This document shows, one piece after another, positions 1 through 38,802 of a DNA stretch of 38,802 bases. Location of the stretch: contig JAPPBX010000021.1 in the NCBI GenBank assembly GCA_026702755.1, positions 1 to 38,802 of the forward strand. Direction: 5' to 3'. The first letter of the stretch is position 1, and each line of letters begins with the position of its first letter. The notes below the pieces were generated by a model, which made no database searches, was not told the DNA's origin, and saw nothing but the letters and a program-made list of their open reading frames with translations. A program made the position numbers and the translations under genes. The stretch is from Candidatus Poribacteria bacterium (GTDB lineage: Bacteria > Poribacteria > WGA-4E > WGA-3G).

Positions 1-210
1 AGATGCCGCCCCTACGGGGCTTGCGTTCTTTGGATAGCACCGTTCTATACAGATGCCGCCCCTATGGGGCTAATGATGGAATGTTATACGCGATCTACAC
101 AGATACCGCCCCTACAGGGCTTGGTTCCTTTGGTTTTAACCCTGCTACACAGATACCGCCCCTACGGGGCTATGTTTTAGTGAGGGCACGCGGTCTACAC
201 AGATGCCGCA
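1..210 (+). repeat. REP array, subfamily 1 (four copies plus a truncated one)
   Basis: Four head-to-tail copies, at about 1-22, 46-72, 95-121 and 144-171, share an ACAGATGCC-type tail followed by the palindrome GCCCCTACGGGGC (5-bp stem, TAC/GTA loop). A fifth at 193-210 keeps only the tail. Spacers of about 25-35 bp are partly conserved between copies. The array lies beyond the 3' end of the minus-strand gene at 256-2085. Open frames through these repeats spell peptides such as YTDAAPTGL and are not genes. Confidence 0.9.
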
Positions 211-255
211 GAAATACCCAAGCAAAAACACCCCAAGAAAAAACCCCACCATACA

Positions 256-2085
256 CTATGGCGAAAACTCACTCGCTTTTACATAGTACAAAAATCCGAT
301 GCACATTTCATCTGTTGTTTTTTCGCCCCAGCCGACTGGGACCGGTGGGTCGTGGGGGTTTGCTGGGTTCTCTGCTGAGTTGTCGAAATGGGCGACGAGG
401 TCTACACGCGTGCCAGCAGGTAGGAAAATCGGCTCGCGGTAGTGGTAGACATCTTGCCAATTGAAATCCCAATCTTGAATCCATATCAGATCGTGCTTAT
501 CGCCGGACGGGGTTGTTGCGACAAGGCGCATGTCGCGTCCGAGGAGATGCATGTGGGGCATCGCCGCCAAGAGGTAGACATCCGTTTTGAAGTTTTCGGA
601 TGCTAAGACCTCATACCACTTTTCACCGGCAGGGATAACGAAATCGCTGTTGATTGCGTCGCCGATGCGGAGCTTGGTGGTCTTCGCCGTTTTGGAGAAA
701 TATAATCCCAACCGCGAACGATCGCGTTCAACGTGTCCGGTGCGGTAGTAATGCACCTGCATGACGATATCGGCACCCTTCGGCAAGAGATACCCGACAC
801 CCTCCGGCAAGACAGACGGCGTGACACCGGGTGCCCAACCGCCAAGCGTTCCTGCGCTATCGAACCCCGGTCCCGTGCCTTCCGTGACATAGCCGGGTTT
901 CGGGTCCTGTGCGTCAAGTTTACGCGCCTCGCCGTTCACATCGAGATAGGCGATGACGTGATGCACGGTCTTCCGATTACCGGGTTGCACGTCAACCGCT
1001 TGAACGTACATGTCCGTGTCGAAATTCGTGGGGATGATGAACTGGCGATACTCGTCTTCGCCTTCCGGTGCGATCTCATATTCAACCGGCATTTCAGCGA
1101 TCCAGTCGGGTTCACCGAGTGCCCAGCCTTTAGGGAATTCAGGGGCGGGCGGGACCGCGTCGAGGTCGCCTGCGGGTGCACCGGCTTCGACCCAACCTGC
1201 GATCATCTGGATTTCGGTGTCCGTGAGGCGGCGTTCGTTCTTGAAGTCGCCGTAACCGACAGCGGGTTGCCACGGCGGCATGAGGCGTGCCTTCGTGTAT
1301 TCGGCGATTTCGGTTGCCCACGCCTTCGCGTCGCTGTAGTCGGTGAGTGTGAAGGGTGCGACTTCGCCGTGCCGATGACACGTCTGACAATTCTTCTGGA
1401 GTATCGACGCGATGTGTTCGCTATAGGTAACCTCTGCGGGGATGTCCGTTTCAGGAAGATGGACCGTGCAGCCGAACGCCGGTGTCTCTTGCACTGGGAT
1501 TTCGGTGTCGGTGTGCGTTGCGAGGAGCGCGTCGCGTAGGTAGTTATGCTTGATGCGGGTTTCGTAGCGGTTGTCGTCGATGGCACCGCGGTAGCGGAGG
1601 GTGTTGCTCGTATCCACGAGGATCGCCTGTGGTGTCATGGTTGCACCGAGGGCGCGTGCGAGTTTACCGGTTGCGTCCTTGACGACTGGGAACGGGAATT
1701 CCGCTTTGGCGGCGTAGCTTTTCACATCGTCCATGGAGTCGTTTTCGTTGGGGTAGACTCCGACGAAGGTGGTGCTTTGCGACGCGAATTCGTCGTGCAG
1801 CCGTTTCAGGCGCATCGTGTAGCGTTGCGCGACGGGGCATTCGGTTGCGAGGAGGACGAAGACGACGGGTCCCCGTTCAGTGAGTGCCTCTAAATTGTAT
1901 GTATTCCCGTTGAGTGCGGTGAAGGTGAGGCGTGGTAGTTCTGTGCCGATCGGGACGTTGCCCGGTTGTAGCGTCGCTTCTTGGATGACGCGGTGTTTCT
2001 TTGGGATTGTATAGTCGTCGGTCGCAGTGTGCCCTGCGAGCGGTAGTGTGAGGATAAGGGATAGTATTAGGATATACGGTTTCAT
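256..2085 (-). CDS. Secreted redoxin / cytochrome c / copper type II monooxygenase-like fusion protein
   Basis: A 609-aa exported protein. The start at 2085 is chosen because a GGAGG lies 7 bp upstream and a signal peptide follows at once (about residues 1-21, ending AGHTA); the longer frame upstream only translates a REP. Residues 45-195 form an AhpC/TSA-like thioredoxin fold with one peroxidatic-type cysteine (C83 in TECPVAQ). Residues 225-305 carry one haem motif, CQTCH (C233, C236, H237), with M269 in RLMPPW as a possible axial ligand. Residues 345-600 resemble copper type II ascorbate-dependent monooxygenases: HH375-376, H445, HMH511-513 and M594 in DEMC match the two-copper ligand pattern. 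It probably acts outside the cytoplasmic membrane in redox chemistry, possibly peroxide or copper-dependent oxidation; the substrate is unknown. The domains are clear from motifs, but the overall reaction is inferred. Confidence 0.85.
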   Translation of the reverse strand: MKPYILILSLILTLPLAGHTATDDYTIPKKHRVIQEATLQPGNVPIGTELPRLTFTALNGNTYNLEALTERGPVVFVLLATECPVAQRYTMRLKRLHDEFASQSTTFVGVYPNENDSMDDVKSYAAKAEFPFPVVKDATGKLARALGATMTPQAILVDTSNTLRYRGAIDDNRYETRIKHNYLRDALLATHTDTEIPVQETPAFGCTVHLPETDIPAEVTYSEHIASILQKNCQTCHRHGEVAPFTLTDYSDAKAWATEIAEYTKARLMPPWQPAVGYGDFKNERRLTDTEIQMIAGWVEAGAPAGDLDAVPPAPEFPKGWALGEPDWIAEMPVEYEIAPEGEDEYRQFIIPTNFDTDMYVQAVDVQPGNRKTVHHVIAYLDVNGEARKLDAQDPKPGYVTEGTGPGFDSAGTLGGWAPGVTPSVLPEGVGYLLPKGADIVMQVHYYRTGHVERDRSRLGLYFSKTAKTTKLRIGDAINSDFVIPAGEKWYEVLASENFKTDVYLLAAMPHMHLLGRDMRLVATTPSGDKHDLIWIQDWDFNWQDVYHYREPIFLPAGTRVDLVAHFDNSAENPANPHDPPVPVGWGEKTTDEMCIGFLYYVKASEFSP

Positions 2086-2118
2086 GTGGACCTCCGTTTG
2101 GTGATTTTGTTTGGTTTT

Positions 2119-2147
2119 AGTATAGCATGTTTTTGGGATTTTGTCAA
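2119..2147 (-). promoter_or_regulatory. Sigma-70 promoter for the redoxin-cytochrome gene
   Basis: Read on the minus strand: TTGACA (2147-2142), 17-bp spacer, TATACT (2124-2119). The predicted transcription start near 2112 leaves a leader of about 27 nt before the start at 2085. Confidence 0.65.
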
Positions 2148-2153
2148 GGGGTT

Positions 2154-2227
2154 TTAGCCCCGTAGGGGCGGCATCTGTGTAGAAACGCATATAACATAAG
2201 AATCAAGCCCTGTAGGGGCGGCATTTA
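2154..2227 (-). repeat. Two inverted subfamily-1 REPs flanking RAYT1 on the left
   Basis: Two copies, at 2154-2184 and 2205-2227, lie in the opposite orientation to the arrays at 1-210 and 2737-3470. The RAYT1 gene (2238-2708) is therefore bracketed by outward-inverted REPs, the usual BIME-like arrangement of RAYT loci. Confidence 0.85.
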
Positions 2228-2237
2228 TATTACTCGT

Positions 2238-2708
2238 TCACAACGCGTCATTATCCGAATCAAAAACATATTTCTCTTCGTAGGCAACTTTAAAAAGTTC
2301 CAAAATCTCAAAATATTCCTCACGAAACGTTTTTTTCGAATGATGTTTTTCCTGATTTTTGATGTAGTTGACGAGATGATTCAATTGAGATTGCGCATAC
2401 GAAAACGCGCCAAACCCTTCCTGCCATTCAAATCGCCCTACAACCCACCGTTTTCGGTTAATAAATTTTGATGAATGTGCCTTGATGTCTCTTACAAGAT
2501 CAGATATAGCAGCGTCCGGTGTTAGTCCAATAAGGATGTGAACATGATCGGGCATGGAATTGATTTGAATGAGGGTTTGTTTTTTGTTGTTGATGATGCC
2601 CATGATGTAGCCGTGGAGTTCGGTTTTGTGTTGTTTGGGGATGAGGGATTGCCGGCCTTTGACGGCGAAGACAATGTGTATATAGATTTGTGTGTAGGTG
2701 TTTGGCAT
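2238..2708 (-). CDS. REP-associated tyrosine transposase (IS200/Y1-like), copy 1
   Basis: A 156-aa Y1 HUH single-strand transposase of the IS200 TnpA/RAYT type. The metal-binding HUH motif is DHVH (H55, H57). The catalytic tyrosine is probably Y115 in the helix VNYIKNQEKHH, with Q119 and the HH pair after it. It lies inside subfamily-1 REPs that are inverted on its two sides, which points to a RAYT that nicks and spreads those palindromes rather than a plain insertion sequence; no left or right IS ends were recognised. The ribosome binding site is weak (AAGAAAA). It aligns without gaps over about 150 residues with the copy at 24439-24918, at roughly 70% identity by eye, with both active-site motifs kept. 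Family call firm, REP specificity inferred. Confidence 0.9.
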   Translation of the reverse strand: MPNTYTQIYIHIVFAVKGRQSLIPKQHKTELHGYIMGIINNKKQTLIQINSMPDHVHILIGLTPDAAISDLVRDIKAHSSKFINRKRWVVGRFEWQEGFGAFSYAQSQLNHLVNYIKNQEKHHSKKTFREEYFEILELFKVAYEEKYVFDSDNDAL

Positions 2709-2736
2709 GGTTTTCTTTCTATAAAATTATACAGTT

Positions 2737-3470
2737 TTACATAGATACCGCCCCTACGGGGCTTGATTGTTTCGGGCACGCGTGGTCTACACAGATATCG
2801 CCCCTACGGGGCTAATGATGCGATGTTATACGCGCTCTATACAGATGCCACCCCTACGGGGCTTGATTGTTTGGGGCACCCGTGCTCTACATAGATGCCA
2901 CCCCTACGGGGCTAATGATGCGATGTTATACGCGCTCTATACAGATGCCACCCCTACGGGGCTTGATTGTTTGGGGCACCCGTGCTCTACATAGATGCCA
3001 CCCCTACGGGGCTAATGATGCGATGTTATACGCGCTCTATACAGATGCCACCCCTACGGGGCTTGATTGTTTGGGGCACCCGTGCTCTACATAGATGCCA
3101 CCCCTACGGGGCTAATGATGCGATGTTATACGCGCTCTACACAGATGCCGCCCCTACGGGGCTTGGGTGTTTGGATAGCACCGTTCTATACAGATACCGC
3201 CCCTACAGGGCTTGGATCCTCTGGCTCTAACGCTGCTACATAGATGCCGCCCCTACGGGGCTTGGTTGTTTGGGGTAGCATTCTACACAGATGTCGTCCC
3301 TACGGGACTAAAGATCATTTTCTCCATTTTCTTACAACTACACAGATGCTACACTCTACATAGATGCCGCCCCTACGGGGCTAATGAGGCAATGTTATAC
3401 GCAGGTCTACACAGATATCGCCCCTACGGGGCTTGCGTTCTTTGGATAGCACGTTCTACATAGATACCGC
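2737..3470 (+). repeat. REP array with a 100-bp tandem repeat
   Basis: About fourteen subfamily-1 REPs lie head to tail. From about 2737 to 3165 they are organised in a higher-order unit of exactly 100 bp holding two REPs and two different spacers. Near-perfect copies start at 2821, 2921 and 3021, and diverged ones at 2721 and 3121. Beyond 3165 the spacers diverge, and one REP (3286-3309) has compensating changes in the stem (GTCCCTACGGGAC). Near-identity of the 100-bp units suggests recent local duplication. Confidence 0.9.
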
Positions 3471-3555
3471 AGAAATACGCAGAAATACACAAGCAAATAA
3501 ACCCTACGGGGCTTGGTTTCTTAGTATAACACCTTTACGGATGACATCAAAGAAT

Positions 3556-3630
3556 TTTTAGCCCCGTAGGGGCGACATTTGTGTAGAAACGCGTTTACCC
3601 AAAGTCTTTAGCCCTGTAGGGGCGGTATCT
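3556..3630 (-). repeat. Inverted pair of subfamily-1 REPs
   Basis: Two copies in opposite orientation to the preceding array, at about 3558-3590 and 3607-3630, close the array just before the terminator of the next gene. Confidence 0.8.
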
Positions 3631-3646
3631 AAAAAAATGGATAAAA

Positions 3647-3674
3647 AAAGGCGCGGTGTTGAAACCGCGCCTTT
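3647..3674 (-). terminator. Rho-independent terminator of the 1611-aa protein gene
   Basis: An 11-bp stem AAAGGCGCGGT / ACCGCGCCTTT with a short loop. On the minus strand it is followed by a run of T, 27 bp past the stop codon at 3701. Confidence 0.8.
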
Positions 3675-3700
3675 GTTATGTTGGGAATGGGAATTCCCGC

Positions 3701-6700
3701 CTATTTCAAGATGACCATTTTTCGCATGGTCGATGTTTCGTCGGTTTCGAGCTGGTAGAAATAGAGACCGCTCGCGACGAGTTCGCCGAACGAATTGCGA
3801 CCATCCCAATACGCTGCACGATCGCGACTGGTGTAGTAGCCTGCGGATTGATGTCCGAGCTCTAATGTCCGGACGACGAGACCTTGCGCATCGTAAATGG
3901 TGAGTTTGACGTTGGTGTTGGTCGCTAACTCGTACGGAATCCAGGTTTCAGGGTTGAACGGATTCGGATAGTTGGCGAGCAACTGCGTCTTCCCTGGACG
4001 CGCCGATGCGATCAGACTCTGGAGATACTGTAGCGTCAAATACGCCGCAGGCGACCGATCATTCGTTGCAAGCAACAGATCGATCTGCTCCTGGATGCGG
4101 TCTACCTGAACCGCTGTGAGTCTTGCATGTCCTACTGTCGGCGCACCCGCTGCACCAGGATCACGATTGTCAAAGACAAGGAGCAGATCAAGGAAGTTGA
4201 CTGCGCCATCACCGTTGACATCGTAAGCGGCATTGTTCGTTCCCGATGCACCGGCGACTAAAGCCGCGTCGACATTGTCAACCGTGCCGTCGCCATTGAC
4301 ATCGTATTTGGATTTGGCGGTTGTCGTGTCTCGTGGTCCCTGCTGTTGGGACGGTGTGTCGACATTCTCGCCACCAATTGCGATAGCACCCGGTGCCATC
4401 AAGCCAGTGGCAACACTTATGAGTTTCTGGTTATCAATGCGTATCCGCTGGATTCTACCCTGGTCGTCCGCCCAAAAGAGCTTGCCATCTGCAATATCAA
4501 CGGCAATACCTTGCGGGACAGCCGTCGTAGTGATCACTTCTGATACACCTGACCCGTTAAGGTTCGCACTTCGGATTCTACCGGTAGTGTCGCTTGTCTG
4601 CTCCGTCCAGTAGACTTTATTGCCACCAAGGGCGATACCACCGAGGGTACCGGCACCTGTCACGATATTGCGAACGACTGTTGTGCCTTCGGTGTTTGCA
4701 TACCGAACGCTTCCACCTGCCTCTGTCCAATAAATCCTACCAGCGGAGACGGCGATATTCATTGGGTCATCCAACCCTTGAATAAAGTTTGGTTTGAATT
4801 GCGTGCCGTCGACGTTCATCTGACGGATTCTGTTTCTGCCATTCGTCAGGTAAAGCTTACCGTTTGCACTATCAATTGCAATCCCATGGGGCAGGCTTGG
4901 GAGGTCCTTAAAGACCTCAGCCCCTGAGCCATCAAGGTTCGCGCTATGGATTTTTCCAGAGGCACCTCCTGTCCGCTCCGTCCAGTAGACTTTCCCGCCT
5001 GCGGTATCGACAGCAACATCGGTCGCGCTGTCAGCGATCTTCTCCGCTTTCTCACCGGCGAGACGATAGAGTTTTCCGTCGTCTATCCAGTACATTACGG
5101 GACGGTTGGCTGCTGCGACGTGGATGACAGCGTCTAAGGTGGTGCTAAAGTTTACGGCATCTAAACCGGTGACGCTTGCGCGCACCTTATTGACTTCACG
5201 TTCACTGCCGAGTGTGAGGCTCGTCTGTGCGCGTCCATTGGCGTTCGTCGTTGCGGTTTCAGCGGAGAGAGTTCCACCGCCTTCCGTCACTTCAAAGGTT
5301 ACCCTAATGCCGTCAACGGCGTCGCCTTCTGCGTCTTGGACTTCAACGACAAGCGGGTTCGCGAGGGCACTGTCTGGGTTACCGCCTTGGTTATCACCAG
5401 ACACTTTTGTGAGGCTTGCGGGTGGCGGCCCTGTGGTAATCGTGAATTCCACTGGATCCAGCCCATTTACGGTTGCCTGCACCGTGATGGTACCAGCACC
5501 CGTTGGGGTGAGGGGTGCCTCCGCCCTGCCGTTCCGATCTGTGTCCACACGGAGCGCATATCCTGTACCCCGCTGCGTAAGCCGCGCGTTGCGCGACGTA
5601 ACTTGGAACCTAACACTCACACCCGTAACCCCGTCTTCGTTGTCGTCTAAGACTTGGACGACGAGCGGATCGGCGAGTTCATTGTTCAGCGTGCCGCGCT
5701 GGTTGTTTCCATCATACACTTCAAGATATTCCGGTGCCAGTTCCGCCGTGGCGGTGAAGGTTACCGAAACGCCATTGATCGTTGCGGTAACGGTGTTGGT
5801 GCCAGCATTTCTTCCCAACCTCAGACGTGCCTGCGCCTGTCCACTTGCGTTAGTTGTCGGGCTGGCTGGAGAAACACGACCGCCGCCGCGGGTTACCGTG
5901 AACTGAACAACCTGATTCGGCACTGCCTGACCTGAGGTGTTCACAACCGTCACGACGAGCGGGTCAGCGAGCCACGTATTGGGTTCACCCGTCTGGTTGT
6001 TCCCGTCAAATTCTACGAGACGGAGACCGGACGCAGTAACAGGTGTACGCGGAGGTGTGGTTGTAGGCGGAGCGGTTCCGGTTCCGGTGATTAAAAACCG
6101 ACCTTGCACTGAATCATAGTTATTAGCACTGGCGGTGACGTGGTTTCCAGAACCCGGCGTGCTCCCCCGTGTAAGGGAGACTGTAGTGGTACCGTTGGTC
6201 CCGGTCGATACACTTGAACTGGCGAGCGTCCCACCTGTAGCACTTAGGCTAACCGTTACATTCGCCGGCTGGCCACTCGAATCGGTTGCGGTAATGGTAA
6301 CAGTAGCAGTTGTCCCAGGGGCACCATTGAATGGATCTACCCGAACGGTGAGGGTTCCCGTTTGCACCGGTGCCGCTGTTACACTAACGGTAACTGAATG
6401 CCGAGTATCATTGACAAAGATAGTGAGGCTAAAGTCAGCGACTTGATCAGGTAGCGTGAGTGTGCTTGTGAAGGTGGTGCCTGACCGTGTGAAGCTTCCG
6501 ACATTCGCTCTCAGGAAGGTATCACCGAGTCCGCCTGGATCAATGCTTGCGTTCGCAGGTGCGGTAATCGTAAGTGTTGCCGTGCCACCAGCAGTCCCAG
6601 TGACAGTAGACGGAACGTCAACCGTCACGAGTGGTGGTGGTGCGGTGTCATCTTCATCGTCAGCGGGGTCGTCCCTGGGTGTGGTTGCCCGACCATTGAC

Positions 6701-8536
6701 ATTGAAGGTCTTTGTCCGAGTCCGCCCATTAGAGATATCAATTCTTGAGAAAACTTGTTTCGCACCCGGCAGATCACCTACGTTGTATCTTACTGAGGCT
6801 CGACCAGTATCGTCAGTGTTGACGACTATGAACAGCGCTGTGTGGTCAGGAACGTCCGCAGGCGAGTCATCTATCTCTTCACCGGGATCCCCTGGCTCAG
6901 GTCCCGATAACTCTCCACTGTTGGTCGTGAACGTGACGGGTGCATCTGCAACGATCCGTCCACCTGCATCTCTCACAAGGACAACCAAGGGCTCATCAAG
7001 GGGCTCATCAACAGGAGCGTGTTGATTATCACCATCTACTATCGTGATCGTTGCTGCATCTGTTGATACTACTGTTGTTGCCGTCGCCCTAAATGTTATG
7101 GCTGTCGCTCCTGCTGCTGTCGCACTGACATTCTGATTTGTTGCTGTACTCCCTAATTGGAAGTAGACTTTGGCATCACCACTGCGATCGGTTTGAACGA
7201 GTACATCATCATCAACATCAGTAGGAGTGTCATCGGCGGTCATCGGATAAATCGATGTAGCCGTGACCGGGTCATTGATATTCGAGATATCAGTAAATTC
7301 GCTTGCCCAGTTATCAGAGGCATCAACATAGGCGATTGTGCCGGGGACAGGAAGGAAGCGCTCATTTGTGTCCGTGGCGTTATTTGAACTAAACGTGACT
7401 ATCGCCATCGGGATGCCTCTGTTCTTCTCATCTCTTACTCTAACGACAAAGGGGTCTGCAAGCCGTCCTCCGGTGGCACCTCCCTGAGGGCTGCCACCGA
7501 CTATTTCCATTCTCGGGTAACCGTAGACAAAAATAGCAGTCACAGGAGGTACGGTCGTTCCTGGAGCCTTTATAGTAACTCTGTTAGTTCCGCCTCTCAT
7601 GTCGAGATGCACATTGGAACCAGTATCGCTGCCTGTCGCAGCGTTACTGGATGTCTCCAGTGAACGACTGGAACTACTTTTGCTCATGGGGGCACCCGCA
7701 TTATCCCCAGTATAGCCTTTTTGTACATAAAATTGTCCGGGCCCCTCGACAACTTCAAGCGTAACCGGAGTATCAGCAGCAGGAGTTACCGTAATTTGAA
7801 CCGGTGAATCATGAGTATCGTCCCTCCCGACGCTGTAATTACCACCAGCGGGAATAGTCGTAGCAGCAAAACTCAATGCTGTCGCGGGTGTGGTTTTATA
7901 GTTGACTACATAGACCGTATAAGCCATAAGGAGGCCTGATACTACCCCGCCGCGGTTATCAGCGGCAACAGTGGAATCAGTGACCCTGACTACAACTGTT
8001 CCTACACCGGTAGGTTCAAGGGTTAAGGTGATGGAGCCTGAAAACCGTTCATCATTCGCTGCAGCATCATAACTGTCGTGCGAACGCTCATACATCGTAA
8101 GACTAGCAGCCCTAGCACTGGGGACGTTATTGCTTCCTACCTTTTTAATAGCCGCGCTTCCAACAACCGTAATGGTAATCTGCTCCTGATCATAATAGTG
8201 AGCATCATCATAATCTACTGGTGTATCAGTACCAATTGTAAATCCAGATCCATCAGTATTATCATAAAACATGTTAGTGCGATCAGCTGCTGGTACAGAA
8301 GTACCGGTTGTATCTGTTGAGGGGACTGACGTGAACCCTGGCCTCCTCTCCGCACCCTTAAGGGTTATAGGAACCCGTATCGTAAACTCCTGGTTCTGGT
8401 ATACCGTCCGAAGGTCACCGTCGCTGGAGCTGTGGTTTCCAAAGGTCAGCGCGTCCGCGGTGCCCTGCACGCTGAACGCCAGCACGAGGGTCATCAGCAG
8501 TCCGAGTACAATTTTTCGTGTCGTTAAGGTGTTCAT
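3701..8536 (-). CDS. Giant secreted Ig-like / YWTD propeller / dockerin protein with C-terminal sorting domain
   Basis: A 1611-aa exported protein. Residues 1-29 are a signal peptide ending in TADA. Invasin-like Big_1 modules carrying the signature DGNNQ/GDNQ followed by LADPLVV lie at about 340-475, 495-610, 836-930, 934-1035 and 1039-1137. Residues 1140-1405 contain six YWTD-type blades (MYWID, VYWTE, LYLTN, IYWTE, VYWTE, LFWAD), enough for a closed six-bladed LDL-receptor-type propeller. Residues 1409-1456 are a type I dockerin with two DVNGDG calcium loops. The last 92 residues, from NYPNPFNPETWIPYEL, form a FlgD-like module of the kind used as a type IX secretion signal. The start has a GAGG upstream; the only promoter seen lies 590 bp away. 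Role: probably a surface adhesion or scaffold protein. No cohesin partner is visible in the window. Confidence 0.9.
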   Translation of the reverse strand: MNTLTTRKIVLGLLMTLVLAFSVQGTADALTFGNHSSSDGDLRTVYQNQEFTIRVPITLKGAERRPGFTSVPSTDTTGTSVPAADRTNMFYDNTDGSGFTIGTDTPVDYDDAHYYDQEQITITVVGSAAIKKVGSNNVPSARAASLTMYERSHDSYDAAANDERFSGSITLTLEPTGVGTVVVRVTDSTVAADNRGGVVSGLLMAYTVYVVNYKTTPATALSFAATTIPAGGNYSVGRDDTHDSPVQITVTPAADTPVTLEVVEGPGQFYVQKGYTGDNAGAPMSKSSSSRSLETSSNAATGSDTGSNVHLDMRGGTNRVTIKAPGTTVPPVTAIFVYGYPRMEIVGGSPQGGATGGRLADPFVVRVRDEKNRGIPMAIVTFSSNNATDTNERFLPVPGTIAYVDASDNWASEFTDISNINDPVTATSIYPMTADDTPTDVDDDVLVQTDRSGDAKVYFQLGSTATNQNVSATAAGATAITFRATATTVVSTDAATITIVDGDNQHAPVDEPLDEPLVVLVRDAGGRIVADAPVTFTTNSGELSGPEPGDPGEEIDDSPADVPDHTALFIVVNTDDTGRASVRYNVGDLPGAKQVFSRIDISNGRTRTKTFNVNGRATTPRDDPADDEDDTAPPPLVTVDVPSTVTGTAGGTATLTITAPANASIDPGGLGDTFLRANVGSFTRSGTTFTSTLTLPDQVADFSLTIFVNDTRHSVTVSVTAAPVQTGTLTVRVDPFNGAPGTTATVTITATDSSGQPANVTVSLSATGGTLASSSVSTGTNGTTTVSLTRGSTPGSGNHVTASANNYDSVQGRFLITGTGTAPPTTTPPRTPVTASGLRLVEFDGNNQTGEPNTWLADPLVVTVVNTSGQAVPNQVVQFTVTRGGGRVSPASPTTNASGQAQARLRLGRNAGTNTVTATINGVSVTFTATAELAPEYLEVYDGNNQRGTLNNELADPLVVQVLDDNEDGVTGVSVRFQVTSRNARLTQRGTGYALRVDTDRNGRAEAPLTPTGAGTITVQATVNGLDPVEFTITTGPPPASLTKVSGDNQGGNPDSALANPLVVEVQDAEGDAVDGIRVTFEVTEGGGTLSAETATTNANGRAQTSLTLGSEREVNKVRASVTGLDAVNFSTTLDAVIHVAAANRPVMYWIDDGKLYRLAGEKAEKIADSATDVAVDTAGGKVYWTERTGGASGKIHSANLDGSGAEVFKDLPSLPHGIAIDSANGKLYLTNGRNRIRQMNVDGTQFKPNFIQGLDDPMNIAVSAGRIYWTEAGGSVRYANTEGTTVVRNIVTGAGTLGGIALGGNKVYWTEQTSDTTGRIRSANLNGSGVSEVITTTAVPQGIAVDIADGKLFWADDQGRIQRIRIDNQKLISVATGLMAPGAIAIGGENVDTPSQQQGPRDTTTAKSKYDVNGDGTVDNVDAALVAGASGTNNAAYDVNGDGAVNFLDLLLVFDNRDPGAAGAPTVGHARLTAVQVDRIQEQIDLLLATNDRSPAAYLTLQYLQSLIASARPGKTQLLANYPNPFNPETWIPYELATNTNVKLTIYDAQGLVVRTLELGHQSAGYYTSRDRAAYWDGRNSFGELVASGLYFYQLETDETSTMRKMVILK

Positions 8537-9522
8537 GAAAAAATATACCTCATCTTCGTTTTATAAGGTTGTGCAGGACTGAGGCACGGGACCTTGTCCT
8601 ACAGGTCAATGGATATTCAGCGCGGGCTTCGTGGGGAAACCCGCACGCGTGCCTCGCTGTTTATTGGTTATTGGCTATCGGCTTTCAGCCGTCGGCTGTC
8701 GGCAGTCAGTCATCAGTCCCTTTCAAGGATGTTTGAATCTTTGGGTGATAACTCTTCTTGCTGGAAGCGACGTGCCGATCGTTATGTGTGCAGCTACATT
8801 TGGCAGCTGCGAAAGTCTGTTATTGGAGACCGTCGACTATCGGTTTCCATCAGCAAAGCGGAAACATCAGTAGTGCCCCCTGTGACAGGTATCGTTCGTA
8901 TAATCGCAACAGCCGACTGATTTCTTTTGGTTCTTGCTAATTTCTGAATATAATATGAATGCCTTCTTTGTAGCACAATCTTTTAGATTGTGTGCACTAA
9001 GACGCAAACTAAAAGTTTGCGGTACAAGGACAGGACACTGGTTACTTGTTATCACTATGTTTGTTGCTTTTCTTCGGATTTTGCTTCAAAATGATGCGGA
9101 CGCGTCGTTCCTAATGTAAATTATAATATATATCTGTGTGTTTTGTCAAGTTTTTTAATGGTTGTTAGTTTGCCTCGCAGTGAGAGTTAATAGTTATTAG
9201 TGGTTTGCGTGGAAGTTTTTTATTAAAAGAAGCGCGTATTGGACAACCGCTGGAAACTGACTGCTGATAACTATAGCGATTAACTTTTAAACGTTGGGAT
9301 TATGGGTTGGTTACGTATTTTGTTAGCGGATGGAAGGGTGGAAGAGTGGAAGGGTGGAAGAGTGGAAGCGATACTGACTACTGATAACTGACAACTGACA
9401 ACTATTCGCGTCTGAAGCGGGATTTGCAGGATTTAGGGATTGACCGGATTAGGAAGGCGAGGACACACTCCTCGCCCACCAGCAAGGGTGGAAGATTGGG
9501 CGTAAAAGCGGTAGGTGACAGG
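8537..9522. other. Gene-free spacer with simple repeats and one minus-strand promoter
   Basis: No supported gene. It holds a GGCTATCGGCTTTCAGCC-type repeat (about 8670-8715, related to the one at 30888-30984), a GGAAGAGTGGAAGGGT direct repeat near 9330-9370, an ACTGATAACTGACAACTG repeat near 9370-9400, and one copy of the TCTGAAGCGGGATTTGCAGG family at about 9411-9435. Short frames here lack ribosome binding sites and family resemblance. Confidence 0.6.
9120..9149 (-). promoter_or_regulatory. Sigma-70-like promoter directed toward the 1611-aa protein gene
   Basis: Minus strand: TTGACA (9149-9144), 18-bp spacer, TATAAT (9125-9120), preceded by an A-rich tract. If it drives the gene starting at 8536, the leader would be about 575 nt long. 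Confidence 0.5.
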
Positions 9523-9975
9523 TTAATTTGATTGTTGTTTCTGCTGGCCATTATGGCTTGCCAGCACTTCTTCCAGCGTTTTGCCTTCTTTATGGGCTCG
9601 CACCAGTGCCTTATATACTTCCTCTCTACCTTCCTCTCTACCTTCCTCTCTACCTTTTTCTCTACCTTTTTCTATACCTTCCTGAAGTACTTTTTCTTTG
9701 AATAGCTTGGCATATCCTAACATGATAATCTCCCATATATGTGATACGATGAAAAACCAACCGACTATTAACGTCATTAAAACCGACGTTCGTGTTAATG
9801 TCGTTTCACCTAAAGCATCCCACGTCCAACTGGTAAGCAATTCAGCACCAGTGTGGGCAATTGTTAGGATTGCAAAGGTCCAGACAAATAGGTTAAACCA
9901 TTTACGTGGGATTCTTACTAATGATACATAGTCGTTTTGGTTGTCATTCGTATCATTCGTAGTTTTTAAGGTCAT
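9523..9975 (-). CDS. Small membrane protein with EGREEGREE coiled-coil tail
   Basis: A 150-aa protein of unknown function. Two hydrophobic segments, about residues 26-48 and 67-92, predict a membrane hairpin. Residues 95-120 are a run of four-residue units (IEKG, REKG, REEG, REEG, REE) encoded by a 12-bp tandem repeat at about 9620-9680, then a charged C-terminal helix. Similar GREE runs occur in the tails of several unrelated bacterial families, so they do not identify a function. The start at 9975 has an AGGAG about 17 bp away, so initiation is not well defined. It stands alone between repeat-rich spacers. Confidence 0.6.
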   Translation of the reverse strand: MTLKTTNDTNDNQNDYVSLVRIPRKWFNLFVWTFAILTIAHTGAELLTSWTWDALGETTLTRTSVLMTLIVGWFFIVSHIWEIIMLGYAKLFKEKVLQEGIEKGREKGREEGREEGREEVYKALVRAHKEGKTLEEVLASHNGQQKQQSN

Positions 9976-10060
9976 ATAAATATAGAATCTTGCTCCTACT
10001 CATAGCGTTTATATTGTATAAGAACCCCTATGTCGCAGTTTCTTACACAGGTCTGTGAGA

Positions 10061-10090
10061 ATTTTACCTTTTTTTTCAGATATTTGTCAA
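10061..10090 (-). promoter_or_regulatory. Sigma-70-like promoter for the small membrane protein
   Basis: Minus strand: TTGACA (10090-10085), 18-bp spacer, TAAAAT (10066-10061), about 85 bp upstream of the start at 9975. Confidence 0.45.
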
Positions 10091-10228
10091 GTTAAATCAA
10101 TATTAAGAAACAAATTTTAGGTTTTAGGGAAGGAAGAATGGAAGCGGAAAGGTGGATTGTCTGAAGCCGGATTTGCAGGATTTTGAGGATGAGGAATACA
10201 TTCGGAGTGCTATCGCGTAAATATACCA

Positions 10229-10306
10229 TTTTCTATAGATATAACACCCCTAATGAAGATTAAGTATTTAATCGGGTAATTTTTTCCGATGCCCGGTGCG
10301 GTTACA
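10229..10306 (+). mobile_element. Truncated ATGAAG miniature element split into a subfamily-2 REP
   Basis: The left half of a subfamily-2 REP (ATAACACCCC) is followed by TA and then ATGAAGATTAAGTATTTAAT. This is the same junction as in the intact copy at 25110-25222. The match continues to GGTGCGGTTACAAACC near 10306, where it ends. Confidence 0.6.
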
Positions 10307-10312
10307 AACCCC

Positions 10313-10770
10313 ACCATAGTGTCAATTTAGGGACTTTTTGTCTTATTTCGTCGCAGCTCTTCTACAGATGCCGCCCCTACGGGGCTTGACTCATATATTA
10401 CGTCGATTTCTACACAAATGCCGTCCCTACGGGACTAAAGAGGCATTCTGGCGTGTGCAAAGTTTATGGTTAAAACCCGGCGCAGCATCGTAGGTTGGGT
10501 TGAACGGATACCACCGAAACCGTGAAAATCATAAAAAAACGAACTTTTCTCCTGACACGCCACATCCGCCGCAGAACGAGTGAAACCCAACGCTCTTGGT
10601 CTGAAGTGCCACACCTCACGAGGGGCCGTATGAAGTTGGGTTTCACTCTGTTCTTGAGTGTATATCGCAGCCTCTTAGATTTGATGTGTGTTTGAAACAC
10701 GCACATCTGCCTCTCAACGCCGTTCAACCCAACCTACAAGAGCACAGAAACCCTAAATTGACACCTATGG
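10313..10770. repeat. Nested inverted-repeat element enclosing two REPs
   Basis: Outer arms: CCATAGTGTCAATTTAGGG at 10313-10331 against CCCTAAATTGACACCTATGG at 10751-10770, with one indel. Inner perfect 16-bp arms: TAGGTTGGGTTGAACG at 10491-10506 and its complement at 10721-10736. Innermost 14-bp arms: GAGTGAAACCCAAC at 10578-10591 and its complement at 10635-10648. Two REPs lie at about 10364-10386 and 10415-10438. No coding frame inside is convincing. Confidence 0.6.
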
Positions 10771-10795
10771 ATATTAGGTTTTAGGGAAGGAAGAG

Positions 10796-10866
10796 ATGAA
10801 GATTAAAAAATTAATTCGGTAGTTTATTGGGACAGTCCGGTGCGGTTACAAACCGCACCTACCGGG
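10796..10866 (+). repeat. Diverged fragment of the ATGAAG miniature element
   Basis: ATGAAGATTAAAAAATTAAT followed by the GTGCGGTTACAAACCGCACC palindrome that forms the core of the element at 25110-25222. Confidence 0.5.
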
Positions 10867-10936
10867 CCTGGGGGAATCGCCAGGGGTGCGGAAGCGGTTT
10901 TGATACAAAGAGCCACAGGCTAACAGCCTATGCTAC

Positions 10937-10984
10937 AAAAAAAATAGAGCGGTGGACCCCGGAGTCCGCCGCTCTATTTTTTTG
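10937..10984. terminator. Bidirectional terminator after the 1052-aa protein gene
   Basis: Long stem AAATAGAGCGGTGGAC / GTCCGCCGCTCTATTT with one wobble position and a 6-nt loop, bordered by A-runs on the left and T-runs on the right. It lies 28 bp past the minus-strand stop at 11012. Confidence 0.85.
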
Positions 10985-11011
10985 GGTAGGTTAGTTAGAA
11001 TATCCCTGAGT

Positions 11012-14000
11012 TTACTCTTGTACTTTCTTCAATTCACCCCACGTGGCCGTGAGTTTACCAGCAGCGCCGACGTGACCTCTCAGGCGGGTGCCAATCGTAA
11101 GGAGTTGGCGCTGTCCGTCTAAGGAAACATCTTCGATCTGATAATAGTAGACGACGTTGGGTTTTGCACTTGTATCGGTGTAGGTATAGGACTGCTTCTC
11201 AGAAGTCGTGCCTGCACCGGCAATCATTGTTTGGTTGATGACCTTGAACTCGCCATCCTCTGCTTCACTCCGCTTGATGAAGAATCCAGCGTTGTTCAGC
11301 TCGGACTGGGTTTCCCATTTAATCACAACCTGACCGGTAAGTTGATCGCGCTTCGGATAGAACATGGAGAGTTCGACGGGTAGCGGACCACCAGCATCAT
11401 AGCCGGGTGTTCCAGCGTCTTCGTCGCTGCCATACCAAGTGATCTGTCCACTGGCGAGATCGGTCATGGATGCTTGTCTCCAGCCATTCGCGGCGGTGCC
11501 CATGGTCGCCATGTTCATGGCATCCATTTCCCGACGGATCAACGAACTCCGCATCCCTTCAGCCATTGGCAATGCCCATGCTGCCGCGCCGTTTTCAAGG
11601 TTACCAGCCATGTCGCCATATTGCGTCACACCAGTATCTTGCGGTGGCATCAGGACAAGTTTGAATGCCGTCTCGCTGAGGAGCATATACCGTCCGGTTT
11701 GATCCAATTGATCTGCACTTGAGGCATCTATGATAGCCACATTGCTTAAGTTACCGGAGCCGCGGCCCGAGTAAGCAATAATCAGCAGAGATTGCCCTTT
11801 GCCCATGTTGCCTGCATTTGCACTGACACCCAACGTGTTACCGCTGAGGTCAATCACAAGCGAGCTGCCAACGACATCTGTATCGGCAGGATCGTTTGAG
11901 ATGTTGAGCATCCAGCCATCAAGACTAACTTCTTCAGCGGCCTGGTTCGTGAGCTCAATCCACTGTGGGAATCTGCCGTTGCCACTGTCAGCCATGATTT
12001 CGGTAATCGTGATATCAGCAGCTGTTGCGCCCGGTGTTGGTGTTGACGCAGGTGGCGGTGGTGCGGGTGGAGTTACAGGTGCCGGTGGTGGCATCACGTA
12101 ACTATTCGCGGCACCCGGTGTTCCAACGCGCCGTCCACTGAGGTTAGAACTTGGACGCATGGACATTGCCCAACTCGCTGCGGCAGTACCATCGACGGCA
12201 TCGGCTACACGAGACATAGAAACGAGATCTGAAACGACGGGGTGATCTGCACTCGTTGAGGTTACACCACCCATCCCCGGTACTTGCCAGAAACCGGAAG
12301 CCGGATTGTTGCCAGCTGAATCAATAAGCGTGTATCCAGCGGGGAGGCTTCCAACCGAGATGACCCATTCTTTGGAATCAATACCGATCGCTGCAGTGCC
12401 TGGATTGTGGAGTTCGATATACTGGCTCGTTTTGTCATTACCATCGAGTCCCCACATAATCTCGTTGATGATCAAAGCACCAGCGGCATAAGCGTTCGTT
12501 GATGCACCATCGTAGCCTGTGTAATCAGCATGTGCCTTATCGGCTTGAGGCGATTTTGCGTCACCGTGTCCGCTGCCAGTGGCTTCGGTGATGTCCGCAT
12601 AACCCAAATTGAGCGTACCGCCATTACGGAAGAAGTTATCCAAATCGTCCGCAGGGAATGTCAACGAAAGCTTCGTAATATTGTAAAGCGCTTTCGCAGG
12701 ATCCAATTTTTTCGTGTTGACTTTGTTTCCGGGATCAACGATACCGGTGTCACCGATATCTGCGCCATGGATGACGAGATATCCACCTGCCGGAACGACA
12801 AGTTTCGCGCCGAGCGTGGTGTCGTTTGTAACCCCATCAAGGACCTTTTGACGTGCTTCGTATGCTACCACAACATCGGTCTTTGCAGCAGCGGCTTTAT
12901 TCACCCTGACCATCAGCGTTTCGTTTGCGAGTCTGGCATTTCTGACAGTCGTTTGGGCATCTGTCAAGACTCTCGAAACTCTTTGGACAGCCGTCAACGG
13001 GGTATACGTATTCGGAACCGGTAGCACCTTGTCGTCAAACGACTTGATTGAAACAGTGACATAACCGTTATGACCGTCATTCGGCGAGATGGTTACGAAG
13101 TAGGTATGGTACATGTTGTCCCGACCTGTAGCGTCGGGTAAAGCAGCAGTATTAGTACCAGCCATGTCGGTGTAATTCGTTATATCACGCGTCAATTCGC
13201 TGGTTTGTGCGCTTCGCGAGCCACTCGTAGCTACCACATGAGCACCTTTAAGCGTTGTACCTTTGGTAATAGCTGTCGCTTTGCCGTTTTGGACATCAAT
13301 CAGTTTTGTGGCATCCTTCATGATATCGGCAATTCCGTTTGGTTCTTCCGTGAGGATGACACGGACGGTAAAATCACCGGTTTCAATAAAACCACTGGCA
13401 CGTCGCTCATCAAGACGATCAACACCAACAACACCGGGAACACCTGTATCACCAACTGCTGTGCCACTGACACCCATGTTGTATTGCGGGTTACCCTCGT
13501 CGTCGTCAACGAGTTGGACTTTGTAGACCGCAGCGCGGTTATTCTTACTGACTGCGTGACCGTCATTTCTGACCAGCGTAATAAAGGCTTCATCCGCCCG
13601 TTCCATCCTATCCTTGGGGATCGAGAAGAGCAGGGTGTGGATTTCCAACTGTTGACCACCACCCCTTTGTGCCGTATACGCGTCTGTTAACTCACCTGCG
13701 TCTATTGTAACAAGGAACTCTTTGCCCGGATTGGTCGGATCCCTATGTGAAAGCTGGATTGTGGTAGCTGTTTCAGCAGTATTCTTAAGAATACCGAGTG
13801 AACGCCCCTCGGCATCATAGGCATCAACGACGAGGTCGGTGACATCAAGCGCATTGGCATCACCACGGTCTTCCACATCAACGTTTGTCACATCTGGGTC
13901 TGAAAGGTTCACTATCTGAGCAGTCTTGATCGAAAGGCGTATAATTGTACCTTCGGTAAGGGCGCGAGCCGCCTCACGATTACGACCAGATGCGATCTGA

Positions 14001-14170
14001 ATGCCACCACCGTCGGACGATACGTCTTCCATATCTACGTCTGCCGAGATCGTGACATCAAACGAACCGTGATCTGCCATCGCGGACGGCACGTAGAAGG
14101 CAAGCCCAAAGGCAAGCAACACCACTAAAAAAGTTAAGGAAAATGTCAAGTTCTTTGACAACGTTAACAT
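11012..14170 (-). CDS. Secreted lamin-tail-domain surface protein, 1052 aa
   Basis: The start at 14170 follows GGAGG by 7 bp. Residues 1-32 are a signal peptide ending in AMA. Residues 33-550 are a beta-rich region without a recognised family. A first lamin-tail domain begins near 558 (IINEIMWGLDG, QYIELHNPG). A proline-rich linker lies at about 692-712. A second lamin-tail domain starts near 717 (ITITEIMADSGNG, QWIELTNQA). Residues 931-1052 form an FN3-like module (VIKWETQSELNNAGFFIKRS, TYTDTSAKPNVVYYYQIEDV) and end in LRGHVGAAGK then WGELKKVQE. The same terminal module and tail occur in the protein at 16718-19555, which suggests a shared export or anchoring signal. Six tandem promoters lie upstream at 14489-15102. 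The gene is probably monocistronic. Molecular role unknown. Confidence 0.85.
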   Translation of the reverse strand: MLTLSKNLTFSLTFLVVLLAFGLAFYVPSAMADHGSFDVTISADVDMEDVSSDGGGIQIASGRNREAARALTEGTIIRLSIKTAQIVNLSDPDVTNVDVEDRGDANALDVTDLVVDAYDAEGRSLGILKNTAETATTIQLSHRDPTNPGKEFLVTIDAGELTDAYTAQRGGGQQLEIHTLLFSIPKDRMERADEAFITLVRNDGHAVSKNNRAAVYKVQLVDDDEGNPQYNMGVSGTAVGDTGVPGVVGVDRLDERRASGFIETGDFTVRVILTEEPNGIADIMKDATKLIDVQNGKATAITKGTTLKGAHVVATSGSRSAQTSELTRDITNYTDMAGTNTAALPDATGRDNMYHTYFVTISPNDGHNGYVTVSIKSFDDKVLPVPNTYTPLTAVQRVSRVLTDAQTTVRNARLANETLMVRVNKAAAAKTDVVVAYEARQKVLDGVTNDTTLGAKLVVPAGGYLVIHGADIGDTGIVDPGNKVNTKKLDPAKALYNITKLSLTFPADDLDNFFRNGGTLNLGYADITEATGSGHGDAKSPQADKAHADYTGYDGASTNAYAAGALIINEIMWGLDGNDKTSQYIELHNPGTAAIGIDSKEWVISVGSLPAGYTLIDSAGNNPASGFWQVPGMGGVTSTSADHPVVSDLVSMSRVADAVDGTAAASWAMSMRPSSNLSGRRVGTPGAANSYVMPPPAPVTPPAPPPPASTPTPGATAADITITEIMADSGNGRFPQWIELTNQAAEEVSLDGWMLNISNDPADTDVVGSSLVIDLSGNTLGVSANAGNMGKGQSLLIIAYSGRGSGNLSNVAIIDASSADQLDQTGRYMLLSETAFKLVLMPPQDTGVTQYGDMAGNLENGAAAWALPMAEGMRSSLIRREMDAMNMATMGTAANGWRQASMTDLASGQITWYGSDEDAGTPGYDAGGPLPVELSMFYPKRDQLTGQVVIKWETQSELNNAGFFIKRSEAEDGEFKVINQTMIAGAGTTSEKQSYTYTDTSAKPNVVYYYQIEDVSLDGQRQLLTIGTRLRGHVGAAGKLTATWGELKKVQE

Positions 14171-14488
14171 TAGTTTTCCTCCATTTAAATCAATCTAAAA
14201 AACATTCTACTAAAATCGTGGGGTGATGGGATTCTCACCCCTGCGCGCTTTCGGAACGCGCTTCATACTATCAAACATCAAGAACAGATTTTCAGGGAAT
14301 GAAATCCATTCTGAACTAACCTTAGAGTGCGTGTTTTCTAAAACTCGGTGCGATTCGGAAACCGCATCTACCAGTAACAGTAGGGTTTTTGGAACACGCT
14401 TGAAAAATTTGGGTTTGGGAATTCTCTCTGTATGCTTTGTGTGAACATTGCGATAGGTTGAGCCAAACCACTTGTATAAACGTTGTTA

Positions 14489-15102
14489 ATTGTAAATAAG
14501 TTACGAAAAAGTGTCAAGTCTTTTTTGCGGTTGCAGGAGTCGGGAATCGGAATTCCCTCCTACCCCGCTCAAATCTTTTACATTGGTGTTGGGAATTTTG
14601 AATTCCCTACCACATATAGTATTTATTATACTACATTTGTGGTATTTGTGTCAAATTTTTCTTCAAAAAAATCTTGTAGTTTCGCTGGATGTTGGGTTTT
14701 AACCCCCCTTGATCCCCCCTTATCAGGGGGGCAGGCGGTTTGCTGATCCCCCCTTATCAGGGGGGCAGACGGTTTGTTCAACCCAACCTACATCTAAACC
14801 TACGTATTTAATTATACCCAAGAATGCGTTTCTTGTCAAGTTTTTTTGAAAGAAATATTGTGTCTACGTGTTGGAAGGGGGTTTCCCTCCACATCCTCGC
14901 AGTCTACTATACCTTTTTTAACACCAGTTAGTATAAAATAGTTACGAAAAAATGTCAATACTTTTTTTCGTCTGTTGGGAATTTTAACAGAATTCCGGTA
15001 TTTTGTCAAGTATTTTTTTCAACACCCCGTGAAAAACGCGTTTTTCGGCGTTTTTTGCGGTTGAAACGTTATAATTATAGTGTAATGTGTGTTTTTTGTC
15101 AA
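14489..15102 (-). promoter_or_regulatory. Array of six tandem sigma-70 promoters
   Basis: All read on the minus strand toward the start at 14170. Each is TTGACA, a 17-18 bp spacer and a good -10 box. P1: 14517-14489, spacer 17, TACAAT. P2: 14654-14625, spacer 18, TATAAT. P3: 14839-14811, spacer 17, TATAAT. P4: 14958-14930, spacer 17, TATACT. P5: 15009-14981, spacer 17, TAAAAT. P6: 15102-15074, spacer 17, TATAAT. Most have an A-tract directly upstream of -35, like an UP element. A seventh TTGACA at 15150-15145 lacks a good -10. Confidence 0.65.
14711..14778 (+). repeat. Two tandem 34-bp hairpin units
   Basis: GATCCCCCCTTATCAGGGGG followed by GGCAGGCGGTTTGCT is repeated once with one change. 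Each unit contains a CCCCC...GGGGG hairpin. It is followed by TTCAACCCAACCTAC, the same sequence as one arm of the nested repeat at 10491-10736. Confidence 0.8.
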
Positions 15103-15180
15103 ACATTTTTTTGAGCAGGGGGCATAAATATTTTGGCAGCCGGTTGTCAATATAGGGAACGCTATATCTTCCGCGTTCTG

Positions 15181-15636
15181 TTAGAGCTGGTCTTCAATCC
15201 ATTCATCGTCGTGGTCTGGATTATAGATAAGGCCTTTTCGGATGTCAAGACAGAGATCCAGGTATTCGAGTACCATGTGTCCGACAAGGACAGGTAGCTC
15301 GGCGGGTAGATCCGCGACTTCTATTGTCCCCTCCCGTTCTAAGACGGTATACCGGACATCTGAATAAACTGTCCGCGTTACGATCCCGTTGGTCGTCTGT
15401 GCCCTTCTACTTCTAACAGGTGTCAAGCCGAGTTGCTCAATAATGGGTTTCGGTAAAGATAACCCAGTCGCACCGGTATCAACGATTGCGTCTTCGATGG
15501 TCACTTGCCGAATATCCTCAGGTTTGATAACACCAGCCTCTGCTAAAAACTGATCTTTTCGATTTGCGAGTTGAATTTTTGTTGTGTGTTTCATTTTTTT
15601 CTCTTTTTGTTGTTTATCGTTAAAATGATTTGCCAT
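15181..15636 (-). CDS. Retropepsin-like (clan AA) aspartyl protease
   Basis: A 151-aa protein. The start at 15636 is preceded by GAGGAGG at 8 bp; a longer frame has no ribosome binding site and an internal ATG at 15594 has a weak one. The active-site motif is IVDTGATGLSLP with the catalytic aspartate at D53. A second conserved block, LPVLVGHMVLEYLDLCLD (about 115-131), matches the flap-to-C-terminal part of single-domain retropepsins, which work as dimers. Residues 1-20 are charged, and no signal peptide or membrane segment is seen, so it is probably cytoplasmic. Substrate unknown. It stands alone, with a promoter overlapped by a perfect palindrome just upstream. Confidence 0.85.
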   Translation of the reverse strand: MANHFNDKQQKEKKMKHTTKIQLANRKDQFLAEAGVIKPEDIRQVTIEDAIVDTGATGLSLPKPIIEQLGLTPVRSRRAQTTNGIVTRTVYSDVRYTVLEREGTIEVADLPAELPVLVGHMVLEYLDLCLDIRKGLIYNPDHDDEWIEDQL

Positions 15637-15647
15637 GTGAATTTCCT

Positions 15648-15687
15648 CCTCTGTTACACTATAACAGAGGTGTGTGGTGGGTGTCAA
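15648..15687 (-). promoter_or_regulatory. Promoter with overlapping palindromic operator
   Basis: Minus strand: TTGACA (15687-15682), 18-bp spacer, TATAGT (15663-15658). A perfect 9-bp inverted repeat, CCTCTGTTA at 15648-15656 and TAACAGAGG at 15662-15670, covers the -10 box, the expected start site and part of the ribosome binding site of the protease gene. This is a good geometry for a repressor operator; the regulator is unknown. Confidence 0.55.
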
Positions 15688-15696
15688 GCGATAATT

Positions 15697-15827
15697 TATT
15701 TATACACAGATGCCGCCCCTACGGGGCTTGATCGGGGGCGCGACCGTTTTTCTATACAGATGCCGCCCCTACGGGGCTTGGTTCCTTTGGTTTTAACGCT
15801 GCTACATAGATATCGCCCCTACGGGGT
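15697..15827 (+). repeat. Three subfamily-1 REPs
   Basis: Copies at about 15702-15727, 15754-15779 and 15803-15826, same orientation, with the ACAGATGCC/ATAGATATC tail and GCCCCTACGGGG core. Confidence 0.85.
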
Positions 15828-16025
15828 TGAAGAGGGCTTTTACAAAGAGGCGAGGATACAATCCTCGACAGCGGGGGGTGGGCGCATACGGGGTTGAAGA
15901 GGGCTTTTACAAAGAGGCGAGGATACAATCCTCGACAGCGGCGGGGGGCACAGCCTGAGGATTTACAAAGAGGCGAGGATACAATCCTCGACAGCGGGGA
16001 GTGGATACAATCCTCGACAGCGGGG
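15821..16025 (+). repeat. Tandem palindromic repeat, CGAGGATACAATCCTCG family
   Basis: Three full copies of GCGAGGATACAATCCTCGAC followed by AGCGG, at about 15850-15873, 15917-15940 and 15971-15995, and one half copy at 16001-16025. Each has a 7-bp stem with an ACA loop. A larger unit beginning ACGGGGTTGAAGAGGGC at 15821 is repeated at 15888 (period 67). Further copies lie at 16590-16648 and inside the nested element at 28301-28335. Confidence 0.85.
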
Positions 16026-16084
16026 AGTGGGGTGGGGACCTCGTTCACACCCTACGCGGTTTGCTTTTTTAATTTTCCGCGTTT

Positions 16085-16414
16085 CTACAGAGAATGGCGG
16101 TCAACAGTAGGGGCGATATTTGTGTAGAATGAGAGAATATCAAGTAGCCGATTTAATTGCGGCGGTTTGTTGGAATTGAGGGTATCAGAAAGATCTTGAA
16201 GATCGCTGTTTGTCTCTATGGCAAGTCTTTCAATCCCCCCTTGTGCTTCTACCACATTGCGTAGGGCACTCGCCAACATATTGATGTCTCGGTCGTCCTC
16301 ATAATTTTCCAAGGATACCTCCAGATAATGCTTTGCAAACTCGGGGTCGGCGAGGTCTTTGAGAAGATAGTCCCTGAAATCCGCGGTACATTTAAGTACA
16401 GATTCTATATTCAT
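16085..16414 (-). CDS. Addiction-module antidote (HigA-like) protein with REP-encoded C-terminus, no toxin nearby
   Basis: A 109-aa protein. Residues 22-60 (DPEFAKHYLEVSLENYEDD, then ALRNVVEAQGGIERLA) match the small helix-turn-helix antidotes usually paired with RelE/HigB-type toxins; the predicted HTH is about 48-80. The start at 16414 follows AAGGAAT by 9 bp. Homologues normally end soon after the LLDIL helix. Here the frame runs into an inverted subfamily-1 REP (about 16103-16127), so residues 95-103 (FYTNIAPTV) are repeat-encoded and the natural C-terminus has been replaced or extended. No toxin frame lies on either side. It is probably a degraded orphan antitoxin or a stand-alone regulator. 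Confidence 0.65.
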   Translation of the reverse strand: MNIESVLKCTADFRDYLLKDLADPEFAKHYLEVSLENYEDDRDINMLASALRNVVEAQGGIERLAIETNSDLQDLSDTLNSNKPPQLNRLLDILSFYTNIAPTVDRHSL

Positions 16415-16471
16415 TGTTATTATTCCTTACTGCGCTGCAAAAAATCGTTCCAACGAATCTGCCTATTTTTA

Positions 16472-16500
16472 AGTATAGTTCATTTCCGAAGGCCTGTCAA
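16472..16500 (-). promoter_or_regulatory. Sigma-70 promoter for the antidote gene
   Basis: Minus strand: TTGACA (16500-16495), 17-bp spacer, TATACT (16477-16472), about 58 bp upstream of the start at 16414. Confidence 0.6.
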
Positions 16501-16525
16501 ATTATTTCTGATCTCTTGTAGGATT

Positions 16526-16728
16526 CCACAGATGTCACCCCTACGGGGCTTGGGGAGGCAAAGAGGCACAGGAAATTAACGGTCTCGTAATACAAAGAGG
16601 CGAGGATACAATCCTCGACAGCGGGGGGTGGGCGCAATCCTTGACAGCGGCGGTGCGGACGGCATACGGCGTATGCCTGCTACAATTTCTGTGCGGACGG
16701 CATACGGCGTATGCCTGCTACAATTTCT
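16526..16728 (+). repeat. REP, CGAGGAT palindrome and 38-bp direct repeat
   Basis: A subfamily-1 REP with a CACCCCTACGGGG core at about 16526-16552. One CGAGGATACAATCCTCG copy at 16599-16622 and a decayed one at 16632-16648. Two tandem 38-bp units starting GTGCGGACGGCATACGGCGT lie at 16653-16690 and 16691-16728, each with a GCATAC/GTATGC hairpin. The second unit overlaps the stop codon and last codons of the gene at 16718. Confidence 0.8.
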
Positions 16729-19555
16729 GCGCTTTTAGGTCCGCCCACTTTAGGAGCTGCTTTCCTGCCGCTGAGATATGCCCGCGCAAACGCACCGTTG
16801 CCAACGGCTGCCGATTTCCTGACAACGAAACATCTTCTATCCGGTAGTAATAGGCGACATTCGGTTTTGTTGTCGTATCTGTCCATGTGTAGGTGTGTCG
16901 TTCGGCTGTTGTGCCTGCACCTGAAATCAGCGTTGCGTTCACCTTGACAAACGGACCTTGCCGCGTCTGGCTCCGCAGGATATTGAACCCGGCGTTGTCC
17001 AGTTCCGATTGGGTTACCCATTCGAGGAGAACGCCTGCACTTGTGCGATTTGCACTGAAATGCGATAACATCACGGGTGCCAGACCGCCACTTCTATATC
17101 CGGGCGTACCAATATCAGTCTGATGTCCGTAATACAGATTCATAGGCTGATGCAGATCTGCAGCACGTTCCCAACTCGTCGCCTCAGTACCTGTCAGCGC
17201 AATACCATTTCTATAACGGCGTGTTAACGATGTACGCGCCCCGTCCTCTGTTCGTCCAGAAGGCAGTGTCCACGTAGGTGTATCAACACCTTTTTCACCA
17301 TCAAGATTCCCTGCCATATCGACCAACGTGCCATCCGGTGAAAATAACTTCAGTGCAAACCCTGACGCAGACAGCACGGCGTTCTCAGGCAAGCCGAGTC
17401 CACGCGTGCCCCTGTGATGTTGGTAGAGATCGTAAATCTGCTCTTCTGAAAGATGCTCAGAACGCCTGCGGTTTCTTGTTACCAGAAGTACGCCGTGATT
17501 TGGTGCGATATGTAACGCCTCCAACTCGATAACTGAATACCGATGGCGGACCTCACTATCGCGCGCCTCAATAACCAATTTCCAGCCCTTCAGATTTATG
17601 GGTGTCGCAGCGATGGCGGTGTTGTTGTATAACTCTATCCACTGCGGTTGGGAGAAAAGCCCACCGTTTGTGGCAAACATCAGTTCACTAAAAGTGATGC
17701 GTCCGGCGGGGTTGTCGTCGGTAACTGCATCGTTGGGATATCCGGGGGTGCCGAGGCTTGTTGCCAACGGCGTTCCGGCTTTATATCCAATCCCTGATTG
17801 ATATCCGATCGCTGTCCACGCTGCCGCAGTATAGCCGCGTTTGCTAATGCTAACGCGTTGCCATGCTTGCCCTTGTGTCAGGTGTGCCTCTTCTCTATTC
17901 GGTGGTCGGAAGGTATGCACGAGGGGCCAGACCTGTGTGGCATAATCAACAGAACCTCGGAAGTAATTTCCAGCGAGATCTTCAAATGCCTCAGGTTTTC
18001 CATTTTTATCTGTGGCACTCCGCAGAATTAGCAGATAGGGGGTGCTTGGGAGTTTCATCTGCGGTGCGATGAGATACTGTGGCGGTACATCGCGTTTGCT
18101 ATTTGGGTTTTCAATGTTCTGCCCGCTGATGAGATCGGTTTCGCTCGGGTCGGTATTGGTGATCAGCAAAACGCCGCCCGCAGGCAGTGTATATTCTGGA
18201 AAAGTGACGATGTCAACATCTTTGTCAGCACTTCTGCCTCTGGAATTGACAATGCTAATTTCCCACATTTCCAGGGCGACACTTTCGTTGCTGATGTTCT
18301 TGAGTTCAAGCCAGTCGTTTTTGTCGTCCTCAGTATTGCGAATTTCGTTGAAGATAACACGCCTTTGGTTGACAGGGGTAGGACGTAAGATAATTCTCGG
18401 TTCGTCTACAATAGCGGCAGTAATTATATCGCTGCCGTCCTCACCCTCACCGATGGTCACGCTTATAGTTGCGGTCTTGTTTTCGTTACCTGCGGCATCG
18501 TATGCGCCCCCTGTTTCAATCCGCAATCTCATTTGCCGTGCCATCGCCGGTGCTATTTCCACGATGTAGTCTCTCCCGCCAACGAGTGCTTCAAAGTCGG
18601 TTATCGTTACATCGGTTCCTTTAATCACCATAATCCCCGATTGCTCAAGATTAAGCACCGGTTCACTGAAAGTAAACTGTATTTTAAAACTATCTGGTAG
18701 CGAATCCGATACGGGCTTAACACTTACAATTCTCGGTTGTCTGGTATCTATTTCAACCAACGTCGGCTCATCTCTGTTCTCTACAGTCGTATTCCCTGCG
18801 AAATCAAATGCCCGGGATTCAACAAGATAAAATCTCAATGTCCTTTCTTGATTCTCATTGGGTGTAAAAGTGGTCGTGTATATCCGACGTGTCGCGTCCA
18901 CTTTCCACTCGGCTGTTGTTACCTCTCTTTTGTATCCGCCAACGTACCAAATAAGGTTCGTCAAACCGTTGTGGTCGGGGGTCAGGAACTCTTTCGCGAC
19001 AACAACAGATTCATCGAACGTAACCCTTATATCAAATGGTCCGTTTTGGATGTCTGATGGCGCACTGATCCGTCCCACGGGAGGTTTGGTGTCTATCCCA
19101 ACTGTTACTCTTTCCGTCGGGTCCCTGTTTGGGTTAAGTGCTTTGTCTTTTACAAGATACGCATCCACATAGAGCGTTAAAGTTCCTTCGGACGTAGGCA
19201 GAATGGTGGCAGTATACTCGGTGTGTGCCGTATCACCCGCGGCAGCCCACTCTGTTATCGTTGCCTGCGCCGTGGCTGTGATTCTTAAATTTGACTGAGT
19301 AAAACGGTCAGGGAATAGCAGCTCTTCACTGAAGACTATTCTTACTTTAAATTCATCACCGTTGTATATCAACCCTTTTTCCCGTATCCGTTCATCCGTG
19401 TAATAATTAGGAAAGAAGTTACGATGGTTGTCTTCTATCACAGGGAGGATGGTGACGGTTGGAGGCGTTGTGTCTGCCTCTTGTGCGTCTGCCTCGGTGT
19501 AGATCCAACTGGTAAGTGCGAGCAGAATTAGAGAAAGTGCAAAGAAATGTTTCAT
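16718..19555 (-). CDS. Secreted Ig-like / lamin-tail surface protein, 945 aa
   Basis: The start at 19555 (GGAAG at 8-9 bp) is preferred to an upstream TTG because a signal peptide begins there (1-24, ending ADA). Three Ig-like modules start near residues 28, 150 and 267, each opened by a DT-x-x-P motif. A lamin-tail domain begins near 398 (VIFNEIRNTEDD, WLELKN) and a second near 617 (ITFSELMFATNGG, QWIELYNN). Residues 827-945 repeat the FN3-like terminal module of the 1052-aa protein (LEWVTQSELDNAGFNILRS, YYYRIEDVSLSG) and end LRGHISAAGK then WADLKAQKL. The final codons lie in a 38-bp direct repeat, so the extreme C-terminus may vary. A palindromic element sits 17 bp upstream of the start codon, inside the leader. 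Probable cell-surface protein; function unknown. Confidence 0.85.
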   Translation of the reverse strand: MKHFFALSLILLALTSWIYTEADAQEADTTPPTVTILPVIEDNHRNFFPNYYTDERIREKGLIYNGDEFKVRIVFSEELLFPDRFTQSNLRITATAQATITEWAAAGDTAHTEYTATILPTSEGTLTLYVDAYLVKDKALNPNRDPTERVTVGIDTKPPVGRISAPSDIQNGPFDIRVTFDESVVVAKEFLTPDHNGLTNLIWYVGGYKREVTTAEWKVDATRRIYTTTFTPNENQERTLRFYLVESRAFDFAGNTTVENRDEPTLVEIDTRQPRIVSVKPVSDSLPDSFKIQFTFSEPVLNLEQSGIMVIKGTDVTITDFEALVGGRDYIVEIAPAMARQMRLRIETGGAYDAAGNENKTATISVTIGEGEDGSDIITAAIVDEPRIILRPTPVNQRRVIFNEIRNTEDDKNDWLELKNISNESVALEMWEISIVNSRGRSADKDVDIVTFPEYTLPAGGVLLITNTDPSETDLISGQNIENPNSKRDVPPQYLIAPQMKLPSTPYLLILRSATDKNGKPEAFEDLAGNYFRGSVDYATQVWPLVHTFRPPNREEAHLTQGQAWQRVSISKRGYTAAAWTAIGYQSGIGYKAGTPLATSLGTPGYPNDAVTDDNPAGRITFSELMFATNGGLFSQPQWIELYNNTAIAATPINLKGWKLVIEARDSEVRHRYSVIELEALHIAPNHGVLLVTRNRRRSEHLSEEQIYDLYQHHRGTRGLGLPENAVLSASGFALKLFSPDGTLVDMAGNLDGEKGVDTPTWTLPSGRTEDGARTSLTRRYRNGIALTGTEATSWERAADLHQPMNLYYGHQTDIGTPGYRSGGLAPVMLSHFSANRTSAGVLLEWVTQSELDNAGFNILRSQTRQGPFVKVNATLISGAGTTAERHTYTWTDTTTKPNVAYYYRIEDVSLSGNRQPLATVRLRGHISAAGKQLLKWADLKAQKL

Positions 19556-19571
19556 GGTTTTCACTTCCTTA

Positions 19572-19656
19572 GGACTTACGCATTTTTTTACCAACAGCCA
19601 CTACTACACGCCGCTGGCGAGGTTTAAAACCTCGCCAGCGAGGAAGCTGCGTAAGT
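19572..19656 (-). mobile_element. Palindromic miniature element with GGACTTACGCA ends, uninterrupted copy
   Basis: Ends GGACTTACGCA (19572-19582) and TGCGTAAGT (19648-19656) flank a central palindrome, CGCTGGCGAGGTTTAAAAC then CTCGCCAGCG. Other copies: 28200-28405 (interrupted) and 33026-33090. It lies in the predicted leader of the gene starting at 19555. Confidence 0.75.
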
Positions 19657-19698
19657 AAAATCCGTTTTTTATTTTTTTATTTTAAGATGTTGTTCACA

Positions 19699-19728
19699 AT
19701 TATAACACCCTTAGCAAACATTTGTCAA
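19699..19728 (-). promoter_or_regulatory. Sigma-70 promoter for the 945-aa surface protein
   Basis: Minus strand: TTGACA (19728-19723), 18-bp spacer, TATAAT (19704-19699). The leader of about 137 nt would include the palindromic element at 19572-19656. Confidence 0.6.
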
Positions 19729-19751
19729 AATTGTAGGTTGGAGGGAGTGCT

Positions 19752-19931
19752 CATCGTCTGAAGCTGGATTTACTGGATTCACGGATTTACCAGGAGTATT
19801 CCTGAAATGAAAATTACCCAGCTATGAGTGTCAATACGGGTTGCCGAAATTCTTTTCCTGAAAATCATAATAATCTTGCAAATCCTGCTTCAGACAAAAT
19901 TCTATAATCTTGGAAATCCTGCTTCAGACAA
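19752..19931. repeat. TCTGAAGCTGGATTTACTGG dispersed repeats
   Basis: One copy at 19757-19779 (plus sense) and two inverted copies (AAATCCTGCTTCAGACAA type) at 19873-19896 and 19907-19930. Relatives lie at 9411-9435, 10159-10183 and 22973-22996. Confidence 0.7.
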
Positions 19932-19945
19932 TGAACACAACACAT

Positions 19946-19975
19946 TTGCGAACCGCGCGCAACCTATGTTATAAT
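19946..19975 (+). promoter_or_regulatory. Possible promoter for the UPF0182 gene
   Basis: TTGCGA (19946-19951), 18-bp spacer, TATAAT (19970-19975). The predicted start of transcription is only about 12 nt before the start codon at 19994, so the leader would be little more than the ribosome binding site. Confidence 0.4.
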
Positions 19976-19993
19976 ACTTCAAAGGAGATGTTC

Positions 19994-22912
19994 ATGATGA
20001 CAGTGAACCTTGCAATCGCACAATTACTTTTAAGCGGACTCCTCGGCGGCGTTACCTTAATATGGGGTATCTTCCGGTACCGACGGAGCAGCCAACGGCG
20101 GCGCGATCGCTACAATAAATTGCAGGCGTACCTACTTTGGATACTGAGCGCGCTGATCGCGGTGAGCTGCTTTTTCCCGCTGGCGCACCTCTATACAGAG
20201 CACCTCTGGTTCGAGAGCGTTGTCTATACGGATGTGTTCTGGGGATTGCAAAAGGTACGGTGGTTCGGCTTCGCACTCTTCTTTATTATCGCTGCTGGGT
20301 TCATGAACGCCAACACCGCCATTGCGAACATCCTCTGCCCGGAATCCAGCGAGTTCCGACGCTGGACACACACGCAAACCTTCTCCTTCCATCGGGTGGT
20401 CGTTTGCCTCACCTTAATCGCAAGCCTACTGCTCGCTGCACCGATGCTCCTATTGGAGAACGCCTTTCTTCTGTACCTGAACCAACCGGAAGCCGCCGCT
20501 GCCGAAGGTGCAGACGCATCGCTCCACTTCGGGATGGACCGGAATTTTTACCTCTTCAGTTTTCCGCTGCATAAATGGGTCAGCCTCTGGGTACAGATAA
20601 CGATCTGGGTGACGTGTGTCATCGTCGGGCTGATGTATAACTTCTATTATCGTAGAGATGCCCACACGATGGCACGTGTCAAGCGGCACATCATCTTTCA
20701 CGGGTCGGCTTTATGGCTGCTGCTGCTGGTCGTCGCGGGCTGGCGAAACTACGTTAATCTCTGGAATAAAGTCTACACAAGTCCACTGACGCAGGAGTTG
20801 TCATCGCTTCACGGGTTGTTCTATACCGATGCGTACTTGGAAGGCGCGACGAAGCTTTACTGTGGCGTGCTGGTCGGGATCGCCGTAGCGGTTGTACTGA
20901 ATCTCTTCTGGCGGAGACGGCTGTTGTGGTATACGACTTTGGCGGTGTGGGGTTTGAGTTACGTACTGCTGATTCACGTCTATCCACTCGGGCTCTACGT
21001 CTGGGAGCTCCGCGCCGAACCGTTCGACAAAGAGGCACGGCACCTGCAACGGCACATCAAAGAGACGCGCCATGCGTTTGAATTGGATACCATTGTAACA
21101 GAGGACCGCGTGACAGGACTCGCCACACTCGATGTGATAGAAGCGAACCCCGCCGTCAAAAAGAACATCCAACTCTGGGATAGGCGCGTGCTGTATGAGG
21201 TACTCCGTGAAGACCAGATTAAACGGCATTACGACTTCCATCCCTACACCGATGTCGATAGATACTGGGTCGATGGTGAATACCGACAGGTGCTGATCGC
21301 GGCGCGTGAGGTGGATCCGGCACCGAACATTCAGGACTGGTACCGACTGCGGCTCCAATTTACGCACGGCTTTGGGGTATGCGTCGCCCCCGTCAACGAG
21401 TTCATTGAGGATGGATTGCCGAACTTCTGGGTCGGTGGCGCGCCGGTAGAGAGCATACACGACGAACTGAACGTGGCGCGTCCTGAGATTTACTACGGCG
21501 AGATGACACACGACTACGCCATCGTGAAGGCGGAACGCAAGAAAGACGATATTTCCGCGGACCCTGATGCCACCGCCGCAACGCCCGAAGTCGCCGAATG
21601 GCAGCGGCATACGTATAAAGCGGACAGCGGCGTGCCGTTAGGTGGGTGGTTCCGACGATTCTGTTTCGCCCTCCGCTTCGATTTCTTCCGTACCCTCCGT
21701 TCGGAGCGGTTGACACCGGAGAGCCGTGTGATGTTCCGACGGAAGATCGGCACCCGTCGCGGGGATCGGCTTATCAAGGACCGCGTTTCGCATATCGCCC
21801 CCTTCCTCAACTACGATCCCGACCCGTACATCGTCATTAACAAAGGAGAGTTGTGGTGGATTATCGACTTCTATGTGACGAGTCGGTATCACCCGAACGC
21901 ACAGGTCTATGCTGACGACACGGCGCGGCTGACGGAGAACGATCCCTACATGGAGCCGAACTTCAAGAAGTTCAACTACATCCGAAATGCAGGGGTCGCT
22001 GTCGTGAACGCCTATACCGGTGACGTGAATTTCTATGCGATCGAGCAGAAAGGGCGCGATGAGCCGATTATGAAAGCGTATCAACGGGCGTTTCCGAATC
22101 TCTTTAAACCGGTGTTGGAGATGCCGGAGGGGTTGGCGGCACACCTTCGCTATCCCGACTACCTCACCCGGATCCAAGCCAAAATGTATGGCGATTATCA
22201 TCAGGATGCCTCTCCTTTCTTCCAAACCACGGATACTTGGTCAATCCCGAAAGAGACCTATTACTCGGAAAAACCCGATCAAGAGATGATGCCCTATTAC
22301 GCCATGCTCCAGTTGCCCGGAGAGGACACACCGGAATTCGTGAATGTGATTCCGTTTACGCCGCCGGAGAAAGAGAAACGGCTGCAGGCGTGGATGGTCG
22401 CCCGCTGCGATGAACCGAACTACGGACAACGGATCGTCTATATCCTTCCTGAAGGCGCAGATGTTGCCGGACCGACGCAAGTCGAAGAGGACATCGATAA
22501 GGAGACCGGACAGGAACAGGTCGGGTGGGCAAAGACGAGCGACATCATCCGCGGCAATCTGCTGATTATCCCGATTGAGGATGCACTCTTCTATGTCGAG
22601 GCGATCTATCTGCAAGCGAAGAAATCGGAGGAGGCGAACGGTGACGAGAGCACGCCGCGCCGTCCGAAGTTGGAGATGGTCGTCGTGAAAGCCGGGTCGA
22701 ACGAGCTTGGGACAGCGAAGACGTTTGATGAGGCGTTAGATGTTATCTTTTTGGGACTCCCAGCGAACGGTGCTGTAACGGGTGACGATACCGCCGAGCC
22801 GACATTAGCGGACTTGGTGAAAGAGTACCGTGACCAGCAGACAAAACGGGATGCTGAGGCGGATCGGCTATTCGAGCAAATCCTCGAGAAAATTTCAGAG
22901 AATGATCGGTAG
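19994..22912 (+). CDS. UPF0182 family large membrane protein
   Basis: A 972-aa protein. The ATG at 19994 is chosen because AAGGAG ends 6 bp before it; the ATG at 19988 is too close to that site. About seven or eight transmembrane helices lie in residues 1-340. The family signatures HLWFESVVYTDVFW (about 70-83) and FGMDRNFYLFSFPLHKW (about 178-194) are present, followed by ETRHAFELDTI near 380 and a large extracytoplasmic domain. The C-terminus (about 930-972) is a charged helix. UPF0182 (COG1615) proteins are about 900-1000 aa and their biochemical role is unknown, so the call is family only. The gene stands alone between repeat-rich spacers. Confidence 0.9.
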   Translation: MMTVNLAIAQLLLSGLLGGVTLIWGIFRYRRSSQRRRDRYNKLQAYLLWILSALIAVSCFFPLAHLYTEHLWFESVVYTDVFWGLQKVRWFGFALFFIIAAGFMNANTAIANILCPESSEFRRWTHTQTFSFHRVVVCLTLIASLLLAAPMLLLENAFLLYLNQPEAAAAEGADASLHFGMDRNFYLFSFPLHKWVSLWVQITIWVTCVIVGLMYNFYYRRDAHTMARVKRHIIFHGSALWLLLLVVAGWRNYVNLWNKVYTSPLTQELSSLHGLFYTDAYLEGATKLYCGVLVGIAVAVVLNLFWRRRLLWYTTLAVWGLSYVLLIHVYPLGLYVWELRAEPFDKEARHLQRHIKETRHAFELDTIVTEDRVTGLATLDVIEANPAVKKNIQLWDRRVLYEVLREDQIKRHYDFHPYTDVDRYWVDGEYRQVLIAAREVDPAPNIQDWYRLRLQFTHGFGVCVAPVNEFIEDGLPNFWVGGAPVESIHDELNVARPEIYYGEMTHDYAIVKAERKKDDISADPDATAATPEVAEWQRHTYKADSGVPLGGWFRRFCFALRFDFFRTLRSERLTPESRVMFRRKIGTRRGDRLIKDRVSHIAPFLNYDPDPYIVINKGELWWIIDFYVTSRYHPNAQVYADDTARLTENDPYMEPNFKKFNYIRNAGVAVVNAYTGDVNFYAIEQKGRDEPIMKAYQRAFPNLFKPVLEMPEGLAAHLRYPDYLTRIQAKMYGDYHQDASPFFQTTDTWSIPKETYYSEKPDQEMMPYYAMLQLPGEDTPEFVNVIPFTPPEKEKRLQAWMVARCDEPNYGQRIVYILPEGADVAGPTQVEEDIDKETGQEQVGWAKTSDIIRGNLLIIPIEDALFYVEAIYLQAKKSEEANGDESTPRRPKLEMVVVKAGSNELGTAKTFDEALDVIFLGLPANGAVTGDDTAEPTLADLVKEYRDQQTKRDAEADRLFEQILEKISENDR

Positions 22913-22999
22913 GAATTGGTTGTCAGTTATCAGTTGTCAGTTAAATTCCGCCTGATAAGAGGGTTCTTCTGTCTGAAGCTGGATTTACTGGATTCAAGG

Positions 23000-23032
23000 A
23001 ACGCCTGGTGAAACTTACAACCACCAGGCGTT
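23000..23032. terminator. Hairpin between converging genes
   Basis: A perfect 11-bp stem AACGCCTGGTG / CACCAGGCGTT with an 11-nt loop, between the plus-strand stop at 22912 and the minus-strand stop at 23041. The flanking T-runs are short and interrupted, so termination in both directions is plausible but not certain. Confidence 0.5.
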
Positions 23033-23040
23033 TCTTATTT

Positions 23041-23253
23041 CTAATTATGACCTTCAAGATGCCAGTCTATTCGCTGATTAATATTATCTATCTTCTTCTC
23101 AAGGCTTTGGTTAATATTGTCTATTTTCTGCTCAAGTCGCTTCTCAACTTCTTTTAAATCATCTTTGGTTGCTGACCTGAAAAAATTGATCACAGTTCCC
23201 AGTGCAACTATACCAGAGAATAGAACTGTCAGAATTGTTCCCCATAAAGGCAT
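23041..23253 (-). CDS. Small membrane-anchored coiled-coil protein
   Basis: A 70-aa protein. The start at 23253 is preceded by AAAGGAGGT at 5-6 bp, one of the strongest ribosome binding sites in the window; the longer upstream frame has none. Residues 4-26 form one transmembrane helix. Residues 30-63 form a coiled coil with a repeated QKIDNINQ / KKIDNINQ unit spaced 11 residues apart. The C-terminus is RIDWHLEGHN. Function unknown; similar single-helix coiled-coil proteins occur as accessory or scaffold factors. A good promoter lies upstream, so it is likely to be expressed. Confidence 0.7.
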   Translation of the reverse strand: MPLWGTILTVLFSGIVALGTVINFFRSATKDDLKEVEKRLEQKIDNINQSLEKKIDNINQRIDWHLEGHN

Positions 23254-23310
23254 GATATACCTCCTTTGTTGGATATTACTTTCAGCATCTCCAACAGATA
23301 CCACACAAAT

Positions 23311-23339
23311 AGTATAACGTAACGCAACAACGTCGTCAA
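23311..23339 (-). promoter_or_regulatory. Sigma-70 promoter for the 70-aa protein
   Basis: Minus strand: TTGACG (23339-23334), 17-bp spacer, TATACT (23316-23311), giving a leader of about 50 nt. Confidence 0.65.
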
Positions 23340-23356
23340 CGGCTTTTTAATGATCG

Positions 23357-24106
23357 CTACACTGGAAGCGGACAAATTGCCTCCCGACGCAATACCTCAT
23401 AATATCCTGAACATTCCGCAAACACCGCCTCCAATTCCGCTGGAAACGGCTCCGACTTCGGACGATACGGTGCGAACCCGGTACTCCGATGCACATTCTG
23501 ATACCAATACCGCGCCCACACGCCATCCGCTGGGTTACCGCCTGCCTCCCACGACAACATCGAATCCTCAAACCGCAACCCCAACCGCTCACATAACTGA
23601 GCAAGCACACTCGCCGGATCCTCCAACAAGAGCCGCGCATCCAGCACCGGCGGCGATTGTCCCACATCGCGTAACGCTATCAAAAGATCGTGCTGCGTCT
23701 TGAACCCCGTATCGGCGAGCGTCGGTGTGCCGATAACCTTTGCGAGGGAAGGGAGCATCTCCCGTGGATCACGGATGAGGAAGACATTGAGGGTCCGCGC
23801 AAGGAAACGTAGGTCGATATCGATGAGGTGGTGCGCCATCTGTTTCATGAAAAGCACCGGCTTCTCACACGGACCGAGGATGACCTCGCGGATGACCTGC
23901 TCGCTGTCCGTTGACATAGAAGCCATCACCTCCTTTGCACCGGGATGTGTGCTATCGCGTGCCTCGGTGCCGTATTTCGTTTGGAGGTAGTGTGCATAAA
24001 GCGGTTCGTCAATGACCTGCGTATCGCTGCGTTGTGCGAAAGCGTACATGAGTGCGGTCGAAACGTTCCGCGGTCCCGACCAGAGACAGATGCGTTTTGT
24101 ATCCAA
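23357..24106 (-). CDS. Sulfotransferase family protein
   Basis: A 249-aa cytoplasmic protein. The start is a TTG at 24106, supported by AGAGGA at 6 bp; the next ATG (M20) would delete the cofactor loop. The 5'-phosphosulfate loop of PAPS-dependent sulfotransferases is seen as SGPRNVST (residues 10-17). The 3'-phosphate-binding block is FLIRDPREMLPSL (109-121, with R112 and S120). It resembles the short bacterial sulfotransferase-like proteins often annotated next to aminotransferases. It would transfer a sulfuryl group from PAPS to an unknown acceptor. No PAPS synthesis genes are nearby. The stop is about 100 bp from the small gene at 23253 on the same strand, with that gene's promoter between them. 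Confidence 0.75.
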   Translation of the reverse strand: MDTKRICLWSGPRNVSTALMYAFAQRSDTQVIDEPLYAHYLQTKYGTEARDSTHPGAKEVMASMSTDSEQVIREVILGPCEKPVLFMKQMAHHLIDIDLRFLARTLNVFLIRDPREMLPSLAKVIGTPTLADTGFKTQHDLLIALRDVGQSPPVLDARLLLEDPASVLAQLCERLGLRFEDSMLSWEAGGNPADGVWARYWYQNVHRSTGFAPYRPKSEPFPAELEAVFAECSGYYEVLRREAICPLPV

Positions 24107-24160
24107 GATGTGTCCTCTATATATTAAGGTATATAAGCGAGTTTAAGTATTATAACTCAG

Positions 24161-24406
24161 GTTGCTACCTAACGAATTATAGACGTTTGAATAAGTTTTC
24201 AAACACTTTCCTCACCCCGTAGGGGTGCTATGTCTATAGAAAACGGTGTATGTAAGCGACCGCACTCCGTAGGAGTGCCATTGCTTCCCAGTGAGAATAA
24301 ATAGGTGGCTCGCGTTAGTATAACCCAAGTCGCTACCTAACGAATTATAGACGTTTGAATAAGTTTTCAAACACCTTCCTCACCCCGTAGGGGTGCTATG
24401 TCTATA
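24161..24406 (+). repeat. Duplicated 78-bp unit carrying subfamily-2 REPs
   Basis: Two near-identical units at 24161-24238 and 24329-24406 run from GCTACCTAACGAATTATAGA to the REP CACCCCGTAGGGGTGCTATG with tail TCTATA. A variant REP with compensated stem changes (CACTCCGTAGGAGTG) lies at about 24268-24282. No coding gene in 24107-24438. Confidence 0.85.
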
Positions 24407-24438
24407 AAAAGGTCGCCTACTCACGCTGTGACCATAAA

Positions 24439-24918
24439 TCATTCTTCAGGTGGGAAATCTGCAACTGAATCAAAAACGTACTTCACATCATACGCAACCC
24501 CAAAATGCTTCAAAAACGCAAGATATTCCTCACGAAACGTTTTTTTCAAATGATGTTTTTCCTGATTTTCAATATATGCGGCAACCTCGGGGATCTGAGA
24601 ATGCGAATAACTGAACGCACCAAATCCCTCTTGCCACGTAAAGTGTCCCACAGTCCAGCGTTTCTGATTGATGAAACGCGTCGAATTGACTTTAATATCT
24701 TTCACCAAACCAGATAGGGTGGCATCTGGTGTCATACCAACCAAGATATGGATGTGATCTGGCATCGAATTGATTTGAATTAATTTCTGTTTCTTATTCG
24801 TAATGATGCCAGTGATATATTTATGAAGTTCTGCTTTGTGGCGTTCGGGAATAAGTGCCTGTCTACCTTTTACGGAAAACACGATATGTATATAGAGTTG
24901 TGTATAGGTATTCGCCAT
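24439..24918 (-). CDS. REP-associated tyrosine transposase (IS200/Y1-like), copy 2
   Basis: A 159-aa Y1 HUH transposase, about 70% identical by eye to the copy at 2238-2708. HUH motif DHIH (H55, H57); probable catalytic Y115 in AAYIENQEKHH. It is surrounded by subfamily-2 REPs (CACCCCTACGGGGTG with a CTATAGACATAG tail). They are in one orientation to the left (24383-24406) and the opposite one to the right (24972-24999, 25021-25050), the same bracketing as RAYT1. The two proteins differ mostly by conservative changes, with clusters at about 105-117 and at the C-terminus. Copy 2 probably recognises the subfamily-2 palindrome. No upstream promoter was recognised. Confidence 0.9.
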   Translation of the reverse strand: MANTYTQLYIHIVFSVKGRQALIPERHKAELHKYITGIITNKKQKLIQINSMPDHIHILVGMTPDATLSGLVKDIKVNSTRFINQKRWTVGHFTWQEGFGAFSYSHSQIPEVAAYIENQEKHHLKKTFREEYLAFLKHFGVAYDVKYVFDSVADFPPEE

Positions 24919-24971
24919 AAGTTTTTGTGTTCCTCTGGAATTTGCTATGTCTAATGTTAGTTGTCATCTAT

Positions 24972-25050
24972 TTATACACATAGCACCCCTACGGGGTGCG
25001 GTTGCTAAAATACAACGTTTTCTATAGACATAACACCCCTACGGGGTGGG
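24972..25050 (+). repeat. Two subfamily-2 REPs right of RAYT2
   Basis: Copies at 24972-24999 and 25021-25050 with GCACCCCTACGGGGTG or its ACACCCC variant and an ACATAG/ATAACAC tail. A further intact copy lies at 25252-25280. Confidence 0.85.
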
Positions 25051-25107
25051 GAAAGTAGCAACCCAGGGTATAACGTCAGACACCATCTATTATAGACATA
25101 GCACCCC

Positions 25108-25224
25108 TAATGAAGTTTAATAAAATATTTGGGTAATTCTATGTTCCGTCAGACCCGGTAGGTGCGGTTTGTAACCGCACCGGGCATCGGAAAAAATTAC
25201 CCGATTAAATTCTTAATCTTCATA
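25108..25224 (+). mobile_element. ATGAAG miniature element inserted in the loop of a subfamily-2 REP, with TA duplication
   Basis: A 113-bp element (25110-25222) with imperfect terminal inverted repeats: ATGAAGTTTAATAAAATATT at the left against ATTAAATTCTTAATCTTCA at the right. It has an inner palindrome GGTGCGGTTT...AACCGCACC. It is flanked by TA at 25108-25109 and 25223-25224. Outside lie GCACCCC and CGGGGTGCGG, the two halves of a REP. Removing the element and one TA restores GCACCCCTACGGGGTGCGG exactly. No coding capacity. Confidence 0.8.
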
Positions 25225-25413
25225 CGGGGTGCGGTTGCTAAAATACAACCTTCTCTATAGACATAGCACCCCTACGGGGTGGGGACGTGGTAGTGAGGTG
25301 TTTTGTGTCTTCTAAAGTGTCCTCTTATTTTCGAGTTTTACTATAATGACCCAAGTCGCTACTAACACGTTTCGCACATTTCACAAACGGTCTTCGTCTC
25401 TTTCTTCACCCCG

Positions 25414-25562
25414 TATGAAGTTTAATAAAATATTTGGGTAATTCTATATTCCCTCAGACCCGGTAGGTGCCGTTTTGCAGCGGACACGCTCAAATGCGAC
25501 CTGCATTCCAACCGCACCGAGCATCGGTAAAAATTACCCGATTAAATTCTTAATCTCCATTA
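25414..25562 (-). mobile_element. Second ATGAAG miniature element inserted at the same REP position
   Basis: A 145-bp relative of the element at 25110-25222, with about 30 extra bases near its centre, occupies 25416-25560. TA lies on both sides (25414-25415 and 25561-25562). The left flank 25349-25415 matches 25597-25663, where the REP is uninterrupted (ACCCCGTAGGGGTG), so the empty site is visible in the same window. The right REP half has drifted (GAGGTGATATGTCTATAG). Confidence 0.75.
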
Positions 25563-25596
25563 GAGGTGATATGTCTATAGAATATGTCTATAAATA

Positions 25597-25735
25597 ACCC
25601 AAGTTGCTACTAACACGTTTCGCACATTTCACAAACGGTCTTCGTCTCTTTCCCCACCCCGTAGGGGTGTTATGTCTATAGAATATGGTATATTTACGCG
25701 ATTGCACTCCGTAGGAGTGCTATGTCTATAATAGG
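25597..25735 (+). repeat. Duplicated segment and subfamily-2 REPs
   Basis: 25597-25663 is a near-copy of 25349-25415 (few differences in 67 bp) and continues into an intact REP at about 25651-25679. A stem-compensated REP (CACTCCGTAGGAGTGCTATG) follows at about 25705-25730. The GGTxGCAACTTGCGTTATAA motif that accompanies this subfamily occurs twice just downstream (about 25733-25777). Confidence 0.75.
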
Positions 25736-25796
25736 TGGCAACTTGCGTTATAAATAGGTCGCAACTTGCGTTATAATATGTAGCATAGGAGGGATT

Positions 25797-25883
25797 ATGG
25801 AGCCTACAGAAAGCGACATATTTGATATTTTTGATTTTCCACGCTACCGCCGCTGGCGACGTTTGCGTGCTCTTTTTCGCTGA
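25797..25883 (+). CDS. Possible 28-aa small protein convergent with lgt
   Basis: ATG at 25797 with AGGAGGG only 3 bp before it and TATAAT at 25772-25777; no good -35 box. The peptide has an acidic N-terminal half (MEPTESDIFDIFDF) and an Arg/Trp-rich C-terminal half (PRYRRWRRLRALFR). Its 3' end overlaps the last 40 bp of lgt in antisense. The arginine codons mirror the Arg-rich tail of Lgt, so part of the composition is forced by overlap. Weakly supported. Confidence 0.25.
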   Translation: MEPTESDIFDIFDFPRYRRWRRLRALFR

Positions 25884-26686
25884 CGCGATTCCGGTTTCTC
25901 ACGCGCTGTCTCTGTTTCACCAGCGAGGTCCGCAACCACACCTTCCGCCACACGGGGACGTGTGCGTATCCAGAGAATAAATGCGATCCCGCCGACGAAT
26001 GCAACGATACTCAGAATTTGCGCCGCTGTCATCCATCCCCATACCCGCGGCGTGAGCCGCCAAAACTCGGCGATAAACCGCTCCACACCCAACAGCACAA
26101 AACTCGCGCCGAATATCACACCCGGTGTTGCCTCAAGCTTACGCCGTTGGGACCAGAGGATACCGAAAAACGCCCACGACATGAGCGTCTCATATATAGG
26201 GGTGGGGTGAACAGGGACATCGGTCGGGACGGTGCCGTTCGGAAACGCCATCGCCCACGGTACATCGGACGGCGGTCCATAGTCGCCGTCGCCAGCGAGG
26301 AGACACCCGATTCTGCCGATTCCGTAACCGAGGATGACCGCGGGCCCAACGCAGTCAAGTGTGGGTAGGGATGGGTTCGGAGAGCGGATAACCACAAAAG
26401 CAACACTGAGACACCCAGCGATGAAACCACCATACCAGACCAATCCAGCCGTTGAGAAGAGTTCCCGGAAAGTGAAGTGGCCGTCGAGAAGTACAGAATA
26501 AATCTTCGCACCGACAACTCCGCCGATAGCCGCAGCCATGACGATGGTTGATGCAAACTCCGGGATAAAGCCCCGCCGCTTCAATTCGGATTGTATAACA
26601 AAGACGCAAGTAATAAACGCCGTGGCTAACATCAATCCGAAAGTGTGGATACCGAAGGGCCCGAAATCAACGATTGTCGGATACAT
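25844..26686 (-). CDS. lgt: Prolipoprotein diacylglyceryl transferase
   Basis: A 280-aa polytopic membrane enzyme that moves diacylglycerol from phosphatidylglycerol to the lipobox cysteine of prolipoproteins, the first step of lipoprotein maturation. The family blocks GLVWYGGFIAG (81-91), GYGIGRIGCLLAGDGDYG (120-137) and VERFIAEFWR (201-210) are present, including the conserved arginines R125 and R203/R210. About seven membrane helices. The last 40 residues are an Arg/Lys-rich tail (ending RKRARKRRQRR) not typical of the family. It starts 6 bp after the livF stop with CGGAGAA upstream and is probably translated as the third gene of the livG-livF-lgt transcript. The lipoprotein at 31548 is a plausible substrate. 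Confidence 0.95.
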   Translation of the reverse strand: MYPTIVDFGPFGIHTFGLMLATAFITCVFVIQSELKRRGFIPEFASTIVMAAAIGGVVGAKIYSVLLDGHFTFRELFSTAGLVWYGGFIAGCLSVAFVVIRSPNPSLPTLDCVGPAVILGYGIGRIGCLLAGDGDYGPPSDVPWAMAFPNGTVPTDVPVHPTPIYETLMSWAFFGILWSQRRKLEATPGVIFGASFVLLGVERFIAEFWRLTPRVWGWMTAAQILSIVAFVGGIAFILWIRTRPRVAEGVVADLAGETETAREKPESRQRKRARKRRQRR

Positions 26687-26692
26687 CGTGTT

Positions 26693-27397
26693 CTATTCTC
26701 CGAGGTAAGCCTGCCGTACGCGTTCATCGGCTAACAGGTCATCAGACGTGCCTTCAATCGTGATTTCACCGGTTTCCATGACGTAACCTCTATCGGTCAC
26801 TTGCAGCGCGATTTGCGCGTTCTGTTCGACGAGCAGGATGGTTGTGCCATCGGCGTTAATCTGTTCGATGATCTCAAATATCTGCTTAACAATGAGCGGT
26901 GCGAGTCCTAAAGAGGGTTCGTCTAACAAGAGGAGTTTTGGCTTCGACATCAGGGCGCGTCCGATTGCGAGCATCTGTTGTTCGCCGCCGCTGAGGCTGC
27001 CGCCGCGCTGTTTCTGACGATCCCGCAGCACCGGAAAGAACTGCAAAATTCTGTCTAAATCGTCCCGGGTGCCTTGCTTATCGCTTCTGGTGTAAGCACC
27101 AAGTTCTAAGTTTTCAAGGACGCTCATTTCTGCGAAGATGAGCCGCCCCTCTGGGACCTGTGAGATGCCCAAGGCGACGCGTTCCTCTGCCGCTACCGCT
27201 GTGATGTCTTCGCCATCAAAATGGACGCTGCCCTCAACGGGTGTATGAATACCGGATGCCGTCATGAGTGTCGTCGATTTTCCGGCACCATTGGCACCAA
27301 TCAAGCACACCATCTCGCCCTGGTTAACCGTGATGGAGATCCCTCGGACGGCGCGTATATTCCCGTAGTATGTATGAATGTCTCTGAGTTCAAGCAT
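26693..27397 (-). CDS. livF: Branched-chain amino acid ABC transporter ATPase LivF
   Basis: A 234-aa ATPase of high-affinity branched-chain amino acid (or urea/amide-type) importers. Walker A GANGAGKST (about 33-41), signature LSGGEQQMLAIGRALM, Walker B LLLLDEPSLGLAP and switch histidine region LLVEQNAQ are all intact, and the length is normal for LivF. Its start overlaps the end of livG by 8 bp, indicating translational coupling. Substrate-binding protein and permease genes (livK, livH, livM) are not in the window, so the substrate is assigned only by family. Confidence 0.93.
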   Translation of the reverse strand: MLELRDIHTYYGNIRAVRGISITVNQGEMVCLIGANGAGKSTTLMTASGIHTPVEGSVHFDGEDITAVAAEERVALGISQVPEGRLIFAEMSVLENLELGAYTRSDKQGTRDDLDRILQFFPVLRDRQKQRGGSLSGGEQQMLAIGRALMSKPKLLLLDEPSLGLAPLIVKQIFEIIEQINADGTTILLVEQNAQIALQVTDRGYVMETGEITIEGTSDDLLADERVRQAYLGE

Positions 27398-28172
27398 CTT
27401 CCGCTGCTCCTAAATACGCCTCAATAACACGTTCATCGTTCTGCACGTCTGTCGGTAAGCCTTCACTGATCTTTTCACCGTGGTCCAGCACCGTGACCCA
27501 ATCCGAAATCTGCATCACGAGTTTCACGTCGTGCTCAATGAGGAGTACAGTGACACCCTGCTCGCGTATAGCATAGATGAGGTCAATGAGTTCTTGTGTC
27601 TCTTGCGGGTTCATACCGGCGGCGGGTTCGTCAAGGAGGAGAAGTCTCGGTTCGGTCGCTAAGGCTCTCGCGATTTCAACACGTCGCTGATCGCCATAGG
27701 AGAGGTTGCCAGCAGTTTGATCGCTGATGTCCTCCAATCCGACGAATTCCAGCATTTCGCGGGCGTGTGCGGTGATTGCGTCTTCCTCACTTTTCTGTCT
27801 ATGTGTCCGAAAAACAGAGCCGATGAATGTGCTATTCGTGCGCGGGTGCCTGCCGATCTTAACGTTATCAAGGACAGTGAGTTCTGCGAAGAGCCGTATG
27901 TTCTGAAAAGTTCTGCTAATGCCGAGTACCGTGACTTCGTCTGGTCGGAATCCAGTGATGGATTTCCCTAAGAAGTCAACGGTGCCGAATGTCGGTTTAT
28001 CCAGCCCGGTGACACAGTTAAAGAGCGTCGTCTTCCCTGCGCCGTTGGGTCCGATCAAACTGAAAATCTGTCCGGGGTGTACAGCCATTGTCACTTCAGA
28101 CAATGCAATGACACCACCGTAATGCCTGCTGAGTCCGTTTGTTGAGAGCAGGCGTATAGGGGTGTTCTCCAT
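27390..28172 (-). CDS. livG: Branched-chain amino acid ABC transporter ATPase LivG
   Basis: A 260-aa ATPase. The start at 28172 has GGAG about 8 bp upstream; the longer frame begins inside the palindromic element upstream. Walker A GPNGAGKTT, a LivG-type insertion around ISRTFQNIRLFAELTVLDNVKIG, signature LSYGDQRRVEIARALA, Walker B LLLLDEPAAGMNP and the switch region LLIEHDVKLVMQISD are all present. First gene of the livG-livF-lgt cluster. Permease genes that usually precede it are absent. Only 28 bp separate its start codon from the palindromic element at 28200-28405, so its promoter must lie in or beyond that element. Confidence 0.93.
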   Translation of the reverse strand: MENTPIRLLSTNGLSRHYGGVIALSEVTMAVHPGQIFSLIGPNGAGKTTLFNCVTGLDKPTFGTVDFLGKSITGFRPDEVTVLGISRTFQNIRLFAELTVLDNVKIGRHPRTNSTFIGSVFRTHRQKSEEDAITAHAREMLEFVGLEDISDQTAGNLSYGDQRRVEIARALATEPRLLLLDEPAAGMNPQETQELIDLIYAIREQGVTVLLIEHDVKLVMQISDWVTVLDHGEKISEGLPTDVQNDERVIEAYLGAAEDA

Positions 28173-28199
28173 TTTCGTCTCCTCATCCGATTCTCTGTA

Positions 28200-28405
28200 G
28201 GACTTACGCAATTTTTTGATAACTACCTACGTCCCGCACACCGCTGGCGAGGTTTATAGTGAAGCCCGAAAATATGTAGACAGTTGGTCAGCAAACCAAC
28301 CGCCCACCGCCGCTGGCGAGGATTGTATCCTCGCCTCCGCACAATGTCCAAGTAATTGTGGGCTTTACTATAAAACCTCGCCAGCAAAGGGTGCTGCGTA
28401 AGTCC
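28200..28405 (-). mobile_element. GGACTTACGCA palindromic element interrupted by a second miniature element
   Basis: Outer ends GGACTTACGCA (28200-28210) and TGCGTAAGTCC (28395-28405) and the outer palindrome halves CCGCTGGCGAGGTT and AAACCTCGCCAGC match the copy at 19572-19656. Between them a 114-bp element (28257-28370) with ends TAGTGAAGCCC and GGGCTTTACTA is flanked by TA on both sides (28255-28256 and 28371-28372). Removing it with one TA restores GCGAGGTTTAAAACCTCGC exactly as at 19619. The insert itself contains a CGAGGATTGTATCCTCG palindrome at about 28316-28334. Confidence 0.8.
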
Positions 28406-28533
28406 AGTCTCTGTTTTAAAGTATACCTTTAATTAATAAGCAATGTCAATCTGTTTTTTTAGGACATTTGAGATGACCCTCCTTGTAGAAGCGAGTGTTT
28501 TTGCGGATTTCCTCCACGCTCGCGACACTCCAC

Positions 28534-28562
28534 TTGACATTGATAAAGTAGTATGCTATAAT
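28534..28562 (+). promoter_or_regulatory. Perfect-consensus sigma-70 promoter upstream of the IsrB element
   Basis: TTGACA (28534-28539), exactly 17 bp, TATAAT (28557-28562). It reads toward the putative omega RNA, isrB and dprA. An AAAAGGAG at 28568-28575 follows but has no start codon at useful distance, which suggests that the original downstream gene was displaced. Confidence 0.7.
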
Positions 28563-28619
28563 ATCCCAAAAGGAGATATTCGGAGTATATATTAAGGTAT
28601 AAAGCGTAAATAGATGTAA

Positions 28620-28846
28620 AGATCACCCAGCTAAAGCCTGGGTGCTTTGACATAGCGTAACCACACGTTCCCTGCCAAAGATTAAGTTCTTTACTACAGA
28701 CTTTGCGAATGCCACACGCGCATTCGCTATATCGTAGTGCCTGTGGTGGTTCGCAAAGGTGTTTAGGATGCTCCCCAAGTCCTCTGTAAAACGCTGACAC
28801 TGCGATCTGGATGGGGCAATACAAACTCTACGGAGAATTACAAACG
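28620..28846 (+). ncRNA. Putative omega RNA of IsrB
   Basis: IsrB and IscB use a guide RNA encoded directly upstream of the protein gene, with the guide at the 5' end. Here about 225 nt without a convincing plus-strand gene lie between the hairpin at 28624-28644 and the isrB start. Further self-complementary segments include GCGAATG...CATTCGC (about 28706-28732). The guide would be the bases immediately left of 28624, which are host DNA. Boundaries are approximate; the assignment rests on position, not on a covariance match. Confidence 0.55.
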
Positions 28847-29863
28847 ATGTTTGTTCCTGTTGTTGATAAGCACCAAAATCCACTTATGCCTACCAAACCT
28901 TCACGGGCAAGAAAGTGGATACAAGATAAGAAGGCAACACCCTTTTGGAATCAGGGCGTATTCTGTGTGCGTCTCAACGTAGACCCTTCAGACAGATATT
29001 TCCAAGAGATTGCTGTTGGTATAGACCCTGGCAGTAAGAAGGAAGGCTTTACCGTCAAAAGCGAGGCACACACCTATTTCAACGTCCAAGCGGACGCTCA
29101 CAACAAGGTTGGCAAGAAAATAGAAAAGCGTCGCATATTGCGGAGAGGTAGACGCTCTCGGAAATGTCCGAATCGGAAACAGAAAAAGCACAATCTTTCT
29201 AATCGTAATCGTATCCCTGCTGGCACGCGTGCGAGGTGGGATTGGAAACTTCGTATCCTTGACTGGCTATCCATACTGTATCCTATCACACACGTCTGTG
29301 TAGAGGATATTAAGGCACGGACAAAGCAATATCAGAAAAAGTGGAATCAATCCTTTAGTCCTTTGGAAGTCGGTAAGCAGTGGTTCTATACCGAAATACA
29401 AAAGCGTTGGAAACTGTTGACTGTACAAGGTTTTGAAACCAAAGAGATACGCGATCGCCTTGGGCTAAAGAAATCATCAAAGAAGTTAACTGAAACCTTT
29501 GATGCCCATTGCGTTGATAGTTGGTGCTTGGCGTATCACACCGTCGGGGGTTCAGAGATACCCGACACTACGAATATATTCTGTATAGCACCGATACCGA
29601 TACGCAGGCGTGAACTCCATAGACAGAACCCACAGAAAGGTGGCAAGCGTCCGCGGTATGGTGGCACTGTGTTAGGGAACGGTTTGGTCAAAAATACTTT
29701 GGTCCGACATATCAAATACGGACTCACGCGTCTGTCAGGTGTTAATGCAAAAGGCTTCTTTTCTCTCTACGATATGCACGGGAAACGATTGACTACAGGC
29801 GCGAAACGCACAGATTTTCAAGTGCTGACACGCCTTAACTTTGGCTACAGAACCCTGGTCTAA
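28847..29863 (+). CDS. isrB: IsrB: HNH-less IscB relative, RNA-guided RuvC nickase
   Basis: A 338-aa protein. The start at 28847 opens with the PLMP domain typical of IscB/IsrB (FVPVVDKHQNPLMPTKPSRAR, residues 2-22, quoted in part: NPLMPTKPSRAR); a GGAGA lies about 11 bp upstream. RuvC-I is GIDPGSK with D60. An arginine-rich bridge helix follows at about 94-112 (EKRRILRRGRRSRK). RuvC-II is VCVEDIKA with E153. RuvC-III is DAHCVDSW with H221 and D224. Only about 65 residues separate RuvC-II from RuvC-III, with no CxxC or HNH motif, so the HNH domain of IscB is absent. That makes it IsrB, which nicks the non-target strand under guidance of an omega RNA. All expected RuvC acidic positions appear intact. 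It is followed at 62 bp by dprA. Confidence 0.88.
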   Translation: MFVPVVDKHQNPLMPTKPSRARKWIQDKKATPFWNQGVFCVRLNVDPSDRYFQEIAVGIDPGSKKEGFTVKSEAHTYFNVQADAHNKVGKKIEKRRILRRGRRSRKCPNRKQKKHNLSNRNRIPAGTRARWDWKLRILDWLSILYPITHVCVEDIKARTKQYQKKWNQSFSPLEVGKQWFYTEIQKRWKLLTVQGFETKEIRDRLGLKKSSKKLTETFDAHCVDSWCLAYHTVGGSEIPDTTNIFCIAPIPIRRRELHRQNPQKGGKRPRYGGTVLGNGLVKNTLVRHIKYGLTRLSGVNAKGFFSLYDMHGKRLTTGAKRTDFQVLTRLNFGYRTLV

Positions 29864-29925
29864 TACATGAGGGCGGATTTTCCTTCCCCGCCTAAAGGCA
29901 AGGAGTTTCCAATCCGTAAACTTTG

Positions 29926-30885
29926 ATGACAGATCCAAAAAAGAAGACACCTCTTGAGTATTGGCTGGCGCTCGCCTCGGTTGAAGGTCTCGGTAGCGTC
30001 CGGATCAGACGGTTGATCGCACGCTTCGGCAGCGCACAGGCAATTTTTGAAGCGGAACTCCCTGAAATCGCACGACTGCCGTCCTTCAACCCAGTGCTCG
30101 CGTCGCGGATACTTACGGTATCCGGCAACTTTCCGACATTCCGTGAGAGACTTGACACACTCGAAAACCAGAACGTGAGGGTGATGTGTCTTGAAGATCC
30201 AGCCTACCCACCGCAACTGAAAAACCTTCCTGATGCCCCCGGCATCCTTTGCAGCACCGGCGCGTTGACCGAAATCAATGATCAATGCGTTTCAATTGTC
30301 GGGAGCCAAAATCCGAGCATGGAAGGGATGGAGTTGACACTCTCGCTCGCAACGCAGCTTGTGCTCGCCGGATTTACCGTCGTTAGTGGGCTTGCCTCCG
30401 GCATTGATACGTATGCACACTCCGGCGCGCTCGCCGGTATGGGCAAAACGATTGGGGTCATCGCCACAGATATTTCCGCCGTCTATCCGAGACGAAACAA
30501 CCCTCTCGCTATGGAAATCTGTGAGCACGGGTGTCTATTTTCGGAGCATCCCTTCCCGACAGCACCATCGCCCGCGAATCTCGTACAGAGAAATCGTATT
30601 ATTAGTGGGCTTTCTATAGCAACGATTGTGATTGAGACTCGAAAAACGGGTGGTGCAATGCATACGGCACGGTATGCCCAGCGTCAGGACAGATCCGTCC
30701 TCACCTGTCGATGGGACACGCAGCACCCGCAGCGCGACGGTCCCCAAGAGTTGATAAAGACTGGCGCGCTTCCCTTCGCACCAACAGAAATCGAAAAAGT
30801 CATTGATATACTGACGCATCCAGAACGCCTTGAAACTTATGCAAGTAGTGCAGCAAGCGAGCAGATAGGATTGTTTGAAAATTAG
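29926..30885 (+). CDS. dprA: DprA/Smf-type DNA-processing protein
   Basis: A 319-aa cytoplasmic protein that binds single-stranded DNA entering during transformation and loads RecA. An N-terminal helix-hairpin-helix part (EGLGSVRIRRLIARFG, 20-35) is followed by a Rossmann-like DprA domain: VSIVGSQNPS (122-131), SGLASGIDTYAHSGAL (154-169), QRNRIISGLS (221-230) and ETRKTGGAMHTARYA (237-251). The last is a variant of the usual SGSLITA block. The C-terminal winged helix of longer DprA proteins is absent. The ATG at 29926 has no ribosome binding site at normal distance (AGGAG is 20 bp away, inside the IS right end), so the IsrB element may have cut the native leader. Confidence 0.88.
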   Translation: MTDPKKKTPLEYWLALASVEGLGSVRIRRLIARFGSAQAIFEAELPEIARLPSFNPVLASRILTVSGNFPTFRERLDTLENQNVRVMCLEDPAYPPQLKNLPDAPGILCSTGALTEINDQCVSIVGSQNPSMEGMELTLSLATQLVLAGFTVVSGLASGIDTYAHSGALAGMGKTIGVIATDISAVYPRRNNPLAMEICEHGCLFSEHPFPTAPSPANLVQRNRIISGLSIATIVIETRKTGGAMHTARYAQRQDRSVLTCRWDTQHPQRDGPQELIKTGALPFAPTEIEKVIDILTHPERLETYASSAASEQIGLFEN

Positions 30886-30887
30886 CA

Positions 30888-30984
30888 AATGGCTGTCGGC
30901 TGTCGACTATCAGCCTTCAGTATTCAGTAGTCAGCATACTAACAGCCCACTGCCGACAGCCGACGGCTGATAGCCGATAGCCAT
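30888..30984. repeat. Imperfect inverted repeat after dprA
   Basis: Arms AATGGCTGTCGGCTGTC and the complement of GCTGATAGCCGATAGCCATT pair imperfectly across about 97 bp just beyond the dprA stop. Internal GGCTGTCGGC units resemble the repeat at about 8670-8715. It may also act as a transcript end. Confidence 0.55.
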
Positions 30985-31122
30985 TAAAAACAATTGCTTT
31001 TTTTAGGGGTTTATGGTATACTATATAATGTCCTTAAACTTGATCGTACGAGTACGTATCATGATTTTTTACTTGACACCGTTTAAATTTATGGTAAATT
31101 TACGGTAAAATGAAGTTTTCTC

Positions 31123-31151
31123 TTGACAAAAGAGACTAACTTTTGTATAAT
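31123..31151 (+). promoter_or_regulatory. Perfect-consensus sigma-70 promoter for the lipoprotein gene
   Basis: TTGACA (31123-31128), 17 bp, TATAAT (31146-31151). The start of transcription near 31158 gives a leader of about 390 nt before the start codon at 31548. A second TTGACA at 31073-31078 has only a weak -10. Confidence 0.7.
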
Positions 31152-31157
31152 TTTGGG

Positions 31158-31547
31158 AAAATCCGTAATTTACCTTTACAAAGTTTGCAATTTTTGCTAA
31201 ACTTTGAGGTACTCGTTTAGATATTGACTTTCGGGCGAGGGGTGCAACAATCCAATGGTGTGTTATTCTGATAACTTCCCTCGCGAAATTCTGTTCTCAA
31301 CGTGTCGGTTTGTTCTTCACGCGCTGCGGAGAGAACAACAAACGAAATAGCCCTATGTTACTTGACTTAACGAGAATATGATCGTAGGTTTTCAAGGACG
31401 CTGTTGAATTGTACAAGCAACGGCGTAACTGAACCGACTTTCCCTCGGTGCTTTCGCGAGCATCTACGGGAAAGGACCGAAAGTTTTAGAACCCCCTATT
31501 CAAGGGGTGTATTTTGATAAACTTTACAATTTAAGGAGTTAACTCTA
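31158..31547 (+). ncRNA. Long structured leader RNA, unknown class
   Basis: Several pairings can be traced by eye. A long-range helix ACTTTCGG (31227-31234) with CCGAAAGT (31477-31484) closes a domain of about 258 nt. Inside are GCGAGGG/CCCTCGC (31235-31241 with 31278-31284), GTTTGTTCT/AGAAC...AAAC (31308-31316 with 31332-31343), and CTTTCCC/GGGAAAG (31438-31444 with 31468-31474) enclosing GGTGCT/AGCATC. An ACCCCCTATTCAAGGGGT hairpin with a weak T-run at about 31490-31515 could be a terminator. No tRNA-like ends or known riboswitch core was recognised. It could be a cis-regulatory leader or an independent RNA. Confidence 0.45.
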
Positions 31548-32204
31548 ATGACGAAATTGTTTAGAACCTTCGCTTTTTTACTGGCAGGCTTGTTTGCCCT
31601 CTCGCTGATGGTCGGTTGTGGCGGCGATGAAGAAAATGGCGATGAACCTGCAGATGCCGCTTTCACAAGCGCGACGCCAGCTGGCGGAGAAATTGCAGCA
31701 AACGCCACTATCACGCTGAACTTTGATAACGACCCGGGCGACGTAACGGTGAGTCCGGCTGGTGTTGTCTCAGGTGCTGGGAAGTCCCGTACAGTTGCGG
31801 GTCCATTTACCCCCGGTGCCCTCACCCTCAACGTTAGCTGGACAAACGGCGGTGGAAGCACGAGCCTCACCTATACGGTCACCGCACCGGATACCGAAGC
31901 ACCGACAGTCACCGGCGGAACCGTCAAAGATGGTGACAAGGATGTCGATCCTGAACCCATTAACACCGATGGCATCGAGATTACCTTTAGCGAAGATGTT
32001 ACCGGTAACATTGCCCTACAGACTGAAGGTGGCGATGATGTCGGTTGGCTTGGAAACGTCGAAGGTAACACAGGAACGCTTGAATCTGTCGCAGGCAAAG
32101 AGATCGGTAACGAGACGACCTATGTTATCGCAGGCACAGTCAGAGACGCTGCCGGTAACGAGACTAAGGTCAGCGTAACCTTTGTAACCAAGGGTAAAGA
32201 GTAA
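31548..32204 (+). CDS. Lipoprotein with bacterial Ig-like domain
   Basis: A 218-aa protein with AAGGAG 9 bp before the ATG. A signal peptide ends in the lipobox LMVGC, so the mature protein would start at C24, lipidated by Lgt and anchored outside the cytoplasmic membrane. A low-complexity acidic linker (GGDEENGDEPAD) follows. Residues 37-108 are a first beta-rich repeat. Residues 110-216 form an SbsA/Big_5-type Ig-like domain (DTEAPTVTGGTVKDGDKDVD, IEITFSEDV, then GTVRDAAGNE). Probably a structural surface lipoprotein. It is unusual for the long structured leader upstream and has its own terminator, so it is likely monocistronic. Confidence 0.8.
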   Translation: MTKLFRTFAFLLAGLFALSLMVGCGGDEENGDEPADAAFTSATPAGGEIAANATITLNFDNDPGDVTVSPAGVVSGAGKSRTVAGPFTPGALTLNVSWTNGGGSTSLTYTVTAPDTEAPTVTGGTVKDGDKDVDPEPINTDGIEITFSEDVTGNIALQTEGGDDVGWLGNVEGNTGTLESVAGKEIGNETTYVIAGTVRDAAGNETKVSVTFVTKGKE

Positions 32205-32225
32205 AGTCGAGGCTATTTCGATAAC

Positions 32226-32260
32226 AAGGGCGACGTATTTTTAATACGTTGCCCTTTTTT
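32226..32260 (+). terminator. Rho-independent terminator of the lipoprotein gene
   Basis: Stem AAGGGCGACGTATT / AATACGTTGCCCTT with one wobble, followed by a T-run, 22 bp past the stop. Confidence 0.85.
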
Positions 32261-32283
32261 ACTGGCTGATGACCAAATTTTTC

Positions 32284-32313
32284 TTTACACAATTTTTGGA
32301 ATAATGTTATAAT
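32284..32313 (+). promoter_or_regulatory. Sigma-70-like promoter for the sigma factor operon
   Basis: TTTACA (32284-32289), 18 bp, TATAAT (32308-32313), about 110 bp upstream of the sigma factor start. Confidence 0.5.
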
Positions 32314-32353
32314 AAATTTCCGACCCCTGCAAAACTAATAACCAAAATTTTTT

Positions 32354-32380
32354 GAACAGTTTTTGAAAAGGCGTTGTCTA
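32354..32380 (+). promoter_or_regulatory. Possible ECF-type autoregulatory promoter
   Basis: GAAC (32354-32357) and GTCTA (32376-32380), 18 bp apart, resemble the GAAC ... GTC pattern of many ECF sigma promoters. It lies 40 bp before the sigma factor start. Short motifs in AT-rich DNA make this tentative. Confidence 0.3.
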
Positions 32381-32420
32381 ATCGATTAATCAGTTAGAAA
32401 CCTCAAGGAGATAAAGTTCG

Positions 32421-33005
32421 GTGGAAAGAACTGAAGCATTGCTCATTGCCGATCTCTGTGAAGGCGACGAGACAGCATTGGCACCCTTGGTAGAAAAATA
32501 TAAACGGATGGTTTACCGTCTCGCTATGCAGATTACCAAAAACCACACCGATGCTGATGATGTCATGCAGGAGACCTTTATTAAGGTATACCGCTCGATT
32601 CGGACGTTCCGAAAGGATGCGGCTTTTGAAACGTGGCTCTATCGAATAGCAGTCAACGAAGCACTGAACTTTGTCAAACGTAGGGAGCGGCGGCGGGAAT
32701 CCGCACTTGAAGCAACGGCAGAAGGCGAATATGAAGTTGCCACAAGACACCAAGCACAGATCGCCAGTGACCCACATGTTCACGCCGAAAAAGCCGAACT
32801 TCGACACCACGTCACAAAGGCAGTTAACAGTCTCTCACTCAAGCATCGAACAGTGGTTATCCTCCATGAATTTGAAGGCTTAACGCACGCAGAGATCGCT
32901 TCAATTCTTAACTGCTCCGAGGGCACAGTCCGCTCGCGTTTGCACTATGCGCGTAAAAAACTCCGAACTTTGCTCAAACCTTACGTTGAGGCAAGTAATA
33001 TTTAG
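32421..33005 (+). CDS. ECF-family RNA polymerase sigma factor
   Basis: A 194-aa sigma-70 family protein. The start is a GTG at 32421 with AAGGAG 10 bp upstream. Region 2 (about 26-63, YKRMVYRLAMQITKNHTDAD and DVMQETFIKVYRSIRTFR) binds core polymerase and the -10 element. Region 4 (about 134-185, LKHRTVVILHEFEGLTHAEI and EGTVRSRLHYARKKL) carries the helix-turn-helix for the -35. Region 3 is missing, as in all ECF factors. It is followed by a zinc-binding anti-sigma factor and a giant TPR protein on the same strand. The 171-bp gap to the anti-sigma gene holds a palindromic element. Confidence 0.93.
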   Translation: MERTEALLIADLCEGDETALAPLVEKYKRMVYRLAMQITKNHTDADDVMQETFIKVYRSIRTFRKDAAFETWLYRIAVNEALNFVKRRERRRESALEATAEGEYEVATRHQAQIASDPHVHAEKAELRHHVTKAVNSLSLKHRTVVILHEFEGLTHAEIASILNCSEGTVRSRLHYARKKLRTLLKPYVEASNI

Positions 33006-33025
33006 GCAGATTCTGACTGAAACAA

Positions 33026-33090
33026 GGCTTACGCAGCGTCCTTTGCTGGCGAGGTTTTAAACCTCGCCAGCGGCCAGCGGGCGTAAGTCC
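33026..33090 (+). mobile_element. Short copy of the GGACTTACGCA palindromic element between sigma and anti-sigma genes
   Basis: Left end GGCTTACGCA (33026-33035), central palindrome TTGCTGGCGAGGTTTTAAAC then CTCGCCAGCGG, right end GCGTAAGTCC (33081-33090). A 65-bp relative of the copies at 19572-19656 and 28200-28405. It lies in the intergenic leader, 87 bp before the anti-sigma start. Confidence 0.7.
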
Positions 33091-33176
33091 TATGAAAGAT
33101 AAATTTCAACGACTGAAATCGGTTGATTCTCATAGTTGTAGGTGCGTGAAAGCACGCGATATCGCGGAGAATAATA

Positions 33177-34160
33177 ATGAGATCGAAGTGTGAGAAAATA
33201 GAACGCCTTTTATCCGACTATATAGATGGAACGCTTTCCGAACGGCAGACAGCCGATGTTGCTTTGCATCTGCGTTCCTGTCGATCTTGTAAACAGGAAA
33301 TCGTTAACCTCAAAAAGACGAACCACCTCCTCGAAAACTTTTACGTTGAACCGGAAGCCTCCGATGCTTATTATGCCCGGTTTACAATACAACTCCAACA
33401 ACGCATTGAACAGAGCGCGCCAACCGCACTCCATCAACGGTTTCACGCAGCCTTAACTCGTCTTGGATGGCACCTGCTGACCCAGGTACATCGACGCATT
33501 GATCGGTCCCAACTCAGCGGACTTCTATCCATCAGACGACATGCTTTCTCGTATTATGTTCTCGCGCTGACAATGACAATGTTGGTTGCTGCACCGCTCC
33601 TACTACACCAGATTTCACCACACGATAATGGAGAGCATCTGCTTGGACGTTTGTATACAGCAGCGAAAACCCGAATTCTCTCTGCCGACTCACCTGTCTC
33701 GGTTCAGCCGACTGCAACGCTCGCTATCAAACAGGATAATACCGTCGCGCAATCGATGGGTATTCGGCGAAATGTCAGTAGTGAACGCACAACAGAGACT
33801 CCAGCTGTTGATTCAGGTTCCGACGTTTGGGAATTCACTAATGAACCGATAATAGACGGATATATTTTCACGACACTCCGCAAGAATGATTCTGAAGCAG
33901 TACCGAGTGTCGCGTTAGACATTGATTCGGAATTGCTTGCTTATGCCGAACTTCCGGCGCAGGAAGCGTTCACCAGCCGCGATGTGTTAACCGAAAACAG
34001 GTATGCCTTGCTCCTGTTGCAAGGTATTGAGGCTGGACAACACGGACTTCAACAGTATGAACGAAAGTGGAACGAGTTTAAAGGCTTCTCAGAAAAATTG
34101 TTGGACGTGCCATTGGAAACATTGTCGGTTCCAGAAGTCTACGATTCAAGAGAATTATAG
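33177..34160 (+). CDS. Membrane anti-sigma factor with zinc-finger (ZAS) domain
   Basis: A 327-aa protein; the ATG is preceded by GGAGA at 7-8 bp. The N-terminal anti-sigma zinc-finger motif is HLRSCRSC (H31-x3-C35-x2-C38, with C5 as a further candidate ligand), which in this family holds the sigma factor inactive. One transmembrane helix lies at about 122-146 (YYVLALTMTMLVAAPLLL). The C-terminal 180 residues would face the periplasm and have no recognised domain. It probably restrains the ECF sigma encoded directly upstream and releases it on an envelope signal. Orientation and order (sigma then anti-sigma) are the usual ones. Confidence 0.85.
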   Translation: MRSKCEKIERLLSDYIDGTLSERQTADVALHLRSCRSCKQEIVNLKKTNHLLENFYVEPEASDAYYARFTIQLQQRIEQSAPTALHQRFHAALTRLGWHLLTQVHRRIDRSQLSGLLSIRRHAFSYYVLALTMTMLVAAPLLLHQISPHDNGEHLLGRLYTAAKTRILSADSPVSVQPTATLAIKQDNTVAQSMGIRRNVSSERTTETPAVDSGSDVWEFTNEPIIDGYIFTTLRKNDSEAVPSVALDIDSELLAYAELPAQEAFTSRDVLTENRYALLLLQGIEAGQHGLQQYERKWNEFKGFSEKLLDVPLETLSVPEVYDSREL

Positions 34161-34281
34161 ATAAGTATGAGAATATAAAGTTGATAATTAAAGATTTATC
34201 GAAAAGTGTTTGAAGTTAACTTAAGTATTTAAATCCCGTGGGCGTGCTTCTCAGCGCGCGACATAAACAAGGAGAATACGA

Positions 34282-37200
34282 ATGAACCCAAGGATTTTGG
34301 GCATTATTGGTGGCCTCGCCTTATTAGTTGCCCTCCTTTCACCTTTTATGATGGGTAGTTCCAAAAAGGTGGAGCAACTCTTCCAATCCGCTGAAGATTT
34401 ATATGGACAGGCGGATTATGAGGGCGCGATTGACAAGTATGCTGAGGCACTCGAAGAAGCAACAAAGCGCGGTGTGAAAACTGAAGTTATTGACAAGGAT
34501 TTCACGACCCTCGCCAACTTTAGGATCGCAGTGAGTTACTCACGTCTCGCTGATCAATCAGGCGATGTCAATCACTACGATACTGCGCTTGAGTACATTG
34601 AAAAGGTTGCACCGACAGCAACTATCCCGAAACACCAAGAGGGGTTGACCTATCTCTGGGGACACATCCTCTATCGGACAGAGCAGTTTGAATTGGCTGA
34701 GCCAAAATTCATGCAGCTCATTGAGAACTTCCCGAACAGTCTCTCCGTTGAAAACGCTTGGTATGCTATCGGGCAGCTGAACTATAAACTACAAAACTAT
34801 GAAGAATCCCGACAGGGATTCAAAGCTGTTCTTGATGGTTTCCCAAACTCTGATTTTAAGGATGATGCACAGCACTTGATCGCGCAGTCCTTCCTTAATG
34901 AATCCAACTATGAGCAGGCGTATCAGGAATTCGATAAGATCGCGACAGAGGAGTTCAAAAACTATCCCGATCTGCAAGCCGAAGCGATGTATAAAGCCGC
35001 TTATAGCTTGAACCAACTCGGTAGGGACGATGAAGCGATCGGTCGGTATACCAACTTCATCACGCAGTTCCCTGAAAGTCAATACGTCACGGCGGCATAC
35101 TTCGACCAAGGCGCGATTTACGCTCGGCAGAAGGACTATGACAACGCACGTGTTAACTATGAGTTGGCACTCCAAAACACCGCTGACCGCACCCTACAAG
35201 CAGAAATCCAGTCTGCTATCGGGAGTACTTACTTCGACCAAGGCGACTATGAAAACGCCATTGTCTCCTATAACAGCCTCCTTGAAGAATATCCAGAGAG
35301 CGACTTTATCGCTTTAGCGAAAGTTGGTATTTCTGATAGTCACTTCAAATTAGAGAATTGGAGTGAAGCGGCTGTCGCTTATGAACGTGTTATTAATGAA
35401 CACGAAGAAGAAACCGATTACATTCCTTATTGCTCCTATCAGATCGGTGAAGCATACTATCAACTCGGTAGCAACCAGACAAAGGCTGGAGAAACCGAAT
35501 CCGGAATGGCAACGCTCGAACTCGCACTGCAGTGGTATCAGAAAACTATTGACAACTACCCGCAGGATCCTGTTGCCCCCCATGCACTCTATGGAGCGAT
35601 TTGGGCACTCAACGATCTCGGACGGAAGGAAGAGTTGGAGGCAGTCGCACACGAGTTTATCGAGAAAAACAAAAACGATAATGAATTCGACATTCTCGCC
35701 GCAGAGGTGCAGCTCCGCTTCGCTGACATCAAACGAACTGAATTCAAGCAGTACCTTGAAGCCGCTGAAGAATATGCGAAGTTGTGGGATTACCGCCCGC
35801 TACCAAAATTCCATCTCGTCAAGTTGATGGGTAAATTCTTTGAGGGTCGTTCCTACTACGAAGCCGCCAAACCTGAAGGCTATCAGGAAGGTGATGCAGG
35901 CGAAAACTTCAACCAAGCTTACCTTGATAAGTCCGTTTCTGCATATCGGGAAGCTATCGCCATGTTTAATGATGATGCCTTCCTCCCCGGTGTCGCTGAG
36001 GAACGTTACGATGACTTCGGTGAACGTGTCGCTCAGGTAGAAGCGTGTGTCATGAACGAAGCACTCTCTCATGAAATGCTCGGTGACTGGGGTGAAGCCC
36101 GCGACCGTTATGCCTCTATCCCTGAGACGAGTGAATACTATGAACGCGCACTCCTTCTCGTCGCCAATAGCCATGTCAAGGAAGGCGATAAAGAAGGTGC
36201 GATTAACTACTACAATAGCATTTTAGACAAACTCGCTGATCCGAATAACCGTTCGTTGGCAGAACTCAAACTCGCTGACATGCTCCGCGCTGAAGAACGG
36301 TTTGAAGAGGCAGCTGTCCAGTATCAAGCCGTGGTTGATGGCAACCCAGTAGGTGAATACGCAGATGATGCACTTTACCTTGTCGGACTCTGTTACTATC
36401 AAGTAGCTTCTGAGAATCCGGCACTCTTGGAGTCCGCCGAGACTGCGTTCAAACGCGTGATTACGGACTATGCCGATAGTCCCAACGCTATTGAAGCGTA
36501 TTACGGTTTGGCTCTCGCCTATCGCGATGCCGCCCAAAAACAGGATGATACGGAAAAATGGCCCCTCATTCTTCAACTCGTCGACGAGGCGCACGAAAAA
36601 TACGCCGCCAGTGACAACGAAGCTGTTCTCAAGGCACTCGGCCAGATCGAATTGATCAAGGCTACCGCCATTGAAAACACCAGCGAAGATGTCGATGTTG
36701 ATGCGCTCGTGGCTTCACTCAAGCGGATTGTTGATAACGCAGGTGCGCAGGTAGAAGCACGGAGCCGCTCACAGTTGAAGATCGGTCACACCTACTATAG
36801 TGCTAAACGCTATGACGAAGCACTTGCGGAGTATCTCCTCTTCGTGCAAACTTTCCCGAATAACGAACTTGCACCGAATGCACAGTATCAAGCAGCAGTT
36901 TGCCATTATCAAATCGCACAAGCTGCGACAGATGCAGGCAGCAAGCAGTTGAGCCTCCAGAATGCTGTTGCTGCGGCGGAAAAAGTGGAAACGCTAACCG
37001 ACGATGCGAACAACCGAATCAGTGCTAACTACACTGCCGGTTTAGCGTTGCTCGGGTTGGACGACAACAAAGGTGCAGCAGACGCATTCAAGAAAGTTAC
37101 GGCGTTAGAAGGACAGACCGAAGATGAAGCGCGGAAGACGCTTATCTTCCAAGCGCACTCACGTCTCGCTGAACTCAACGCGACTCTCGGTGACTACGCC

Positions 37201-38802
37201 GGAGCGGTGCAAGAGTATCAGTATATTATTGAAAACACCGATGACGCGGACATGAAGGGACGTTCCTACTTCGCGATGGCTTTTGCCCAAGAGGAACAAC
37301 TGAAAGTCTATCAGGACGCGTTGATGAGTTACCAGAACGCCATTGAGTTGGTAGAGGATGCGCTCGTCAAAGCACAATCCTACTATCGGATGGGCTTGAT
37401 TTATCAAGACCAGCTGCAACAACCGAGCAAAGCACTGGAAGTCTTCCAAACCTTAATCGGAGAACACAGTGGCTCAGAAAACGCAAGTGTTGCCTCGATG
37501 GTAGCGGACGCGGGCATTCGCCGTTCAACCCTTTACGTTGAATTAGGGCGCTTGGATGAAGCGATCGCTGAAGCGGTTGAAGCACTCGATCGGACCAAAG
37601 GCAGTGCGAAAGCGACTGTGGCAGAAAAAGCCGCTGCGCAATATAACCTCGGTTTCCTCTATTCCGACAAGGCACGTTCCCTCTTCTCTACAGAGGCGGG
37701 TACGGATCTGCAGCCTTACATCGATGCAAGTCGGAATGCTGCAGGGACATTCTTTGAAGTTACCTCAATCGCGGCACCCGTAGAAAAAGCGGACAAACAG
37801 ACGGTCATTCCGTATGTTCAGAATTCGCTGTTCCAAGCCGGTCAGATTTACTACTCTGTCGGGATTGGCGTGAAACTCCCGCAAGACCTTACGAGTGCCC
37901 TAACACCGCTCACGACTTTCGTGAGTTACGCCGATAAGGGACTCTTCCCAAAATCGGATGGGCTTCGTAAAAACACGGAGACCGCGCTGAATTACCTCGC
38001 TGCTGCGAACTTTGAACTCGGTCGTATGCAGGTGGGTATGGACGGTGAGATGTCTGAAAAAGCGGTGAGTTACTTCATTGGTGCTGGAGATGTCTTCCGA
38101 GATATGGTGAGTCGCTACCCGAATGCGAACGATGCCGCTTTCTGGCAATACCATGTTGGGGAATCCTACTACGCCGCACAACAATTTGAGAAAGCCATCG
38201 AAGAGTACGAAAAGGTCCGTTCTGTGAACAAAACGCACAAGAGCGCGGCTGAATCTTTGTACGCTATCTCTACGTGTGCGCAGCTTCTCAGTGAAGCCGC
38301 CGAAAAATCAGGCGATGAAGAAGGGAAACAACGCTGGTATGATCGGCTCTTTGAGGCGAACGAGGTACTCGCCGCTGAATATCCGAACAGTCAGTACACC
38401 GCCGATGCACTCATCAATATCGGCAACAAGTACTACAACGCTGGCTCCGAACAAGGTCTGGAGCAAGCCGAACGGATTCGTCTCTATCAGATGGCGATAG
38501 AGAACTATCAGACGGCGATCAATACGCCTGGTATCGGCAACGACTCAAAATCGACAGCAATGGGCTATCTCAACGACACCGCCAGTGCACTTGCCTTCTA
38601 CGAGTATGAGCAGGCAACTGATATGCTAAATGAAGCTAAACTCGCGAAAGGTGAAGAGCAAAAAACGTCAATCGAAGGTAGTATTAGTGAGTACCAGAAG
38701 ATCATTGACGCGTATCCGACAACTAAATATGCGGACCTTGGTCTCGTACAGATTGGCGAAGCATATATGGTGTTAGCCGATGGCGATGATGCGTACTTCA
38801 AC
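34282..38802 (+). CDS. Giant tetratricopeptide-repeat protein (3' end outside window)
   Basis: An open frame of at least 1507 codons starts at ATG 34282, with GGAG 8 bp upstream, and runs off the window without a stop. Residues 5-24 are a hydrophobic signal anchor (ILGIIGGLALLVALLSPFMM). The rest is almost entirely helical TPR units of about 34-40 residues with A/G-x-x-Y/F patterns. Examples are QADYEGAIDKYAEALE near 44, YAIGQLNYKLQNYEESRQGF near 155, FDQGDYENAIVSYNSLLEEYP near 315 and AQQFEKAIEEYEKVRSV near 1297. Many units carry the Y/F-P-x-S break seen in YbgF/BamD-type TPR proteins. It probably forms a long periplasmic scaffold or protein-interaction solenoid. Its position after an ECF sigma and anti-sigma pair suggests envelope-related work. 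The sequence itself gives no enzymatic function. Confidence 0.85.
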   Translation, partial: MNPRILGIIGGLALLVALLSPFMMGSSKKVEQLFQSAEDLYGQADYEGAIDKYAEALEEATKRGVKTEVIDKDFTTLANFRIAVSYSRLADQSGDVNHYDTALEYIEKVAPTATIPKHQEGLTYLWGHILYRTEQFELAEPKFMQLIENFPNSLSVENAWYAIGQLNYKLQNYEESRQGFKAVLDGFPNSDFKDDAQHLIAQSFLNESNYEQAYQEFDKIATEEFKNYPDLQAEAMYKAAYSLNQLGRDDEAIGRYTNFITQFPESQYVTAAYFDQGAIYARQKDYDNARVNYELALQNTADRTLQAEIQSAIGSTYFDQGDYENAIVSYNSLLEEYPESDFIALAKVGISDSHFKLENWSEAAVAYERVINEHEEETDYIPYCSYQIGEAYYQLGSNQTKAGETESGMATLELALQWYQKTIDNYPQDPVAPHALYGAIWALNDLGRKEELEAVAHEFIEKNKNDNEFDILAAEVQLRFADIKRTEFKQYLEAAEEYAKLWDYRPLPKFHLVKLMGKFFEGRSYYEAAKPEGYQEGDAGENFNQAYLDKSVSAYREAIAMFNDDAFLPGVAEERYDDFGERVAQVEACVMNEALSHEMLGDWGEARDRYASIPETSEYYERALLLVANSHVKEGDKEGAINYYNSILDKLADPNNRSLAELKLADMLRAEERFEEAAVQYQAVVDGNPVGEYADDALYLVGLCYYQVASENPALLESAETAFKRVITDYADSPNAIEAYYGLALAYRDAAQKQDDTEKWPLILQLVDEAHEKYAASDNEAVLKALGQIELIKATAIENTSEDVDVDALVASLKRIVDNAGAQVEARSRSQLKIGHTYYSAKRYDEALAEYLLFVQTFPNNELAPNAQYQAAVCHYQIAQAATDAGSKQLSLQNAVAAAEKVETLTDDANNRISANYTAGLALLGLDDNKGAADAFKKVTALEGQTEDEARKTLIFQAHSRLAELNATLGDYAGAVQEYQYIIENTDDADMKGRSYFAMAFAQEEQLKVYQDALMSYQNAIELVEDALVKAQSYYRMGLIYQDQLQQPSKALEVFQTLIGEHSGSENASVASMVADAGIRRSTLYVELGRLDEAIAEAVEALDRTKGSAKATVAEKAAAQYNLGFLYSDKARSLFSTEAGTDLQPYIDASRNAAGTFFEVTSIAAPVEKADKQTVIPYVQNSLFQAGQIYYSVGIGVKLPQDLTSALTPLTTFVSYADKGLFPKSDGLRKNTETALNYLAAANFELGRMQVGMDGEMSEKAVSYFIGAGDVFRDMVSRYPNANDAAFWQYHVGESYYAAQQFEKAIEEYEKVRSVNKTHKSAAESLYAISTCAQLLSEAAEKSGDEEGKQRWYDRLFEANEVLAAEYPNSQYTADALINIGNKYYNAGSEQGLEQAERIRLYQMAIENYQTAINTPGIGNDSKSTAMGYLNDTASALAFYEYEQATDMLNEAKLAKGEEQKTSIEGSISEYQKIIDAYPTTKYADLGLVQIGEAYMVLADGDDAYFN

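What the first reader, a model, noticed from the sequence alone, without database searches (positions are those of the whole stretch)
28534..29926. IsrB element with a consensus promoter just upstream, inserted in front of dprA
IsrB (PLMP domain, intact RuvC, no HNH) is a rarer relative of IscB. Here a perfect TTGACA-N17-TATAAT promoter lies about 60 bp upstream of the likely left end and would transcribe guide, omega RNA, isrB and then dprA. dprA lacks its own close ribosome binding site. The element may therefore have captured the dprA promoter and linked an RNA-guided nickase to a gene that handles incoming single-stranded DNA.
Basis: partly seen in the sequence, partly recalled or inferred. 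Interest (0 to 1): 0.7.

Follow-up and report, generated by a model that had tools for sequence, protein, structure and literature searches.

The report
IsrB transposon parked on start codons
A small RNA-guided mobile element (IsrB) has landed exactly between the promoter/leader of a gene and its start codon, and its relatives do the same in dozens of other genes, apparently carrying their own ribosome-binding site at the end so that the invaded gene can still be translated.

Summary
The IsrB element is real. Empty sites in sister genomes fix its ends at 28616 and 29925, inserted without target duplication exactly before the ATG of a second dprA paralogue. The perfect TTGACA-N17-TATAAT promoter is the ancestral dprA promoter, present in an empty relative (L052); it necessarily reads the guide, since the guide is host leader sequence. 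The link to dprA is incidental. Among 127 non-redundant insertions in this Poribacteria genus, 107 are followed by ATGA/ATGG (the NTGR TAM). 72% of these open an ORF; 43% have both an ORF and a Shine-Dalgarno (SD) in the left flank, against 3.8% expected (8.1% at non-disruptive sites). So the TAM is usually the host's start codon. The right end carries AGGAG, then a strongly covarying ~42-nt hairpin, then 7-9 nt, then the host ATG: a split ribosome-binding site like those of T4 genes 25 and 38. AGG-AGC are among the most codon-constrained positions of isrB. Phage copies have the same layout; some cyanobacterial copies put the SD after the hairpin. Translation from this site is inferred, not measured. 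I found no earlier report, but key papers were not held.

The parts
28534..28562 (+). sigma70-type promoter TTGACA-N17-TATAAT, ancestral dprA promoter outside the element
   Evidence: 12/12 consensus; identical in empty orthologue L052 and conserved in others
28596..28615 (+). left flank = natural guide of the omega RNA (dprA leader, ..GGTATAAAGCGTAAATAGAT)
   Evidence: ends exactly at the element junction; intact target + ATGA TAM exists in G001 only; guide length of 20 nt taken from DtIsrB, PMC9581776
28616..29925 (+). complete IsrB element, 1310 bp, no target-site duplication
   Evidence: empty sites of dprA orthologues; LE and RE profile hits 28616-28707 and 29821-29924
28616..28835 (+). 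omega RNA scaffold (3' limit approximate)
   Evidence: alignment of 47 copies, 28 pairs, 18 with compensatory changes; siblings hit HEARO RF02033 below gathering at the same place
28847..29863 (+). isrB, 338 aa, SD GGAG upstream
29869..29873 (+). GAGGG at the 5' foot of the right-end hairpin, proposed element-borne Shine-Dalgarno
   Evidence: SD-like motif at this place in 68/76 start-codon copies, 3/10 ATAA copies
29874..29916 (+). right-end hairpin CGGATT...AATCCG
   Evidence: 48-sequence alignment: 94.5% of cells paired, covariation 0.516 vs 0.129 shuffled
29917..29925 (+). 9-nt linker TAAACTTTG from hairpin to host ATG
   Evidence: linker 7-9 nt in 89 of 104 copies
29926..29929 (+). ATGA: TAM and dprA start codon
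   Evidence: empty-site alignment; 107 of 127 copies have ATGA/ATGG here
29926..30885 (+). host gene: second DprA paralogue, 319 aa
   Evidence: Pfam PF02481 E 6e-60; orthologues across the genus

Best explanation
This is an IS200/IS605-type IsrB element that inserts immediately 5' of an NTGR target-adjacent motif. Because ATG+A/G is the start of most genes, and because the guide must be transcribed from a host promoter upstream, surviving copies accumulate exactly between a host gene's leader/Shine-Dalgarno and its ATG, in the same orientation. The host promoter then transcribes guide (host leader), omega RNA, isrB and host gene as one RNA. The element's right end re-supplies translation initiation: an AGGAG-type SD, a structured hairpin that shortens the distance, and 7-9 nt to the host ATG; in some cyanobacterial relatives the SD lies directly in the 3' linker. 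isrB usually stops 26-30 nt before the host ATG, so termination-reinitiation may also contribute. SHOWN: ends, position at start codons, flanking SD enrichment, covarying hairpin, nucleotide-level constraint on the SD codons, ancestral promoter. INFERRED: transcription, translation from the split site, TnpA in trans, nicking of empty alleles.
For: Empty dprA site and empty glnS site give base-exact junctions. 127 insertions: ATGR 107; ORF>=60 codons 77/107; left-flank SD 46/98; both 42/98 vs 3.8% background (nominal p 3e-33) and 8.1% at non-disruptive sites (nominal p 1e-20). SD ends 4-8 nt before the junction in 33 of 98 vs ~3.4 expected. Host ORFs match families from residue 1-3 (dnaN, purD, moaD); glnS is single-copy per genome. 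Hairpin covariation. SD at hairpin foot in 68/76 vs 3/10 ATAA-flanked copies (Fisher p 1e-4). AGG used in 71 of 75 Arg at that site vs 10.7% isrB-wide; AGG and AGC are among the four most codon-constrained of 153 conserved columns. Two non-IsrB derivatives keep AGGAG-hairpin-ATG (L203, L030:194-247). Phage and cyanobacterial IsrBs show the same or an equivalent layout. Precedent for hairpin-bridged SD: T4 genes 25 and 38 (PMC3014915).
Against: No expression data. Predicted accessibility of SD and AUG is only moderate (median unpaired 0.54 and 0.43; window 0.23 and 0.29). The hairpin is also expected to be a ssDNA recognition site of TnpA, and the equally constrained TTCCTCC motif is not explained by an RBS. 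Copies are related, so the p-values overstate independence; the ATAA control group is small. 28% of ATGR junctions open no long ORF. Some native leaders (dprA, glnS) have no close SD, so these genes may not depend on one.
Confidence: 0.72

Rival explanations
1. Pure target-site effect: TnpA and IsrB need NTGA/NTGG, insertions inside genes are purged, and start codons are what is left. The right-end hairpin and AGGAG serve only as the transposase's DNA recognition structure, without any role in translation.
For: DtIsrB TAM is NTGA (PMC9581776). IS605 tnpA-tnpB elements share a homologous end hairpin with an ATAA flank. TTCCTCC in the hairpin is as constrained as AGGAG.
Against: Start codons are enriched even against non-disruptive ATGR sites. 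AGGAG is on the side of the hairpin away from the TnpA-sense target and is weak or absent in most ATAA copies. In Leptolyngbya AGGAG is absent from the foot but an SD appears in the 3' linker. Single-copy glnS carries the insertion.
Confidence: 0.2
2. Translational coupling only: ribosomes finishing isrB in the hairpin loop reinitiate at the host ATG 26-30 nt on; the AGGAG assists reinitiation but no independent split RBS exists.
For: isrB stop to host ATG is 26-30 nt in 94 of about 106 copies.
Against: In the window the stop is 62 nt upstream yet an SD-like motif is kept at the foot; non-IsrB derivatives keep the arrangement.
Confidence: 0.2
3. One reading: the element captured the dprA promoter and functionally couples an RNA-guided nickase to DprA and incoming ssDNA.
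For: The promoter is upstream, co-oriented and ancestral to dprA.
Against: Sister copies sit at many unrelated genes; none of the 29 other dprA orthologue loci compared shows IsrB there; dprA is a second paralogue.
Confidence: 0.03

Closest known systems
IsrB / OMEGA nickase (DtIsrB, PDB 8dmb; PMC9581776)
   Same: Protein architecture (PLMP, RuvC, no HNH), omega RNA upstream, guide from left flank, NTGA-type TAM on the right flank
   Different: The TAM coincides with host start codons, and the right end carries an RBS-like module; a search of that paper for 'start codon' found nothing
HEARO RNA (RF02033)
   Same: Sub-gathering matches at the same place in sibling copies
   Different: The window copy itself gives no match. 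From memory only: the 2009 description noted integration next to ATGA/GTGA; that paper is not held
Split ribosome-binding sites of T4 genes 38 and 25 (PMC3014915)
   Same: SD and AUG too far apart linearly, brought together by a hairpin
   Different: There a fixed phage gene; here a mobile element end that would serve whichever gene it lands on
IStrons (IS605-group I intron chimeras, PMC4227781)
   Same: IS element with an RNA device that makes insertion harmless
   Different: IStrons remove themselves by splicing; here the leader is replaced instead
IS605 tnpA-tnpB elements of the same genus (L217, L229)
   Same: Homologous end hairpin
   Different: Flanked by ATAA; L217 carries tnpA and tnpB; not at start codons

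Membership tests
IsrB (OMEGA nickase) | PLMP and three RuvC motifs with catalytic residues, no HNH, ~350 aa | tested here: met
   RRXRR, alignment over 288 aa to DtIsrB with the acidic/His-Asp motif positions aligned; no HNH match
IsrB (OMEGA nickase) | structured omega RNA immediately upstream, guide from outside the element | tested here: met
   18 of 28 pairs with compensatory changes; left junction exact
IsrB (OMEGA nickase) | NTGA-type TAM on the right flank | tested here: met
   ATGA at 29926-29929; 107/127 copies ATGR
IsrB (OMEGA nickase) | RNA-guided nicking activity | not testable with these tools
   needs biochemistry
HEARO RF02033 | covariance-model match above gathering score | tested here: not met
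   window no match; siblings 29-38 bits vs gathering 83
IS200/IS605 elements | no target duplication, fixed flanking motif, subterminal hairpins | tested here: met
IS200/IS605 elements | mobilised by Y1 TnpA | tested here: inconclusive
   TnpA genes in the same genome; homologous ends in tnpA-tnpB elements of a relative; mobility not shown
Hairpin-bridged (split) RBS, T4 gene 25/38 type | SD, hairpin, short linker, AUG | tested here: met
   (architecture only)
Hairpin-bridged (split) RBS, T4 gene 25/38 type | translation depends on SD and hairpin | not testable with these tools
   reporter assay needed; accessibility prediction inconclusive

The most novel reading that the evidence does not exclude
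IsrB elements are start-codon-directed transposons carrying a portable, hairpin-bridged ribosome-binding site. The start codon serves as TAM, the displaced host leader and SD become the guide, the host promoter drives the guide RNA, and the element end restores translation of the invaded gene, making insertion nearly neutral even at genes likely to be important.
Probability: 0.6. Interest if true: 0.82.

Novelty: new variant of a known kind. Interest (0 to 1): 0.7.

Why it matters
It offers an answer to how elements whose guide must come from flanking host DNA find a promoter and yet do not kill the gene they hit: they insert between leader and start codon and bring their own ribosome-binding site. 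It predicts that guides of these Cas9-lineage nickases are enriched in host leaders and Shine-Dalgarno sequences, and gives directly testable junctions in phages and cultured cyanobacteria.

Tried and rejected
Rfam on the window for the omega RNA: nothing; siblings only below gathering. dnaN as a single essential host gene: rejected, multi-copy; glnS used instead. RNA accessibility of SD and AUG: inconclusive. The junction rule read two ATAA copies (L037, L044) as ATGA; treated as ATAA*; the 101 and 107 counts include them. The Altae-Tran 2021, Kapitonov 2015 and Weinberg 2009 papers are not held. A thermophilic group II intron paper checked as a possible start-codon precedent was not one.

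Full report
OBSERVATION. The ORF 28847-29863 is an IsrB: RRXRR/PLMP N-terminus, intact RuvC I-III motifs, no HNH, best structural relative DtIsrB 8dmb. The promoter TTGACA-N17-TATAAT at 28534-28562 is a 12/12 consensus match. Gene order upstream (branched-chain amino-acid ABC transporter genes, divergent) and downstream (a DprA-family gene) is conserved in sister genomes.

ENDS. Thirty dprA loci, the window's own included, were compared. The closest at this leader, L052 (G001), reads ...TTGACATTGATAAAGTAGTATGCTATAAT...GGTATAAAGCGTAAATAGAT|ATGACAGATCC. The window has the same left part up to 28615 and the same right part from 29926. The element is therefore 28616-29925, with no duplication, placed exactly before the dprA ATG. 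Profile searches built from other copies hit 28616-28707 and 29821-29924. The promoter is the old dprA promoter and lies outside the element. The intact guide target followed by ATGA exists only in G001 among 38 genomes of the genus.

NOT SPECIAL TO dprA. The own genome has three copies. 45 related loci came from other Poribacteria, and further copies from the genus: 158 copies, 127 non-redundant insertions. The right flank is ATGA in 101, ATGG 6, GTGA 9, ATAA 8 and none of these in 3 (two of the ATGA are better read as ATAA). Of 107 ATGR sites, 77 open an ORF of 60 codons or more. 46 of 98 left flanks carry GGAG/GAGG/AGGA in the SD window, and 42 of 98 have both. The background in the same loci is 25-30%, about 10% and 3.8%; restricted to sites that would not interrupt an ORF it is 21%, 16% and 8.1%. 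The SD ends 4-8 nt before the junction. Host proteins start where their families start: dnaN, purD, moaD, an ABC ATPase. A second exact empty site is glnS: empty orthologues read ..gattggtacggtatcagat|ATGAAGC and G020 carries IsrB there. In G015 a different element with the same kind of right end sits at the same start codon.

RIGHT END. In nearly all copies the end reads TATAGGAG-[hairpin ~42 nt]-AAGATTAG or a variant, then the host ATG. The hairpin covaries strongly. An SD-like motif at its foot is present in 68 of 76 ATGR copies with an ORF, 21 of 29 without, and 3 of 10 ATAA copies. The hairpin leaves 7-9 nt between SD and ATG, a normal spacing. T4 genes 38 and 25 work in this way (PMC3014915). 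The isrB reading frame usually crosses the SD. There the Arg codon is AGG in 71 of 75 cases against 10.7% in the rest of isrB. In a column-by-column comparison the four most codon-constrained of 153 columns are TCC, TCC, AGG and AGC, all in this module. The TCC-TCC motif (UUCCUCC) could pair with AGGAG and is unexplained; it may belong to transposase recognition or to a switch. In the window the isrB stop has moved upstream (62 nt before ATG), but GAGGG remains at the foot.

OMEGA RNA. 47 left ends fold with 28 consensus pairs, 18 with compensatory changes. HEARO matches siblings at the same place with 29-38 bits, below the gathering score of 83.

BEYOND PORIBACTERIA. Several cyanobacterial plasmid and phage IsrBs are followed directly by annotated or long ORFs; Calothrix and Acaryochloris copies are not. 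In Leptolyngbya the right end is ..CGGAGatttctt|ATGAGC and the left flank ..CTTGGAGAGTAACT|GTCACG. In Stanieria it is ..GGAGGcggaaag|ATG. Among the viral-contig loci several have GGAGG-hairpin-linker-ATG (L242, L245, L248, L249, L254; the L242 ORF is only 26 codons), L248 before an amidase gene (Amidase_3); others have an SD directly before the ATG (L246, L247, L253). Their ends were not fixed by empty sites.

MECHANISM. Insertion 5' of NTGR, by a TnpA probably acting in trans (related ends occur on tnpA-tnpB elements of a relative), puts the host leader in the guide position and the host promoter in charge of the element. The right end replaces the lost ribosome-binding site. Positions, structures and constraints are shown; transcription, translation and nicking are inferred.

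LIMITS. Copies are related, so p-values are nominal. MAG assemblies were used. No expression data exist. The library searched gave no report of start-codon insertion for IsrB or IscB, but the three key papers are not held; I recall, unverified, that the HEARO description mentioned ATGA/GTGA sites.

Noticed in passing
window 28197-28407: A ~211-bp block with inverted ends (GGACTTACGCA ... TGCGTAAGTCC) between livG and the dprA promoter is missing in L050; looks like a MITE-type insertion.
   Followed up: no
window 28705-28727: The window's omega RNA carries an extra perfect hairpin GCGAATGC-CACACGC-GCATTCGC absent from the 46 other aligned copies.
   Followed up: no
window 2352-2696 (-) and 24562-24906 (-): Two Y1 TnpA genes lie in the same window.
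   Followed up: no
right-end hairpins, window 29880-29889 and copies in alignment A1: UUCCUCC inside the hairpin of most copies is complementary to the AGGAG foot and equally conserved: a possible SD-sequestering switch or a transposase motif.
   Followed up: partly
L203:78-135, L030:194-247: Right ends of elements without isrB next to a start codon, keeping AGGAG-hairpin: non-IsrB or decayed derivatives.
   Followed up: partly
L217, L229: IS605-type loci whose TnpA-sense left end is homologous to the IsrB right end, flanked by ATAA; L217 carries tnpA and tnpB.
   Followed up: partly
L033, L034, L036, L037, L044, L175: IsrB copies with ATAA instead of ATGA flank; not at start codons and mostly without AGGAG foot.
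   Followed up: partly
G000 and nine genus genomes: Two to five dnaN-like genes per genome, some in tandem.
   Followed up: no
L043 right junction: Perfect SD in the left flank but no ATG at the right junction (AGGAAGCACG): deletion or rearrangement of the host gene start.
   Followed up: no
L250/L251 and L254: Phage contigs with IsrB at the start codon of what looks like the same unnamed gene (MI.NL...NSSY.GSRDLWW), possibly a recurrent site.
   Followed up: no
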